Positions 1 to 64,000 of a stretch of DNA of 64,000 nt are shown piece by piece. This stretch comes from Desulfurococcales archaeon (GTDB lineage Archaea; Thermoproteota; Thermoprotei_A; Sulfolobales; AG1): positions 1 to 64,000 of the forward strand of contig WYEN01000095.1 in NCBI GenBank assembly GCA_009903825.1, given 5' to 3'. A program made the position numbers and the translations under genes. The notes beneath the pieces are model-generated. The model searched no databases and was not told where the DNA came from. It saw only the letters and a program-made list of their open reading frames with translations. How positions within the stretch are numbered: position 1 is the stretch's first letter; every line of letters starts with the position of its first letter.

Positions 1-51
1 TTAAATCACAAGTTTTTCTTATATTTTCTATCTCAAAATTTCTAAATGAAT

Positions 52-198
52 CTATTTATTATTTTCAATACATAGATTATATCTCTTGATAAGCTCATGT
101 AATGTTCTTTGGGGTACCACAGCCTTCTTTCCATCTTCAGTCTCTATGATAGCCTGTCCTCCAGATATATACACCTTAGCGCGAATACATTTGTTCAT
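52..198 (-). CDS. Small hypothetical protein (48 aa)
   Basis: A 48-codon reading frame begins with ATG and is preceded at good spacing by a strong Shine-Dalgarno sequence (AAGGAGGAT), which is the main reason to believe in it. The product is basic and beta-rich (KVYISGGQAIIETEDGKKAV) and then likely forms a short helix ending in a conserved-looking RTLHELIKRY stretch. It has one Cys near each end. No family recognised; it is too short to assign. It lies downstream of, and co-oriented with, the winged-helix-like gene at 289-729, about 90 nt away. Confidence 0.5.
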   Translation of the reverse strand: MNKCIRAKVYISGGQAIIETEDGKKAVVPQRTLHELIKRYNLCIENNK

Positions 199-288
199 CT
201 CATAGATCCTCCTTAAGCTATTTTTATTAGTAGTTAAATTAAGACGTCGTGTATATTTTAAAATATTTCTCGAATGAATTTAGAAATT

Positions 289-729
289 TTATTGTTCTTC
301 TTCTCTTCTCTCTATTTCTTGTATTATACCTAATTTTCTATATTTAGAAGCTGAAGTACCCCATCTCTCTCTAAATTTTCTAGGGACTAATGGCCTGACT
401 CTTTTCACATCTGGCTTAGGGATATATCCTCTCTCCATCCCTGGAAGACCAAAGGTTCCGTCAGGCATTTCTATAATTTTATCTTCTTCAATGAGTTTGA
501 TCAAAATTTTTCTGAGACGATCCTCGCCTGCTAAACCACTAAAATACGTTCTTAACTCCTTCCACGTCAAAGGTCTTCCAGCTTCTGTAATCTTTTTTAA
601 AACCATCTTAGTTAAAGTATCATCATCAGGAGCCCTCATCACTATTATATCCTCATCCTCATACATGATCTCAAGATCTTCGAAAACATCTCTCTTCCTC
701 TCTTCTTTAATACTCATAATCTCTCCCAA
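289..729 (-). CDS. Predicted winged-helix-like conserved protein (146 aa)
   Basis: Acidic N-terminal third (residues 1-40, including EDEDIIVMRAPDDD) followed by a region (about 42-90) with the helix-turn-helix/wing rhythm TKMVLKKITEAGRPLTW, ELRTYFSGLAG, RLRKILIKLIEEDKIIEM, GTFGL. A basic Pro/Arg-rich C-terminal segment (KPDVKRVRPLVPRKFRERWG) follows. It looks like a small archaeal DNA- or RNA-binding protein. The function is unknown; the winged-helix reading comes from the pattern only. ATG at residue 1 or residue 5 is possible. It lies downstream of the ribosomal L11-L1-L10 genes in the same orientation, separated from them by a decayed transposon end. Confidence 0.75.
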   Translation of the reverse strand: MGEIMSIKEERKRDVFEDLEIMYEDEDIIVMRAPDDDTLTKMVLKKITEAGRPLTWKELRTYFSGLAGEDRLRKILIKLIEEDKIIEMPDGTFGLPGMERGYIPKPDVKRVRPLVPRKFRERWGTSASKYRKLGIIQEIERREEEQ

Positions 730-775
730 TCAATATATATAACTATTGCCTAAATATTAATAAACATCATTTATT

Positions 776-837
776 AATGATCCGCCTGACATCATAACTC
801 GCTCGAAAGCCCTGTCCTTTAGGATGGGAGAAGGTCA
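776..837. repeat. Decayed right end of an IS200/IS605-type (TnpB) element
   Basis: The stretch starts AATGATCCGC and ends GGGAGAAGGTCA. It matches, with substitutions, the right end of the TnpB element at 50205-50260 (AATGATCCGC ... GGGAGAGGAGGTCA) and the remnant at 3466-3504. No transposase sequence remains beside it. It fills the gap between the L10 stop codon and the next gene downstream. The identification rests on similarity at both ends and on spacing; the middle is poorly conserved. Confidence 0.5.
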
Positions 838-878
838 GAAGATAAGCAGACTAATTTATGTGTTAAACATGCGAACTC

Positions 879-1934
879 TCAGCCAAATAATGCTGAAAGT
901 CCTTCAGCGATCTGTTCTTCAGAGACCTCTTCTTTCTTCTCTTCCTCTTTCTCTTCTTTCTCCTCTTTCTTCTCTGAGATCTCTAAATTTTGTTGCACTC
1001 CTGCGATAGTTGAGACATTATATCCGAGTATCGATGCGATTTTTAATGCATTTATCAATGCTTTTCTAACAAATAAATCTATAGTCTCTGATGATATTAT
1101 CTTCATCTCGACCGCCAGATTAAGAGCTTTTCTAAAAGCTTTAGTCATAGAGATCTTTAGTATATCAGGCTCTGGTATCATAATCTCTGAAGCTATGTTC
1201 AGAACATTTCTATAAGCACCTAATATCTTGGATTCATATTCTTTATAATCTATTTTTAGTCTCAAAGGATCTATGACTATACCGTCTTCGTATCCCATCA
1301 AGATCCTAGGCTTTTCTTTCAGAGGGGTTATACCAAGTTTATTCAGAAGTGACGCAAGTTCTGCAGAGATCTCTTGACCTTGTTTAGCTACTACTGTGTC
1401 TCTCATTATGAATATCCTGCCTTCTCTAGGCTGAACAGGGATCTTAAGTCTTCCGAAGACGCTCATCATAGGACCTGGAGGAATATCTGTAGGACCTGAA
1501 GGTATTGTTATATCAAAAGGAGCCTTGTCTCCAGGCTTAAGCTTTTTATAATAATAGATCTCATCTACATAAGATGCGAGCTCGAAAACATTATTTTTAT
1601 CACTATATACTATAGCTATAGGTTTATTAAGATACTTCTCTACTTCATCAATATTTTTCATACCTATCTTCTTCATTGCTAATAAAAAGATCTTGTTTTT
1701 AAATACTTTTACTTTAACTTTTCTCTCACTCAATTTACTTCTGATCTCTTTAAAACCTCTGTTTTCTAAACCCTCAAGATCTATGAATAAGAAAGATCTT
1801 GAGCTTTTCAAGACCTTGATTATCTCATTTAACATCTCTTCTTTTCTCTTTTTAACAGTCTTCGTAGAGGTTTCTGTTGTTTTAGATATCTGCGCTAAAG
1901 CTTTTGCGTAGAATCTTTTTAATTTGCCCTTCAT
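879..1934 (-). CDS. rpl10: Large ribosomal subunit protein L10 (P0, stalk base)
   Basis: Stalk-base protein that binds the L11 region of 23S rRNA and carries the L12 (P1/P2-like) dimers that recruit translation factors. At 351 residues it has the long archaeal/eukaryotic P0 architecture: an RNA-binding domain (about 1-130, with FLFIDLEGLENRGF and KVFKNKIFLLAMKK), an insertion domain (about 130-210, with SGPTDIPPGPMMSVFGRLKIP), helical spine segments that bind L12, then an extremely Glu/Lys-rich hinge ending in AEGLSALFG, the factor-binding tail. Its start overlaps the stop of the L1 gene (ATGA type), indicating translational coupling within L11-L1-L10. No L12 gene follows; the cluster ends here at a transposon scar. 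Confidence 0.97.
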   Translation of the reverse strand: MKGKLKRFYAKALAQISKTTETSTKTVKKRKEEMLNEIIKVLKSSRSFLFIDLEGLENRGFKEIRSKLSERKVKVKVFKNKIFLLAMKKIGMKNIDEVEKYLNKPIAIVYSDKNNVFELASYVDEIYYYKKLKPGDKAPFDITIPSGPTDIPPGPMMSVFGRLKIPVQPREGRIFIMRDTVVAKQGQEISAELASLLNKLGITPLKEKPRILMGYEDGIVIDPLRLKIDYKEYESKILGAYRNVLNIASEIMIPEPDILKISMTKAFRKALNLAVEMKIISSETIDLFVRKALINALKIASILGYNVSTIAGVQQNLEISEKKEEKEEKEEEKKEEVSEEQIAEGLSALFG

Positions 1935-2584
1935 CTTAGATCAACCCTCACAGGAGGGCCCATGGTAGTCTTAATCACAATATAATTAACAAACTGTTCA
2001 AGAGGCATCTTAATTTTATTCTCTAGATAATTCAATATAGCAACTATATTCTCTGCAAGATCCTCTGGTCTCATATTTTCAGTCCCTACTCTACATGATA
2101 CGAAAGGTTGTTCTTTATTTCTTAATCTGGTGGCTGATCTATAGTAATTAATCTGTGCTATTATATCAGCATTTGCAGGAACTGGTATAGGTGCCTTTCC
2201 TCTAGGTCCTAACGCAGGACCTAACACTCTCCCTACAACACCCATCAGATCTACTTTAACTAATAGCCAGTCACATTGTGAGGCAATTTTTTTAGCTTTC
2301 TTCTTATCTATACTCTGGATCTCCTCTCTTGTTATAAGAAGATCTGCTGCCTCTTTAGCTTTGAGAGCCATTTCACCATCTGCAACAACACATATCACAG
2401 GTTTTTTTCCTAAACCCTTTGGAAGATATACGACATCTCTAAATCTAGCCTCTGGAGACTTAGGGTCTAGACCTTTGAAAACCACTTGAAGATCTATGCT
2501 TTGTATAAATTTTCTTCCTTTACCATATTCTATTGCTTCCTCTACTTTTCTTATTAAAATGTCTTTATTTATCATAACTGACAC
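1931..2584 (-). CDS. rpl1: Large ribosomal subunit protein L1
   Basis: Protein of the L1 stalk, which binds 23S rRNA near the E site and can bind its own mRNA for autoregulation in archaea. The 217 residues match archaeal L1. Hallmarks are the central GVVGRVLGPALGPRGKAPIP segment (residues about 117-136) and the C-terminal VIKTTMGPPVRVDL motif. It sits 5 nt after the L11 stop and overlaps L10 by 4 nt. Either ATG (residue 1 or 4) could start it. I did not identify an L1-binding leader, which in archaea would lie near the start of this operon. Confidence 0.97.
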   Translation of the reverse strand: MSVMINKDILIRKVEEAIEYGKGRKFIQSIDLQVVFKGLDPKSPEARFRDVVYLPKGLGKKPVICVVADGEMALKAKEAADLLITREEIQSIDKKKAKKIASQCDWLLVKVDLMGVVGRVLGPALGPRGKAPIPVPANADIIAQINYYRSATRLRNKEQPFVSCRVGTENMRPEDLAENIVAILNYLENKIKMPLEQFVNYIVIKTTMGPPVRVDLR

Positions 2585-2589
2585 CAGTT

Positions 2590-3099
2590 TTATTCACTAA
2601 TCCATTTATCCTCATATTTTCTTAGTAAATCATCATATAAGCCTTGTTCTATTTCCTTAATCACAATCTTCGGATCCTTCCCTTCAACAGTTAATCCAAT
2701 AGATCTGGCCGAGCCTAATATAGTTTTTACAGCAGCTTTGAGAGATTTTGCATTTAGCTCCTTCTTTTTGAACAATGCTATCTCAATAATTTTTTCTAAA
2801 GATATATTCCCTATCTTATTTTTAGCAGGATCTCCAGAAGGACTTTCCACACCAACGGCTTTTAACAAAAGATCTGTTGTTGATGGAAGTTCTGTTATTA
2901 TATCATATTTTAGTGTATCAAGATCTACTATGATCTTAATTTTAACTGTGTGGCCAGAGTATTTTTTTGTAGCCTTATTTATATCCTCAATAACTTTAGA
3001 AGGGTCTAGACCCAGCTGTTGTAATGCAGGACCTAGAGGCGGAGAGTTTGTAGCCTTACCAGCTGAGATCTCAGCTCTTATAACTCTGACACCCGGCAT
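2590..3099 (-). CDS. rpl11: Large ribosomal subunit protein L11
   Basis: Binds the GTPase-associated centre of 23S rRNA together with L10. The N-terminal domain has the family signature [20 protein letters not shown]. The C-terminal domain (about 75-145) carries the rRNA-binding helices, including [20 protein letters not shown]. The length of 169 residues is normal for archaea. It is the first gene of the cluster: a TATA-like TTATAATCC lies about 40 nt upstream of the ATG, and the mRNA leader would be very short. The usual nusG/secE neighbours are absent; a TnpB remnant begins 66 nt upstream instead, so ancestral upstream genes may have been displaced. Confidence 0.97.
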
Positions 3100-3165
3100 T
3101 TTTCACACATGCTAAGATATTATTAACAGATGTGGATTATAAGCATATGCCCTTAGCCTTATTAC

Positions 3166-3504
3166 AGACGGATTGATTGGCAGGCTGAGAAAAATGGTGT
3201 GCCATATGTGAAGGTCGATCCAAACGGGACATCACCAGAATGTCCAAAATGCGACTATAAAAAATTAGAAGAGGTCGGCTATAGAAGACTGAGATGTCCT
3301 CGATGCGGCTTCGAGGCAGATAGAGATGTCATTGGGAAGCTTAATGTTAGAAAGAGAGGACTGAGAAAACTAGGCATAAAATTTTCTGGGACTCTGACCC
3401 TCCTCAACGCCCCTCAGATGACAGATGTAAACCCGAATAGATGAGGGGGACCAATGAACCGCCGAAGGAAGCCTTCGCCCTTCAGGGCGGAGAGGAGGTC
3501 AGAT
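3166..3504 (+). pseudogene. Internally deleted TnpB (IS200/IS605-type) remnant
   Basis: From DWQAEKNG onward the translation matches the last ~90 residues of the TnpB at 49033-50200: a Cys4 zinc ribbon (CPKC ... CPRC), the RuvC-III segment DRDVIGKLN and a C-terminus ending MTDVNPNR. The 3' non-coding right end (to GGAGGTCA) also matches. Everything between the left terminus and the zinc-ribbon region is missing. The sequence jumps from TTAC+AG, which matches the left boundary of the full element, straight to codons for the C-terminal part. The protein cannot be a working nuclease, because RuvC-I and RuvC-II are gone. Confidence 0.85.
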
Positions 3505-3530
3505 CTCGTTATCACAACATGAAAGATCTT

Positions 3531-4436
3531 TCATATTTTTCTTGCTAAAACTATATAAGATACAGGCAACGGATATGGTATGGGAAACAATCTGTTTATA
3601 TAATCATCTAATTTATGAAGAGATCTGATGATATCACGTGTTATGTTGTCTTCAGTTTTCTCTTGAATTCTCACAGGTATGATTGAGGATAATATATGAA
3701 TCGGTTGAATCTTTATGATCTCAAAGCCTCGAGCTCTTAATTCTTTTATTATCTCAATAGGCGTGTATAGTCTTATATATATGTTTCCGAACTCCCAAAG
3801 GATCTTATATCCTCTCTGTAGAATACTAAAATCAAGAAATCTTTTTAATATATTATGTACAGAGTTTTTATAAATAAGCGCCTCATAAAGATTATCAATT
3901 GACCAGGCACTATCAAAATCAAATACTAGATAGCCATTTTTCTTCAGAATTCTTGAGACGTTTTTAAAAAACTGATCATGAGAATCTATATGATTGATTA
4001 CTGAGGCAAGCGCTATGACAAGATCGAATGATTCGTTTCTCAGACTTATCTTTTCTATATCTCCTACGAAACTTTCCAGCCCTTTTTCATAAGCTTTTTC
4101 AATAGATCTAAGAGATATATCTAGTCCTATAACTTCAAAACCTAATTTTTTTATTAAAATACTCCAGAAGCCTGTTCCACATCCAAGGTCTGCAACAAGA
4201 CTTCCTCTCTTAAGTCTACGTATGACGTTACGCAATAAGAATTTTGCTATTGCTCTATAATGCTCTGAGTAAAAGAGTGATCTAGAGACTACTGTATCTT
4301 CATAATTTTCTGCAAGTTTATTATAAGCTTCAGCAACAAAAATCTTAGAGATATCTTTGTATTCAAAAATATTTTTCTTTTTAAACATGCTCTTTCTACT
4401 GGATATATTGTTTACATAAGATCTATTTCTTATCAT
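3531..4436 (-). CDS. Class I SAM-dependent methyltransferase
   Basis: Motif I is VADLGCGTGFW (about residue 82), followed by the acidic GLDIS of the second strand, the post-I FDLVIALASVINHI strand and RILKKNGYLVFDF (motif III region). This is the Rossmann-like methyltransferase fold with a helical N-terminal cap. The substrate cannot be told; relatives act on small molecules, quinones or RNA. Length 301 aa. A first Met at residue 17 (MFKKKN) is an alternative start. Its 3' end abuts the right end of the TnpB remnant, and it faces the divergent S30e gene. Confidence 0.85.
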   Translation of the reverse strand: MIRNRSYVNNISSRKSMFKKKNIFEYKDISKIFVAEAYNKLAENYEDTVVSRSLFYSEHYRAIAKFLLRNVIRRLKRGSLVADLGCGTGFWSILIKKLGFEVIGLDISLRSIEKAYEKGLESFVGDIEKISLRNESFDLVIALASVINHIDSHDQFFKNVSRILKKNGYLVFDFDSAWSIDNLYEALIYKNSVHNILKRFLDFSILQRGYKILWEFGNIYIRLYTPIEIIKELRARGFEIIKIQPIHILSSIIPVRIQEKTEDNITRDIIRSLHKLDDYINRLFPIPYPLPVSYIVLARKI

Positions 4437-4584
4437 ATATTATGTTTTCTCCATATAACGAGTTGAATTTTGAAAGACTTATATAGTTTTCTTCCAGAGA
4501 TCTGTTGTTTATCTGAGAACATTTAGATAAAGCGTACTTTTTATAGTCTTGTAAACAAAATATTATAAATGACTAGGTGTCTAC

Positions 4585-4779
4585 ATGCCAACCCATGGAT
4601 CTATGACAAAAGCAGGGAAAGTGAGAAGTCAAACCCCAAAGATACCTAAGAAACCTAAGAGAAATCTTGTCCCAAGAGTAAGAAATAGAAGAGAATTTTG
4701 GATACGAGAGCGAAAAGCGCAAGGTCTTCCAGTACCAACAGTGGTTCCACCCTCATCTGTTCCTAGAAAGAAGAAATAA
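4585..4779 (+). CDS. rps30e: Small ribosomal subunit protein S30e
   Basis: The 64-residue highly basic product begins [20 protein letters not shown], which is diagnostic of archaeal S30e, a protein of the small-subunit shoulder shared with eukaryotes (FAU C-terminal part). It is a single-gene transcription unit: a TATA-like TTTTTATAGT lies about 40 nt upstream of the ATG. S30e is found mainly in Thermoproteota and Korarchaeota among archaea, which supports the lineage call. Confidence 0.96.
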
Positions 4780-4932
4780 ATATTGAGAAGAAAAAGATAG
4801 TGATCTTATAGATCCTTAGTTTTTCAACCTTTTAATAAAGTCTTGCAGAAGAAGATATATACACATTATCTTAAGCTTTAGAAACGTGTCTATGATATAA
4901 CTGAGGAGATAAAAAGTTACGAGGTTGTCTAG

Positions 4933-5199
4933 TTGATAGAGAGATCCTGTATTGAAGCATCTGAAGAGACTCGTATAAAAGAAAAGATCCTGATGTACAT
5001 TAGGAAATCTGATGAAGGACTAACATATGACGAGCTTAGAGATCTGTTAGAAAGAGAAGGAGTATATATAGATGGAGTATGTCTGAGAAAGATCATTTCT
5101 GACATGATTAGAGAGAGAATTATAATCAAAGAGTTGAGTGATAAAAAGAGAAACAAATTTGTCTACAAATTGACTCCTTATGACCTATTATATTACTAG
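4933..5199 (+). CDS. Small predicted winged-helix protein (88 aa)
   Basis: The product reads as a compact winged helix: IKEKILMYIRKSDEGLTYDE, LRDLLEREG, CLRKIISDMIRERIIIKE, then a wing (KKRNKFVYKLT). The start is TTG. The preceding AACTGAGGAGATAAAAAG stretch has a GGAG Shine-Dalgarno-like element but is rather far upstream. It could be a small transcription regulator or nucleic-acid-binding domain. Target unknown, and the family is not recognised beyond the fold guess. Confidence 0.65.
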   Translation: MIERSCIEASEETRIKEKILMYIRKSDEGLTYDELRDLLEREGVYIDGVCLRKIISDMIRERIIIKELSDKKRNKFVYKLTPYDLLYY

Positions 5200-5298
5200 C
5201 ACGGTTTTTCTTATCAAAAAACTTTTTGTAAGCATTCATCATTAATGTTTGTTTTCGAGTAAAAAGATACTTGTTTTGAATTGCCAGCTCCTAATCTT

Positions 5299-6699
<1,401 letters not shown>

Positions 6700-6763
6700 T
6701 TATAAAAATTTTTTAATGATCTGATTATTCGATATTTTATACGTCGTATCTTGTAAATCTTTT

Positions 6764-8299
6764 TTGAGAGAGATGTCTGAGAAATATCTTTTAGAGGATC
6801 TATTAAATAGATATCTATACTCTGAGAGATCTGCCGGATGGTTTGGCGAGAAAGAGTTCTCAGATGTTTATAAAGATTTTTTATGTGATGATTCCTGTAG
6901 CTCAAGCAGGATCCTTCCTATAGAGGTTTTAAGCTGGGAGGAGAAGAATTGTATAATATTCACAGACATAAGAAAAATCTACTGTAGCATTATGCCTTCA
7001 TATGCAGGAGATGAAATAATCGAAGGATATTTAACAACAGATCTTGAGAAAAGTGAAGATAAAATTGTTTTGCTACCTACAACAGATTATCCGGATAATA
7101 TATGGATCTTTTATAATATAGCTGTTGAGAAGAGAGCAAAGGCTGTTATATTTTATGATTACTATCCTCATCGTAAGAGAAGAATAGTTGTGTCAGGAGA
7201 ATGGGGCTACTGGTATAATAAAAGCGTGAGACCTCCTATACCTGTTGCTCACATACGTCTAGAAGATCTTTATACATTAAAAAAGATGATCAATAAAAAA
7301 ATATCTATGTACGTTTCATCAGAAAAGAAGTTCTCAACGGGATATATTGTAGAGGCTTATTTCCCTGGAAGAAAAGATGATGAGATAATAATATCAGTGC
7401 ATCATGATTCTTGGTTTACAGGTTTTAGAGATGATATAATAGGTGTTTTAACATTATACATGATCAAGAGAAGATTAAATAAATATAAAAAGACTCTTGA
7501 GAACAGTATGAGATTGATAAGTTTTACAGCAGAGGAGTATGGGGATCCTACGGAGTCTGCATGGTATTGGGCATATGGATCTAAGAAATATCTCGAGACA
7601 TATATTCGCGAACCGGATGTCCCTATAATCTCAATAGTGCTAGATCTGGCATTTAAAGAGCCTCTCACACTCTCATATTCAGCACCTGATCTAGAGCGTA
7701 TAGTTAGAGACGCAACAGAACTGGATATATCTTCCACAAGCGATTACGGCAGTCCATATATGGATTCTATATCTTTTATAAGAAGAGGTCTTCCTACCAT
7801 ATCTCTACACAATTTCTATGAAGCACAGCCTTTATATCATACAGATCTAGATATAGAGTTTGGGGGTTGGCATATAATTGCTGAAAAAATAGCATATAAC
7901 ATAGTGAAACTTGCAGACAAAATAGACCTTGGGAGATTAAAGGCTGATATATTAAAAGAGTCTTTATATAGAGAGGTTCCTCAGAAATTTAGAGATAAAT
8001 TATTAAGTATAATAGAGTTTTCAGAGAGACATAACAAGCTCTACGGATTATTTTCATGTTTCGGAAAAATTCTTTTGAAGCCGATAGTTATTAATAGTTA
8101 TAGAGAGCTTTATAACGACATCGTGATGAGACCTATGCCACAGATGATTCTTTTAACTAAAAAAGAGGTGTCTCGAATAATTATACCTGGAGAAGAGAGG
8201 ATAATAGATAGAGAAGAAAAAGATCTAGATTATATAGTGAGAGACTTATTAAATGATATAGAAATGTTTGACAAGTGTGTGAAAGACTCAAAATTATAA
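6764..8299 (+). CDS. M28-family-like metallopeptidase
   Basis: A 511-residue protein with a protease-associated-like N-terminal part (about 60-185) and an M28 aminopeptidase core. Metal-ligand candidates in order are the H and D of SVHHDSWFTGFRDD (about 213-226), EE in FTAEEYGDP, D in VLDLAF and H in PLYHTDLD. A second D follows the first His motif as in M28 enzymes. No signal peptide is seen, so it is probably cytoplasmic, with a long C-terminal helical extension (about 385-511). Translation may start at TTG (first codon) or at the ATG three codons on (6773), which looks better. M28 members remove N-terminal amino acids; the substrate is unknown. Confidence 0.8.
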   Translation: MREMSEKYLLEDLLNRYLYSERSAGWFGEKEFSDVYKDFLCDDSCSSSRILPIEVLSWEEKNCIIFTDIRKIYCSIMPSYAGDEIIEGYLTTDLEKSEDKIVLLPTTDYPDNIWIFYNIAVEKRAKAVIFYDYYPHRKRRIVVSGEWGYWYNKSVRPPIPVAHIRLEDLYTLKKMINKKISMYVSSEKKFSTGYIVEAYFPGRKDDEIIISVHHDSWFTGFRDDIIGVLTLYMIKRRLNKYKKTLENSMRLISFTAEEYGDPTESAWYWAYGSKKYLETYIREPDVPIISIVLDLAFKEPLTLSYSAPDLERIVRDATELDISSTSDYGSPYMDSISFIRRGLPTISLHNFYEAQPLYHTDLDIEFGGWHIIAEKIAYNIVKLADKIDLGRLKADILKESLYREVPQKFRDKLLSIIEFSERHNKLYGLFSCFGKILLKPIVINSYRELYNDIVMRPMPQMILLTKKEVSRIIIPGEERIIDREEKDLDYIVRDLLNDIEMFDKCVKDSKL

Positions 8300-8305
8300 G
8301 ATCAT

Positions 8306-8728
8306 TCATAAGCTTCTCTTTATTATGTTCGTGGCGATATTTCTTAGCATATTAATCTCCTCAAGATCTTTTTTAAGTCCTTCTTTATAAAATACGTTTT
8401 TCTTTATTATGATCTTTAAAAGTCTTTCTTCATCTCTTAAGCCGCTCATCTCAAAATAATATATTAAAAGAGAAAGTCTCTCTAAAGTTTCTTCAGATAC
8501 GTTATTTTTTTGTTCAAAACCTCTGTTCACATGATCAAATATCTGAGATACTCTTGATCTTAAAAGTCTAAGTTTTCTCATGATCTGGATCAGATCTTTG
8601 TTGTCTTGTTCATTCTCTCTTAAAGTTTTTATGATCTTTTTAAGTTTTATAAGAAGTTTAGCATGTATCTCTGCTAACTTATTTAGTTCATCTGTATATG
8701 TATTGAATATATGTTCCATATTACTCAT
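8306..8728 (-). CDS. Conserved-looking helical protein of unknown function (140 aa)
   Basis: Almost entirely alpha-helical by pattern, with heptad-like Leu/Ile spacing (LAEIHAKLLIKLKKIIKTLRE; MRKLRLLRSRVSQIFDHV; LEEINMLRNIATNIIKR). A coiled-coil or helical-bundle protein is likely. It overlaps the upstream gene at 8721-9077 by 8 nt, so the two are translationally coupled and probably act together. No family recognised. Confidence 0.75.
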   Translation of the reverse strand: MSNMEHIFNTYTDELNKLAEIHAKLLIKLKKIIKTLRENEQDNKDLIQIMRKLRLLRSRVSQIFDHVNRGFEQKNNVSEETLERLSLLIYYFEMSGLRDEERLLKIIIKKNVFYKEGLKKDLEEINMLRNIATNIIKRSL

Positions 8729-9077
8729 GTTTTCTCACAACAACAATGCTGTTATTTGCGATCCCGTATCTAATAAGTTCTTGACTATTTCCTCTGATCT
8801 CTTCTTCAGGAATTTGATCATTCAATACTGCCTTGAATATTCTTTTTCTACCTTTGACAGATATCTCTAATTGATCTTTTATATTTAACATCTCTGCCAA
8901 TCTAGGATGAATAAGAATATGCCCCTCTTTAATATCATCTGAATAGGTTATCTTAACTCTTTTCTCCAGGATCTTTTTACTTTTACCCTCTTTTAATAGA
9001 TGAGGCGGAGGCACCACTTTTAACATATCTTTTATAGAGAGCTTAGGAAGCTCTTCCTCTGATCTTTCTTCAGACAA
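8721..9077 (-). CDS. Small beta-rich protein with AbrB/double-psi-barrel-like pattern (118 aa)
   Basis: After a disordered acidic N-terminus and a KDMLKVVPPPHLLKEG linker there is a beta-rich part. The segment EGHILIHPRLAEMLNIKDQL followed by EISVKGRKRIFKAVLND resembles the strand pattern of swapped-hairpin/double-psi barrels (AbrB-like or Cdc48-N-like). This is a pattern judgement only. It is the first gene of a two-gene operon with the coiled-coil protein that overlaps it. Function unknown. Confidence 0.7.
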   Translation of the reverse strand: MSEERSEEELPKLSIKDMLKVVPPPHLLKEGKSKKILEKRVKITYSDDIKEGHILIHPRLAEMLNIKDQLEISVKGRKRIFKAVLNDQIPEEEIRGNSQELIRYGIANNSIVVVRKHE

Positions 9078-9141
9078 ATGTCTCCCATGATAATAAATAT
9101 GGCTGGAAAATAAAAATAATAAGAAAGAACATAAGTTTAAG

Positions 9142-9231
9142 CGCCGCGGCCGGGATTTGAACCCGGGTCACGGGCTTTCTGCGAAAAATCTCGACAGGCC
9201 CGCATACTGGGCCGGGCTATACTACCGCGGC
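9142..9231 (-). tRNA. tRNA-Asp (GTC) with a 15-nt intron
   Basis: Acceptor stem GCCGCGG/CCGCGGC with discriminator G, T-arm CCCGGGTTCAAATCCCGG and anticodon stem CGGGC/GCCCG with loop CT-GTC-GA give tRNA-Asp(GTC). The anticodon loop is interrupted between positions 37 and 38 by 15 nt (window 9177-9191), the canonical archaeal intron site removed by the bulge-helix-bulge endonuclease. The D-loop is long and C-rich. CCA is not encoded. Confidence 0.95.
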
Positions 9232-9356
9232 TCTCATTATACTCTATTAATTTCTCAGTTATTAAGCATTTTTGTTAAGAGTCCATAGCTTTCTCTTTCT
9301 TAATAATTGATTAGACTTATAATTGGTTTTATGATATTTTTCTATTAGGTGTTCAG

Positions 9357-9647
9357 ATGAAGATACCAAAGATCATAGTGACGTATTGTCCTAAATGCAA
9401 AACTCATACTGAGCATACAGTGATGATCTATAGGCATGGGAAGAGAAGAACCTTGGCTGAGGGTCAGAGAAGATATCTTAGGAAACAGCAGGGCTATGGC
9501 TCCAAGAGAAAACCTGAACAGAAGAGATTCGCTAAAGTAACTAAAAAAGTTGTTCTTAAACTAAAATGTCAAAAATGTGGTATGATTATACATAGAGAAG
9601 GTATTAGACTTAAGAAGTCAGAGCTCGTAGAGGTGGTAAAAAGATGA
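9357..9647 (+). CDS. rpl44e: Large ribosomal subunit protein L44e (eL42)
   Basis: A 96-residue zinc-ribbon ribosomal protein near the E site: [10 protein letters not shown] (N-terminal Cys pair), [14 protein letters not shown] and [17 protein letters not shown] (second Cys pair). It opens a ribosome/initiation operon (L44e-S27e-aIF2alpha-Nop10) conserved in archaea. A TATA-like ACTTATAATT lies about 35 nt upstream of the ATG. Its 3' end overlaps the S27e start by 4 nt. Confidence 0.97.
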
Positions 9648-9841
9648 AGAAGAGAAAAATATTAATTCCTGAACCAAGATCTAGATTTCTTAGAGTTAGA
9701 TGTCCACAATGTGGTAACGAGCAGGTGATTTTTGACTACGCAACTTATCCGGCGCGCTGTTTTATATGTGGTTATCAACTAGTGGTACCAACAGGAGGAA
9801 AAGCTATAATAAGAGGAGAAATCATAAGAATCTTAGGTTGA
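9644..9841 (+). CDS. rps27e: Small ribosomal subunit protein S27e
   Basis: A 65-residue zinc-ribbon protein: [24 protein letters not shown] gives the CxxC ... CxxC metal site, and the tail [14 protein letters not shown] is typical of archaeal S27e. It starts within the last codons of L44e (ATGA overlap), so translation is coupled. Confidence 0.96.
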
Positions 9842-9896
9842 CATTAACAATCTGATTTTATCAAATTCCCTTAATATAATGATATTAGCGGATTAG

Positions 9897-10715
9897 GTGT
9901 CTGATATGGTTCTTCGAAGAAAAAAGATTCCTGACGTAGGAGATCTTGTGGTAGCTACTGTAATGAAAATTTTTGATTATGGAGCATATGTTAAGCTTGA
10001 TGAATATAAAGATCTAGAGGCTTATCTTCCTTGGAGTGAGATAACAACAAGACATTTTAAAGATATTAGAGAGGTTTTGAGAGAGAATCAAAAGATTGTT
10101 GCAAAAGTTATTAGGGTTGACAGGAAGAAATCTCCTCCAGCAATTGATATCTCGTCTAAAAGAGTCAGACCAGAGGAGCAGAGAAATAAAATAATCGAGT
10201 GGAAAAGACTTCAAAAAGCTCATAATATTCTCGAACTGCTTGCACAAAAAACAGGCAAAAGCATAGAAGAGATCTATAATGAGGTCGGTTGGAAACTAGA
10301 AGACAAATATATGGAGATCATGAGAGGTTTAGAAGAGATAGCTATGAGAGGCGTCGAAGCTGCTTTAGAAGCTGGAATAAGAAAAGATCTTGCTGAACCA
10401 TTGTTTGAGATAGTTAAAAAACATGTGGAGATTAAGAAAGTTTCCATAACGGGAATATTGAGTCTCAAAACTGCTTCTCCCGACGGAATAAACAGGATCA
10501 AAGAGATACTTTCTACAATATATCAAACCGCTATAGAACAGCTGAAGAACGAAGGAGGTAAGGTCTCTATATATAGCGTGGGCGCTCCTAGATACAGAAT
10601 AGAATTAGAAGGATACGAGTATAAAACGCTTGAAAAAGCATTAAGTATCTCTCTATCTAAAGGGCAGGAGAAGGCTATGAAACTACAGGTAGAGTTTAGT
10701 TTTGAGAGGAAGTAG
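9897..10715 (+). CDS. eif2a: Translation initiation factor aIF2, alpha subunit
   Basis: Subunit of the heterotrimer that delivers initiator Met-tRNA to the small ribosomal subunit. Domains: an N-terminal S1/OB fold (about 12-90; VGDLVVATVMKIFDYGAYVK, LPWSEIT), a helical domain (about 91-180) and a C-terminal alpha-beta domain that binds the gamma subunit (about 185-272; YRIELEGYEYKTLEKAL). Eukaryotic regulation phosphorylates Ser51; here the loop after the S1 strands is LPWSEITTRHFKDIREVLRE. Length 272 aa is normal. It lies 55 nt after S27e and 2 nt before Nop10. Confidence 0.96.
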   Translation: MSDMVLRRKKIPDVGDLVVATVMKIFDYGAYVKLDEYKDLEAYLPWSEITTRHFKDIREVLRENQKIVAKVIRVDRKKSPPAIDISSKRVRPEEQRNKIIEWKRLQKAHNILELLAQKTGKSIEEIYNEVGWKLEDKYMEIMRGLEEIAMRGVEAALEAGIRKDLAEPLFEIVKKHVEIKKVSITGILSLKTASPDGINRIKEILSTIYQTAIEQLKNEGGKVSIYSVGAPRYRIELEGYEYKTLEKALSISLSKGQEKAMKLQVEFSFERK

Positions 10716-10717
10716 CT

Positions 10718-10876
10718 ATGTTCTATATGATTAAGAAGTGTCCTCAATGTGGTGTATATACGCTCAGAGATGTGTGTCCTAGATGTGGGTCTAAAACTGT
10801 GTCTCCGCATCCGGCAAGATTTAATCCTCAAGATAAATATGTGAAATATAGAGTTATGGCTAGGAAAAAAGGTTAG
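10718..10876 (+). CDS. nop10: H/ACA RNP component Nop10
   Basis: A 52-residue zinc-ribbon protein too short for most gene finders: KKCPQCGVYTLRDVC, then CPRCGSKTVSPHPARFNP and QDKYVKYR are the family signature (two CxxC pairs, HPARF). Nop10 binds Cbf5 in H/ACA ribonucleoproteins that make pseudouridine in rRNA and tRNA. Cbf5 itself is encoded in this window at 52610-53690. It follows the aIF2alpha stop by 2 nt, the common archaeal order. ATG at codon 1 or codon 4 is possible. Confidence 0.96.
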   Translation: MFYMIKKCPQCGVYTLRDVCPRCGSKTVSPHPARFNPQDKYVKYRVMARKKG

Positions 10877-10884
10877 CCAACTTA

Positions 10885-11754
10885 TCATCTGACTTTTATA
10901 CTTCTAATGAGCTCTTCAATGCTGATAAACACTCTTCGTCCATCACGATCTTTCGCAAAAACTCCTTTATCTAGGATCTTTTCAATTGTGTAAGGTTTTC
11001 CATTTATATTTATATACTCATTTTCCTCAAGATCAATGATTCTAAGAGAGATGACCCTCCTAGATGTCCTACCGGAAGACGTTGTTTTGATATTCTCCTC
11101 TGAGATGTATGATATGAATCCTTTGAATTCTTTAGCTATATTGTTGGCAAGATTCTCTGCAACTTTCTTAGTGATCATCCTAAGGTTTATACCGTTTTTA
11201 ACATGATCTATGCCTGATATATTGTTTTTTAAATCTTGTGGCAGAGAATCTATATATTTCAAGATCATTTTGCGTTTAGTTTCAGAAAGCTTTGGAAAAC
11301 CTCTTATCTGTATCAAAGCTTCAAAGCTACCTGTCTTTACGGCAGTACATAGGGGGCATAATCTTCTTAAGATCAAAATCTCTGTGAGATATGTTTTCGC
11401 AAGTTTTATATCTTTATAAAAACCTTCGACCTCGATCTCTGCGTATATTCTTTCATTAGTTTTTACAATATTTATATTAGAGATCCTGACACCTGTGACA
11501 AGATCGCTACCAGATCTTAATCTACCCGAGACTATGTAGCTGATCGGTATCCGAAGATCATTTCCAAAATCTTCTGAAGAATACCATGCATCACCTAATT
11601 TGATTGAGCCGCACGAGGGACAAACCTCTAGAGATATTCTCTTTGGCATAGAAGCAATATCTTTCTCTCGTAAAAAACAATCTACACATAGATAACCTAT
11701 CAACTTTACTTTATCGCTTTCTTCTCTACCACATCTAACACAGAATCTGGACAT
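10885..11754 (-). CDS. nmd3: NMD3-like ribosome export/maturation adaptor
   Basis: A 289-residue archaeal homologue of eukaryotic NMD3, a 60S subunit adaptor. An N-terminal Cys cluster (CVRCGREESDKVKLIGYLCVDC) and a second zinc site (CPSCGSIKLGD ... CPLCTAV) match the family. It is followed by a KH/eIF5A-like alpha-beta region and a C-terminal SH3-like strand segment (ININGKPYTIEKILDKGVFAK). It is convergent with Nop10 and is the third gene of an aIF2beta-DUF424-NMD3 cluster. Confidence 0.85.
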   Translation of the reverse strand: MSRFCVRCGREESDKVKLIGYLCVDCFLREKDIASMPKRISLEVCPSCGSIKLGDAWYSSEDFGNDLRIPISYIVSGRLRSGSDLVTGVRISNINIVKTNERIYAEIEVEGFYKDIKLAKTYLTEILILRRLCPLCTAVKTGSFEALIQIRGFPKLSETKRKMILKYIDSLPQDLKNNISGIDHVKNGINLRMITKKVAENLANNIAKEFKGFISYISEENIKTTSSGRTSRRVISLRIIDLEENEYININGKPYTIEKILDKGVFAKDRDGRRVFISIEELIRSIKVR

Positions 11755-11772
11755 AACATCATCTCATAAGAT

Positions 11773-12114
11773 CTATGTCAGGATCATTATTTGTACATGT
11801 CCCACTCCATTAATTAATAAAATATGTGATTTATTATCTATAAACCCTGCATCAATAAGTTTTTGCACAATATTGTTTCCTATGGCATTGATCATTGTAG
11901 CTTCTCTTAATAGATTTAATACTTCATCAAACTCTAAAAGTTCTCCTCCATAAAACTTTGGATCTATCTTTATTCTGATGCCAAGTCCTGGATCGTTTAA
12001 TTCTTTTCCTAAAAGCTCTTTATCACATATAGCCACGATAACTTCATTGTCTACTCTAAAGATGTTAACCCAGAAAAGTTCTCTCTCTTCTTCTTTTTCA
12101 TTATTATTCATCAT
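11773..12114 (-). CDS. DUF424-family protein (113 aa)
   Basis: Matches the archaeal DUF424 family as I recall it. It has a beta start (FWVNIFRVDNEVIVAICDKELLGKEL), KFYGGELLEFDEVLNLLREATMINAIGNNIV as the conserved core, and a final HILLINGVGHVQIMIL strand. Function unknown. It lies between aIF2beta (4-nt overlap) and NMD3, which suggests a role in translation or ribosome assembly. The family name is from memory and was not searched. Confidence 0.8.
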   Translation of the reverse strand: MMNNNEKEEERELFWVNIFRVDNEVIVAICDKELLGKELNDPGLGIRIKIDPKFYGGELLEFDEVLNLLREATMINAIGNNIVQKLIDAGFIDNKSHILLINGVGHVQIMILT

Positions 12115-12551
12115 ATATATTTCACCGGCGTCTCAGCACCGCAGGCAAGACATTTTAATATAAATATTTTTCCATGTTTAATCAATCTAGTGTCTATAGA
12201 TCCGCACGTAGGACATTTAACATAAGTTTTAATAAATTTCTCAAAAAGTTCGTTTAAAGATTTCGAAGCTATTTTATCAAAGATCTCTAAGGTTCCAGAT
12301 GGTGTTATAGTCCCTGGCTTACCAAGCTCTTTTAAGAAGTATCTCATTATAAGTCTTGGGTCTCTGTCTAATCTTGTTGATATATATTGTAAATTCTTGA
12401 TCACAGTTTTATTCGTAAGATGTTCGATCTCTAGCTCGGGAAGATCTATGATTTTTCTCTCTCTTTTCTCCGGTAGTCTGCTATAAAGTCTGTCTAACAT
12501 CTTAATATACTCCTGATCTCTCAGATCTTTTGAAGCGCTCGAGAGGGGCAC
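12111..12551 (-). CDS. eif2b: Translation initiation factor aIF2, beta subunit
   Basis: A 146-residue subunit of aIF2. It has an N-terminal helix, a core alpha-beta domain (KTVIKNLQYISTRLDRDPRLIMRYFLKELG, about 50-80) and a C-terminal zinc ribbon (VKCPTCGSIDTRL ... LKCLACGAETPV). It shares 4 nt with the DUF424 gene, so expression is coupled. Alpha and beta subunit genes lie 1.4 kb apart on opposite strands; gamma is not in the window. Confidence 0.96.
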   Translation of the reverse strand: MPLSSASKDLRDQEYIKMLDRLYSRLPEKRERKIIDLPELEIEHLTNKTVIKNLQYISTRLDRDPRLIMRYFLKELGKPGTITPSGTLEIFDKIASKSLNELFEKFIKTYVKCPTCGSIDTRLIKHGKIFILKCLACGAETPVKYI

Positions 12552-12615
12552 CCATCTATAAGTCCTCTCTTAAAAATATATTATTTATGAAACTCAGCAA
12601 ATATTCTTTGGAAAA

Positions 12616-13941
12616 GTGGTAATGATGAAAGTTTATATCGAGACATATGGTTGCGCTCTTAATAAAGCTGATAGTATGCTAATGATCTCTGAAATAGAGA
12701 AGTTAGGAGCTTATATAACTGATGACATAGATGATGCTGATGCGATCATCATTAACACTTGTGTTGTCAGAAGAGAAACTGAAGAAAGGATGATCCTTAG
12801 ATTAAAAGAGTTGAGAGAGAAGTATTCTAATAAAAAGAAAATAATAGTAGCTGGATGCTTACCCTCGTCTAGACCTGCGACTACCAGAGAAGTGATTCCC
12901 GAGGCATCTCTTGTATCAACATCTGGTATAAATAGAATTGCTGACGCTATCCTAAGCGAAAAACCTGTTTACATAGGATTCAAAGAAGATCAAAGAGATT
13001 ATGATAGGATCTCCATACCAAAGAGTCTTACTCAAAAAACAGATCATGACAAAAGCATCTCGATACCAATTGCCCAAGGCTGTTTAAGCAACTGCAGCTT
13101 CTGTATAACTAAGATAGCAAGACCTTATTTCAGAAGTTATCAGCCTAAGGCGATTCTAAGAGCTGTAGAAGATGCTATAGAGTACGGATTTAAAGAGATA
13201 GAATTAACAGCTCAAGACACTGCCGTATATGGTTTTGATCTTGAAAAGAGATTTCTACTTCCAGATCTTGTTATGGAGATCGCAGAGCTTCCTGGAGATT
13301 TTATGATTAGAATTGGCATGATGAATCCTCAGTGGCTTGATAAAATTATAGATGGTTTATTAGAAGTGTATAAACATCCTAAGGTATTTAAGTTTATTCA
13401 TATTCCAGTGCAAAGTGGCGACAATAAAGTGTTAAAGATAATGAGAAGAGGATATACAGTAGAGGAGTTCATTCAATATGTCAAAGAGTTTAGAAATAAG
13501 ATCCCTGAGATAACTATTGCGACGGATATTATAGTTGGTCACCCAGGCGAGGATGAGGAAGCTTTTGAAAATACTCTGAGACTTGTTAAAGAGCTAATGT
13601 TTGATAGAATACATATAGCTCAATATAGTATAAGACCTCTTACAGAGGCTGCGTCAATGCCTCAAATTAAAGAAGATATCAAGAAGAAAAGATCTTCCTA
13701 CCTTCAGAAGATCCAGGAGGAGATAGGATATAATATTAATAAAGAGTATATTGGGAAAAGAGTTAAAACATTAATTATTAAGAGAGGTTTTAGAGAAAAC
13801 ACCTTAATTGGTAGAAGCTTAAGTTATAAACCTGTTGTAATCAAAGAAACAAACGAAAATCTTCTCGGTTCTTGGATATATGTAGATATTAAAGAAGTCA
13901 CATATTTTGATCTTAGAGGAGAGATCATTACTGAGGCCTAG
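12616..13941 (+). CDS. tRNA threonylcarbamoyladenosine methylthiotransferase (MtaB/CDKAL1-like radical SAM)
   Basis: Radical SAM enzyme that adds a methylthio group to t6A37 of tRNA. The N-terminal MTTase domain has three cluster Cys at about 13, 49 and 81 (ETYGC, NTC, AGC). The radical SAM triad is C156-x3-C160-x2-C163 (QGCLSNCSFCITK). A C-terminal TRAM-like region (about 380-441) follows. The archaeal/eukaryotic e-MtaB type is expected for archaea. GTG, or the ATGs two or three codons on, could start it; MKVYIETYGC is the usual family N-terminus. The next gene begins 3 nt after the stop. Confidence 0.93.
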   Translation: MVMMKVYIETYGCALNKADSMLMISEIEKLGAYITDDIDDADAIIINTCVVRRETEERMILRLKELREKYSNKKKIIVAGCLPSSRPATTREVIPEASLVSTSGINRIADAILSEKPVYIGFKEDQRDYDRISIPKSLTQKTDHDKSISIPIAQGCLSNCSFCITKIARPYFRSYQPKAILRAVEDAIEYGFKEIELTAQDTAVYGFDLEKRFLLPDLVMEIAELPGDFMIRIGMMNPQWLDKIIDGLLEVYKHPKVFKFIHIPVQSGDNKVLKIMRRGYTVEEFIQYVKEFRNKIPEITIATDIIVGHPGEDEEAFENTLRLVKELMFDRIHIAQYSIRPLTEAASMPQIKEDIKKKRSSYLQKIQEEIGYNINKEYIGKRVKTLIIKRGFRENTLIGRSLSYKPVVIKETNENLLGSWIYVDIKEVTYFDLRGEIITEA

Positions 13942-13944
13942 CAT

Positions 13945-14430
13945 ATGAAAAGATCTTTAAAAGATCTTTTAAAAGAATATTCCGCCTATATTTTAATAAA
14001 CATTCTTCTTATATTGATACTCTCTGAGCTGCTTATGTATGTGTCAATGTTTAAGAAAATAGATGCGACATACTCTATATATGGATGTTTAAGATATTGC
14101 TACCCAAATTATTTTCTTGGAGCATCAACACTTGTATTGTTAACATCTCTATCTATAGCTAGACTCATTTTTTCTTCAAAACATCTTGATAGACTTATTC
14201 TTTCACTTCTATTGATAACTCCCGTCACATTTTACACAGATCTTTTCACTAGAAAAGGTGTTTATATAACTGTCTACCCGCTTGTAATATCCATAGGATC
14301 AGAGGAGTATAGATCTGTGTCTATAGATTTTGCTCAGATCTCAATAATTGTTTTATTAACCTATACTTTGATATCCATATATAAAAGACATAGATCACAT
14401 AAGATTACAACTGAAAACCTCGCCCCTTAG
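13945..14430 (+). CDS. Integral membrane protein of unknown function (161 aa), C-terminus altered by a transposon scar
   Basis: Four hydrophobic segments are visible (about 15-35, 58-75, 85-103, 130-150), with a short loop YGCLRYCYPNYF after the first. No family recognised. The last codons (TTENLAP and the stop) are not native. The DNA from TTAC onward is the fused ends of the TnpB-type element at 14409-14446, so insertion has replaced the original C-terminus. It follows the methylthiotransferase gene by 3 nt and is probably co-transcribed. Confidence 0.75.
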   Translation: MKRSLKDLLKEYSAYILINILLILILSELLMYVSMFKKIDATYSIYGCLRYCYPNYFLGASTLVLLTSLSIARLIFSSKHLDRLILSLLLITPVTFYTDLFTRKGVYITVYPLVISIGSEEYRSVSIDFAQISIIVLLTYTLISIYKRHRSHKITTENLAP

Positions 14431-14446
14431 GGCGGGGAGGAGGTCA
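14409..14446. mobile_element. 38-bp fused left/right ends of a TnpB-type element (solo scar)
   Basis: Immediately after a TTAC flank (14405-14408) the sequence opens as the element's left end (AACTGAAAACCTCGCC; compare AGCTGAAAGCTTCGTC at 48950). Within 25 bases it becomes the right end (GGCGGGGAGGAGGTCA). The middle forms a perfect hairpin, CCTCGCCC-CTTA-GGGC. It looks like recombination or excision between the similar terminal hairpins, leaving a minimal scar, or like a minimal non-autonomous derivative. The neighbouring gene's stop codon lies inside it. Confidence 0.75.
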
Positions 14447-14466
14447 TTTATTAATCTTATAGCTGT

Positions 14467-14709
14467 CTAACTCTTTTTCTCACACTTCTTTCTTTCTATC
14501 ATAAAATGTGTAGGCGTTATCCACAGGATCCATGCAGGAACTTTTTTAATAAACTCATAAGCCTCCTCCCATCCTTCTAAACCTAACTTTTTTGCAAGTT
14601 CTTCTAAACTAGTCGCGGTCTTCACATATTCGTTTAATATCTTAACTATATTTTCATCAATAACAATTTTTTTACCTCTGACCTCGACGACAATATCTTC
14701 GCAAAGCAT
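14467..14709 (-). CDS. Small protein of unknown function (80 aa)
   Basis: A short strand-turn-strand (DIVVEVRGKKIVID) precedes helical segments (IVKILNEYVKTATSLEELAKKLGLEGWEEA). It then has the striking hydrophobic/aromatic segment VPAWILWITPTHFMIERK. The first half recalls AbrB/HTH-like small regulators, but I do not recognise the family. Monocistronic. The start context is weak (TTTGGATAAAAA before ATG). Confidence 0.6.
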   Translation of the reverse strand: MLCEDIVVEVRGKKIVIDENIVKILNEYVKTATSLEELAKKLGLEGWEEAYEFIKKVPAWILWITPTHFMIERKKCEKKS

Positions 14710-14802
14710 TTTTTATCCAAAGTAGGTTTCTTTGAAAGCTTAAATCTATATTACTCAACAAAACTATTTCATGATCCTGTTTTATAGCTCTCTAATTTAA
14801 AT

Positions 14803-16047
14803 CTAAAGTATTCTCTCTTCTTTCAAAGTTTTGCTCACATATATTATGAAAAGATCTTCATATTTATCTCCGAAGATCTCAATTCCTACTGGCAAGTTTC
14901 CTACAGTAATTGAAGGTATCGAGATCGCTGGCAATCTAAGAAATGATGGATAAGTGACATTGGGAGAGGCCAATACATCTCTAACAACATCCTCTCTCCC
15001 TAATACATCTTCTATAAGAGGTGCATAGACTGGAGTCGTTGGAAGGATCCATAGATCTATTTTGTGTCTTTTCATTAATCTCCTCATCTCCATGTACATT
15101 TCATCTCTAATCTTTGATGCCTCCACATATTCGTAAGCCTTGATCTCTAGTCCTTTCATTAACAGCCTCTGAACATCTGGGAAATATAAGCTCCATTTAT
15201 CTCTATATTTGATATGTACATTTGTTGCTTCAGACAATCTTATTATTGGAAAATATTTTAGAAGCTTTTTATCCACGTCTTCCATAGAGATCTCCTCATA
15301 ATCTAATTTAGAAATCTTGTTATAAAACTCGTTCATCACTTCATCAATAGCTCTGAACCATCTGGGCACGCCAAATCTTAATTTCTCTTTCCGAATCTTT
15401 TTTCTTAAAATTCTTCTCATGACATGGAGATCTTTCTCACGTACTATTATCTTAAACACATATTCCAGCCAGTATAAGTCTTTGGCTAAAACACCTACTG
15501 TATCAAGTGAGGGTGCCAGCGGAAATACTCCCTCGAGACTTATAACACCATATGTAGGTCTAAATCCGTAGACCCCTGTAAGAGAGGCAGGTATTCTAAC
15601 GGATCCGGCTGTGTCTGTCCCTAATGCCACAGGTACTATATCTGCTGCTACTGCAGCCGCAGAGCCTCCGGAGCTTCCTCCGGCAATTCTTCTCTTATCT
15701 ACTGGGTTTCTCGTTGGGCCATATATTGAGGATGTAGTTGTTGCTCCAGAAGCAAATTCGTGAGTATTTGTTATACCAACGACTACTCCTCCCCATTCTT
15801 TTAATCTTCTGACAACCTCAGCATCTTTCTCTGCGATTCTGTCTTGGAAAAGTCTTGATCCCATAGTGATCCTCATATTAGCTACGTCTATAATATCTTT
15901 GATAGCTACTGGAAAAGGCATCATATCTTTTTTTAAGTATCTCTCTATCTCGTCAAAGATCTTTTCATTCCAATATATAATTGCATTGATCTCTTTGTTA
16001 AGATCTTTTTTTTCTAAAGCTTTTTTAAAAAGATCTATGTTATTCAT
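14803..16047 (-). CDS. Amidase-signature family hydrolase
   Basis: A 414-residue serine amidase. The Ser-Ser-Lys triad elements are the Lys in PFPVAIKDIIDVANM (about 49), the Gly/Ser-rich RIAGGSSGGSAAAVAADIVP, and the nucleophile Ser in GTDTAGSVRIPASLTGVYGF. It is related to GatA but a little shorter than typical GatA (about 470), and no gatB/gatC is near. It is better called a general amidase of unknown substrate than the Glu-tRNA amidotransferase A subunit. Confidence 0.88.
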   Translation of the reverse strand: MNNIDLFKKALEKKDLNKEINAIIYWNEKIFDEIERYLKKDMMPFPVAIKDIIDVANMRITMGSRLFQDRIAEKDAEVVRRLKEWGGVVVGITNTHEFASGATTTSSIYGPTRNPVDKRRIAGGSSGGSAAAVAADIVPVALGTDTAGSVRIPASLTGVYGFRPTYGVISLEGVFPLAPSLDTVGVLAKDLYWLEYVFKIIVREKDLHVMRRILRKKIRKEKLRFGVPRWFRAIDEVMNEFYNKISKLDYEEISMEDVDKKLLKYFPIIRLSEATNVHIKYRDKWSLYFPDVQRLLMKGLEIKAYEYVEASKIRDEMYMEMRRLMKRHKIDLWILPTTPVYAPLIEDVLGREDVVRDVLASPNVTYPSFLRLPAISIPSITVGNLPVGIEIFGDKYEDLFIIYVSKTLKEERIL

Positions 16048-16100
16048 AAGTATCTGATTAAAAATTTATTGATTAATTAATAATTTTTCAGATCCTTAGA

Positions 16101-16718
16101 TCATAATTTAGAAAGAAGCTCTGGATATATCTCTTTATCTAATTTCTCTCTTACATCTCTATAGATCTTGTCATAGAAATTATTTCCATGAGAATCTATT
16201 ATTACGGTCAGAGGACCGAAGTTTTCTACTTCCATAACCCACATAGCCTCTGGGATCCCTAGATCTAGCCAATATACGTCTATGACTCTCTTTATAGCCT
16301 GTGCGGCTAGTGCTGCAACACCGCCAGGATATATCGTATATACAGCTCCATATTTTTTACATGCTTCAACAGTTCTAGGTCCCATGCCTCCTTTACCAAT
16401 GATCATTCTGACGCCAGTTTTTGCAATAAGATCAGCCTCGTAAAGCTCCATTCTAGTACTAGTGGTAGGACCTGCAGAAATGATCTCCCAACCTCTCTCA
16501 GTCTTTCTAACCACAGGCCCCACATGATATATGGCTAATCCTCTCAGATCTATCGGTAGCTTTCCTCCCTTCTCTAAAAGTTCAAGAGCTCTTTTATGTG
16601 CAGCATCTCTTGCAGATACTATGACGCCTGACAGATATACTATGTCTCCTACCTTAAGTCTTCTAATATCTTCTTCACTTAAAGGAGTTCTTAACATATA
16701 TTCAGTCATATTCGACAC
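16101..16718 (-). CDS. fumB: Class I fumarate hydratase, beta (C-terminal) subunit
   Basis: Part of the two-subunit, oxygen-sensitive [4Fe-4S] fumarase that interconverts fumarate and malate. Recognised by YLSGVIVSARDAAHKRALEL, GPVVRKTERGWEIISAGPTTSTRM and MIIGKGGMGPRTVEACKKYG with YPGGVAALAAQAI. It lies 3 nt after the alpha subunit, so the two are co-expressed. The length of 205 aa is typical of split archaeal/bacterial enzymes. Confidence 0.95.
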   Translation of the reverse strand: MSNMTEYMLRTPLSEEDIRRLKVGDIVYLSGVIVSARDAAHKRALELLEKGGKLPIDLRGLAIYHVGPVVRKTERGWEIISAGPTTSTRMELYEADLIAKTGVRMIIGKGGMGPRTVEACKKYGAVYTIYPGGVAALAAQAIKRVIDVYWLDLGIPEAMWVMEVENFGPLTVIIDSHGNNFYDKIYRDVREKLDKEIYPELLSKL

Positions 16719-16721
16719 CTT

Positions 16722-17630
16722 CTACAATATTTTATGACTTAAGAACTCTACTTTTCCATCAGGATATATTCGGGCTGAGGCTCTTCTTAATGCCCAACAG
16801 CTTGTTACAACGCCTACGCTAAAAGATGCTGGATGTCTATATGCATATTCAACATGAACATCTAATGCGGTGGTCACACCACCTACTCCATGAGTGCCTA
16901 GATTCATCTTATTTATATATTCTAGCAATAACTCTTCTAATTTAGCTGCATTAGGATCATCGCTACGACTATTTAGAGGTCTCAGAAATATCGCCTTTTT
17001 AGCTAAATTAATGGCTATGTCTGCAGTAGGTCCTATTCCCACGCCGACAACAACTGGAGGACAAGGCTTGGCTCCGGCCTCGAATATTGTCTCAAGAACT
17101 ATTTTCGCAAGACCTTTTAATCCTTCTGCAGGTGTCAAAGTTTTTGCTATTGATGGGGCCTCGCTGCCTCCTCCCTTAAGTACAGCGGTTATCTCTAAAG
17201 CTTTGAAGCCTTCTACGATATCCCACTCGATCCATGGTATATATCTTCCTGTATTATTTCCACTATTTCTCCCAGTGAAAGGATCTACAGCATTAGGTCT
17301 GAGAGGTATAAGATCTGTCGCTTTGACAGTTGCCTCTCTCAGTATACTAGGCAATTTACCTAAAAGAGGAAACTCAGGATCTACTTTAATATAAAATATG
17401 ACTGTCCCAGTATCTTGACAAACAGCATATTTCCATTTTCTAGCTACATGTACATTGTCAATTATAGATTTTAACATAGACTTTGCCATTGGATTGGTCT
17501 CTCTCTCATAAGCTTTCTCAAGCGCTTTCTCAACATCCTCAGGAAGATCTGTGGCGGCCAGCTCCAGCAATTTTATTACAGTATCAAAAATCTTCTTTTC
17601 TAAAGATGAATACATAAACACTCCTCTCAA
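16722..17630 (-). CDS. fumA: Class I fumarate hydratase, alpha (N-terminal) subunit
   Basis: Carries the iron-sulfur cluster. The three Cys ligands are expected at CQDTGT (about 90), the Cys of GAKPCPPVVVGVGIG (about 200) and the Cys of VTSCWALRRA (about 282). The substrate-contact segments RPNAVDPFTGRNSGNNTG and LGTHGVGGVTTALDVH are present. It works with the beta subunit encoded 3 nt downstream. MYSSLEKK (residue 6) is an alternative start and may be the true one. Confidence 0.95.
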   Translation of the reverse strand: MRGVFMYSSLEKKIFDTVIKLLELAATDLPEDVEKALEKAYERETNPMAKSMLKSIIDNVHVARKWKYAVCQDTGTVIFYIKVDPEFPLLGKLPSILREATVKATDLIPLRPNAVDPFTGRNSGNNTGRYIPWIEWDIVEGFKALEITAVLKGGGSEAPSIAKTLTPAEGLKGLAKIVLETIFEAGAKPCPPVVVGVGIGPTADIAINLAKKAIFLRPLNSRSDDPNAAKLEELLLEYINKMNLGTHGVGGVTTALDVHVEYAYRHPASFSVGVVTSCWALRRASARIYPDGKVEFLSHKIL

Positions 17631-17710
17631 CTATTATATCAGTTTACCGACATATATATTTGTTAGAAAAGTTCTACTTCAATTTTAAATCGATTCGCAC
17701 TCTTTATATA

Positions 17711-18202
17711 TCATAATACTTTAGCCATAAGATAAGCATCCTCTCCATCTCTATAATATCTCGGTATGATTCTTACCACTTTAAAACCTAATTTTTTATA
17801 TAATTCTATAGCTGGTGTATTGCTTACTCTCACCTCGAGAATGACCTCGTCTGCATTATAATATTCTTTCATTCTTCTCATACCCTCGATCATGAGTGAT
17901 CTTCCTATACCTCTTCTTCTATATTCTGGCAAAACAGCAATGCTTATAACATGTCCTCTTCTGACTATATCTCCCTTGAAGAATCCTTCGTCATATTCTA
18001 TTCGATTCATCATGTAGCCTACTATCTTTCCTTCTATTTCAGCTACTAGAAAAATTTTCTGCCATATCTGTGCTATCTCGCGCCAGAAGAATTCTGGATA
18101 ATGCTCAGGTAATGAGATCATATTGATTTTTATAACTTGATCAAGATCTTTTTCAATATCTATCTCTCTGATCTTGTAGATCTCTTTTTCTTGAGAACTC
18201 AT
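17711..18202 (-). CDS. rimI: GNAT N-acetyltransferase, RimI/Naa10 (Ard1)-like
   Basis: N-terminal protein acetyltransferase of the archaeal Ard1/RimI type (163 aa). The acetyl-CoA pyrophosphate loop is EYRRRGIGRSLM (Q/R-x-x-G-x-G/A), preceded by strand RGHVISIAVLP and followed by VILEVRVSNTPAIELYKKLG and the C-terminal YYRDGEDAYLM. Archaeal members acetylate many N-termini, including ribosomal proteins and Alba. Monocistronic. Confidence 0.9.
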   Translation of the reverse strand: MSSQEKEIYKIREIDIEKDLDQVIKINMISLPEHYPEFFWREIAQIWQKIFLVAEIEGKIVGYMMNRIEYDEGFFKGDIVRRGHVISIAVLPEYRRRGIGRSLMIEGMRRMKEYYNADEVILEVRVSNTPAIELYKKLGFKVVRIIPRYYRDGEDAYLMAKVL

Positions 18203-18259
18203 ATATTTATCATCTAAATTTGTGTATAAAAAATATAGATTTAAATATAAATATATCAG

Positions 18260-19186
18260 ATGTGGGTAGAGATATTGAGCCCTACACTAAAATACTCTCT
18301 TAGAGATCTGATTAAAGAGAAAGGCATAGTGATTGTTCCAGGAGTTTATTCGCCTATAATAGCTATGATGGCTGAGAGAATGGGATTCAAGGCTGTATAT
18401 CTAAGTGGTGCCGCTCTCACAGGTTTATTAGGGATGCCTGATCTTGGGATAATCACGTTAAGTGAGGTAGCTATGTTTACTAGATATATTACAGAGAGGA
18501 TATCTATACCTCTTATAGTAGATGCTGACACAGGATTTGGTGAAGCTATCAATGTTGAAAGAGCTGTGAAAGAGCTTGAGAGAGCAGGAGCTTCAGCGAT
18601 CCAGATCGAGGATCAGGTTTTGCCTAAGAAATGCGGTCATTTAACAGGCAAAGAAGTTGTGCCTCCTGAAGAGATGATTAAGAAAATTATCATGGCTGTT
18701 GAGAGTAGAAAAAGTGAAGATTTTCTTATAATAGCTAGAACTGACGCAAGATCTGTTGAAGGACTTGAGAAAGCTATTGAGAGAGCCGTCATGTATTATG
18801 AGGCAGGTGCAGATATAATATTTCCAGAGGCTTTAGAAAGTATAGAGGAGTTCAGAATATTTGCTCAGAAAGTGAAAGCGCCTCTGCTGGCGAATATGAC
18901 TGAGTTCGGCAGATCACCTTTATTATCAGCTAAGGAGTTAGAGGAGCTGGGATATAAATTCGTGATCTTTCCTGTGACAACATTTAGAGCATCTTTAAAA
19001 GCTTCTAAAAAGATATTAGAGATCATTCGTGAAAAAACTACTCAAAGAGAAGATCTAGATATGTTAATGAGCAGAAAAGAATTTTATGATCTTATAGATT
19101 ACTATTCTTATGAAGAGAGAGATAAAAAAGTTGCCGAAAAAGCTAAGAATTATTTTATTAGATTAAGAGAGAAAAATATGACATAA
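18260..19186 (+). CDS. PrpB-like isocitrate lyase/PEP mutase superfamily enzyme (probable 2-methylisocitrate lyase)
   Basis: TIM-barrel lyase of 308 residues. The metal-binding DADTGFG (about 87) and the catalytic loop KKCGHLTGK (about 121) match 2-methylisocitrate lyases, where the Cys is the general acid. AIQIEDQ and IIARTDAR are further superfamily motifs. Methylisocitrate lyase makes pyruvate and succinate in propionate degradation. No methylcitrate synthase or dehydratase gene is nearby, so oxaloacetase-type or other lyase activity remains possible. The start could also be further in, as residues 1-10 are not typical. Confidence 0.85.
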   Translation: MWVEILSPTLKYSLRDLIKEKGIVIVPGVYSPIIAMMAERMGFKAVYLSGAALTGLLGMPDLGIITLSEVAMFTRYITERISIPLIVDADTGFGEAINVERAVKELERAGASAIQIEDQVLPKKCGHLTGKEVVPPEEMIKKIIMAVESRKSEDFLIIARTDARSVEGLEKAIERAVMYYEAGADIIFPEALESIEEFRIFAQKVKAPLLANMTEFGRSPLLSAKELEELGYKFVIFPVTTFRASLKASKKILEIIREKTTQREDLDMLMSRKEFYDLIDYYSYEERDKKVAEKAKNYFIRLREKNMT

Positions 19187-19233
19187 GGCTTTATCTAGGT
19201 TTGATATTTAATTTTTAAATTAAGATATTATTA

Positions 19234-20007
19234 ATGAGAGTGATATCTATGTCTCAAGAGACTAGTGAAAAATTATTAAGCACAGGGTATATATGGGCGG
19301 CTACTTATGCTGACAAGATCAGAAGAACTGTATATGCTCAACTAAAAGATCTGTTGAAAGAGAATAAGGCGTTGAAAGATAATGTTCCCAGAGATATTGC
19401 ACAATTAAACTCAACCCTATATAAGTTGTTAGTAGAAGACCTCAAGCTTGAGAAGACAGATCTTGTTAGAATAAGAATTACATATACTATAAAAGATAAT
19501 AAAATTGAATGGAATCCAGAGAGTCTAACTGTTGAGGCATTCAGAAGAATATCTGAAGAGGAGATTAAGAGACATCTTGATAAATTAAAGTCAGAATGGA
19601 AAGAGAGACTTACAACAGGACTTGTCTATAAGCCTGAGCTTATAGGAGTTACAGAAGACGAAGATCAGGTTTATGTTTTAAAACTTAATGGAAACGAATA
19701 TGGTGCATTGATCTTGACCCCATTAAATGAAGAGATCTTTATTAAAAGAGGAGCTTTGATCTATCCGACGCCAATAATTTTTGAGAAAATTAGATTAAAG
19801 ATTGCTGGAAAGAAGATTGAAGAGGCTCTCACAGAGATCTTGAGAACGCCTGAGAATATAAAGACAATCTCTCCAACGGCTGTGATAAATTATGTGTCTG
19901 AAAGCGAGGCTTTGAAAATTGTCAATACACTAAGAGGCAGAGCTAAGGCTCCGCCTATTGAGAAACCAACTGTAGAGATAGAAGAGGAAATAGAAGAAGA
20001 GAAATAA
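19234..20007 (+). CDS. Archaeal conserved protein, DUF2258-like (257 aa)
   Basis: The N-terminus LLSTGYIWAATYADKIRRTVYAQL resembles what I recall of the crenarchaeal DUF2258 family (not searched). A helical N-terminal part is followed by a mixed alpha-beta middle (DLVRIRITYTIKDNKIEWNP; VYVLKLNGNEYGALIL). The final ~20 residues are strongly acidic (EIEEEIEEEK). The acidic tail and basic core suggest nucleic-acid or protein binding, but the function is unknown. ATG residue 1 or the inner ATG (residue 6, MSQETSEK) may start it. A C/D box RNA gene follows 25 nt downstream. Confidence 0.75.
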   Translation: MRVISMSQETSEKLLSTGYIWAATYADKIRRTVYAQLKDLLKENKALKDNVPRDIAQLNSTLYKLLVEDLKLEKTDLVRIRITYTIKDNKIEWNPESLTVEAFRRISEEEIKRHLDKLKSEWKERLTTGLVYKPELIGVTEDEDQVYVLKLNGNEYGALILTPLNEEIFIKRGALIYPTPIIFEKIRLKIAGKKIEEALTEILRTPENIKTISPTAVINYVSESEALKIVNTLRGRAKAPPIEKPTVEIEEEIEEEK

Positions 20008-20031
20008 TAATTTTTAGCTTTTATTTTTAAG

Positions 20032-20082
20032 ATGAAGACGAATCCGGGATCTGATTTCATGATGAAAGGCTTCGCATACTGA
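20032..20082 (+). ncRNA. C/D box small guide RNA (2'-O-methylation guide)
   Basis: The four boxes occur in order with textbook archaeal spacing: box C ATGAAGA at 20032-20038 (one mismatch to RTGATGA), 12-nt guide CGAATCCGGGAT, D' CTGA at 20051-20054, a 4-nt spacer, C' ATGATGA at 20059-20065 (perfect), 13-nt guide AAGGCTTCGCATA, and D CTGA at 20079-20082. The RNA directs fibrillarin/Nop5/L7Ae to 2'-O-methylate targets paired to each guide, at the fifth guide base from the D or D' box. It lies in a gap between two plus-strand genes. The AT-rich TTTTTAGCTTTTATTTTT just upstream may hold its promoter. Targets were not identified. Confidence 0.78.
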
Positions 20083-20148
20083 TCATATGATTATAATAAA
20101 ATGATTTGTCTAATCTTTAAATTATGAGTATTTAAATCTTCTTAAGGA

Positions 20149-20898
20149 ATGAATAAATTGACTAATCACGTGTTAAAATATCATGACATAATCAAAGATC
20201 TTTTGCAGAGAGTTATTACAGAAGAGATTATAAATATTGAGAGAGCCTCTGATCTTATCGTAGAAAGTTTCTTGAGAGGCGGTCTTCTTTATGTGTTTGG
20301 CACTGGACACTCTATGTTGATGAGTCTAGAACTTTTTCACAGAGCTGGCGGCCTGGTAAGGGTGTATCCTCTGATAGATCTTTCTTTGTTAGGCGTCAAT
20401 GGCGCATTAAAAGCTTCTTATCTAGAGAGATTAACTGGCTATGCCAGGGCTTTGTTAGCTTCTATCAACATAATTCCTGGTTCAGTGATGCTTATAATTT
20501 CAAATTCTGGAAAAAATGCAGGCCCTGTTGAAATGGCTTATGAGGCGTTGAGAAGAGGTATGAAGATTATAGCGGTGACATCTATAGAGTATTCAAAGAA
20601 ACTTCCTCCAGACAACTCTTTAGGCAAAAAACTATATGAGCTGGCTGATGTGGTGATAGATAATAAAGTTCCTGAGGGAGATGCTGTCGTTGAGATAGAG
20701 GGTCTTGATACAAAGATCGCCCCTGTCTCTACTATTGTAAATGCTTTCATACTTAATTCTATAGTGATTCGTGTTGTAGAGAAAAGTATTGAGAGAGGCA
20801 TTGAGCCTGAGGTATGGATGAGTTCTAACATACCAGGAGGTATTGAGAGAAATGAGAAATACAGAGAGAAATATATTAATATTATAAAGCCTTTATAA
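20149..20898 (+). CDS. SIS-domain phosphosugar-binding protein (UPF0309-like)
   Basis: A 249-residue single SIS domain: GGLLYVFGTGHSMLMSLELFHRAGG (phosphosugar loop), SVMLIISNSGKNAGPVEMAYEALRRGMKIIAVTS (second SIS motif) and the C-terminal VVEIEGLDTKIAPVSTIVNAFIL segment typical of the UPF0309 group. Related proteins are sugar-phosphate isomerases or MurNAc-6-P etherases; the substrate here is unknown. Monocistronic, with a start codon 66 nt after the C/D RNA. It is convergent with isocitrate dehydrogenase. Confidence 0.88.
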   Translation: MNKLTNHVLKYHDIIKDLLQRVITEEIINIERASDLIVESFLRGGLLYVFGTGHSMLMSLELFHRAGGLVRVYPLIDLSLLGVNGALKASYLERLTGYARALLASINIIPGSVMLIISNSGKNAGPVEMAYEALRRGMKIIAVTSIEYSKKLPPDNSLGKKLYELADVVIDNKVPEGDAVVEIEGLDTKIAPVSTIVNAFILNSIVIRVVEKSIERGIEPEVWMSSNIPGGIERNEKYREKYINIIKPL

Positions 20899-20913
20899 AG
20901 GTCTATCTAAGGA

Positions 20914-22152
20914 TCAGTTTAATAATTTCTTTTTCTCTAGCAACTTATCTAAGTTCTTTTTCACTGCATCTATGAATTCTTCTGTAGATACAACAGCATT
21001 TACAGGAGGCTCTGCTACTCTTGCAACATCTTGCGTCATTATCTTATCATCTTCAATAGTGATCTTCACAGCCTCTTCAAGAGTCTCTGCAAAGCTCATC
21101 AGGTCTTTAAGTCCATCTCTTCTACCTCTCTCTTTTAATGCTCTTGTCCATGCAAATATTATTGCTGTTGGATTTGTAGATGTCTTCTCGCCTCTAAGAT
21201 ATCTATAATAATGTCTCTGAACAGTGCCGTGAGCGGCTTCAGCCAGATAATAACCCTGTGGCGAATACAGCTCTGAGGTCATTAAAGCCAGTGAGCCTGA
21301 GAACGCAGACGCCACCAGATCAGATATCACGTCCCCGTCATAGTTTTTGGTGGCCCATACAAAGCCTCCTTCAGATCTTACTGCTCTCGAGTAGGCGTCA
21401 TCTATTAGATAATACTCGTATTTAAGACCTGCTTGTTGAAACTTTTCTTTAAACTCTTCCTCATATATTCTATTAAAGATCTCTTTGAATCTTGCGTCAT
21501 AAACTTTTGATATAGTATCTTTTGTGGCAAACCAAAGATCTAGTTTATACATTAATGCGTACCCAAATGATGCTCTGGCAAAACTTTCTATAGATTTATC
21601 AAGATTATGATAAGCCTGTAAAACTCCAGGACCTTGTAGAGCTGGCAATTTAACTCTTATCTCTTTTCCTGAGACAGATCTATAGATCACCTCAGCCTCT
21701 CCAGGCTCTTCAAATCTTATCCCCACGCCAGAGTATATGTCTCCATAGGCATGTCTGGCGACAACAATAGGTTTCTTCCAGAATCTCACGGCCGGAATTA
21801 TGTTCCTAAGAATTATCGGCGCTCTAAATAATGTTCCATCAAGAATCTCTCTTATAGTCGCGTTGGGACTTCTCCACTCTTTCTTAAGATTATACTCTTT
21901 AACTCGCTCAGCATTCGGGGTTATAGTGGCGCATTTAACACCGACACCCCATCTCTTGACAGCCTCAGCAGCATTTATAGTGATCTTGTCGTCTGTCTCA
22001 TCTCTTCTTTTCACATGAAGATCATAATACTCTGTCTTCAACTCTATATACGGATATAAAAGCTTCTCTTTAACCCATGCCCACATTACTCTAGCCATCT
22101 CATCTCCGTCTATCTCAACCAAAGGCTTATCCATCAAGATCTTTCTTGACAT
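20914..22152 (-). CDS. icd: NADP-type isocitrate dehydrogenase, subfamily II (eukaryote-like homodimeric type)
   Basis: Oxidative decarboxylation of isocitrate to 2-oxoglutarate. The N-terminus PLVEIDGDEMARVMWAWVKE, the substrate loop SPNATIREILDGTLFRAPI and IVVARHAYGDIYSGV are those of type II IDH (eukaryotic cytosolic/mitochondrial and some bacterial enzymes), not of the Icd type I enzyme characterised in Sulfolobus and Aeropyrum. Further motifs are KLDLWFATKDTISKVYDARF, YEYYLIDD and AHGTVQRHYYRY (cofactor region). Length 412 aa is standard. Monocistronic. Confidence 0.95.
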   Translation of the reverse strand: MSRKILMDKPLVEIDGDEMARVMWAWVKEKLLYPYIELKTEYYDLHVKRRDETDDKITINAAEAVKRWGVGVKCATITPNAERVKEYNLKKEWRSPNATIREILDGTLFRAPIILRNIIPAVRFWKKPIVVARHAYGDIYSGVGIRFEEPGEAEVIYRSVSGKEIRVKLPALQGPGVLQAYHNLDKSIESFARASFGYALMYKLDLWFATKDTISKVYDARFKEIFNRIYEEEFKEKFQQAGLKYEYYLIDDAYSRAVRSEGGFVWATKNYDGDVISDLVASAFSGSLALMTSELYSPQGYYLAEAAHGTVQRHYYRYLRGEKTSTNPTAIIFAWTRALKERGRRDGLKDLMSFAETLEEAVKITIEDDKIMTQDVARVAEPPVNAVVSTEEFIDAVKKNLDKLLEKKKLLN

Positions 22153-22282
22153 AAAATACCACCATGAAAATATTAGGTCTATAAGATTTAAATATAAAAC
22201 AAAACATATTTAATCTGTTAATGAATATTTTAAAAAGCCAAGCAAAACTTAAACATATGATAAATATTAAACAAAAGATCTA

Positions 22283-22367
22283 TGCGGGGGGTGGGATTTG
22301 AACCCACGCAGGCCTACGCCATCGGGTCCTAAGCCCGACCCCTTTGACCTGGCTCGGGCACCCCCGC
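22283..22367 (-). tRNA. tRNA-Leu (TAG), no intron
   Basis: Acceptor stem GCGGGGG/CCCCCGC with discriminator A, anticodon stem TCGGG/CCCGA with loop CT-TAG-GA, and a long variable arm (TGGCGTAGGCCTGCG region) make this a class II tRNA, Leu(TAG). The T-arm is GTGGGTTCAAATCCCAC. It is 85 nt and uninterrupted. It is transcribed toward the icd gene 3' flank, and upp lies just upstream of it on the same strand. Confidence 0.96.
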
Positions 22368-22421
22368 TCCATATGTAATTTGTTTTGTTGTTAGAAAAAT
22401 ATTTTTAACTTCACACGATCT

Positions 22422-23102
22422 TTATGTTCCAAATGCTCTGTCTCCTGCATCTCCAAGTCCTGGCACTATAAAGCCTTTTTCATTCAGTTCCGGATCTATT
22501 GATACTGTGAATACATATGTTTTATCTATCAATTCTCTGTGTCTATTCTCTAGATGTCTGTTAAGTCTTTCAATAGCTATCTTAGTTGAGATTGCTGAAA
22601 CTATGAATATCTTTTTAGGACTTCCCTTCTCTAGTATCTTTTCTATGACTGAGATCATTGTTGAGCCTGTTGCAAACATTGGATCAGCTATTATAACTAT
22701 GTCGCTGCTCTTGATTAAAGGTATTTTATAATATGTGATCTCGATCTCAAAACTATAATCTTTTCCAAGACCTTTCTCTTCTACTCTTCTAGCACTTATC
22801 ACGCCCTGTCTTGCGTTTGGAAAGATCTTTATGAGACCCTCCACCAGTGGCATCGCCGCTCTAAGAACGTTTATTATGACAACATTGTCCATATCAGGTA
22901 TTCTAATGCCTTCAGCAACAACTCCTAAAGGCGTCTCTACATATATCTTCTCAACATCAAGATATCTAACCAGCTCCATACCAATGATCCTACCAAGTCT
23001 CACAAGACCTTTTCTAAAATTGATCTGGTCCGTTTTCTTGTCTCTTAATGTAGTCAGAATAGCCTTAGCAAGAGGATGATCTATAACGACGAGATGAACC
23101 AT
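22422..23102 (-). CDS. upp: Uracil phosphoribosyltransferase
   Basis: Pyrimidine salvage: uracil plus PRPP gives UMP. The family N-terminus VHLVVIDHPLAKAILTTLRD begins at the ATG at 23102. A longer frame to 23129 exists, but its extra nine codons are not part of the family. The PRPP loop is VIIADPMFATGSTM, and the uracil-binding C-terminus is VPGLGDAGDRAFGT. Product 226 aa. It is divergent from sod, sharing about 105 bp of upstream DNA. Confidence 0.95.
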   Translation of the reverse strand: MVHLVVIDHPLAKAILTTLRDKKTDQINFRKGLVRLGRIIGMELVRYLDVEKIYVETPLGVVAEGIRIPDMDNVVIINVLRAAMPLVEGLIKIFPNARQGVISARRVEEKGLGKDYSFEIEITYYKIPLIKSSDIVIIADPMFATGSTMISVIEKILEKGSPKKIFIVSAISTKIAIERLNRHLENRHRELIDKTYVFTVSIDPELNEKGFIVPGLGDAGDRAFGT

Positions 23103-23207
23103 ATCCAATCCCAGAGAAATCAGTTGCATAAAAATGTTTTTAATAATTTTCGATTAGAGCATGATAATACATATATATCCGATAAACAAATAAAAAAGGC
23201 AAACATT

Positions 23208-23849
23208 ATGAAGAGATATCATCTACCTCAACTTCCATATCCATACAACGCATTAGAACCATATATATCAGAGGAGATCCTGAGAGTACATCATCAGAGA
23301 CATCATCAGGCATATGTGAACGGGGCAAATGCTGCACTTGAGAAGCTAGAGAAACATTTAAAAGGAGAGATACAGATTGATGTGAGAGCCGTCTTAAGAG
23401 ATCTATCATTCAACTATGGAGGACATATACTTCACAGCTTATACTGGCGAAACATGGCACCTCCAGGAAAAGGAGGAGGATCACCAGGAGGCAGAATAGC
23501 AGATGCAATAAATAACGTGTTTGGCTCATTTCAAAAATTCAAAGAGCTATTCTCAACAGCGGCAAAAAACGTTGAAGGTGTCGGATGGACAGCTCTCGGC
23601 TACGACACGTTAACTGAAGACCTTATAATATATCAGATCGAGAAGCACAACGTGCTTCAAGTAGCCGGAGTGATACCTATATTGATCGTAGACGTCTTTG
23701 AACATGCGTACTATCTACAGTATAAAAACGATAGATCTTCTTATGTAGACAATTGGTGGAATATAATTAACTGGGATGATGTAGAAAAGAGATTTAATAA
23801 TGCTCTTAACAAAGGAAGAGAGGCCTTCTCGATAGAAATTTTATTATAA
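23208..23849 (+). CDS. sod: Fe/Mn superoxide dismutase
   Basis: Converts superoxide to hydrogen peroxide and oxygen. I start it at the ATG at 23208, because MKRYHLPQLPYPYNALEPYI is the family N-terminus; the frame is open 132 nt further upstream but that part is not homologous. Metal ligands are the His in RVHHQRHHQAYVNG, His in NYGGHILHSLYW, and Asp and His in VDVFEHAYY. The closing DNWWNIINWDDVEKRF is typical. Product 213 aa. Its presence suggests the host meets oxygen. Metal specificity cannot be decided by eye. Confidence 0.95.
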   Translation: MKRYHLPQLPYPYNALEPYISEEILRVHHQRHHQAYVNGANAALEKLEKHLKGEIQIDVRAVLRDLSFNYGGHILHSLYWRNMAPPGKGGGSPGGRIADAINNVFGSFQKFKELFSTAAKNVEGVGWTALGYDTLTEDLIIYQIEKHNVLQVAGVIPILIVDVFEHAYYLQYKNDRSSYVDNWWNIINWDDVEKRFNNALNKGREAFSIEILL

Positions 23850-23932
23850 AATGTTTTTAAAATAAATTATTTTTTCTTAAGATAAGATTTTAATTACTCA
23901 TCAAATAATTATCATGAGAATAGGGAGCGACA

Positions 23933-24397
23933 TTGAGTGTAGACAACACAGACGTCAATAGTCGAGAGGAGAAGGAGCTGAACAGCTTTATATATAAAAT
24001 AGCTGATGAGATATATAAAAAGATCATAAATACACATAAAAAAGATATTATAGAGATAAACGGTTTAGAAGATTTCAAGAAAATTGTGTCTCAAGGATTC
24101 TCAGTCATAACATTTTACAACCCAAGTTGCCCAGTATGCAAAAGATTCATGCCTATATATGAGGAGTATGTGGCCTCTAGAAAATATATTGATAACCATA
24201 TGAAAATAACGTTTGGAAAAGTAAATACCAGAGAGAAGAATAATCTTATATTATCAATAATATATCAAGTCTATGCGGTTCCTACGATAATAATATTTAA
24301 AGATGGAGAAGAGCTGACTAGACATGAAGGATTTCTAGATCTTAGGGAATTAGAGGAGTTTATATCTAAACATATCAAGATAAAGTCAGACAATTAG
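23933..24397 (+). CDS. Thioredoxin-like protein with CPVC active site
   Basis: A thioredoxin fold (about 45-148) follows a helical N-terminal extension. The redox motif is FYNPSCPVCKRFMP, with the cis-Pro segment AVPTIIIFKDGEE and the final strand/helix LRELEEFISKH. CPVC rather than CGPC suggests a protein-disulfide or dedicated reductase partner rather than canonical thioredoxin. It starts at TTG. It follows sod closely in the same direction, which fits a role in redox defence. Confidence 0.85.
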   Translation: MSVDNTDVNSREEKELNSFIYKIADEIYKKIINTHKKDIIEINGLEDFKKIVSQGFSVITFYNPSCPVCKRFMPIYEEYVASRKYIDNHMKITFGKVNTREKNNLILSIIYQVYAVPTIIIFKDGEELTRHEGFLDLRELEEFISKHIKIKSDN

Positions 24398-24461
24398 ATC
24401 ATAGTTTTTTGTCAATATCTCGAGACTGAGAAGATTCTTATGAACATAATGAATAAAGGCC

Positions 24462-25106
24462 TTAAAGAAGCTGATGAGATCTTTGATGATCATTTTTCTC
24501 AGAAGATCCTATTATTCCTCTCTCTATCAGAATGTTCAAAACTTTTTTCAAAATCTTTCTCACAATATATCTTTTCTCTATGTCTCCAAAAATTTTGTAA
24601 GAGACAGCTCTTATACTGAAGTTCTCCCTGATCATTATAAGAACCTTTTTTTCCAACTCATCTAACTCATTGTCTAGATATTGAAGAGCTAATCTTGCTA
24701 TATCTCTAATGTCCAGACCCATATAAGGCTTCCCAGGATCTAAGTTGCTCAGATCTTCTGTAACTCTGAATCTTATTATTGTAAAGATCTGGTCTTTATC
24801 CAGTTTTCTTCCATATATCTTTCTCAACTCCTTTATAAGTTCTTTAACATTTCGAAAACCTTCTCGCCTGGCATCTTCATCATTTAACTCACTTAATTTT
24901 TTATATAACACTTCTTCTATTAAAGCCTTCGCAATAGGTTTTCCACCGCTGTGAATAATAATCTCTTTCTTTTTAGGAACTATATATCCTATTCTGATAG
25001 TGCTCGTCTTGATACCTTTAAGAATCATTTCGCCATATTTTCTTCTGACCATAAGATTTCTTCCAATAAATTTCTTTACATGATTCTTAGCAGAAAACTC
25101 TGACAT
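24462..25106 (-). CDS. ASCH-domain protein with C-terminal helical extension (214 aa)
   Basis: An ASCH (PUA-like) domain occupies about 12-125: RNLMVRRKYGEMILKGIKTSTIRIGY holds the conserved G-K-K-T-S/x-R pattern, followed by KALIEEVLYKKLSELNDEDARREGFRNV, which is a typical ASCH element. The tail (about 130-200) is helical and HTH-like (SIRAVSYKIFGDIEKRYIVRKILKKVLNILIERG). ASCH proteins bind RNA or modified nucleosides; some are amidohydrolases for N4-acetylcytidine. Specific role unknown. Confidence 0.85.
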   Translation of the reverse strand: MSEFSAKNHVKKFIGRNLMVRRKYGEMILKGIKTSTIRIGYIVPKKKEIIIHSGGKPIAKALIEEVLYKKLSELNDEDARREGFRNVKELIKELRKIYGRKLDKDQIFTIIRFRVTEDLSNLDPGKPYMGLDIRDIARLALQYLDNELDELEKKVLIMIRENFSIRAVSYKIFGDIEKRYIVRKILKKVLNILIERGIIGSSEKNDHQRSHQLL

Positions 25107-25135
25107 TTCAAGTCTCCTTCTTGTGATAATTGATC

Positions 25136-26308
25136 TTATATCTCTATGTTTCTCAACTGTTTAAGCACATATTCTCTTATCTCTTTCGGAGAAGGAGTTC
25201 TCTCTATTATCCTTCCTCTCTCAATATATTTTCTGAGTAAAGGCTGAGGCTTTTCATCATCTGGACATTTCGGAGGTTCGCTGTTCCAAGGGATCATGTA
25301 ATCTTTGAAAGAGCTCCAACATCTATAGACCTGTTTTGCACCTGGTAGTTTACCTCTTTTTGAATAAGGAATCCATTTACCTTCTCTCTCCACCTCTACT
25401 ATATCCATGCTTATATCAATGCTAGGTGGAAAAGCTATTGAAGTTCCTACTCCAAATATGTCTACTACTTCTCTCAGCTTTATAATGTCATCTTCATCTA
25501 TACCTCCACTTACAACTATTTTCACATCATCTCTACCTTCTAACTTCAGAGCCCATCTGACTTCCTCAACAATTTTTCTCATATCTCCTCTTCTAGAGCT
25601 TGGGGTATCTAATCTTACTCCCTGAAGTCTCTCTCCTAATGCTTTAGCGGCTAACAAAGCCTCGTATCTCTCATCATAGAAAGTGTCTATCAACATTATT
25701 CGAGGAACCTCAGGCTCTATGATCTCATCAAAAGCCTTCCAAGCTTTAACCTGATCTCCAAAGACTATTATCAACAGATGAGGCATCGTGCCAACCGGTT
25801 TTACTCCTAAAAGTTTCTCACTATATGCTCCAGAGACAGCGTCACATCCGCCTATATATGCTGATCTATCCAACACGTATGCCAAAGCTGGATGAGCCGA
25901 TCTTAAGCCGAAAAAGATCACCTGTTTCTCTCCGGCAAGCTTCTTGATTCTAGCAGCTTTAGAGGCTATTGATGACGAATGTCTTAATATACCTAACAAA
26001 GCAGTCTCCAGCTCTAGGAACTCTCCTACAGGACCTTCGATCAGCATGAGAGGATGCATTTCTCTGAATACAGTGCCTTCTGGAACAGAATACACGTCTA
26101 TATCTCTACCTTCTAAAAGTTTCAGAGCTTCCTCAAGTCCTGCATACACAGCCCATCTATAGTTTTTCGGCAAGCTATACACATGTAGCTCAGCTCTTAC
26201 TCTAACTTTATCCAGCCCATAGCTTTTTAAGATCCTACTAGTTCTTTTGAAATATATATCTGTCACGTTGCCGCTTTTAATCTCCTCCCAGCTTGGGATA
26301 ATCTTTAT
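25136..26308 (-). CDS. pncB: Nicotinate phosphoribosyltransferase (non-canonical start likely)
   Basis: NAD salvage: nicotinate plus PRPP gives nicotinate mononucleotide. Motifs are [47 protein letters not shown] (PRPP/phosphate) and [15 protein letters not shown]. The first standard start is GTG at 26266, but the frame upstream still reads as family N-terminus ([13 protein letters not shown] joined to VTDIYF). A perfect AGGAGGT sits at 26319-26313. Between the upstream in-frame stop and that GTG there is no ATG, GTG or TTG. ATA at 26308 (4 nt after the ribosome-binding site) or ATT at 26302 would have to serve. A Cys-rich C-terminal tail ([18 protein letters not shown]) is also typical of archaeal members. 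Confidence 0.9.
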
Positions 26309-26436
26309 ATCTACCTCCTGAATAGAAAATGTTTAAATAGAATTTTAAAAGTGAGAGCCTAAGAAAATCGTGAAACAATCATCTCTGGAATAGTTAAAAA
26401 ATAAATAAAGTTTTTAAAATAGATTTTCTGGGAGAA

Positions 26437-27681
26437 ATGTTTAGTATAGACCATCCATCTAAAGACATCATAGGAAAATCAGCTCGCACACTACTAGATC
26501 ATTCTATATTATTAGGTGTGACAGCTAGCGTGTCATTATACAGATCTTTAGATCTGGCAAGAGAACTTATGAGAAGAGGTGCTGAGGTATATACAGTAGT
26601 CAGCCCAAGTGCGGCAAAATTGATATCGCCAGAGATGTGGGAGTGGGCCACCGGCAACAAGGCATATGTAAAATTTGGTGGAGAGATAGGTCATGTAGAA
26701 CTTGCTCGAAAGACTTCTGGAATGGTTATAGCTCCAGCAACAGCGAATACTATAGCTAAAATAGCACATGGCATCGCAGACACGTCTGTGACATTGGCGG
26801 CTCAAATAATGATGGGTGTAGGAAAAAAGATTCTTTTAGTGCCTGCTATGCATGAGCCAATGTATAGATCTCCACCACTGGTAAGAGCTTTATCAATATG
26901 TGAAGAGATGGGAATATCGATACTTCCTCCAGTAATAGAGGAGGGGAGGGCGAAGTATCCAGATCCTACTTGGGTTGCTGATAAAACAGAGGCACTGATA
27001 TTAAGAGGAGAGGATCTTAAGAAGACTAAGATTTTAGTGACCGCGGGACCTACGCGAGAACATCTCGACCCTGTGAGATTTATGTCAAATCCAAGCTCAG
27101 GAAAAATGGGAGTTGCAATTGCTTCAGAAGCCTTTTACAGAGGAGCATCAGTAAAGCTGATTCATGGACCGCTTACAGTGACGCCGCCTCCATGGTTAAA
27201 TAAAGAAGAGATTACTTCAACAGAAGACATGTTAAAAGCATTATCAAAAGCTGTTAAAGAAAATGAGCCTGACGCGATAATCCTGGCTGCAGCACCTGCT
27301 GACTTTAAATTCTCAGTAAGCGAGGAAAAAAAGATCTCTAGCGAGATACAGAGAGTAAACGTTGTTCTAGAAGCTACGCCAAAGATAGCACAAATAATTA
27401 GAAAAGAGGCTAGAGAGAGCATAATAGTCGGCTTTGCCGCGGAGACCGCTTCTTCAGAGGAGGAGTTGATAGAGAGAGCTTTAAAGAAATTAGATAAATA
27501 TGAGTTTGACATGATACTGGCTAATTATGTGGGTATTCCAGACTCAGGTTTTGGTGTTGACACAGATGTTGCGGTTCTAATAGATTCTAATGGAAAGATA
27601 TTAGAGAAAGGTTTTAAACTAAAGAGAGAATGGGCGAGAATAATACTTGATTATGTCAAAGACATGCTCCGAAGAAGATAA
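26437..27681 (+). CDS. coaBC: Bifunctional phosphopantothenoylcysteine decarboxylase/synthetase
   Basis: Coenzyme A synthesis. The N-terminal flavoprotein decarboxylase domain (CoaC, about 20-190; LLGVTASVSLYRSLDLARELMRRGAEV, APATANTIAKIAHGIADT, PAMHEPMY) is fused to the CTP-dependent ligase CoaB (about 195-405; ILVTAGPTREHLDPVRFMSNPSSGKMG, AAAPADF, VGFAAET, FDMILANYVG). Length 414 aa is normal. It is divergent from pncB. The TATA-like TTTTTAAAATAG just upstream of the ATG suggests a short or absent leader. Confidence 0.96.
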   Translation: MFSIDHPSKDIIGKSARTLLDHSILLGVTASVSLYRSLDLARELMRRGAEVYTVVSPSAAKLISPEMWEWATGNKAYVKFGGEIGHVELARKTSGMVIAPATANTIAKIAHGIADTSVTLAAQIMMGVGKKILLVPAMHEPMYRSPPLVRALSICEEMGISILPPVIEEGRAKYPDPTWVADKTEALILRGEDLKKTKILVTAGPTREHLDPVRFMSNPSSGKMGVAIASEAFYRGASVKLIHGPLTVTPPPWLNKEEITSTEDMLKALSKAVKENEPDAIILAAAPADFKFSVSEEKKISSEIQRVNVVLEATPKIAQIIRKEARESIIVGFAAETASSEEELIERALKKLDKYEFDMILANYVGIPDSGFGVDTDVAVLIDSNGKILEKGFKLKREWARIILDYVKDMLRRR

Positions 27682-27722
27682 TTATAGATGCATAGACGAA
27701 GTTTAATAATCTTCAAACTCTA

Positions 27723-27983
27723 ATGAGTTTGGTGTCTATCATTAAAGGATCAAGACTTACATGTGTAGTCTGTGGAAGAGTTTTTCCAGAGGGTCAGGGC
27801 ATAGTGATTAGATATAAAGATAAGATGCTTACCTTCCACAGCAAATCATGTGCAGTAAAATTCTTTCGATATTACATTGAAAACGTGGATCCTTCTTGTA
27901 TAGATAAATATATTAATAAACTGATCGATGACTTTCAAAAGTATAGAGAGATAAAATCTAAGAAAAAGATCTTGGCTGAATAA
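27723..27983 (+). CDS. Small TRASH-like treble-clef zinc finger protein (86 aa)
   Basis: CVVCGRVFPEGQGIVI ... FHSKSCAVKFFRY has the C-x2-C ... H-x3-C spacing of TRASH/MYM-type treble-clef fingers used in metal sensing or protein contacts, followed by a helical tail. It lies 41 nt after coaBC and 2 nt before a beta-lactamase-fold gene, so it probably shares their transcript. Function unknown. Confidence 0.75.
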   Translation: MSLVSIIKGSRLTCVVCGRVFPEGQGIVIRYKDKMLTFHSKSCAVKFFRYYIENVDPSCIDKYINKLIDDFQKYREIKSKKKILAE

Positions 27984-27985
27984 CT

Positions 27986-29083
27986 ATGAGTAAAAATATA
28001 GATTTCTCGAGAATAGATAGATTCGTAGTTGAGAACATAGAGAAAACTTTTCCGGGAGCTTCTCTAGCAATATATAAAAAAGGAGAAAAGATATATGAGA
28101 AAGTCTATGGATATTCAGAGATCGTACCTGAGAGACGTAAAGTTCAAAAAGATACTATATTCGATCTAGCTTCATTGACGAAACCTCTGGTAACATCTTT
28201 GTTGACAGCAAAACTCGTGGAAGAAGGACTTTTACATCTACGAGATAAAGTCTCAAAGATCCTTCCAGAGTATTCTATGACTGAAGCAGGTTTTAATGAA
28301 GAGAAGAATAGAACAGAGATATGGATGCTTTTAACACATTCGGCATGTCTGCCTTCTTGGATGCCTTTGTACAAGATCAAAGGTAAATCAAGAGAGGAGT
28401 TACTTATAGAAGCATCAAGATCTTTCATCACATGTTCTCCGGGAACTCAGGCTTTATACAGTGACATCGGATATATCGTAATGACTCTTCTAATAGAGAG
28501 AATTACTGGAGAGAGAATAGACCGTCTTTTTGAAAAAATGATTGCGAAACCATTAGGTTTGGAAAAAACTATGTTTAATCCGCTTGAGAAAAATTATCCT
28601 ATCAACAAGATCGCGTCTACCGAGCTTCTACGAGAAGAAAACATAGTCTTAAAAGGAGTTGTCCACGATGAAAATGCCAGAGCGTTAGATGGAGTATCAG
28701 GACATGCAGGGCTTTTCTCAACAGCAGATGAAGTGGGTATGATTGTTAATGAAGTATTACAGAGTTATTTAGGAAAAAGCGATCTTCTGATTAAGCCTGC
28801 GACTGCAAGATCTTTTCTAAGAAAAATTATATGTGGAGACAGATGTTACTCGCTAGGATGGATGATCTATGAGTCTTCTTCAGCAATTTTTTGCGGAGAT
28901 CTTATGAGCCCTGGAAAAGCTTTTGGACACACAGGTTTCACAGGAACATCAGTATGTGCTGACCCTGATCTTGACATAGTGATAGTGTTTTTATCTAATC
29001 GAGTGCATCCCACGAGAGAAAATAATAAGATAATAGAGTTTAGACCTAGATTTCATAATCTGGTTGTGTCTACGATAATATGA
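27986..29083 (+). CDS. Serine hydrolase of the beta-lactamase/esterase class C family
   Basis: A 365-residue penicillin-binding-fold hydrolase. The nucleophile motif SxxK is DLASLTKPLV (about residue 60), the Tyr motif is LYSDIGYIV (about 158) and the third motif is GKAFGHTGFTGT (about 312; H-T-G in place of K-T-G). No signal peptide is seen, so it is probably a cytoplasmic esterase or D-aminopeptidase-like enzyme rather than a beta-lactamase. Archaea lack murein, so classical PBP function is unlikely. Confidence 0.88.
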   Translation: MSKNIDFSRIDRFVVENIEKTFPGASLAIYKKGEKIYEKVYGYSEIVPERRKVQKDTIFDLASLTKPLVTSLLTAKLVEEGLLHLRDKVSKILPEYSMTEAGFNEEKNRTEIWMLLTHSACLPSWMPLYKIKGKSREELLIEASRSFITCSPGTQALYSDIGYIVMTLLIERITGERIDRLFEKMIAKPLGLEKTMFNPLEKNYPINKIASTELLREENIVLKGVVHDENARALDGVSGHAGLFSTADEVGMIVNEVLQSYLGKSDLLIKPATARSFLRKIICGDRCYSLGWMIYESSSAIFCGDLMSPGKAFGHTGFTGTSVCADPDLDIVIVFLSNRVHPTRENNKIIEFRPRFHNLVVSTII

Positions 29084-29151
29084 TTAGAAGAATGATATAA
29101 ATATCTCATGTATGAAAATTTAAAAATCTGAATTACTAATGATTTTATGGT

Positions 29152-29224
<73 letters not shown>

Positions 29225-29249
29225 CTAGAGCTTTGACAGATGATCTCAT

Positions 29250-29978
29250 ATGATTTCTATTGAGCCAGATCTTTTGAGATTGTATCATATGTTAAAAAGA
29301 GTGATCACAGATCTGGGATATGATTATGAGAAAGAATATGACGCGTCTCTCACAGCCTGTGTTCTTGCAAACTCGATAGATATCATAGATCCTTACAAAA
29401 TTTTCGAGAGACTTTTTAAGAAACTTTCTAACAGACATATATTAGTTATAGGAGCAGGACCTAGCATATATAATATAGATAGAAGACTTACTTCAGAGAT
29501 TTATGATGGAGTAATATGTAGCGACGGCGCCTGTAGAGTTCTTAGAGAGAATGCTTGTTTAAATAAGACATGTATATGGGTTGGAGATCTGGATGGCGGG
29601 ATAGACTCTTTTGAAAAGATATCTAATTTTCAGAATAGTTTTTCTTTTCTACATTTTCACGGAGATAATTACATAGATATAATAAAGATCTCTGATAAAA
29701 TAAGAGAATTTAGAGATAAAATTGTTTTTACAGTTCAAACACTACCCTTATGTCCAAAGACGATTCTGATCCCAGGCTTCACAGACGGAGACAGAGCTCT
29801 TTTGTTAACCAAATTATTAAAGCCTTCCAAAATCTCTGTCGTAGGCATGGATCTAGAATCATATTATGTAAGTATGTATTCTAAACCTTCTCTAAAAGAC
29901 ATAGATCTTATCACACCATCTAAGAGAAGAAAACTAGAATGGGCCAAAAGATTGATAGACATGTTTCCATATTACTAG
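29250..29978 (+). CDS. mptE: 6-hydroxymethyl-7,8-dihydropterin pyrophosphokinase, archaeal MptE-like
   Basis: DUF115 family enzyme that adds pyrophosphate to 6-hydroxymethyl-dihydropterin in archaeal folate/methanopterin synthesis. Motifs are ILVIGAGPSIYNIDR (nucleotide loop), VICSDGACRVL, IWVGDLDGG, LHFHGDNYIDII and ILIPGFTDGDRALLL with VVGMDLES. Length 242 aa fits. It lies 25 nt downstream of tRNA-Ala and may be transcribed with it. Confidence 0.9.
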   Translation: MISIEPDLLRLYHMLKRVITDLGYDYEKEYDASLTACVLANSIDIIDPYKIFERLFKKLSNRHILVIGAGPSIYNIDRRLTSEIYDGVICSDGACRVLRENACLNKTCIWVGDLDGGIDSFEKISNFQNSFSFLHFHGDNYIDIIKISDKIREFRDKIVFTVQTLPLCPKTILIPGFTDGDRALLLTKLLKPSKISVVGMDLESYYVSMYSKPSLKDIDLITPSKRRKLEWAKRLIDMFPYY

Positions 29979-30011
29979 TCTTTATGAATAGCTGTCATAT
30001 TATTTTCTCAG

Positions 30012-30974
30012 TTATCTCAACAAAAACCATATTATAAGACCAAGAGTTATGGACACTAGATATAGTATATATATGCTTATCACAAGATCTGTCTCTCTAA
30101 GAGGTTTTCGTAGAGATGCCATATGAACAAGAGTTATAGGCGCTTCATCATCTTTATTAGCTATTATAAATCCATTGACAACTTTAACAGGTCTCTTCTT
30201 AATCTCTCTTCTCTCTCTTAAGCCTTTTATAGATACAAGAATTGAGAAGCCGTTAGTGACCATAGGAAGAAACATCAGTATCACTAGAAACTCTATTCTA
30301 TATACAAAAGCTATATAAGCGATCCAGCTTCCTAAAAGAAAAGATCCTGAGTTTCCAAGAAAGATTTTTGCTGGATAAATATTATATATAAGAAAAGCTG
30401 CTAATGACCCTAAGGCTGAGAGCAACATTATCTCTCCTCTATGGTCTAGATAAGATATTAGAGGATAAAGAGCTGAGAGAGACATGAATAAGATTCCTGA
30501 GACAAGACCATTATGAGTATCACTCATATTTACCGCATTAAGAGCAACTGCGAATCCTACCATAATTGCTAGAGGATATAATATATATAGTCTCGCTTCT
30601 CCAATTAAAGGAATATATGGAGTAGGCGTGTATAACTCTAATAGTATTACTGGCAAAGATGTTGTGGCAGATAATAAAGTTTTGAGCTTGGCAGAGAGAA
30701 CATATAGATCATCTATCAGACCTATTAATAAAGCTATGAGACTAGTTATGAAGAATCCTATGATCACTTTATTTAACTCAAATACTAAAGGGATCAAAGA
30801 TCCTAGGATCAGTGAGACGCCTCCAATATCAGAGGCATAGCTCTCCCAAGCCTTATGAACATCTTTTCCAACTAGACCTTTATAGAATGATATTCTCATA
30901 ATTATATAAGCCGTCATAAATGTTAAAACAAATGATAGACTTATGATAATTATTTTATCGAAGATAGACATCAA
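30012..30974 (-). CDS. Polyprenyl-phosphate GlcNAc-1-P-transferase-like membrane glycosyltransferase (GT4/MraY/AglH family)
   Basis: About ten membrane segments. Family catalytic signatures are GLIDDLYVLS (DD pair, about 86), NAVNMSDTHNGLVSG (third motif; compare FNxxDGxxGL), and FLGNSGSFLLGSWIAY (about 205, FxGD-like but with N instead of D). The N-terminal KDVHKAWES loop is also typical. It would attach the first sugar phosphate to dolichyl phosphate for N-glycosylation of surface proteins. The acceptor and sugar are inferred. Confidence 0.85.
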   Translation of the reverse strand: MMSIFDKIIIISLSFVLTFMTAYIIMRISFYKGLVGKDVHKAWESYASDIGGVSLILGSLIPLVFELNKVIIGFFITSLIALLIGLIDDLYVLSAKLKTLLSATTSLPVILLELYTPTPYIPLIGEARLYILYPLAIMVGFAVALNAVNMSDTHNGLVSGILFMSLSALYPLISYLDHRGEIMLLSALGSLAAFLIYNIYPAKIFLGNSGSFLLGSWIAYIAFVYRIEFLVILMFLPMVTNGFSILVSIKGLRERREIKKRPVKVVNGFIIANKDDEAPITLVHMASLRKPLRETDLVISIYILYLVSITLGLIIWFLLR

Positions 30975-31125
30975 ACGATCATCAACCTGATCATTTTTAT
31001 CATTTTCATCACACTATCAATACTAGAAACTATAATAAATCTTATCTGTATAAAGATCATATCTAACTTCATAATAATTAAAAGATGCTACAATTTTTTG
31101 TTTTTGTTAAAGACATTGATTTGGA

Positions 31126-32589
31126 GTGTTTGTTAAGATGATCTTAGAAAGCTTGATCGCGTCAGTTCTGATCTCTTCAATATTTATTCAAAGTCTTCAT
31201 ATATTTTATGGTCTCGGAGCTCTCAGAGCATTGTTGCATAATAATGACAAAAATAGAAATATTGAAGATTTTTATAGAAAGGATCTTCCTAAGACAAGAG
31301 TTTCTGTGATCATACCTATGAAAAATGAGGATCTAGAGGTTTTGAGAAGAAGCTTGGAGCATATATCCAAAATGTTATGGGATAAAGAATATTTCGAGAT
31401 AATAATTTTATCAGATGATCCTTCTGATAGATGGAGATCTATTGAAGAGACAGTTGAAGAAGTAAGTAAAAAATATATGACTAAGATCTCTGTGATCTTT
31501 AGAGATAAACCGATTGGAGGTAGAAACGGAGCGATTAATGAGGCCATATTAAGATCTTCAGGAGATCTCATAGCGATCTTTGATGTAGATAGTATGCCAG
31601 AACCTGATTTCCTGATCAATACTTATAAAAAGATGTATAGAGATGGCTGTCATGCCGTGATAGGAAGATGGAGAGGATATAGTTATTATAGAACTAGAAT
31701 AGGGAAAGCTCTGATCAATATGACAGATTTTGTAGAGACATTACTTTTGAGAGGTAGAGAAAAACTGGGTTTTTATGTAGTGCCTTTGGGAAGCGGAACA
31801 CTTTATAAAAGAGAGGTTTTTAATAAAATAGGTTTTTTAGAATTTGATATTATCCAAGACGATTATTGGACAGGTCTCAAGATGTTTAGTAAAGATCTTA
31901 AGACGTGTTATGAAGATAATGCTATAGTATATGTCATGGTACCCTCGACTTATGAAGCTTTCAAGATTCAACAGAGTAGATGGGCTTACGGAGCTGTTCA
32001 GGCTGGTGTAAGAGGAATTAGACTGATAAAATCTTCAACATATAGTCTTGCAAAAAAGATAGAGTTGCTTATATATGCTTTCCAATATATTCCTACGATA
32101 TTTATAGCCTATGCAACACCTATATACGTATTGTCATACGTGATATACAGTCCTAAAACAGATCCTTTGATCAACATCTGGCACATTCTATGGCTATGGA
32201 TATTAGTGTCTGCTCTCTATGTAATTATGTATCTTTTTGTAATGAAGCTTAGAGGCAGAACAGATCTTGTAGAGATCATTAAGAGTCTAGGAACTTCATC
32301 AGCATTAACCTCAGCGTTATCACCTATTATAGCTTATAATCAGCTTAGAGCTTTTCTAAGGAAGAAAAGATATTCATATAAAATAACTCCTAAAGGTTCT
32401 CTCGAGAAGAATATACATAAACTTGCTGATTATAAGATTGAGATCATATATATGTTAATATTGTTGCTAGGAACAATATTATCAATTTTAAGATCACATG
32501 TATTCTCGCTGTTGGTTCTTAGTGTAATGTTGTCAGGCTATATATATGTACTTTTTATAACATTAGTTTTAAGAGAAAAGTTTTGGTAA
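31126..32589 (+). CDS. Membrane-anchored family 2 glycosyltransferase (processive, cellulose synthase-like)
   Basis: One N-terminal and about five C-terminal membrane segments flank a GT-A domain: RVSVIIPMKNED (nucleotide sugar), IAIFDVDSMPEP (DxD, about 155), IIQDDYWTG (the TED/EDD-like catalytic site) and QQSRWAYGA (Q-x-x-R-W, about 285). Q-x-x-R-W is the mark of processive or cellulose synthase-type enzymes. It may make a polysaccharide or a glycolipid headgroup. The first codon may be GTG, or the ATG at 31138, which I prefer. Confidence 0.87.
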   Translation: MFVKMILESLIASVLISSIFIQSLHIFYGLGALRALLHNNDKNRNIEDFYRKDLPKTRVSVIIPMKNEDLEVLRRSLEHISKMLWDKEYFEIIILSDDPSDRWRSIEETVEEVSKKYMTKISVIFRDKPIGGRNGAINEAILRSSGDLIAIFDVDSMPEPDFLINTYKKMYRDGCHAVIGRWRGYSYYRTRIGKALINMTDFVETLLLRGREKLGFYVVPLGSGTLYKREVFNKIGFLEFDIIQDDYWTGLKMFSKDLKTCYEDNAIVYVMVPSTYEAFKIQQSRWAYGAVQAGVRGIRLIKSSTYSLAKKIELLIYAFQYIPTIFIAYATPIYVLSYVIYSPKTDPLINIWHILWLWILVSALYVIMYLFVMKLRGRTDLVEIIKSLGTSSALTSALSPIIAYNQLRAFLRKKRYSYKITPKGSLEKNIHKLADYKIEIIYMLILLLGTILSILRSHVFSLLVLSVMLSGYIYVLFITLVLREKFW

Positions 32590-32603
32590 AAGTTTTAAGA
32601 AGA

Positions 32604-33623
<1,020 letters not shown>

Positions 33624-33642
33624 TTATCAAATACTATTGTTC

Positions 33643-33972
33643 TTAAGCTGGAGAGCCTGTGACATTATATTTCTTCTTCCACTCTTCGAAAGTATTCTTA
33701 AGCTCTCCCTCAAGAGGAGCATTAAATCTGTACCATTTACTTTTAGCTTTAGGCTCGGGAGGCGCTTGAGAAGTTGGCCATATACAGTTAACTGGGCACA
33801 CTTTCACACATGAGAAATCGTCTATACAGACGTCCCATATTAATCTGGCTTTGGCATTCTCATCTAACTCAATCGCCTGTACAGGACAAACCGCTACACA
33901 TGCTCCACAACTTATGCATATATCTTGATCAATCACCACCTTCTGATACTCTTTTTTTGCCTCATGAGCCAT
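33643..33972 (-). CDS. Ferredoxin, two [4Fe-4S]-type motifs
   Basis: A 109-residue electron carrier. First motif is CISCGACVAVCPVQAIE; the second is atypical, VCIDDFSCVKVCPVNCIW, with C-x5-C-x3-CP. The C-terminal PEPKAKSKWYRFNAPLEGEL extension resembles archaeal dicluster ferredoxins. It lies upstream of and co-oriented with the 2-oxoacid oxidoreductase beta subunit (about 130 nt apart), its likely electron donor. It is divergent from the HTH-10 regulator with only 37 bp between starts. Confidence 0.9.
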   Translation of the reverse strand: MAHEAKKEYQKVVIDQDICISCGACVAVCPVQAIELDENAKARLIWDVCIDDFSCVKVCPVNCIWPTSQAPPEPKAKSKWYRFNAPLEGELKNTFEEWKKKYNVTGSPA

Positions 33973-34009
33973 TGTATCACCGATATTTTTTGAAATAAAA
34001 CATATATAT

Positions 34010-34621
34010 GTGCAGAACCTTATATATTCGGTGCCACTTATAGAGCCTTTTATTATAAGAATACATATAAATTGTCGTGGAGATATAATAAATCAGCTTT
34101 TAAATGACTCTAATTGTAGAATAAGATACATAGGATCCTTAGATAATATTTTATATCTCATAGCTGGAGACTGTGTAATAAAAGGAGTTTATAAAGATGT
34201 TGAGAAGATTAAGATAGACAAAAGAAGATATTTGATCAAGATTAAAAACTCTGTATTGAGTAAGCTGATCCGTAGAAATCTAATAACAAACATGTTTTTT
34301 GATAAAAAAATTCTCTACATAGATCTTTTGATTGAGAAAACAGAGGATCTGAGACAGATAATTACTGAGTTAATGAATAGAAGATGCAGAGTTAAAGTAG
34401 TTAAAAAAAATCTGTTGAGAGAGTATTATCAGATACTCACAGAGAGACAGAGAGATGTTTTGTATAAAGCTTTAGAAAAAGGCTTTTTTGAAGATCCTAG
34501 AAGAATAAGTCTGCATATGTTATCAAAGATTCTAGGGATCTCTGCATCCACTATTGATGAACATATTAGAAAAGGGGTCAGAAAGATATTGTATGAGTAT
34601 GTTATTAGAGAGAATATATAG
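34010..34621 (+). CDS. HTH-10 (bacterio-opsin activator-like) transcription regulator
   Basis: The C-terminal part (about 140-203) is the HTH_10 domain: LTERQRDVLYKALEKGFFEDPRRISL, then MLSKILGISASTIDEHIRKG (recognition helix), very typical of Bat-like regulators. The N-terminal ~135 residues are alpha-beta and may sense a ligand. It starts at GTG. It is divergent from the ferredoxin gene with a 10-bp palindrome CATATATATG in the 37-bp gap, so it may control ferredoxin and the 2-oxoacid oxidoreductase. This is inference from position. Confidence 0.85.
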   Translation: MQNLIYSVPLIEPFIIRIHINCRGDIINQLLNDSNCRIRYIGSLDNILYLIAGDCVIKGVYKDVEKIKIDKRRYLIKIKNSVLSKLIRRNLITNMFFDKKILYIDLLIEKTEDLRQIITELMNRRCRVKVVKKNLLREYYQILTERQRDVLYKALEKGFFEDPRRISLHMLSKILGISASTIDEHIRKGVRKILYEYVIRENI

Positions 34622-34638
34622 ATGCGAAGGTTATAAAA

Positions 34639-35679
34639 ATGTGGATGTTAAAAAGATCTCCTATAGATCATGATTTAATTATTGATAAACATATGAACAT
34701 ATATGTGGTATTTGGTTCTATACATCCGCCTGGGAGAGTATATGCTTATCTAAAATACATATCTCATCCAATTAAACAAGATAAAAACTTCTTAACCTCT
34801 ATATGGAGATATGCTACAAAAGATCTTTATAGAGTTCTAAGAAGATATTCAGCAGAAGAAGTCTCAGAAGTGTTAGACAGATATAGCGTTAAAAAATTCT
34901 ACGACATAGTCTATGGAGTTGAGATGCCTTATTTATCTTATGAAGATATATATGTTCATCTGACTCCTGAAGAAAGATTAAGAGAGATATATTATAATCC
35001 TCGAGATGAGCTAGAACTGATCACTGCGGAGACGATTGATCATATAAGATCTTATGTCAATATCTCTTTAAAAGATATCGGCGTTGGAGGAAGCTTATTA
35101 GGAGGTTTTCATAATACAACATATAGCGACATAGATCTTGTGGTTTATGGAGCGACTAATGCTTGTAGCATTTATGAGACATCAAATTTATTCCTAGAAT
35201 CTTTGAAAGATCAGGAGCTTGAAGTATGGATTAGAAATCAGATTTCTCTTCATAATATAAATTTCAACACAGCTAGAGAGATGTATCATGTATATAGAAG
35301 AGGCGTTTTTAAGAAGAAATATGTCACATTTACTTTTCCAAGCGATCCTAGGAATTATCCCTCGAGATATATGTCAAGACCCATTAGATGTGTAGGAGCA
35401 AAAATACAAATTGAAGAGAGACAATGTAAAGCACTTCAATACCCTGGAGAGGCATATATAGATAAGATTCTTGAAACTGATGTTTCAGATCAATACGTTA
35501 GATCTCAGCTTAAAAAATTGTTTATATACGAAGGATCTTTCTCACCATTGTTATTTAAAGGAGGCGTATTTAAAATAACAGGTTCTATACAGAAGGCATA
35601 TGATTTTGAGACTAATGAAGAATACTATGTGTTAGTGTTAGGATCCAGGGAATGCAAAACAGAGATTTTTAGAGTATAA
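34639..35679 (+). CDS. Predicted nucleotidyltransferase (346 aa)
   Basis: Contains a Pol beta-type nucleotidyltransferase signature GVGGSLLGGFHNTTYSDIDL (about 152-171: GGS plus D-x-D), preceded by a helical N-terminal domain and followed by a C-terminal domain (RPIRCVGAKIQIEERQ; ITGSIQKAYDF) with a possible OB-like fold. It recalls the archaeal COG1665 group of predicted nucleotidyltransferases (from memory). Substrate unknown. It lies 17 nt after the HTH-10 gene and is probably co-transcribed. A hairpin-plus-T-run (CGAGGCCTGCCCTCTTTTTT) about 30 nt after the stop may terminate transcription. Confidence 0.78.
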   Translation: MWMLKRSPIDHDLIIDKHMNIYVVFGSIHPPGRVYAYLKYISHPIKQDKNFLTSIWRYATKDLYRVLRRYSAEEVSEVLDRYSVKKFYDIVYGVEMPYLSYEDIYVHLTPEERLREIYYNPRDELELITAETIDHIRSYVNISLKDIGVGGSLLGGFHNTTYSDIDLVVYGATNACSIYETSNLFLESLKDQELEVWIRNQISLHNINFNTAREMYHVYRRGVFKKKYVTFTFPSDPRNYPSRYMSRPIRCVGAKIQIEERQCKALQYPGEAYIDKILETDVSDQYVRSQLKKLFIYEGSFSPLLFKGGVFKITGSIQKAYDFETNEEYYVLVLGSRECKTEIFRV

Positions 35680-35787
35680 CCATCTTCTCTGCTCTAAAAG
35701 ACGAGGCCTGCCCTCTTTTTTAGTCATTAAGTTAAAAGTGTTCTTGTATATTTTTATTTTTTAAGAAAAAGTCTGTATAGATAAAAA

Positions 35788-36399
35788 ATGGAAGGCTCTT
35801 CAACACCTCCTGGACAGAAGTATATACCTAAGTTTATTATATATGCTGAATTTGGCATACCTAAGATAGATCTTGAGAGCTATAGATTAATAGTGGAGGG
35901 ACTGGTGGAGAAGAGACTCGAGCTCACTTATGATGAGCTTAAACTTATGATTGATACGGAATATGTCTCTGATTTTCATTGTGTCACAGGATGGAGTATT
36001 AAAGATGTTAGATGGAGAGGTATAAGCTTTTCTAGAATAATAGATAGGGCAAAACCTCTGCCAGAGGCCAGATATGTTTATGTCGTCTCTTTAGATGGAT
36101 ATACAACCACGATAGATCTTGAGGATCTTAAGAACGACAAAGCTATTATCGTTCTAGAGATAAACGACAAACCTCTATCAGTTGAACAAGGTTTTCCAGC
36201 CAGATTATTTGTTCCACATCTATATGGCTGGAAGAGTGCTAAATGGCTTCACAAGATAATCTTCATAGATAGATATATAGATGGTTATTGGGAGGAGAGA
36301 GGTTATCACGAGAGAGGTCGTGTATGGGAGGAGGAGAGATTTAAAGATTATATAGGAAAACATAAAACCAGAAAAATCGTTGGTTTACAAAACATCTGA
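35788..36399 (+). CDS. Molybdopterin-binding oxidoreductase domain protein (sulfite oxidase/MsrP-like)
   Basis: A 203-residue single-domain protein: [19 protein letters not shown] contains the Cys ligand of the Mo atom (FHCVTGWS, about residue 67), and [22 protein letters not shown] matches the cofactor-binding region of the YedY/MsrP and sulfite oxidase family. No Tat or Sec signal is present, so it is probably cytoplasmic. Neither a heme partner nor a membrane subunit is nearby. A MoeA fusion protein is encoded 9 kb away. Substrate unknown. Confidence 0.88.
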
Positions 36400-36436
36400 A
36401 TGTCACACATGAGATCATCATCAAGAATCAAAGTTT

Positions 36437-36694
36437 TTACAACTGAAAGCCTCGCCATTTATGACAAGTGAATATATAAGCTTATGTTAATCATTCTGAT
36501 GATGAGTCTATAGATGTGGTTGCTCCTAAGTTTTTTAGGATGCGGGGTGGGCAACCACATGAGCAAAACATATATGGGGGATCTCTGGCCATCCCGACCG
36601 TCTCTCAGATGACAGATGTAAACCCGAATAGATGAGGAGAACCTATGATCCGCTCCGAAGAGAGCTTCCGCCCTTTAGGGCGGGGAGGGGTCAT
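36437..36694 (+). mobile_element. Non-coding TnpB-element derivative (internally replaced)
   Basis: TTAC (36437-36440) is followed by a left end AACTGAAAGCCTCGCC that parallels the full element through ATTCTGAT (about 36492). The right half from CATATATGGGGG onward, including CAGATGACAGATGT, CCCGAATAGATGAGG and the terminal GGGCGGGGAGGGGTCA, parallels 50131-50260. The transposase gene between is gone and replaced by about 60 bp with a strong inverted repeat. It could be mobilised only in trans. It fills most of the 393-bp gap between the Mo-enzyme gene and the ABC ATPase genes; the remainder (36700-36792) is AT-rich promoter-like DNA. Confidence 0.75.
36514..36560. repeat. Perfect 10-bp inverted repeat with nested 6-bp hairpin
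   Basis: ATGTGGTTGC at 36514-36523 is exactly complementary to GCAACCACAT at 36551-36560. Just inside the left arm, TCCTAA (36524-36529) pairs with TTAGGA (36535-36540). RNA copied from either strand would fold into a branched hairpin. It lies in the part of the transposon derivative not shared with the full-length element. The whole segment also reads as a 32-codon open frame (M-W-L-L...), which I regard as incidental. Confidence 0.6.
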
Positions 36695-36792
36695 ATTCAG
36701 ATTTAGCTGATAAAAATTTATAAATTCTGAGAGTTACTTTTATAATTTCAATAATTGAATACTGTATGGTGAATAATAAAAGAGGTGATTAA

Positions 36793-37761
36793 GTGCCTCT
36801 GCTGGAGGTTAAAGGTTTAAAAATATACTACTTTACTCTCCGAGGAGTTGTCAAAGCAGTTGATAATGTATCGTTTACATTAGAGAAAGGCGAGTCTCTG
36901 GCTATAGTAGGTGAGTCAGGCTCTGGAAAATCTACATTAGGCTATGGCTTGATCAGGCTGGTGCCTCCTCCAGGAAGAATTGTTGAGGGAGAGATAATAT
37001 TGGATGGGACAGACTTAACTAAATTACCTGAAAGCAGAATTAGAAGAGAGATTAGATGGAAGAGAATTAGCATGGTATTCCAAGGAGCTCTCAATGCTCT
37101 CAATCCTGTTAAGAGAGTTGGAGATCAGATCGTGGATGCTATATTGGCTCATGAATCTGTCACTAAGAAAGAGGCTCTTCAGAGAGCTATGGAGCTTTTA
37201 AAAGCTGTCGGTATAGATCCTAGGCGTGTAAATAATTATCCTCATGAGTTTAGTGGAGGAATGAAACAGAGAGTTGTCATAGCAATGGCTCTGGCATTAA
37301 ATCCTGACATAGTTATCGCCGACGAGCCTACAACAGCACTCGACGTAGTTGTTCAGGCACAGATACTTAATCTATTAAAGAAACTTAAACAAGAGAGAAA
37401 GATGAGTATAATACTTATAACACACGACCTCTCATTGGTAGCAGAGTTGGCAGATAAAGTGGCTATAATGTATGGCGGCAAGCTGGTTGAGATAGGATCT
37501 TCAGATGATATATATACAGATCCTAAGCATCCATATACTAAAGGTCTTATGGCGAGCATACCCAGGCTGGGAGGCAAGAAAGAGCTTTATTGGATACCTG
37601 GCAATCCTCCCGACTTAAGATCTCCTCCGCCAGGATGTAGATTTCATCCTAGATGTCCATATGCCATGGATATTTGCAGAGTGAAAGAGCCCCCCTATTA
37701 TAATATAAAAGGCGTTTCAGTGGCTTGTTGGCTTTTTGAGGAAAAGAAGAGCGGAGGATGA
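36793..37761 (+). CDS. Oligo/dipeptide-type ABC transporter ATP-binding protein (DppD/OppD-like)
   Basis: ATPase of a peptide/nickel/oligosaccharide-type importer (322 aa). Walker A GESGSGKST (about 39), signature FSGGMKQRVVIAMAL, Walker B IVIADEPTTALD, switch His in LLITHDL-like IILITHDLSL, and the C-terminal oligo_HPY segment GCRFHPRCPYAMDIC with Cys pairs that may bind an Fe-S cluster. It starts at GTG after an AGAGGTGAT ribosome-binding site. It overlaps the second ATPase gene by 4 nt. No permease or binding-protein gene is in the window. Confidence 0.95.
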   Translation: MPLLEVKGLKIYYFTLRGVVKAVDNVSFTLEKGESLAIVGESGSGKSTLGYGLIRLVPPPGRIVEGEIILDGTDLTKLPESRIRREIRWKRISMVFQGALNALNPVKRVGDQIVDAILAHESVTKKEALQRAMELLKAVGIDPRRVNNYPHEFSGGMKQRVVIAMALALNPDIVIADEPTTALDVVVQAQILNLLKKLKQERKMSIILITHDLSLVAELADKVAIMYGGKLVEIGSSDDIYTDPKHPYTKGLMASIPRLGGKKELYWIPGNPPDLRSPPPGCRFHPRCPYAMDICRVKEPPYYNIKGVSVACWLFEEKKSGG

Positions 37762-38843
37762 TCTTTATGTCCACATATTCATATAAAGATCTGATTTTAT
37801 TTGGTGAAGGACTTAAAGTATATTTCTCATTAGCAAGATCTTTGACAGAAGTGTTGACATTTAAAAAAGGCAGAAACGTGAGAGCTGTCGATGGCGTAAA
37901 TATATATCTTCCTAGGAACAAGGTTACATGTTTAGTTGGAGAGTCTGGATGTGGAAAAACTACTCTCGGGAGAAGTATTATAGGGTTGATAAGACCTACC
38001 GAAGGAAGAATATATTATAAACCTTCGAAAGAGCTTGAAGAGCTAATGGAGAAGGAGGGAGTTCCTAAGAGAGAAGGTTTTTATGATATAACAGATGTCT
38101 CAGGAAAAATATATAAGCTTTTAAGAAGAGAACTTCAAATAGTGTTCCAAGATCCTTACGGCTCTCTGAATCCTAGAATGACTGTAAAAGAGATTCTTGA
38201 GGAGCCTCTCATAATTCATGGAATAGGAGAGTCTGAAGACGAGAGATTAGAGATGGTGATCAAGGCTTTGACAGATGTGAAGCTGACGCCGCCAGAGGAG
38301 TTTCTTAATTTATATCCATTTCAATTATCAGGAGGTCAGAGACAGCGAGTTAATATTGCTAGAGCATTAATCTTAGGCGCTAAGGTGGTTGTTGCCGATG
38401 AGCCTGTGTCAATGTTAGACGTATCTATAAGAGCTGAGATCCTTAAGCTGATGTTAGATCTTAAGGAGAATAGAGATCTGACGTATCTGTTTATAACACA
38501 TGATCTTGCCGTGGCCAGCATAATATGTGACTATATAAATATAATGTATCTAGGGAAAATTGTTGAGAGAGGACCTACAGATGAGGTTATCAAGAATCCT
38601 AAGCATCCATATACACAAGCTCTTCTTGTTGCAGTTCCACAGCCTGATCCTAAGGGCAGATGGGTTATTAAAGAGGTTCCTATAAAGGGAGAGGTTCCTA
38701 GCGCTATAAATATTCCTCCTGGATGTAGATTCCACCCAAGATGTCTATATGCTATGGACATATGCCAGAGAGAAGAGCCTCCAGAATATCTCGTGGGAAA
38801 AGATCATTACTCAGCATGTTGGCTACATAAAGAGAAGAAATAA
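37758..38843 (+). CDS. Oligo/dipeptide-type ABC transporter ATP-binding protein (DppF/OppF-like)
   Basis: Second ATPase of the pair (361 aa). Walker A GESGCGKTT (about 60), signature LSGGQRQRVNIARAL, Walker B VVVADEPVSMLD, LFITHDLAV, and the C-terminal GCRFHPRCLYAMDIC. Its start overlaps the DppD-like stop, so the two are translated together and likely form the heterodimeric nucleotide-binding unit. It has an insertion after Walker A (about 78-115) typical of archaeal OppF proteins. Confidence 0.95.
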   Translation: MIFMSTYSYKDLILFGEGLKVYFSLARSLTEVLTFKKGRNVRAVDGVNIYLPRNKVTCLVGESGCGKTTLGRSIIGLIRPTEGRIYYKPSKELEELMEKEGVPKREGFYDITDVSGKIYKLLRRELQIVFQDPYGSLNPRMTVKEILEEPLIIHGIGESEDERLEMVIKALTDVKLTPPEEFLNLYPFQLSGGQRQRVNIARALILGAKVVVADEPVSMLDVSIRAEILKLMLDLKENRDLTYLFITHDLAVASIICDYINIMYLGKIVERGPTDEVIKNPKHPYTQALLVAVPQPDPKGRWVIKEVPIKGEVPSAINIPPGCRFHPRCLYAMDICQREEPPEYLVGKDHYSACWLHKEKK

Positions 38844-38855
38844 GATTTGAGTTAT

Positions 38856-39983
38856 TCAAAATAATTTTTTAAGACTTTTATCATAAGGAGGCTTAGCTAT
38901 CCCTCTCTCAGTTATGATTGCAGATATCAAGTCTGGAGGTGTCACATCGAAAGCGGGATTATAAACATCAACATCTCTAATACTTACAAAGATCTTTTTC
39001 ATGACGCTTCTCACCTCATCAGGATCTCTTTCTTCAATAACTATTTTATCAGGATCAGTCTTCATATCAATAGTGCTGGTAGGTGCAGCCACATAAAAAG
39101 GCGTCTTATGATATGAGGCAAGGATAGCTATTGAATACGTCCCTATCTTATTAGCGACATGACCTGTCCTAAGGATCCTGTCAGCACCTACGATGACTTT
39201 ATTAACCAGCCTCTTCTTCATTACGTAGCCAACCATGTTATCAGTGATAAGTTTAACAGGGATCTTATCTCTATGAAGCTCCCACACAGTTAGTCTAGAG
39301 CCTTGTAGCAGTGGCCTTGTCTCAGTGGCTATCACACTTATCCTCTTGCCCTGAGCCCATGCATATCTTATGACGCCTAATGCTGTCCCGAAACCTGCTG
39401 TCGCTAAAGAACCTGTGTTGCAATGTGTCAATATGGTGTCTCCATCTTCTATAAGCTCAGACCCGTATCTTCCTATCAAAATGTTTGAAACAAGATCCTC
39501 CTCCTGGATCTTCAGAGCCTCTTCTACAATTTTTTTCTTAAAAAGATCTTTCTCAACATTATCTTTCAAAAGTTCTCTAGCTCTACTCATAACTCTCTCA
39601 ACAGCCCAGAACAGATTGTAAGCAGTAGGTCTCGTCAGAGTAATTCTCTTGGCAGCTTTCTCAAGCATCTCATATATCTCTTTGACATCTTTATCCTCAT
39701 TATTTAAAACCACCATGGCCAGAGTGAGAGCAGCTGCGACACCAATTGCTGGAGCACCTCTAATCTCCATATTCTCAATAGCTTTCGCAACTCTCTCCAC
39801 ATCTCTAGATCTTATCCACGTCTCCTCCCAAGGGATCTTGCTTACATCAAGCCATACAAGCTCTCCAGTGCTTTGATCTAGATAGACAGGCTTCAACACT
39901 TTATTCAAAAGATCCTTCTCGAAATCATTTAACAACATCTCAGCTCTCGTATATGTATGTAGAAAAACTAAAAAATCTTTCAC
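38856..39983 (-). CDS. mtnA: S-methyl-5-thioribose-1-phosphate isomerase (MtnA family)
   Basis: Aldose-ketose isomerase of methionine salvage; some archaeal relatives act on ribose-1,5-bisphosphate. Motifs are IEIRGAPAIG-like NMEIRGAPAIGVAAAL (about 70), ILTHCNTGSLATAGFGTALG (catalytic Cys), ETRPLLQGSRLT, VIVGADRILRTGHVANKIGTY (catalytic Asp) and VYNPAFDVTPPDLISAIITE. The first 15 residues are not typical; the Met at residue 16 (MLLNDFEKDL) may be the true start. Convergent with the ABC ATPases. Confidence 0.92.
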   Translation of the reverse strand: MKDFLVFLHTYTRAEMLLNDFEKDLLNKVLKPVYLDQSTGELVWLDVSKIPWEETWIRSRDVERVAKAIENMEIRGAPAIGVAAALTLAMVVLNNEDKDVKEIYEMLEKAAKRITLTRPTAYNLFWAVERVMSRARELLKDNVEKDLFKKKIVEEALKIQEEDLVSNILIGRYGSELIEDGDTILTHCNTGSLATAGFGTALGVIRYAWAQGKRISVIATETRPLLQGSRLTVWELHRDKIPVKLITDNMVGYVMKKRLVNKVIVGADRILRTGHVANKIGTYSIAILASYHKTPFYVAAPTSTIDMKTDPDKIVIEERDPDEVRSVMKKIFVSIRDVDVYNPAFDVTPPDLISAIITERGIAKPPYDKSLKKLF

Positions 39984-40033
39984 ATAATGAAAGAAAAAGA
40001 GGGTTTAAAGCTCTCATAAGCTATAAATAATCA

Positions 40034-40327
40034 ATGGATAAAAGAATGAGTGACGAAAGAGAATTTAGAAGAAAACTTAAGAGAAGAGATATTAACAGAA
40101 TAATGTCTACTGAAAAAGTCATGATTAGAATAGGAGTTAAAGGACTTACAGAGGGATTACTAAACGAGATCAAGAGACAGCTTAATGCTAGAGGAGTTAT
40201 AAAGATCAGGGTGTTAAAAAGTGTTCGTGAAAAAATTACTGAGGAAGATCTTAAGGAGTTTCTCAGAAAAATTAATGCGAGAATAATAAGTAGAAGAGGA
40301 TATGTGTATTTAGTTGCAAAAACATGA
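40034..40327 (+). CDS. YhbY/CRM-domain RNA-binding protein (97 aa)
   Basis: Single CRM domain of 97 residues: basic N-terminus (RKLKRRDINRIM), the GxxG loop IGVKGLTEGLLNEIKRQLNARGVIKIRVLK, and the C-terminal INARIISRRGYVYLVAK strand pair. CRM proteins bind rRNA or pre-ribosomes; archaeal members are likely ribosome-assembly factors. Convergent with the membrane protein downstream, with only 3 nt between stops. Confidence 0.9.
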   Translation: MDKRMSDEREFRRKLKRRDINRIMSTEKVMIRIGVKGLTEGLLNEIKRQLNARGVIKIRVLKSVREKITEEDLKEFLRKINARIISRRGYVYLVAKT

Positions 40328-40330
40328 TCT

Positions 40331-41092
40331 TCAGAGGATCTTTATAAGATATCTTGTGAGCCTATTCATTAATATAAACGCAATAATTATATGAAGGATC
40401 ATGCCCCAGGTGGGTATCAGAGTATATGAGAATAATGTGTAGTCATGTCCTCTAGTTAATATCTGTCTTAAGTATTCGATAGTTATAGGGTTCCAGCCTC
40501 TGAGGTATATCAGAGGAGCTGTCTCAGAGATCATTGTATAAAGTATATAATCAAGCGTCCATCCAATAAGCACCCCTATGAATGGTATCACAAATGTTAG
40601 AGAGATCCAGTATAAAGCTCCATAGAATATCATTCGCGAAAAACTGATCTTGTTGATAAGATCTCTGCTAAACAGTATTATATAATAGAATATTGCTGGG
40701 TTGATAATATATTGAATAAAAGCTATTATAAAGACGATCACATGAGATATATAGATATATGAGAGAACCCACTCAGAGATGTTCGTCGCGGATAATATTA
40801 TAGAAGAGGATCCTGTGAAGATCCCTAGCACACTGATCATAGAGATCCATATGAAAAATATTAGGACATATCTATTAAAAATCTTTTGATCAATATTTTT
40901 CACAATATTTCTACTTATGGTAGAGAAATATGTATATAGAAACGGAGTGACATACATAAACCATGCAAATATATAAAGTCCTATAAGAAGGATCCATAGA
41001 CCAATGATATCAGAATAAGGCTCTTGAAGACTATGAGGAGCATCATAATATATAGGGTATATATTATATGATATGATAAGAGACAGACACAT
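40331..41092 (-). CDS. Six-helix integral membrane protein of unknown function (253 aa)
   Basis: Six or so hydrophobic segments: IIGLWILLIGLYIFAWFM, YVLIFFIWISMISVLGIF, WVLSYIYISHVIVFIIAF, INPAIFYYIILF, FVIPFIGVLIGWTLDYIL and the C-terminal IPTWGMILHIIIAFILM. No family recognised. It lies 64 nt downstream of the large exported protein gene in the same orientation and may be its membrane partner. Confidence 0.75.
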   Translation of the reverse strand: MCLSLIISYNIYPIYYDAPHSLQEPYSDIIGLWILLIGLYIFAWFMYVTPFLYTYFSTISRNIVKNIDQKIFNRYVLIFFIWISMISVLGIFTGSSSIILSATNISEWVLSYIYISHVIVFIIAFIQYIINPAIFYYIILFSRDLINKISFSRMIFYGALYWISLTFVIPFIGVLIGWTLDYILYTMISETAPLIYLRGWNPITIEYLRQILTRGHDYTLFSYTLIPTWGMILHIIIAFILMNRLTRYLIKIL

Positions 41093-41156
41093 TATAAGAA
41101 AAAATATGTATGGATTTTCAGAAAAAATTCATAAATCTTTTTCAAAAACATATTTC

Positions 41157-43820
41157 TCATCCTCTATACCATATGACATCATATGATCTGAGATAGCTAA
41201 ATTCTCCAGCATCTGTACAGATCTTTGTATATTGATATATTCTTACTTGAATTGTAGAAACAGAAGATCCTAAGCGATCCACATATATGTCTATAGGCTG
41301 ATTAGAACATGAGCTTAGAGATCCTTTAACCCATCTACATATTATTGCGGAATCAGAACGTTGATAACATGATATCTCATTTGTCGAAGCTCTCCTCATG
41401 ACGTCATAGCCATATAATACTACTGACAATACAGTCAAGGCCTGACCTAGAGGAGGCGCCAATATTGTAAAAATCTTAGCTAGAACCCCTAGTATGGCTG
41501 CCACTTCTGAGGCGTTAGGTAATGAAGAGCCTGGACCACGATCAAATTTAAAACCTTGGTAAGCGCCTGACCATGTCAACTGAGTATTTAAGGGATAAAT
41601 AGTAACATTAATGTCGCTATATGTGGCAGAAGTGCTTTTGAATATCGGAGAATAGTCTGCATAATAAGTTCCTACTCCATCAAAACCTATTTCAAGAAAT
41701 GTTATATCAAGAAGACCCCAGTGTCTAAAGATCAGAAAACCAGTGTTTGAGTAAAACTGATTAAAAGGCATTGCACTGTTTGTTCCACGTATATTCACAA
41801 ATAGACCTGTGGATAAAGAGCTGTATACTCCATATTGTCTTGAGAGTACTGCATCAAAATTTCCTAGTAAAGCCTTATATAATGAAGTATATAACAAATA
41901 ATTTGTTGCTGGATAATAATCTGAGGAAAGTGGCTGTCTTCCTACTAATGTTTTGAAATATATGGTTGCTTTAGGAATGTTCTGAGGATAAAGATCCAAA
42001 TGTATGCTGAGCCATCCATATGTAGGATTATATAAGCCTACTCCATCTATCAGCTTTATCTCTATGTTTATTGGTATCTCTCCTGAGATCAGAAATGGAT
42101 AAAGAACATTATAGATAGATGTCGATGCAGGACCTTTAAAGAAGAATGTAAGTGTGAATGTTTTTGCTGTGTTGTCTACTGCTATATATTTTGTGTCGCA
42201 TAGCAGAGGTGTTATACATATTTTTATACTTATATTAGCCCACGCATATGCCCCCCAACTGACTACCTGCCCAACTCCATTAAGTGTTAAAGATAGGCTA
42301 GTTCCTAAATTACTCATATCTAGAATGCTATATCCTCCGAATGGTGTTGCAATTATTGCCACAGTCTTAAGACTATAATTAAGATCTGGGGCAGATGTAT
42401 AAGAAAGCTTTGTGTATAAAGGTAGTGATGTAAACAGATCTGTGCTATAAGTAAAGTTCATAAGATAAGTATTGATGGCTGTTTGATTTATATCATAATA
42501 GATTGTTGGTCTCCCAGTTATATACCAATAGCCTCCTGGAGACATGATCGATATGCTATACGTGAAGTTGTAATCAAGCACTCTATCAGATCTTCTCCCA
42601 TCATAATAATATTTATAGAAAGAGATCTTGTTTATAACGCCTGGAGTTATTGTGTAGCTACGAGTCTCTCCATCAACAGTGACATACATACTCCTGGAAT
42701 AAGTGTCGTTTCCATAAACATAAAGCTCCAGCTCCACCTCTTTTAACACAGGATTATAAATATACCAGCTAGTCATCTCAGGCTCTATCGTGAAAAATAT
42801 ATCAGTGTATGAGCCGTTTGAAGGCCCCAAAGCTATTGTTGTCAACACTCTTCCACTAACAACTTTATTAAGTAACAAAGGCTGTCTCTCTACATAATTA
42901 TAGCTGGGTCCTCCGCCAGATCCTCCGTCTGGAACTATGATACTCACAGGATCTATTGATAACTGTATTGTTGCAACATCTCTATTTATAGGTTCTAAAG
43001 ATCTGTCTAGAAAAACTCTTGTGAATCTCTTGAACTCCTCTTCTGATAAGCTGTATCTCTTCATATAATAGCTCTTAGACTCATACAAAAGATCTAGAGC
43101 ATAGATCTTTGTTGATGTTCTGAACTGAGACACTACATATGTTGTGTTAGAGATATAATCATAATGATATCTCAGATATTTATAAGGATCTTTGGGGTGA
43201 GCCTCTGTAAAAACATATATAGGGATCTTGATCATGACGTTTTTATCAAAGATCTCTATAAAAATCTTTCTGGCTTCAGAACCTCTCGCGAAATCAGGCT
43301 TATCAATAGAAGGATCTCTATCTATAGACATCTGATCTGGAAGCATGATCTCTACACATGTTCTCATGTTGATCCTTTCGGGAGGTATATATTGAATATA
43401 TCCAGCTCCTCTGATCACATCATCATATATTCTAAACGGGATCTCAACCCAAGAGTTGTTAACATAAGCTCCAAAAAAGATCTCTCTAGGATCTTTGTTT
43501 AATAAGCCTATTTTATAAAGATCCTCTCCACAGATTCTGATTACTCTCCCAGCATAATAATATCTATATAATTTATCAGAAGAATCAATTGTTATGCCTT
43601 TAGACCTTAACAACTCGTCTAAAAGATCTTTGAAACTTCTTTTGATCAGATCTTCTGGCAGAGGTTTCTCATGTAGACTCTGAGCATTAACAATTGAGAG
43701 ACAACCAGATCTTTTGTCAATAATTTTTGATAGAGATAAGAGAGGCGATATGATGCTGATTAAGATCATTACTATGAATATGAGGGATACATATCTCTTG
43801 TATATGGTTATGAAAGTCAT
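41157..43820 (-). CDS. Large exported beta-rich surface protein (887 aa), unknown family
   Basis: A Sec signal or anchor is seen at about 9-32 (YVSLIFIVMILISIISPLLS). The long extracellular part is Tyr/Ser/Thr-rich and predicted beta-stranded, with many N-x-S/T sequons (NNS, NTT, NDT, NFT, NQT, NYS). Near the C-terminus is a hydrophobic helix (about 800-828, VAAILGVLAKIFTILAPPLG then LTVLSVVLYGYDVM). After that is a tail with four Cys (ISCYQRS, IICRW, SSCSNQP, TKICTD) that may form disulfides. I do not recognise the family. It resembles S-layer-associated or appendage proteins in style. It lies between a six-helix membrane protein and a GT-C glycosyltransferase on the same strand. Confidence 0.8.
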   Translation of the reverse strand: MTFITIYKRYVSLIFIVMILISIISPLLSLSKIIDKRSGCLSIVNAQSLHEKPLPEDLIKRSFKDLLDELLRSKGITIDSSDKLYRYYYAGRVIRICGEDLYKIGLLNKDPREIFFGAYVNNSWVEIPFRIYDDVIRGAGYIQYIPPERINMRTCVEIMLPDQMSIDRDPSIDKPDFARGSEARKIFIEIFDKNVMIKIPIYVFTEAHPKDPYKYLRYHYDYISNTTYVVSQFRTSTKIYALDLLYESKSYYMKRYSLSEEEFKRFTRVFLDRSLEPINRDVATIQLSIDPVSIIVPDGGSGGGPSYNYVERQPLLLNKVVSGRVLTTIALGPSNGSYTDIFFTIEPEMTSWYIYNPVLKEVELELYVYGNDTYSRSMYVTVDGETRSYTITPGVINKISFYKYYYDGRRSDRVLDYNFTYSISIMSPGGYWYITGRPTIYYDINQTAINTYLMNFTYSTDLFTSLPLYTKLSYTSAPDLNYSLKTVAIIATPFGGYSILDMSNLGTSLSLTLNGVGQVVSWGAYAWANISIKICITPLLCDTKYIAVDNTAKTFTLTFFFKGPASTSIYNVLYPFLISGEIPINIEIKLIDGVGLYNPTYGWLSIHLDLYPQNIPKATIYFKTLVGRQPLSSDYYPATNYLLYTSLYKALLGNFDAVLSRQYGVYSSLSTGLFVNIRGTNSAMPFNQFYSNTGFLIFRHWGLLDITFLEIGFDGVGTYYADYSPIFKSTSATYSDINVTIYPLNTQLTWSGAYQGFKFDRGPGSSLPNASEVAAILGVLAKIFTILAPPLGQALTVLSVVLYGYDVMRRASTNEISCYQRSDSAIICRWVKGSLSSCSNQPIDIYVDRLGSSVSTIQVRIYQYTKICTDAGEFSYLRSYDVIWYRG

Positions 43821-43915
43821 AAAAAATATCCCGCTTTTTTTCCAAAAAAGGTTATAAATTTAGTATACAGATCAAGACCAAGAAAATATTTAGAAACTTT
43901 TTAACATATACTATC

Positions 43916-45106
43916 TTAAGTTTTTCTATAAGATCTATAGAGATATAATATTATGATTATCCATAGAAGAATTATTCTTATGAATGCAAACCATTGTATA
44001 GGGCTTTCTCTGACATGAGGATCTGCTGATGGAAGTCCTATTCTTGTGAATATTTCTGTTCTAAACCAGAATATCATGATCATGATGTTAAATATGTCTC
44101 CTAATAATAATATAAAGATCTCTTTTATGTTAAGGATCATATATAATGGAGCTATCATGATATTCATCTGTGGAGAATATACATAGGAGAAGCTTATGAG
44201 AGTTGCTAGAGATATGAATCCTGAGCCAAGAACTTTTTTATATACTTCATCTCTATATCCTCTTGAGACGACTATAAGAAAGACTGTGAGAGGCATTATG
44301 ATCATGAGAGTTTTAGATAAATTTCTTAAGAAAGGATCCCATAGATCTTGAGTAAACATTATGTAAAAACAATTTTCACAATACCACTCTCCATGATGTC
44401 TCAGAAATACTTCAAACGAATTTGGAGAATATATCATCACAAATGATGTAGGTATTAATATGGTTAATATAAAAAGGATCAAGGTCTCAGCCATCTTTTT
44501 ATCTATATCAAGATCTTTATATCTTAAAAGATAAGCCAGATACATGATAGAGAGAACCAGTACTCCCGTGAATATCTTTGCGAGAACAGAAAGCGCCAGG
44601 AGAAATCCTCCAGTCTTATATCTTCCCCTAAAGAAGTATAGGTAAGAGAGTATTGCGAAAGATGTTGCTATTATATCCCAATTATACATTAGATAATAGA
44701 TCATTGAGGGGGAGGCTATTGATAAGATTATGCCTAGTCTACTACTCTTGACATAATGATTATATAGATCATATATTGCGTGAACATAAATTAGATAGAA
44801 AACTCCGTTTATAAAAAATAGTATATACATATGAAGTTTCACAGGATCATAGAAATATAAGATCTTTGTTAATATAGAGGCCAGTCCCCAGGCTCCCGCC
44901 ACAACAGGTGGATATTCAAATCTAAAATCTATATAAGGGATCCCGTACAAAGGATCTTTTCCTCTGCTTTTGTCTAAAGATATTGACAAAATATCACTGT
45001 ATTCTCCTAAGACCCCGTGAATATATATTGATAGAAAAATCACAAGCAGAGGTATAAGAACCGTGATTATATAAGGATCTATGTGTTTAGCGAATTTATC
45101 AGTCAT
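43916..45106 (-). CDS. GT-C fold membrane glycosyltransferase (GT87/DUF2029-like)
   Basis: About ten membrane segments in 396 residues. The first periplasmic loop contains IPYIDFRFEYPPVVAGAWG (about 54-72), with the Asp and Y-P-P pattern of polyprenyl-phosphate-mannose-dependent transferases (GT87/DUF2029). Later segments include SPSMIYYLMYNWDIIATSFA and FSYVYSPQMNIMIAPLY. It probably moves a lipid-linked sugar onto an external acceptor. The adjacent exported protein, rich in glycosylation sequons, is a candidate substrate. Confidence 0.8.
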   Translation of the reverse strand: MTDKFAKHIDPYIITVLIPLLVIFLSIYIHGVLGEYSDILSISLDKSRGKDPLYGIPYIDFRFEYPPVVAGAWGLASILTKILYFYDPVKLHMYILFFINGVFYLIYVHAIYDLYNHYVKSSRLGIILSIASPSMIYYLMYNWDIIATSFAILSYLYFFRGRYKTGGFLLALSVLAKIFTGVLVLSIMYLAYLLRYKDLDIDKKMAETLILFILTILIPTSFVMIYSPNSFEVFLRHHGEWYCENCFYIMFTQDLWDPFLRNLSKTLMIIMPLTVFLIVVSRGYRDEVYKKVLGSGFISLATLISFSYVYSPQMNIMIAPLYMILNIKEIFILLLGDIFNIMIMIFWFRTEIFTRIGLPSADPHVRESPIQWFAFIRIILLWIIIILYLYRSYRKT

Positions 45107-45124
45107 AAGATCTCAACATAATTT

Positions 45125-47104
45125 TTATCTAGGGCTGAAGATTATCTCTCCAGTATTCTCGAGAGCTCTATATCCTCTGAGAGTTTTTGATAATATCTCT
45201 TTAAAATCTCTACTTGATAAAGTCTCGACAAATCTTTTCACAGATTCTTTGTTAAAACCTTTTTTAGATACTACAAAATCATATATCTCTTCAGCCAGTG
45301 GAATAAAATCTACATCATAAAACTGTGTCACAGTCTCCACGGCGATCCCCACGTCAGCTCTTCCCATAGAGACTGCTGCGGCAACAGCAGTGTGGGTCTT
45401 CACTTCATATGAGTATCCTCTGATCATTTTATAAGGATCTTTTTCGCCTAATATTCTTTTTATCATTATATCAGTGAAGCTTCTTATGCCAGAGCCTCTA
45501 TTTCTGTTTATAAAGATCACATCTTCTCTCAAAAGATCTTCAAAACTTCTAATATTCTTAGGATTACCTTTTCTAACTATAAATCCAATTTTTCTCACAT
45601 AACCTCTTATCAGATAAACTTTGTCTTCAAGACCCATCTTTTTTATCATATGAATATTGTATTCTCCAGTATCCTCATCTAAAAGATGTGTACCAGCTAT
45701 ATCAGCCTCGCCTCTTTTTATTGCATGCCAGCCTCCCAAAGATCCTGTGTATATGATCTTTGTGTTTCTTAATTTGCTAATCTTGAGAAGAAGCTCAACA
45801 CCTAGACAATGACTTCCTATGAAATAAAGCTGTGCCGGAACAATCTTCTCTGAGAATAATATGGCATAAACCTCTTCATCTTCATCGATAAACTCTCTGT
45901 CTTCAGAAACCTCTATAAAGCCGTCTGAGTAGAGAACGCTATAGACAGATCCTGACCCAAGCTGGATCGGATATCCAACAAATCCTTTCTCACTTTCCAC
46001 AATAGATACAGGAACAAATTCTCTCACCCCTCTCCCAGCCTCTATTCTGTAAGGGATCAATATTTTAACAAGATTTTTCTTTTCATCAAGTCCATAAACT
46101 CTTAATATAGCTGGTCTAACAATTCTTGTTAAAACCATCATAGCTGATAGTGGAAAACCTGGGAGACCTATGAATATATTTTTATCTCTCGAGGCGATAA
46201 GCGTAGGCTTTCCAGGTCTAGTCTTCAAACCATGAAACAATATTTTTCCACCAAGATCCTCGATCACTCTATAGACAAGATCTTTATAACCTGCAGAAGT
46301 GCCTCCGGAAGTGATCACGACGTCATATTCTTCGAGGCTTTTATTAATCTCTTCTCTGATCTTCTCATATTCATCTTTTAAAATTCCTTTATAAACCACG
46401 TTCATACCAAGATCTTTTAATATTGATGTTATTGAATATCCATTTATATCATATATTTTTCCAGGGATCAACCTCTCTCCAGGTTTTACAAGCTCTTTTC
46501 CTGTCGAGTAGACAACTATATTAAGAGGCTTCAAAATTTTTATTCTCGCTCTTCCTACAGCGGCTAAAGAGGCAATCTCTCTATAAGTGATCAGAGCTCC
46601 TCTTCTGATAACAAGATCGCCAGCTGAGAAATCTGTGCCTGCCTGAGATATATTTTCACCTGGGTATGCATGACGATATATAAAGACTTTGTCTCCTACT
46701 TTTTTTGTATATTCACTCATCACAACAGCATCTGCTCCTCTAGGTATGACTGCTCCTGTAGATATCTCGACAGTCTCGCCTTCTCTAATCTCGATCTGAG
46801 GAAGCTCTCCTACATCAACTTCTCCAACAATTCTAAGGATCTTAGGCTCTATATCGTTAGCACCTGCCACATCTATGCTTCGCACAGCATATCCATCTAC
46901 AGTACTTCTGTCAAAAGGAGGATAATCGACATCCGCATAAACATCTTCTGCAGAGATTTTTCCAAAAGCCTCTTCTATAGACACTTCAATAACCTCTGGA
47001 TATCCTGCCTCAACAAAAGTTTTATAAAGAATTTCCACAGCCTCATCTACAGACACTAATTTATGAAAAATTTGAGCATCTCTCCTACTGCTCATAACAA
47101 TCAT
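45125..47104 (-). CDS. moeA: MoeA-type molybdopterin molybdotransferase fused to a periplasmic-binding-protein-like domain
   Basis: Residues about 1-400 are MoeA: PPFDRSTVDGYAVRS, AVVMSEYTKK, GPRVVVYSTG-like IVVYSTGKELVKPGE, VITSGGTSAGYKD (MPT-binding), FHGLKTRPGKPT and GLPGFPLSAMM. Residues about 425-659 are a PBP/LysR-substrate-like domain (YFIGSHCLGVELLLKIS, GTHLLDEDTGEYN, FINRNRGSGIRSFTD), an arrangement common in archaea that may sense molybdate, tungstate or a related ligand. MoeA inserts Mo or W into molybdopterin; the Mo-enzyme domain at 35788-36399 is a potential client. Met residue 4 is an alternative start. Confidence 0.93.
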   Translation of the reverse strand: MIVMSSRRDAQIFHKLVSVDEAVEILYKTFVEAGYPEVIEVSIEEAFGKISAEDVYADVDYPPFDRSTVDGYAVRSIDVAGANDIEPKILRIVGEVDVGELPQIEIREGETVEISTGAVIPRGADAVVMSEYTKKVGDKVFIYRHAYPGENISQAGTDFSAGDLVIRRGALITYREIASLAAVGRARIKILKPLNIVVYSTGKELVKPGERLIPGKIYDINGYSITSILKDLGMNVVYKGILKDEYEKIREEINKSLEEYDVVITSGGTSAGYKDLVYRVIEDLGGKILFHGLKTRPGKPTLIASRDKNIFIGLPGFPLSAMMVLTRIVRPAILRVYGLDEKKNLVKILIPYRIEAGRGVREFVPVSIVESEKGFVGYPIQLGSGSVYSVLYSDGFIEVSEDREFIDEDEEVYAILFSEKIVPAQLYFIGSHCLGVELLLKISKLRNTKIIYTGSLGGWHAIKRGEADIAGTHLLDEDTGEYNIHMIKKMGLEDKVYLIRGYVRKIGFIVRKGNPKNIRSFEDLLREDVIFINRNRGSGIRSFTDIMIKRILGEKDPYKMIRGYSYEVKTHTAVAAAVSMGRADVGIAVETVTQFYDVDFIPLAEEIYDFVVSKKGFNKESVKRFVETLSSRDFKEILSKTLRGYRALENTGEIIFSPR

Positions 47105-47136
47105 GTTAGATATATATTACGAGGCTCAAAATTATT

Positions 47137-48012
47137 ATGATGTATAGAAAAATATTTGAACAACCTGTGACATATGATTTCAGAATATTGTTTCATCCAT
47201 CATATGTTTTGCCAATGATAGACTTCATAGGTGATAATACAGCGGTGAAGTCTTATGGCGTATGTAGCGGTATGAGATTAATAAGACATAGACGCAGTTA
47301 TGAGGCCATAGATCATAGGAGCGAATGTGTAGATTACGCTAGATATGTTTTAGGCGTGTGGCTTTTAGATCAGAAGATTTCTGAGATAAACTTATCTGAA
47401 AAAGATCCTTTTTATACATTGTATTATAAGTATAAATATTATGGCATGGCCGTCTCGCCACTGGATGACGTCATAATATTTTCAACAATATTTCTTTCTC
47501 AAAACACTAATTATCATAAAAACACAGTAAAGTGGATGAGAAGAATTCTTAGTCTATACAAGGATCCTCTGAATCTATTAAAAATAGACAGAGAGAAAAT
47601 TATGAAAATCATCGGCAGAAGTTATCAGATCACGAGACTAGTTGATTCTTTGAGATGTTATATTGAGAAAAGAGATGAGATATTAAAGAGAGATGTGAGA
47701 ACGCTTCTAAAATGTCCATGGATAGGTGTGAAAACTTATTTTGCTTATAGGCTTCATGTGCTTTTAGACACAAAATATATTCCTTTAGATAAAAACTTGA
47801 TAAGATATTTAAGCAGATTTTTTGATGTTAAAAGCTATAAAATGCCTAGGAAAAAATTATGTCTTATTTATAGGGAATGTTCTTTCTGTGATTTAAGAGA
47901 CAGTTGTTTAGAAGCCTCTCTTCAGAATAGATACAAAGATCTTGGAGGGTGGCTTCAGACTTTAACTTTCACTGAATTAACTAGAAAAAGAATTGCTGAA
48001 GAAGACAATTGA
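47137..48012 (+). CDS. Endonuclease III-like HhH-GPD DNA glycosylase with Fe-S cluster
   Basis: Base-excision repair family. SPLDDVIIFSTIFLSQNTNYHKN matches the first helical motif, LLKCPWIGVKTYFAYRL is the helix-hairpin-helix, and IPLDKNLIRYLS (about 225) holds the catalytic-Asp position. CLIYRECSFCDLRDSC is the C-x6-C-x2-C-x5-C cluster loop. The N-terminal ~90 residues are unusual for EndoIII and may be a lineage-specific domain. Substrate base cannot be told (EndoIII, MIG or AGOG-like). It is divergent from moeA with only 32 bp between starts. Confidence 0.85.
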   Translation: MMYRKIFEQPVTYDFRILFHPSYVLPMIDFIGDNTAVKSYGVCSGMRLIRHRRSYEAIDHRSECVDYARYVLGVWLLDQKISEINLSEKDPFYTLYYKYKYYGMAVSPLDDVIIFSTIFLSQNTNYHKNTVKWMRRILSLYKDPLNLLKIDREKIMKIIGRSYQITRLVDSLRCYIEKRDEILKRDVRTLLKCPWIGVKTYFAYRLHVLLDTKYIPLDKNLIRYLSRFFDVKSYKMPRKKLCLIYRECSFCDLRDSCLEASLQNRYKDLGGWLQTLTFTELTRKRIAEEDN

Positions 48013-48015
48013 TGT

Positions 48016-48567
48016 TTATAAACTTAAGTTATTTATCACGATAACATATAATATATATGCGATATATCTCACATAATTATATTTATCATCCCACGGCACA
48101 AGATCTTTTATTCCAAGCTCTTCAGCCTCTTCCTTTATATAGTCAATCACTTCTTTGTTTAGGAATTGCTCAGGATCTGATTTATATTCAGAAAGTATTG
48201 ACAATAGATTCTCTACAGATGACATCTTCATAGGATCATTAAAAATATCAATTTTTATGTTAATAAGTTTACTCATAAAACTTTCATCATATTTAGGATA
48301 GCCTATTTCATGAACCCACTCCTGCATAAGATCTCTGATCATCATCTCAATCTCAGGATCTTTCAAACTAACAAGTCTTAGAACATTGTTTGTCAGAAAC
48401 AGCTTTTGTAATATCTTATTTATAAGATGAACTTTTGAATCTTCATATGATCCTATGGGCTCTGGCAGAAGTTTCTCAGAAGAGACTTTATACAAAGAGC
48501 TCTCTATATCAGCAGAAGCTATTTTAGAGCTTGACTCCATTGATATCAAAGAAACATCTTCACTCAA
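48016..48567 (-). CDS. Unknown protein with predicted C-terminal membrane helix (183 aa)
   Basis: Soluble, acidic N-terminal two-thirds with helical segments (KVHLINKILQKLFLTNNVLRL; PEIEMMIRDLMQEWVHEIG), a D/P-rich middle, then a hydrophobic C-terminal segment (YVRYIAYILYVIVINNLSL) that could be a tail anchor. No family recognised. Monocistronic. It is convergent with the glycosylase gene with 3 nt between stops. Confidence 0.7.
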   Translation of the reverse strand: MSEDVSLISMESSSKIASADIESSLYKVSSEKLLPEPIGSYEDSKVHLINKILQKLFLTNNVLRLVSLKDPEIEMMIRDLMQEWVHEIGYPKYDESFMSKLINIKIDIFNDPMKMSSVENLLSILSEYKSDPEQFLNKEVIDYIKEEAEELGIKDLVPWDDKYNYVRYIAYILYVIVINNLSL

Positions 48568-48675
48568 AAGATTAGACCCGAGAAATAACCTCGTAAAATA
48601 TAAAATAAAAAACTTCCCATAAGATCAGAAGGTCAATATTTTTAAATCTCTATGATATACAAAAATATGAGTAAA

Positions 48676-48778
48676 GCCGCCGTAGCTCAGCTGGTAGAGC
48701 GCCGGCCTTGTACGGTCTGATAAGTTCCGTTGTCGCCAGGAGAGCCGGAAGTCGCGGGTTCAAATCCCGCCGGCGGCT
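48676..48778 (+). tRNA. tRNA-Thr (TGT) with a 30-nt intron
   Basis: Acceptor GCCGCCG/CGGCGGC with discriminator T, D-arm TAGCTCAGCTGGTAGAGCG, anticodon stem CCGGC/GCCGG with loop CT-TGT-A...A, T-arm CGCGGGTTCAAATCCCGC. The anticodon reads TGT (Thr). A 30-nt intron occupies 48713-48742 at the canonical 37/38 position; exon bases flank it so that loop length is normal after splicing. CCA is not encoded. Confidence 0.95.
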
Positions 48779-48799
48779 CTACAAATTATTTCTATCAGG

Positions 48800-48945
48800 C
48801 TATATCTCAGAGATCTTGTGTTTCTTTAAAAGTTCTTCATCAGAGATCCATATTCCAATAGGTGATAAACATCTCAGCTGAATACATCCCTCAGAGATCT
48901 TATTAAGATCTAGTGTACATGTGCAGAAGCCTTCTCCTTTGCTTA
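48800..48945 (-). pseudogene. 3' fragment of an unrecognised gene, cut off by the TnpB element
   Basis: On the minus strand a frame runs from the element's TTAC flank to a TAG stop. It encodes about 48 residues that look like real protein: KGEGFCTCTLDLNKISEGC, IQLRCLSPIGIWISDEELL, KKHKISEI. It has four Cys (FCTC, EGC, LRC), suggesting a metal- or cluster-binding C-terminal domain. No start codon with a ribosome-binding site is visible before the frame meets the transposon's left end, so the 5' part was probably separated or lost on insertion. Family unknown. It could instead be a short intact gene with a weak start. Confidence 0.5.
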
Positions 48946-48949
48946 TTAC

Positions 48950-50260
48950 AGCTGAAAGCTTCGTCTTTTAGGCGGGGATGGACAGAAAAGTTTATAAATT
49001 CTTCGTATTCTGATCTTTTTTGGAGGGGCTCTATGGCGACTGGTGATGAGGGTTTTCTAACTCTCTCGATAGGCATGAGGGTTAGTCCTGAGCCTGTCGT
49101 CATAGAGCTTCTCCACAGATATAGAGATGCACTAAATTATGCTATTAATAAAATATTAGATAATAATCTAAAGACATTAAAACAGGCTCATAATTTTCTA
49201 TATAGAGATCTTGTTGAGAGATTTAATCTACCATCTAGAATAGCAATTGACTGCTATAGAGATGCTCTTATGAATGCAAATGCTTGGAGGAATAATTCTA
49301 AGAGAGGAAAAAGACCAGTAGTAAAGAAGTTATTAATGCTTCTACATCCAGAGCTTAGTTATAGAATGAAAGATGACTACGTGGAGATCATCGGCGGGAT
49401 AAGGCTTAGAGTAATCGGTTGGGACAGAAGATATGATGATTATAAGAATGGAGAGGCAAGACTAATATATAAGAGAGATAAGATGATCTTATGGATCTCA
49501 AAGAAAAATACCTAAGCCTAAGAAGTATGTTCCTATAGATGTCATCGGTGTAGATGTTAATGAACAAAAGATCGTCTATGGAGACGAGATTATTAATATA
49601 GAGAAAGATACAGCTATAGATAGAGCATATAGATACATCAAACTTGCAGAGGATCTTCAGAGAAAATACTCCTCATCTAGGTATCTCGCTTGGAGAAGAA
49701 GAAGAGGTGTATTGAGAAGAATAAGATCTTATCATGAGAAGGCTAGAAACATATTAAATGATTGGACAAGAAAGATTTCTCTAGAGATAGTTAGACTGGC
49801 TAAAGAACTTAGATATGCTATATCAAGAGAAGATCTTACTAATCTCATAAGATCTCTGAGAAAACTTCCTAAGGATCATAAGAGAAAACTTATTATCATG
49901 GGTTATTCAAGGTTTGAGAGATGGATTGATTGGCAGGCTGAGAAAAATAGTGTGCCATATGTGAAGGTCGATCCAAACGGGACATCCTCAGAGTGTCCAA
50001 GATGCGACTATAGAGGATTAGAAGAGGTCGGCTATAGAAGACTTAGATGTCCTCGATGCGGCTTCGAGGCTGATAGAGATGTTATTGGAAAACTAAATGT
50101 TAGAAAGAGAGGATTGAGAAAACTAGGCATATATCCTCGTGGGGGAGCTCTGACCCCCCTCACTGCCCCTCAGATGACAGATGTAGCCCCGAATAGATGA
50201 GGGGAACCAATGATCCGCTCCGAAGGGAGCTCTAGCTCTTGAGGGCGGGAGAGGAGGTCA
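48950..50260 (+). mobile_element. IS200/IS605-type element carrying only tnpB (near-complete copy)
   Basis: It starts right after TTAC (48946-48949) with AGCTGAAAGCTTCGTC and a hairpin-forming left end, carries tnpB, and ends with a structured right end (GGGGGAGCTCTGACCCCC hairpin, then GGGCGGGAGAGGAGGTCA). No tnpA (Y1 transposase) is present, so it depends on another copy or is immobile. In this family the right end plus the 3' part of tnpB is transcribed as the guide (omega) RNA of TnpB, and the flank TTAC is the expected target-adjacent motif. Its right end supplies the last codons of the convergent glycerate kinase gene. Confidence 0.88.
49033..50200 (+). pseudogene. tnpB: TnpB RNA-guided nuclease gene, split by a one-base frameshift
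   Basis: The first part (ATG 49033, ribosome-binding site GGAGGGG at 49022, to a stop at 49513) encodes the N-terminal WED/REC-like region. The second frame, shifted by +1 from about 49502, encodes VIGVDVNEQKIVYG (RuvC-I Asp), AISREDLTNLI (RuvC-II Glu), the zinc ribbon CPRCDYR ... CPRCGFE and DRDVIGKLN (RuvC-III Asp), ending MTDVAPNR. Removing a single A from the AAAAA run at 49504-49508 restores one frame of about 388 codons (SKKIPKPKKYVPIDV). All catalytic residues are intact, so the lesion is recent, is a sequencing error, or is bypassed by slippage. Confidence 0.88.
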
Positions 50261-51581
50261 GTAACCCTATGTAAAAGTCTCCAACATTTGTCCCTGTATA
50301 GCCTGTCTCAATAGTTCTTCCAATACTTTTTAGAATAGTATAAGAATCATTATTATCTAGATAAGTCTTCGGATCTAAACCTTTCTCAACGGCTTCCCAA
50401 TAAGCTTTGTTATCCACGACAGCTCCTGCTGCGGGACTAACTCCGTCAACACCATCACTACCCATACAGGCGAAATATACGTTGTCAAGATCTTTTATCT
50501 CGATCATTAATGATAGACACGTCTCTTGGTTTCTGCCACCTACTCCTCTTCCTCTGACTGTCACTGTGGTCTCTCCTCCAGCAATTACTGCCCCAGGCGG
50601 AGAGATCGGTTTATTAATCTTTTTAATACTTCTGAGAATAGATGCAAACATTTTTCCAACTTCTCTAGCTTCTCCCTGTATATATGGTCCTAGAAATAAT
50701 GTATTGAAGCCTATCTCTTTCGCTTTTCTCTCTATAGCCTCTAGAGACATTTTATTACTTGCTATAACAATGTTTCTACATTTGTTCAAGATCTTATCGC
50801 CGGGCTTGATACTCTCTTCTACAAAGCCTTCCACGCCTTTCATAAGAAGATCTTTTATTTTATCAGGTATTTTATTCCAAAGGCCTCTTCTCTTAATAAC
50901 TTCTACAGCATCTCTATAAGTAGTCGGGTCAGCATCTGTCGGCCCTGACGCGATGAAACTTATAGGATCTCCGATTACATCACTTATTATTAAAGAATAT
51001 ATTTCTTTACTTTTTATGTATTTAAGTAGTTTACCTCCTTTGACAGCTGAAAGATGTTTTCTTACAGTATTCAGCTCAAATATGTCGGCTCCTGATTTCA
51101 TTAATAATTCTGAGACAAAAGCTATTTCCTCAAGACTTATATCTTTTAAAGGCATCTCAAATAATGCTGAGCCTCCTCCAGAGATTAAGATAAACACAAG
51201 ATCTTTTTCATCAATATTTTCTAAATACTCCAACAATTTTTTCGAAGATCTTAGAGTATTATCTCTAGGAATAGGATGATCTCCTTTTAAGACTAAGATA
51301 TTTCCCAAGCTTCCCTCTTGATCAGGCGTTATGATCACTCCGCCCACAATATTTTTCTCGAATAGATCATTTACGGCCAGAGCCATTTTGTAACTAGATT
51401 TTCCAAAACCTATCACATGTATCTTTCTAAGAACAGTTTCGTATCTGTCTCCTATAATAATTTTATCATTTTTTATCCTTACATGATTAATGACAGCTTT
51501 ATAAGGATCAGCAGCTTCAAGACCTTCTTTTAGAAGACTTAATATTATGTCATGCGGAGACTTCATAAAATCTCCAATCAA
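50232..51581 (-). CDS. Glycerate 2-kinase (MOFRL family) with transposon-derived C-terminus
   Basis: ATP-dependent kinase making 2-phosphoglycerate in archaeal non-phosphorylating Entner-Doudoroff-type or serine/glycerate metabolism. N-terminal domain: VIGFGKSSYKMALAVND, KGDHPIPRDNTLRSSKKLL, ISGGGSALFEMP, LNTVRKHLSAVKGGKL, VIGDPISFIASGPTDADPTT. C-terminal MOFRL domain: AGGETTVTVRGRGVGGRNQE and GSDGVDGVSPAAGA. The family normally ends after TGTNVGDFYIGLL; here TSSPALKS and the stop are read from the right end of the TnpB element, so the native last few residues were replaced. The core is complete, so activity may survive. Confidence 0.93.
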   Translation of the reverse strand: MIGDFMKSPHDIILSLLKEGLEAADPYKAVINHVRIKNDKIIIGDRYETVLRKIHVIGFGKSSYKMALAVNDLFEKNIVGGVIITPDQEGSLGNILVLKGDHPIPRDNTLRSSKKLLEYLENIDEKDLVFILISGGGSALFEMPLKDISLEEIAFVSELLMKSGADIFELNTVRKHLSAVKGGKLLKYIKSKEIYSLIISDVIGDPISFIASGPTDADPTTYRDAVEVIKRRGLWNKIPDKIKDLLMKGVEGFVEESIKPGDKILNKCRNIVIASNKMSLEAIERKAKEIGFNTLFLGPYIQGEAREVGKMFASILRSIKKINKPISPPGAVIAGGETTVTVRGRGVGGRNQETCLSLMIEIKDLDNVYFACMGSDGVDGVSPAAGAVVDNKAYWEAVEKGLDPKTYLDNNDSYTILKSIGRTIETGYTGTNVGDFYIGLLTSSPALKS

Positions 51582-51655
51582 TTATTAGAGACTTAAAAAT
51601 ATTAAGCCAAAAAGTTCTTGAAATGATCTTTTTAATTTGTTAGAGAGAATTATTT

Positions 51656-52450
51656 TTGAGAAGAACGGAGATGCCTAAGATATTTAAAAGCTCATGTATT
51701 ATTGATACGCCAAGACTTATAAGCTCTTCAGAAGAATTAGAAGATCAAAGCTATAAGCTAGATCTATTTATAAGATCATTAGCAGATCTTTATAAAAGAG
51801 GCAGTAGAATATTTTTAGTTAAGGAACCCTTTACATCAAATATTAAAATAGATATGCAAGTTTTTAGACTAGGCTTCACAATCTCGTCAATAATTGTTGA
51901 GTCAGAGGATCCTAAGAATATTGAAGATTTTTGTAAAAAGTTCTCTGGATATATCTCGACCGAGGATCTATGGTTAAGAACAAGATCTCTTGATCTATGT
52001 GTTAAAACAAATGATTCTTTTATAAGTGAATTGTTATTAGAAGATATAGGATCATACGAATATGAATACTGTAATAAATATTCTTTCATAACGAGATCTC
52101 TTGAGAAAGATCTTATAAGAACAGATATTACAAATGACATTAATGAGATGTTCATATTTGTTTCAAAAGAGAGGTTTTCTGAGAAAGAAGCTGTAGAGAT
52201 CTCTCTTATCAGAAATTACAGCTCTTTACACATCTTCTCTCATATGATCGATGGGTTAAAAACGAGATGTGTTTTGATAGATAATATTGTTTCTTCAAAT
52301 GATCAGGAGATCATAGCATACTCCAGTATTAATAGAAGACCTGTGATATATTATGAGGATCCTAAGATTATCATATCTCTTTGTACTCCTGTAAGTCATA
52401 AGGATCCTTTGTATAAATTATCTCTGCTGTATTTACTATTTAAAGAATAA
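51656..52450 (+). CDS. Unknown protein (264 aa)
   Basis: Alternating strands and helices (RIFLVKEPFTSNIKIDMQVFRLGF; VSKERFSEKEAVEISLIRNY; CVLIDNIVSSNDQEIIAYSS), with no signal or membrane segment. The layout suggests an alpha-beta domain repeated twice, but no motif is recognised. TTG start; the inner ATG at residue 6 (MPKIFKSS) is an alternative. Divergent from glycerate kinase, with an AT-rich promoter-like gap of 74 bp. Confidence 0.65.
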   Translation: MRRTEMPKIFKSSCIIDTPRLISSSEELEDQSYKLDLFIRSLADLYKRGSRIFLVKEPFTSNIKIDMQVFRLGFTISSIIVESEDPKNIEDFCKKFSGYISTEDLWLRTRSLDLCVKTNDSFISELLLEDIGSYEYEYCNKYSFITRSLEKDLIRTDITNDINEMFIFVSKERFSEKEAVEISLIRNYSSLHIFSHMIDGLKTRCVLIDNIVSSNDQEIIAYSSINRRPVIYYEDPKIIISLCTPVSHKDPLYKLSLLYLLFKE

Positions 52451-52526
52451 GAGATTAAGTCATAGAAGCTCCTCTTTAAATTAGCAACTCTTAAATTCTT
52501 AAGTAGCATTATATTAATTTGGTGGT

Positions 52527-52628
52527 GGCCGCGGTAGCTCAGCTGGTAGAGCGCGGGACTGTGGGCTCCTAATCAATAGGCCGGGGGTGGACATCCCGAG
52601 GTCCCGGGTTCAAATCCCGGCCGCGGCC
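52527..52628 (+). tRNA. tRNA-His (GTG) with a 28-nt intron
   Basis: Acceptor GCCGCGG/CCGCGGC with the extra G at -1 (52527) facing C73 (52628), the identity element of tRNA-His, here encoded in the gene. Anticodon stem CGGGA/TCCCG, loop CT-GTG-G...A. A 28-nt intron sits at 37/38 (52565-52592). T-arm CCCGGGTTCAAATCCCGG. The last 19 bases overlap the 3' end of the cbf5 coding sequence on the other strand. Confidence 0.95.
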
Positions 52629-53690
52629 TTTTCATCTGAGATTTTTCTTGTCCATCTAGGATATACTCCTGGCTTCATTATGACTCTTAAAGTTGTTGAT
52701 ACGATACCTTTATCTCTAGATAATATCTCCTCGCTATTCATCTCGGCTCTCGCTATGGCTACAAGCTCTGATTTTGGTGTAAAGATTGCTATTAAATCTC
52801 CTCTTCTAATATTTTTGTCAAACATTAGAACTCCTGGAACTGCAAGCTGAGCTCCTCTTGAAACAGGGTCTACGGCATATGTGTTGATAAATATTTTTGG
52901 AAGATGTGCAACTCCGTATTCTATTGGCATCACATATTTTCTTAGTAATGTCTCATCTTTCTCCTCATTATATAAATAAACAGCTTCTGAAAGCTGATGT
53001 AAAGTGATCATGTTCAGATCTTCAGTGAATATGCCGGTTTTTATTCTTCTAAGCTCTCTCATATGAGCTCCCACTCCTAGTAGAAGTCCTATGTCATGTA
53101 TAAGTTTTCTTATATATGTCCCGGGGTCTGTCTTAACTCTCATCAGAACCCATCTCTCCACATGATCTAATATCTCGATCTCATGTATTTTTCTTATTCT
53201 AAGACTTCTTTTCACAGAAGATCTTAGGGGAGGTCTCTGATAGATGTCTCCTACGAACATCTCCACTATCTCTCTGAGTTTATTCTCAGAAACATTTGAG
53301 TGAAGCTCCATAAGAGCTATATATTCTTTAACAGTATGAGTCATTACACTAATAATTTTTACAGAGTCTTCTAATGCTATAGGCAGAACTCCGGACACGC
53401 TGGGATCTCTCTGTATAAAAGATTTAATACTCTAGAGTCCCAGCGTGTCCTACCTTGCTGAGAGCTAACATTTTCTTGATCCATGCAGCAACTTCATGAC
53501 TTGTGGGTCCAGGAGGCTTGTCTAGATTTATTATACCAAGTCTTAGATGTTCTTTTATTTCTCTCTCCCAAGGAAAGATTCCATATGAAAAATCTTTTTC
53601 TTCACGTTTCACATAATATTCAGAGGATCTTCCGCCTAACATATCTAAATATCTTATGAACTCAAACTGATCTTTAAAAACGGTCTTCAT
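52610..53690 (-). CDS. cbf5: tRNA/rRNA pseudouridine synthase Cbf5 (TruB family), split by an archaeal pre-mRNA intron
   Basis: Catalytic subunit of H/ACA ribonucleoproteins, also making pseudouridine 55 in tRNA. Exon 1 (53690-53433) encodes INLDKPPGPTSHEVAAWIKK and SKVGHAGTL. Exon 2 (53407-52610) resumes with DPSVSGVLPIAL, so splicing restores the catalytic GHAGTLDP motif with its Asp. Exon 2 also encodes LRIRKIHEIEILD, DPGTYIRKLIHDIG and the PUA domain (about 265-340). The spliced product is 351 aa. Read without splicing, exon 1 hits a stop two codons into the intron. The final AAAGI codons lie in the complement of tRNA-His. Nop10 is encoded at 10718. Confidence 0.95.
53408..53432 (-). other. 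25-nt archaeal pre-mRNA intron in cbf5
   Basis: Removing 25 nt between CTA (Leu) and GAT (Asp) rejoins the conserved GTLDP motif. The exon borders form a perfect 13-bp stem: GGACACGCTGGGA upstream and TCCCAGCGTGTCC downstream, with the intron (GAGTATTAAATCTTTTATAC plus AGAGA) looped out. Because GA is repeated at both edges, the cut could sit 1-2 nt away with the same product. The loop fits a relaxed bulge-helix-bulge substrate of the tRNA splicing endonuclease. cbf5 introns at this codon are known from several crenarchaea. Confidence 0.9.
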
Positions 53691-53753
53691 ACATCTCCTC
53701 TGTATTTAATTACACAAAACAATATTTAATAATGTATAAAACAAATATTTAAA

Positions 53754-54050
53754 TGAGGCCGTCCGCGAGACTTACGGAGACCTTGTGTCTCCGAGGAAAC
53801 TCCGCCCTCGCCACGGCACCTGGCTCCGTAAGGAGAGCGGCTGAGAGCCGCTGGATCGGCACAGAAATGAACGGTCTGAGAGAGATGTAGATGATGGAGC
53901 TGGTCTCCTGATGATCTCTCAGATGCGGTGAGACAGCCGATCCCCAGGAGAGCAAGGCCGAATAGTGCCGATGAATGCCGTGGTGAGGCACAGGTAGGCC
54001 GCTTAGCCTAATGTCTCTAAGACAGAAGGCGGGTTATGCGGACGGCCTCA
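53754..54050 (+). ncRNA. rnpB: RNase P RNA
   Basis: A GC-rich island with conserved regions CR-I GAGGAAACTCCGCCC (53793-53807) and CR-V ACAGAAGGCGGGTTAT (54022-54037), whose CCGCC/GGCGG parts pair as helix P4. The ends pair as P1: the 16 bases from 53751 are the perfect complement of those at 54038-54053. This RNA cleaves the 5' leader of pre-tRNAs with archaeal Rpp proteins. AT-rich TATA-like sequence (ATTTAATAATGTATAAAA) lies 20-35 nt upstream. The stretch also contains open frames on both strands, which are meaningless given the RNA structure. Confidence 0.94.
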
Positions 54051-54125
54051 TTTAAATATACTGATCTCTGCATAAACATATTTATATTTTGTTTAAAAAG
54101 ATTATTATCTGGAGGCTTCATAATA

Positions 54126-55463
54126 TTGTCTTCATCAAAATCTGAAGTTGATAAATGGTATGAGATTGCTCTAAAAGCTCATAGATATTACGGAGGAAAG
54201 ATAGAGACTATACCTAAAGTTCCTGTGGAGAAGCTTATATATTTCGCCGTCTGGTACACACCTGGCGTTGCTGAGCCTTCTAGAGCGATCTCTAAAAACC
54301 CTGATCTAAGTTTTGAATTAACATCAAGATGGAACACAATCGCTGTAGTTACTGATGGTACAAGAGTTCTTGGTCTAGGTAACATAGGTCCTGAGGCCTC
54401 TTACCCAGTGATGGAGGGTAAGGCTCTCATATTCAAGTTCTTAGGCGGTGTAGACGCGGTTCCTCTCCCGATCAGAGCTAAAGATGCAGATGATTTTATT
54501 GAGACGGTTAAAAAGTTGGAGCCGGCTTTTGGAGGAATAAATCTTGAGGATATTGAAAGTCCCAAATGTTTCTACATACTTGAGAGATTAAGAAAAGAAA
54601 TGAATATACCTGTTTGGCATGATGATCAACAGGGGACGGCTACAGCCACTTTGGCAGGTCTTATTAATGCTTTAAAAATTGTTGGTAAAAAAATCTCTGA
54701 CATAACTATCTCGATGATAGGTGCAGGAGCATCAAATATAGCTACTTATAATCTACTTGTTAAATATGGTGCTAAGCCTAAGAATATAATACTTGTGGAT
54801 ACTAAAGGTATATTACATGCGGAGAGAGAAGATCTTGATAAACTTATGTTTGAGAATCCATGGAAATATAAGATCGCCATCGAAAGCAATGGTGAGTTGA
54901 GAAAAGGTGGTATTAAAGAAGCTATTGTAGGCACAGACGTAGTTATAGCAGCCTCTAGGCCGGGTCCTGGGATCATTAAAAAAGAGTGGGTAGCCATGAT
55001 GAATAAAGATCCTATAGTTTTTGCATTAGCAAATCCTGTCCCAGAGATATGGCCTTGGGAGGCTAAAGAAGCTGGCGCTAGAGTAGTGGCCACTGGCAGA
55101 AGCGATCTTCCTAATCAGATTAACAATAGTCTGGCGTTCCCAAGCATCTTCAGAGGAGCTCTTGATGTCAGAGCCAGAACAGTGACTGATGAGATGGCTA
55201 TTGCAGCTGCAGAAGCCTTAGCAAAACATGCTGAGGAGAAAGGGATCAGCGAAGATTATATAATACCTACTATGGAGGAATTCGAGGTTTATGTAAAGAC
55301 TGCTGTGGCAGTTGCTGAGAAAGCTATTGAACAAGGTGTTGCAAGAATCAAAAGATCAAGATCTGAGCTGGAGGAGACTGCATCAACTATAATAAGAAAT
55401 GTGAGACTAAAATATGAGACATTGGTTAAAAATGGATTTATAAAAGATATTGTACAACTCTAG
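54126..55463 (+). CDS. NAD(P)-dependent malic enzyme (malate dehydrogenase, decarboxylating)
   Basis: Converts malate to pyruvate and CO2. Motifs are [14 protein letters not shown] (N-terminal catalytic Tyr region), [63 protein letters not shown] (metal site), [21 protein letters not shown] (Rossmann) and [16 protein letters not shown] start it at TTG 54126 with GGAGG at 54111-54115. The frame runs back into rnpB, but those codons are not protein. Product 445 aa, the short prokaryotic form. A TATA-like TTTATATTTTGTTTAAAAAG lies between rnpB and the start. Confidence 0.93.
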
Positions 55464-55478
55464 ATGGAGGTGTAACCT

Positions 55479-55955
55479 ATGGATCCTGTTCAGTTTAGAA
55501 TCAGATATGCTGAAAAGAAAGATCTTGATCAAATAGTTGAGCTAGTAGTGAGACTTAAGAAACTAAATGAAGAATTCGATCCATTATATAGTGTGAGAGA
55601 AGATATTCAAGAAGTCGCAAGGGAATATATATCAAAATCATTTGATAGAGAGGAAGTTTTCATGTTGGTTGCAGAAGATGGCAACAAGATAGTAGGTGTC
55701 ATTCGCGTAGAGATAAGATCTAGACTGTTTTATCAGCCAATATTCTCGGGAGTTATAACAGATCTTTATGTGTCTCCAAGTTATAGAGTTAAAGGAGTAG
55801 GGTCAGCCTTACTAGATGAGGCAGTAAAGATCTTGAGAGGCAAAGGGATCAGTATTGTATGTGCAGAATTTCCTCCTATGAATAAGATAGCTGTAGACTT
55901 CTATCAGAAAAGAGGTTTCAAACCTCTCTTATACACCTTCTTCAAAGAGATATAA
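55479..55955 (+). CDS. GNAT-family N-acetyltransferase (158 aa)
   Basis: GNAT fold: IRYAEKKDLDQIVELVVRLKKLN (N-terminal strand/helices), VITDLYVSPSYRVKGVGSALLDEAVKIL (acetyl-CoA loop R-x-x-G-V-G-S) and VDFYQKRGFKPLLYTFFKE at the end. Acceptor unknown. It starts 15 nt after the malic enzyme stop with GGAGGTGT as ribosome-binding site, so it is probably in the same operon. Confidence 0.88.
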   Translation: MDPVQFRIRYAEKKDLDQIVELVVRLKKLNEEFDPLYSVREDIQEVAREYISKSFDREEVFMLVAEDGNKIVGVIRVEIRSRLFYQPIFSGVITDLYVSPSYRVKGVGSALLDEAVKILRGKGISIVCAEFPPMNKIAVDFYQKRGFKPLLYTFFKEI

Positions 55956-55973
55956 TAAAAAGATTTTAATTTT

Positions 55974-57089
55974 TTAATCATTTATATCTATAGAGATAGG
56001 TATAGGCCTTGGATCAGGCAATATTCTAATTACTGCATCGCCTCTTTTCATAAGAATCATCAGATCCTCTATTAATTTATTGTTTATTTTAAGAAAATCT
56101 GAGGCTTCTCTCCAGAAGTTTCTGTTAGGATTGCTCATTATGATTAATAATCCTATGTTCTCCACAATCAGATCCCAATGTTCTCCAAAATCTCTGAAAT
56201 CTTGTGTTGCTAACGCGACTGATAATCCGTATCCTCGTGCAAGTCTCATCAAATTAATGATTCTTTTAGATAATCCTCTGCTTAATAACATCCAAGCCTC
56301 GTCTAGACCTAAAAAAGTTTTCACCTGATCATCAGGATTTTCTCTGGAAGTCATATTGATCATGTCTTGAAAAATCATATTTATAGCATATCTTAAAAGC
56401 TCTTCTCTCTCTTTGCTTAAACTTCTTAATGTTATAACATTAATCTTGTTCTTAACTATTTTATAATGTCCCGTATCTCTTCTATCTAAAGATGCGATTT
56501 CTCTGAGAATTCTTTCTATAATTCCATTAAGATCTTCCTCTTCTGATATCTCTGAGAAAACGTCTTCCCATTTTGGCACATCTTTTTTCTCATAAACTTT
56601 TTTAAGAATTTTAAATAACACTCCTTGAAGCCTTAGATCATCAATTTCATAACTTTCAACAATACTATCAAAAACTTGATAAAGTCTTAACCATGAAGAT
56701 GTATAATAAGGCTCGAGAGAGCCTAAGGAAGTATCGGGAATGTCTATTAAAACATGATCTATTTTTCTCTCTATTAATCTTTTTATAATATCACCTTTTA
56801 CATCAACAAAAATAATTGTAGAGTTATAAATAATATGAGCTCTTCTTAGAATAGCTAATAACGTCTCTGTTTTTCCGCTGCCCGTAGGACCTACGATAAG
56901 TATATGCGGATTAATAGCTTTGAAAGGATCCCAGAATATTATTCTTGTGTCATTAAGTATCCTCCCAATGGGAATACCTGTCTTATGAGGATTTCTATGT
57001 AAAAGAACATTTTTTATTAAAGGAGAGAATAAGACAGCTCTCTCTGAAGTCCATACCTCATCTCTATAATTGTGAAGCATTTTTCTCAA
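55974..57089 (-). CDS. HerA/VirB4-type ATPase, C-terminal (motor) module
   Basis: P-loop ATPase of the FtsK/HerA/VirB4 class. Walker A is ILIVGPTGSGKTETLLAI (about 78-95), the strand VDVKGD is typical of HerA/VirB4, Walker B is KTFLGLDEAWMLL (about 268), and ALATQDFRDF (about 298) is the sensor strand. A final VIRILPDPRPIPISI strand resembles the VirB4/TraC end. At 371 aa without membrane segment it is a bare motor; the preceding gene (188 aa) looks like the missing VirB4 N-terminal domain. Last gene of the six-gene pilus-like operon, 22 nt after its neighbour. In Ced/Ted DNA import, a related ATPase (CedB) drives DNA transport; that role here is inference. Confidence 0.87.
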   Translation of the reverse strand: MRKMLHNYRDEVWTSERAVLFSPLIKNVLLHRNPHKTGIPIGRILNDTRIIFWDPFKAINPHILIVGPTGSGKTETLLAILRRAHIIYNSTIIFVDVKGDIIKRLIERKIDHVLIDIPDTSLGSLEPYYTSSWLRLYQVFDSIVESYEIDDLRLQGVLFKILKKVYEKKDVPKWEDVFSEISEEEDLNGIIERILREIASLDRRDTGHYKIVKNKINVITLRSLSKEREELLRYAINMIFQDMINMTSRENPDDQVKTFLGLDEAWMLLSRGLSKRIINLMRLARGYGLSVALATQDFRDFGEHWDLIVENIGLLIIMSNPNRNFWREASDFLKINNKLIEDLMILMKRGDAVIRILPDPRPIPISIDIND

Positions 57090-57111
57090 GATCTTTATTA
57101 TAAACTTTGTT

Positions 57112-57678
57112 TTAAATCCGAAAAAATCTGTTAAGAACCTCTAATATAAACAATCCTCTTACCTCCTCAACCACGACCCCTAGATCCTTAAGATCTTGTG
57201 CTAAAATCTTCATTCTTTGTATAAGTCTTTCTCTAGCATCCTCTTCGTTAGAGCCCTCAGCTGAGACAATGATGATCATGGCCACGTTATAGGGGGTATC
57301 CCCTTCAAGGATCTTCTTTTTAAGTCTTCTCAATCTCTCAAGCTCTGTGGCAAGCCTCTCATTAGTAGGATCGCTCTCTCTAACGATCTCTTTAGTCTGA
57401 ATCGCAATATTTAATTTGTTTAAAAACTTTTCCTTATCAATAGGTATAAAAACAGTTCTTATCTCTATAGGAAAAGGCTTAGAAAGAATCCTTACAAAAT
57501 TATTTAAAAACCCTGTCAACTCTCCGTCATGAAGATCCTCTAGACTTCTTGTTATCTCTCTAACAACAAGAAAACCTTTTGCTATACAACTTTTTTCATC
57601 ACAGCCTATTATATAATTGCTTCTGATCTTTATATTATCAACGCCAAAAATCAGCTTAAGATATCTCTCAAACATCAT
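57112..57678 (-). CDS. VirB4 N-terminal-domain-like protein (188 aa)
   Basis: Alpha-beta protein without membrane segment: CDEKSCIAKGFLVVREITRS, DLHDGELTGFLNNFVRIL, PIEIRTVFIPIDKEKFLNKL, a long helix (TNERLATELERLRRLKKKIL), then YNVAMIIIVSAEGSNEEDAR and ILAQDLKDLGVVVEEVRGL. This matches the order seen in the N-terminal half of VirB4/TraC/CedB ATPases (strand for self, long helix pair, strand for a second half, the l-x-x-x-G-v segment before the motor). It overlaps the upstream 789-residue gene by 4 nt. I infer that it and the ATPase downstream are the two halves of a split VirB4. A structure search could refute this. Confidence 0.65.
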   Translation of the reverse strand: MMFERYLKLIFGVDNIKIRSNYIIGCDEKSCIAKGFLVVREITRSLEDLHDGELTGFLNNFVRILSKPFPIEIRTVFIPIDKEKFLNKLNIAIQTKEIVRESDPTNERLATELERLRRLKKKILEGDTPYNVAMIIIVSAEGSNEEDARERLIQRMKILAQDLKDLGVVVEEVRGLFILEVLNRFFRI

Positions 57679-60044
57679 GATCTCCTCGAATATATGACGT
57701 TAAACAAGATCTTTGATTGTCTTATTGCATTAAGGATCTGATCTGAGAAGTCTATAGGTCTTAACATGAGTATCTCTCTATGAATGCCATCAAAAACTTC
57801 AAGAACTCCTCCATAGATGAGAGCTTTCTCAGATAATTTAATCAAATTATCACCTTTTTTAAGAAAGTCTATATAAACATCCTTTTCATATGAAACATAT
57901 TTATAATATGTATCTTTCGAAGTCTTTATATACAGATAAGATGTTCTTGGTAGAATGATCTTGTCATAATTCTCTATAATCCTTTCATTACTATATAATT
58001 TCAGTCTCTGTAATAAGCTCTCGATCTTCTTATACACATCTTCATCTAAAATGATCTTGCCTGAAAGCCCCCATATAAACTCATCATCGTAAGTCCATAG
58101 AGATATTCTAAAGTTCTCGTTACATATACTTTTAACCACGTCTTTAGGAATAATTATATTATTAAGATCCCCATATTCTCCTATTTTATAATTCTTTTCA
58201 TTACATTCTATATAGATCTCAGCTTTTTTAGTCTTATCAACAGGGTCTATGATATGTATCTTGATCTGGTCATTAAGATCTTCATAATGAAATTCTATAT
58301 CTCTTTGTTCAAAAGAGACGTTTTTCACATCAAGAATCTTTTTGATATCAATATATTCTTCAGGTTCTTCGACAACATATAATCTGGCTGTTAACTTGTC
58401 TGATGATATATTCTTAAGATCAAGATCTATACAAGCGGTTAGCATATTGTTGTCATCAAGCTCTTTCTCACCTACTAGTGTCTTATATAATATCTTATTT
58501 TCATTATCTCTCAGCTCTAGCAAATACTTGTAATACTTAGCCTCTTCTGATGAAAAAATTATCTTTGTTCTAAATAAAGGCTTGTCTAAACATTTTCTTG
58601 ATAACCCTTTTCTAGAATATATAATCTTTGGATCATCCATTTCTACTATTTTATTAAATCCTCTGACTGTTTGATTGATCAATGTTGTGCTCAACACAAG
58701 ATCTATCTTGATCTTAATTTCATCACTGTCTATAGGATTCTTAGGTAAAATAATTATTTCTCCATCTCTTTCTATCTTGACTCCTCTAATAACTTCTAAA
58801 TCAGTTGCATCAATGGGATAGTTTGTTAATCTCACATATCTATCTTCAAATATTTCTCCTATCATAATACTTTGACTCTCATTAAGATCAAGTTCATAAA
58901 TAAATCCTTTATATCTCTCGAGACAATATATCTTGTTATCAATACCTACGCACTCTATCGAATTCTTCTTAGGATAATATCTCTTTGTAAAGTCGTTTAG
59001 ATTATATGTCTTTAACCTATCTCCCTCATCCATGATCAAAAGATCTTTTGACAGCGATATGAGCTGATCATCTTTAACTCTATCTATAGTTCTTAAATAC
59101 GTGTTAAGAAACATTTTCACTTCATTATCAATTCTGAGAATTATAAAATCTTGTAGAAAACCTATGAAAGATATCTTCGAATTTTTATTATCAATTTTAG
59201 TCAGATATCTTATTCCATAATCTGTGTAAATCATCAGCCATTTGGTGTCTAGATTTAACAGCAAGATCTTGTCTTTAAGATTTTTAATAGGTTTTACTCT
59301 CTGAGGAATTTCAACACCTGAATCAAGGTCAAGAGCTAAAGTTTTTTCATCATCTATAACAACTGATCCTATGTTCTGACCGGAGCTACATGACGAGATC
59401 TTTTTTCCATAGCTTTCATACATATTATATCTCCAGTAGTTATGACCGTAGAAGACATAGATCTTTCTTTCGCTTCTTATACCTACGAGAGCTTCTCCAA
59501 CGTTTTCAGACATACAGTATTCATTTATTTCAAAAAGCTTCTCATTTATAAAAATATGAGGTCTGCCTTTGATCTTCAGTAGCATGAAACCTGTTTTTCC
59601 GAAATCAACTGTTTTTATATTATCTATTTTATTTATGCTGAGAATTTCTCTATTATCCCTCAGATCATATATTTTAACCTCTTTTCTCTCAGGATCTTCT
59701 TCAACTAAATATCTCAGAAAAATATGATAAACATATCTATTAGGATCTTTTATATTAATGAGCTGTTCACACGACCCAGATTTTTTACATCTGAAGATCT
59801 CTGTATTTTTAATATAGATCCATTCGTCATCTTCGCTATAATATTCTTTATGTGTTATTAGATAAGGTCTTCGCAAGATTATGATCTTATCATATCTAAC
59901 CTCTGGATATATTAACAAGACGTTTTCTCTAGATATCTTAAGCAAGATCATATTTTTAAGATCTTGAGGAATAAATATTTCTTTAAGACCTCTAAATATG
60001 TAAGGTCTCTCGACATATAGATATTTTCTTGAGACTTCTTTCAA
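57675..60044 (-). CDS. Large cytoplasmic beta-propeller-like protein, UpsX-like by context (789 aa)
   Basis: No signal peptide or membrane segment. Residues about 30-420 are a run of short repeated beta-meanders with aromatic/charged turns (KYLYVERPYIFRG; KVEIYDLRDNREIL-like VKIYDLRDNREILS; VDFGKTGFMLLKIKG; IKNLKDKILLLNLDTKWLM), as in a beta-propeller. Residues about 430-790 look like Ig-like beta domains (KIKIDLVLSTTLINQ; KLTARLYVVEEPEE). In Sulfolobales the Ups pilus operon has a large soluble protein of unknown function, UpsX, beside its secretion ATPase and platform gene; this protein occupies the corresponding place. Sequence homology to UpsX was not tested. It overlaps both neighbours by 4 nt. 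Confidence 0.7.
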   Translation of the reverse strand: MKEVSRKYLYVERPYIFRGLKEIFIPQDLKNMILLKISRENVLLIYPEVRYDKIIILRRPYLITHKEYYSEDDEWIYIKNTEIFRCKKSGSCEQLINIKDPNRYVYHIFLRYLVEEDPERKEVKIYDLRDNREILSINKIDNIKTVDFGKTGFMLLKIKGRPHIFINEKLFEINEYCMSENVGEALVGIRSERKIYVFYGHNYWRYNMYESYGKKISSCSSGQNIGSVVIDDEKTLALDLDSGVEIPQRVKPIKNLKDKILLLNLDTKWLMIYTDYGIRYLTKIDNKNSKISFIGFLQDFIILRIDNEVKMFLNTYLRTIDRVKDDQLISLSKDLLIMDEGDRLKTYNLNDFTKRYYPKKNSIECVGIDNKIYCLERYKGFIYELDLNESQSIMIGEIFEDRYVRLTNYPIDATDLEVIRGVKIERDGEIIILPKNPIDSDEIKIKIDLVLSTTLINQTVRGFNKIVEMDDPKIIYSRKGLSRKCLDKPLFRTKIIFSSEEAKYYKYLLELRDNENKILYKTLVGEKELDDNNMLTACIDLDLKNISSDKLTARLYVVEEPEEYIDIKKILDVKNVSFEQRDIEFHYEDLNDQIKIHIIDPVDKTKKAEIYIECNEKNYKIGEYGDLNNIIIPKDVVKSICNENFRISLWTYDDEFIWGLSGKIILDEDVYKKIESLLQRLKLYSNERIIENYDKIILPRTSYLYIKTSKDTYYKYVSYEKDVYIDFLKKGDNLIKLSEKALIYGGVLEVFDGIHREILMLRPIDFSDQILNAIRQSKILFNVIYSRRS

Positions 60045-61552
60045 AACAGTACACCTCCACTTTTTATGAAAAGTATTAAAATAATGGATCCTATGAGGCC
60101 ATTCATATGATCATCAAATATTATTTTAGAAGCTATTGATGATGTCATGATTATAGAGGACATCAAAAGTTCTAAAACTATCAACTCGTTTCCGACTATA
60201 TGAAAAACTTCTCTGAATAATATAGGTTCTAAAAATACTAATGGTAAAGTCATCATCATCTGAATCATATAATTCTTGTAGACCGAGAAAAGATCTAGGA
60301 TCTTATAGCAGAATTTTTCATATAAGTCACTGGCTAAATCACTGATCTCTCTCATATACTCAATGACAAACATGATATAATTCCCGATCCATAAATATAG
60401 TCGTTTATATCCTCTTTTCAGAAGAATTTTTGTCGCATCAAAGCTGTTAAGTTCTTTAAAAACTTTTATATGAGCAAGTGATAATGTCAAAACTTCTTTT
60501 GTGACAGATACTTCTCTGAAGATTCTTATTAATAAAACAAGTGAGGGAATGCTTAGGAAAAGTGTTATCAGAAGATAAAGATCTAGATGATTTAATATAA
60601 AGATCTCTAGAAGCTGTATGAAAAGGTTATTATAAAAAGATCTTGTGAGAAAGATAATTAAAAGCATATATAATAAGAAGAATGAAGAGTACTCTAAGAT
60701 CTTAAGTCTATTGATCAAGGGCTCATTCATTGTTTTTAGAGGAAGAGGATGACCAGGCGTTATTAGAAGTATGAAGATAGATGAGATTATCAAGAGAAAA
60801 TTTGTTAATAAAATAACTCTTTCTCCTTGAAGAACCGAGAGAGAAGATGTGATTATAGGTATAATAGTGTAGATAACTAAAGATATTGTCAAAATATTTA
60901 TTTTCACAGAAACCAGTCTTCTAATTTTATTCTCAATATCTCTATAAAAATCTTCAGAGACTAATAAGAGATATTCTCTCTGAATCCCTAGAGATCTATT
61001 GTTGATATAATTTCTTACAAATCTCTTATAAATAGTCGAGGGCGTCAACTCACTAACTATTTTAAACGCCTCAGTGAAACCTGTGTATATAGCTAGATTC
61101 CTAGTTTTTAAAGCTATTCTACCAAAAAATCTGAATATCTTAATAACATTAGGTCTTGAGGATATATTCTTGATCAGAAAGCCCATTTCATCGCCTGAGA
61201 AAGGAGATGAGGATGCTATCAAAAGTATATATGGAAGTTCTTCTTCAACACCTTTTTTAAACTCGAACAACTTATTCAGAGGATTTACTACATATAAGAT
61301 CATGAGGATAAACAAAATTATTATACTCATGATAAGAAGAATATTAGATAACATGAGTATACGTGTTTCAAAGGTTTCGAAGACAAATTCTATTATAAAG
61401 TTAGTGGTGAGATATAACATGCCTAAAATTGCTGACAATATCATTAATATATATAATCTTCTTCTATTGAATATTTTTGATTCTGGATCTGAGATTGTGT
61501 TTATTTTCTCCAAAGAATCAAATATTTTATCTAGCGCATGTGATAATCTCAT
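60041..61552 (-). CDS. Type IV pilus-like platform membrane protein (TadC/FlaJ/UpsF-like)
   Basis: A 503-residue polytopic membrane protein with about eight to ten helices and two cytoplasmic helical blocks (about 105-210: EELPYILLIASSSPFSGDEMG ... REYLLLVSEDFYRDIENKIRR; about 355-440: SLAHIKVFKELNSFDATKIL ... ISDLASDLYEKF). The first block, E-E-L-P-Y-x-L-x-x-x-A-S, is the family signature of T2SSF/TadC platform proteins. It forms the membrane base on which the secretion ATPase works. The start is 20 nt after the ATPase stop, and it shares 4 nt with the downstream 789-residue gene. Confidence 0.88.
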   Translation of the reverse strand: MRLSHALDKIFDSLEKINTISDPESKIFNRRRLYILMILSAILGMLYLTTNFIIEFVFETFETRILMLSNILLIMSIIILFILMILYVVNPLNKLFEFKKGVEEELPYILLIASSSPFSGDEMGFLIKNISSRPNVIKIFRFFGRIALKTRNLAIYTGFTEAFKIVSELTPSTIYKRFVRNYINNRSLGIQREYLLLVSEDFYRDIENKIRRLVSVKINILTISLVIYTIIPIITSSLSVLQGERVILLTNFLLIISSIFILLITPGHPLPLKTMNEPLINRLKILEYSSFFLLYMLLIIFLTRSFYNNLFIQLLEIFILNHLDLYLLITLFLSIPSLVLLIRIFREVSVTKEVLTLSLAHIKVFKELNSFDATKILLKRGYKRLYLWIGNYIMFVIEYMREISDLASDLYEKFCYKILDLFSVYKNYMIQMMMTLPLVFLEPILFREVFHIVGNELIVLELLMSSIIMTSSIASKIIFDDHMNGLIGSIILILFIKSGGVLF

Positions 61553-61572
61553 AAATACTCCTCTTTAGAGAT

Positions 61573-63036
61573 CTAATCTTGTTTTGACGTTATGATCTCT
61601 ATAGATCTTTTCATAAAATCTTTATTCTCATAATAACTTTTTACAAAGATCTTTTCTCCATAAGGATCTTTATCACGATCATATATTCTTCTTATCTTAA
61701 TAGATCCTGGTTTTTGAGTTGGTATTATCTCATCTACATATCTAACGATTCTACGATTGTTATGAATAGCTAAGACCGCCACAGCCTGTATAGTAGAGAT
61801 CTGATATATTCTAAGAGATATAGGTGGAGACATAAGTCTGACGATAACTTCTTTTGTAGAGCCTCCGTGAAAAGTTGTTAATGCTCCAAGACCCATATTG
61901 AGTGCCTGAGCAAGTACTCTCGCCTCTGAGCCTCTAGTTTCTCCAATGACAATAAGTCTGTTAGCTGAAGATCTTAACGCAGCCTTCGTAAGCATATATT
62001 GATCTATTTTTATAACGCCGTTTTCAAAAGTGGTGTATCTGACCCAGCTACTGTCTGGCGGTATCTCAATCTCTGGAGTATCTTCTATAATAACTACTTT
62101 CCAATCTTTTGGCACGAAACTATTTAACAATGCTCTTAAAAGAGTTGTTTTGCCACTCCCAGGAGGTCCTGCTATTATCAAAGAACCTTTTCTCATGATA
62201 AGTTTTCTAAAATATTCTGCAAGATTTCTTGGCAGCATCTCTCTTCTAATAAGGTCTTCTACAGACACTTTTCTCATAATGTTTTTTCTAATGACTATCT
62301 CAGGCCTCTCATAAGACACTGCTAGTCCAGTTATATGAATTCTGTGTCCACCTTCCTCAAGAGGAAGTTGTATATCAAGAATAGGATTAGTATATGAGAC
62401 TGCCCTGCCAACTTTATTAGCAATAATTTGTTGAAGTCTTATAAGCTCTTCGTTATTTCTTATATAGATATTTGTTTTCACAAGATCTATATTAGGATCC
62501 ATAGAGTATATATATGAATGTCTAATCCATACATATCCAGATCCGCTTATACTTACATCTTCTACATAAGGATCGTCTATTAAAACCTGTAGTTTTTTAT
62601 AGCCTAACTCTTCTTTTAATATATTATACACTAGATCTATATCCTGATCATTTTTTCCAAAATATTCTCTGATGATCTTTCTAGCATTTATCTCGTCAAT
62701 AACACGTTTATCAGGTAGCCTCATAATAAAATAATTGATTAATTTGTCGATCTCATTATATATTTTTTCTATTTTATCTTTGAAAGCTGGGTTATATTCA
62801 GCTATATATCTATATTCCTCAGAATTTTTTACAAGCTTTACTCTATAAAGTCCTACATTATATTCTGATAGTATCTCATTATCATTGAAACTCTTGATCT
62901 CTAGGTCAAGATCTTTGTTAGTATTTAATGAAACATTTTCGTGTGTTATTAATTTTCTTTCAAGAGTAAAATAATGGGTGATGGGAAAGATCTTTTTTAA
63001 AAAAATAAAATTATTTTTATTAAAAAAGATCTTCAT
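61573..63036 (-). CDS. Type II/IV secretion ATPase (TadA/VirB11/UpsE-like)
   Basis: Hexameric pilus-assembly ATPase (487 aa). An N-terminal domain (about 60-230) includes VEDVSISGSGYVWIRHSY. The motor has Walker A IAGPPGSGKTTLLRAL (about 285), Asp box IIEDTPEIEIP, Walker B RLIVIGETRGSEARVLAQAL and His box GALTTFHGGSTKEVIVRL. The short 50-residue N-terminal extension before LEIKSFND may be variable. It lies 17 nt after the prepilin gene and powers assembly of the pilus-like fibre. It belongs to archaeal type IV pilus-like systems (adhesion, aggregation or DNA exchange). Confidence 0.93.
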   Translation of the reverse strand: MKIFFNKNNFIFLKKIFPITHYFTLERKLITHENVSLNTNKDLDLEIKSFNDNEILSEYNVGLYRVKLVKNSEEYRYIAEYNPAFKDKIEKIYNEIDKLINYFIMRLPDKRVIDEINARKIIREYFGKNDQDIDLVYNILKEELGYKKLQVLIDDPYVEDVSISGSGYVWIRHSYIYSMDPNIDLVKTNIYIRNNEELIRLQQIIANKVGRAVSYTNPILDIQLPLEEGGHRIHITGLAVSYERPEIVIRKNIMRKVSVEDLIRREMLPRNLAEYFRKLIMRKGSLIIAGPPGSGKTTLLRALLNSFVPKDWKVVIIEDTPEIEIPPDSSWVRYTTFENGVIKIDQYMLTKAALRSSANRLIVIGETRGSEARVLAQALNMGLGALTTFHGGSTKEVIVRLMSPPISLRIYQISTIQAVAVLAIHNNRRIVRYVDEIIPTQKPGSIKIRRIYDRDKDPYGEKIFVKSYYENKDFMKRSIEIITSKQD

Positions 63037-63053
63037 TAGATCATCACCTTTCT

Positions 63054-63542
63054 CTAGCTGCCAGAGGCCTCTAATTGTGTCACAATGCCAGGCTTATCGC
63101 TGGATATGATTCCTAGAATAACTTTTTCAACAGCTACTCTAGATGAGCTTTGTAAAGTGATGTATAACGTCTTGCCAGACTCTAGGGTTGCATAGCTTAA
63201 ATTGACAGGATCTATTAATTTAAACGTCTGATCTGAGGTGTTGTTAGTGTCATATACTCCTACTGTTCCAAAAGATGAAGACGTTCTATACATAATTTTT
63301 ATATTAGAAATATTAACAGGATATTTTCCGTCATTAGTAATTCGTATAGTGACTAATGTTCCTCCTGTGTCTAGATACGAGACTTGATATGATGCTCTCA
63401 CCTTATCTATCACTGGCATTGTCGAGACCTGGTTTGTGAGCCACGTCTGTAGAAGTATCACAGCTGGTATTGCTATCGCAAGTATTAACAGTATTATGAC
63501 CAGCTCGCTTATACCTTTATTATAACTTGTATATCTCTTCAT
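63054..63542 (-). CDS. Class III prepilin-like protein (162 aa)
   Basis: A short basic leader MKRYTSYNKG is followed by ISELVIILLILAIAIPAVIL. The archaeal prepilin peptidase (PibD/FlaK) would cut after Lys-Gly (residue 10), leaving the hydrophobic helix as assembly domain. The rest is a beta-rich head (ASYQVSYLDTGGTLVTIRIT ...; TLYITLQSSSRVAVEKVIL) with several Asn-x-Ser/Thr. First gene of the six-gene operon. A TATA-like element and a GGAGAAC ribosome-binding site precede the ATG. The prepilin peptidase is not in the window. Confidence 0.88.
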   Translation of the reverse strand: MKRYTSYNKGISELVIILLILAIAIPAVILLQTWLTNQVSTMPVIDKVRASYQVSYLDTGGTLVTIRITNDGKYPVNISNIKIMYRTSSSFGTVGVYDTNNTSDQTFKLIDPVNLSYATLESGKTLYITLQSSSRVAVEKVILGIISSDKPGIVTQLEASGS

Positions 63543-63570
63543 GATGTTCTCCGTAAAAAAGAAAAACCCT

Positions 63571-63580
63571 TTTTAAGTAT
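63571..63580 (-). promoter_or_regulatory. TATA-like promoter element of the pilus/VirB4-like operon
   Basis: Minus-strand ATACTTAAAA lies 29-38 nt upstream of the prepilin ATG, in a purine/pyrimidine-mixed leader (AGAGGTCTC... before it). With archaeal TATA-to-start spacing of about 25 nt, transcription would begin within 10 nt of the ATG, just upstream of the GGAGAAC ribosome-binding site. It is the only promoter-like sequence seen for the whole six-gene unit, since later gaps are 22 nt or less. Confidence 0.5.
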
Positions 63581-63620
63581 GAGAGAGGTCTCTGAAAATA
63601 TTCTAACACAACGGATTTTT

Positions 63621-64000
63621 TTAATGTCTTAAAATTATTTTTCCTGCGACAAGACCTTTCTCAAGGATCTTGTGTGCTTCAACAACTTGTTCTAATGGAA
63701 GAACCTTGAATATATAAGGTTTATACATGTCTCTGAGATATAGATCTATGATCTTTATGAACTCCCATCTAGATCCTATGTAAATGTTGTGTATAGAGAT
63801 CCTTTTTGTATATAATATTCTCAAATTCAGAGTTGTCTCATAGCCGGATGTCACTCCGAAAAATATCAATTTTCCTCCTCTACGAAGAATCTCTATGGAT
63901 TTATTGAATGTTTTTGCACCTATGTAGTCTACTACTATATCAAACTCCTCACCGATCTTTTCTTTATTTAAATCCTCGTATTCTCCCACCACAACTTTGT
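63621..64000 (-). CDS. Zinc/medium-chain alcohol dehydrogenase-like protein, C-terminal part (cut by window edge)
   Basis: The visible 126 codons encode the Rossmann half and C-terminal catalytic part of an MDR enzyme: FDIVVDYIGAKTFNKSIEIL, RRGGKLIFFGVTSGYETTLN and VLPLEQVVEAHKILEKGLVAGKIIL. The N-terminal half, with zinc and nucleotide-loop motifs, lies beyond the right edge. Quinone reductase-like or alcohol dehydrogenase-like specificity cannot be chosen. It lies upstream of the prepilin on the same strand, 78 nt away, but the promoter-like element argues for separate transcription. Confidence 0.88.
   Translation of the reverse strand, partial: KVVVGEYEDLNKEKIGEEFDIVVDYIGAKTFNKSIEILRRGGKLIFFGVTSGYETTLNLRILYTKRISIHNIYIGSRWEFIKIIDLYLRDMYKPYIFKVLPLEQVVEAHKILEKGLVAGKIILRH

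Follow-up and report, generated by a model that had tools for sequence, protein, structure and literature searches.

Boxes and geometry of the locus

The 141-bp gap at 20008-20148, as delimited by the ORF listing, separates a gene for a ThermoDBP-related protein from one for an SIS-domain protein in a 64,000-nucleotide stretch of contig WYEN01000095.1 (Desulfurococcales archaeon, assembly GCA_009903825.1), referred to here as the window. It carries the features collected in Table 1. Direct reading of 20032-20082 confirmed what the original prediction of a C/D box guide RNA had described: boxes C, D', C' and D in this order, guides of 12 and 13 nt, a 4-nt D'-C' spacer, exact consensus in D', C' and D, and one mismatch in box C. 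The locus thus has the four ordered, consensus-like boxes of a C/D box sRNA, with guides in the range of about 10-14 nt and a short spacer. The mismatch in box C is usual for this family, and position 5 of the box was A or G in 25 of the 27 class-wide matches described below and T in the other two. On the 3' side of the sRNA, the adjoining window positions 20084-20114 match another contig (G000:C95:6636-6666) over 31 bases at 87% identity; the match is AT-rich and may be of chance origin.

Table 1. Features in and around the gap, in window coordinates
Feature	Position	Strand	Remark
ThermoDBP-related protein gene, upstream	19234..20007	+	Stop codon to box C, 24 nt
C/D box sRNA gene	20028..20086	+	Limits of the original prediction retained
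Box C, ATGAAGA	20032..20038	+	One mismatch to RTGATGA
D' guide CGAATCCGGGAT	20039..20050	+	Complement of tRNA-Gly(GCC) T-arm; N+5 = C50
Box D', CTGA	20051..20054	+	Direct sequence reading
D'-C' spacer TTTC	20055..20058	+	Direct sequence reading
Box C', ATGATGA	20059..20065	+	Direct sequence reading
D guide AAGGCTTCGCATA	20066..20078	+	First 12 nt against tRNA-Gln(UUG) 24-35; N+5 = C27 (predicted)
Box D, CTGA	20079..20082	+	Direct sequence reading
SIS-domain (sugar isomerase domain) protein gene, downstream	20149..20898	+	Other end of the gap

Both strands of the window were scanned for the four boxes; guides could be 10-14 nt and the spacer 3-7 nt long, and at most two mismatches were tolerated over all boxes. 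The stretch 20032-20082 was the sole site found, and a separate scan that required an exact box D agreed with this result. Among 200 first-order Markov sequences, the mean number of sites with two or fewer mismatches was 0.035, and none of the 200 held a site with one or fewer. Together with conservation in the orthologous gap and over the class (see below), these controls make it extremely improbable that the boxes are a chance resemblance with no RNA product. Fold stability is the observation that would suit such a resemblance, since 187 of 200 shuffled sequences folded at least as well as the sRNA (z = 1.45); it is a weak indicator that says little for the C/D class.

Rfam reported six RNAs in the window at gathering thresholds, none of them at the sRNA locus. 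Below those thresholds, the listing for a 211-base stretch that includes the locus shows 29 matches, many of them to C/D families, some of which are eukaryotic. Two of the best E-values belong to sR33 (26.0 bits against a cut-off of 37, full length) and sR47 (23.3 bits against a cut-off of 40). Elsewhere in the window, Rfam places an archaeal RNase P RNA at 53757-54047 (183.3 bits).

Archaeal C/D sRNAs are bound by L7Ae, Nop5 and fibrillarin at the C/D and C'/D' motifs. The genome has one match each to fibrillarin and Nop5 over the cut-off. The two genes lie side by side at C15:83990-85502, with Nop5 at 84.0 and fibrillarin at 84.8 kb of the contig that also carries the sRNA, about 64 kb downstream of it. 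A transcript of the locus would be expected to assemble with L7Ae, Nop5 and fibrillarin at both motifs.

Recurrence in related genomes

The ThermoDBP-related gene is present in all six genomes of the family, those of the window and of five relatives (G001-G005), and the sRNA follows it in four of the six (the window's, G005, G003 and G004). A DNA search of these genomes first revealed the D' half in G001, G003 and G004. In G005, which belongs to the same genus, the sRNA lies in the gap with both guides recognisable; the class-wide pattern missed it because box D' reads CCGA there. The sRNA of G001 is located about 40 kb from the ThermoDBP-related gene on the same contig, and in G002 neither the pattern nor visual inspection of about 400 nt of the gap showed one. 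The conserved boxes sought in the orthologous gap were therefore there, along with both guides, in G005, G003 and G004, and not in G001 or G002.

To cover the class, we used a pattern made up of boxes C and D' plus the greater part of the D' guide, with C or T permitted opposite G53 of the tRNA described below. Counting the window's own genome, 27 of 229 genomes matched; they represent 15 of 87 genera and include all 11 genomes of genus g41; an exact match was absent from the other 202 genomes. The reversed pattern gave no match in the class, and an estimate from equal base frequencies predicts far below one chance match in the 229 genomes. CTGA was located 10-20 nt beyond the best C' in 22 of the 27 matches and not in the remaining five.

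An earlier D' pattern, applied to a genome contig collection of 257 billion bases, gave 20 stretches, 15 of which are titled Ignisphaera, Desulfurococcaceae/Desulfurococcales or Sulfolobales. By our estimate from equal base frequencies, about four chance matches are expected in a collection of this size, and L073 (Thermoplasmatales) is the likeliest one among the 20. No CTGA occurs in the expected range after C' in five of these stretches (L065, L073, L077, L079 and L081); they were excluded from alignment A1, whose 18 sequences are the window, G003, G004 and the other 15 matches. The 20-stretch and 27-genome sets are not independent, because many of their loci coincide. Boxes, geometry and recurrence in relatives all support the predicted C/D box guide RNA, and on this evidence the locus is almost certainly a genuine gene of that class.

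The D' guide and tRNA C50

The D' guide pairs at 12 of 12 positions, one of them G-U, with nucleotides 46-57 in the T-arm of tRNA-Gly(GCC), and the N+5 nucleotide from box D' is C50 when the tRNA is numbered manually, starting from its T-arm. The tRNA set of the genome comprised 45 matches (one partial) with 43 distinct sequences, and the score of 23 that the guide reached against the latter was equalled by none of 400 shuffled guides. Opposite the 10 nt of the guide nearest D', seven of the 45 genes carry ATCCCGGGTT, namely Gly(GCC), two Gly(TCC), Gly(CCC), Arg(TCG), Arg(CCG) and an intron-containing gene whose ARAGORN label, Ser, looks doubtful. Eight further tRNA genes carry GTCCCGGGTT, which adds a second G-U. 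The T-arm string TCCCGGGTTCRAANCCCGG was present in all 15 homolog-bearing genomes searched, which correspond to 15 of the 20 contig-collection matches; because this is a common T-arm, its presence discriminates little.

Position C50 also has a precedent. In the available part of PMC7668247, C50 of tRNA-Gly(CCC) in S. acidocaldarius is stated, as an observation, to be a C/D target. A literature search on Cm50 with archaeal tRNA or sRNA gave no paper, though PMC7668247 treats C50 in other words, and the available parts of PMC12247713 and PMC9014305 contain nothing on this guide.

G53 of the tRNA faces a U of the D' guide as a wobble pair. This U was found in 27 of 27 class-wide matches even though the pattern permitted C, and because of this invariance another, perfectly matched target is possible, that is, a non-tRNA RNA holding UCCCGGAUUC with which the guide would pair without wobble. 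The sole full complement match in the window is the gene's own other strand, and there is none in the genome's 16S and 23S loci or in the 23S of G001, G002 and G005. The tRNA site, on the other hand, beats all shuffles and involves a tRNA-Gly nucleotide reported for Sulfolobus in the available part of PMC7668247. A main target outside tRNA is thus improbable, and tRNA C50 is the likely target of the D' guide. The guide would pair with tRNA-Gly(GCC) 46-57, and with the identical T-arm letters of other tRNAs, in such a way that C50, the fifth nucleotide from D', would receive the 2'-O-methyl group.

The D guide and tRNA-Gln

The first 12 nt of the D guide pair at 12 of 12 positions, three of them G-U, with nucleotides 24-35 of tRNA-Gln(UUG). 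Each guide is thereby complementary to a stable RNA right next to its D' or D box, at 12 of 12 positions in tRNA-Gly and in tRNA-Gln, respectively. The 12-nt stretch of the D guide was picked after the match had been seen; its score against tRNA-Gln was reached by 4 of 400 shuffles and, in a repeat, by none of 500, and that of the full 13-mer by 6 of 400. For the window and for G003/G004, counting from box D gives C27 as the N+5 nucleotide. In G005 the predicted site is G26, because box D is one nucleotide further away.

The string GATGCGGGGCTTT is common to the tRNA-Gln genes read in G001-G004. In G005, G001, G003, G002 and G004, the tRNA-Gln genes (L135, L140, L141, L142 and L143, respectively) look interrupted, either within the anticodon or immediately behind it, with introns as the probable cause; the gene of the window's genome is uninterrupted, and that of G005 is broken in the anticodon loop.

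Outside this group the D side differs. The D guide of G001 is unrelated and has no good tRNA fit (19 of 200 shuffles). Six g41 genomes have a similar stretch right beside C', and this layout is at odds with the N+5 rule because box D stands 6-9 nt beyond the stretch; four of those tested (L063, L074, L076 and L078) fit tRNA-Glu of the window's genome better than its tRNA-Gln. In all, 14 D-guide stretches from relatives, chosen by eye, were scored against the tRNAs of the window's genome and not their own. The numbers of shuffles that reached the score, of 200 each, were 21 for L063, 9 for L065, 37 for L066, 191 for L069, 9 for L070, 115 for L071, 155 for L072, 4 for L074, 88 for L075, 0 for L076, 2 for L078, 11 for L079, 19 for L006 and 6 for L008, the last obtained from a stretch with an extra 5' A. 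The D guides of the other relatives had no tRNA fit above chance among the window genome's tRNAs.

Such variation is what would be expected if only the D' guide worked, on tRNA C50, with the D guide targetless and drifting. Over the class, the sequence and length of the D guide vary widely; several relatives' D guides do no better than shuffles (L069, L072, L071 and L075 above); and the tRNA-targeting sRNAs of Pyrobaculum have one tRNA guide and another without a target, according to the available part of a review (PMC7994747). Against a single working guide stands the behaviour of the D guide close to the window. Its versions in G005 and G003/G004 differ from the window's at three positions, each a C/U exchange opposite G, and still pair at 12 of 12 positions with tRNA-Gln (scores reached by 2 and 5 of 500 shuffles). 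Of the 36 single substitutions in the window's D guide, no more than 9 leave every pair intact. We therefore consider a single working guide rather unlikely, if less so than a non-tRNA target of D'.

With tRNA-Gln as the probable, though not firm, target of the D guide, the guide would pair with tRNA-Gln(UUG) 24-35, so that C27 would be the fifth nucleotide from D. Within the window's family we take the match for a real contact; its chemistry elsewhere is uncertain. For the D guide, the original prediction that both guides are probably functional goes beyond the evidence.

Search for rRNA targets

Both guides of the window were also compared with rRNA, namely the genome's own 16S and 23S and the 23S of G001, G002 and G005; no 23S match was obtained for G003 and G004. 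The best scores were 13-16, where full pairing gives 24 and 26, and all of these sites were mismatched. The targets had been predicted to lie in rRNA or tRNA. The tRNA part of that prediction holds, with D' directed to tRNA-Gly C50 and D to tRNA-Gln(UUG), and the rRNA part found no good match. In the available part of PMC4644070, 163 of 489 archaeal C/D sRNAs have no significant complementarity to rRNA, and many of them fit tRNAs or 5S rRNA.

The own 16S gene (L003, contig C44 50873-53873) spans 3001 bases against 1478 in the model, and the own 23S gene (L004, contig C44 45735-50705) spans 4971 against 2987; the 23S match of G005 spans 3230. Because the spans exceed the models, inserts of about 1.5 and 2 kb, introns or of another kind, are probable in the own genes. 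An rRNA target split by an intron could for the same reason escape the search.

Discussion

The sRNA belongs to a well-known class and is ordinary in kind, although a tRNA fit for both guides is mildly unusual. On balance we lean towards a C/D box sRNA in which both guides work and are directed at tRNAs. A wider version is more tentative and rather doubtful: one sRNA would guide modification of two tRNA regions, the first at C50 in the T-arm, in tRNA-Gly among others, the second in the anticodon arm of tRNA-Gln, at C27 or G26, and in Ignisphaera-type relatives the second complement would stand off box D, in some cases closer to tRNA-Glu. If this is true, the second complement in those relatives would be a tRNA-binding or chaperone element and not an N+5 methylation guide.

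The closest counterpart in function is an S. acidocaldarius sRNA said to target C50 of tRNA-Gly(CCC) (snoRNAdb, cited in the available part of PMC7668247), for which the tRNA family, position and chemistry are the same as those predicted for the D' guide; the two are likened by reported target and not by sRNA sequence. Another relative system is sR33 (RF01120). It matches the locus full length, its boxes and D' guide are similar in the printed alignment, the second guide matches poorly, the locus stays below the gathering score, and a target of sR33 was not found.

Lui et al. (2018) reportedly described C/D sRNAs of Pyrobaculum that target tRNAs. Like the D' guide, these aim a guide at a conserved region of several tRNAs; their second guide is targetless, whereas both guides of the present locus fit tRNAs (PMC7994747, available part). 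If both guides work, the locus would be a modest exception to the single-guide description given there for Pyrobaculum.

The locus adds a guide RNA that the curated thresholds of Rfam miss, and ties an sRNA to a methylation site, tRNA-Gly C50, reported in Sulfolobus. The D' guide is kept nearly letter for letter in 15 of 87 genera while the D guide turns over, which makes this sRNA well suited to the question of what freezes one guide and lets the other drift.
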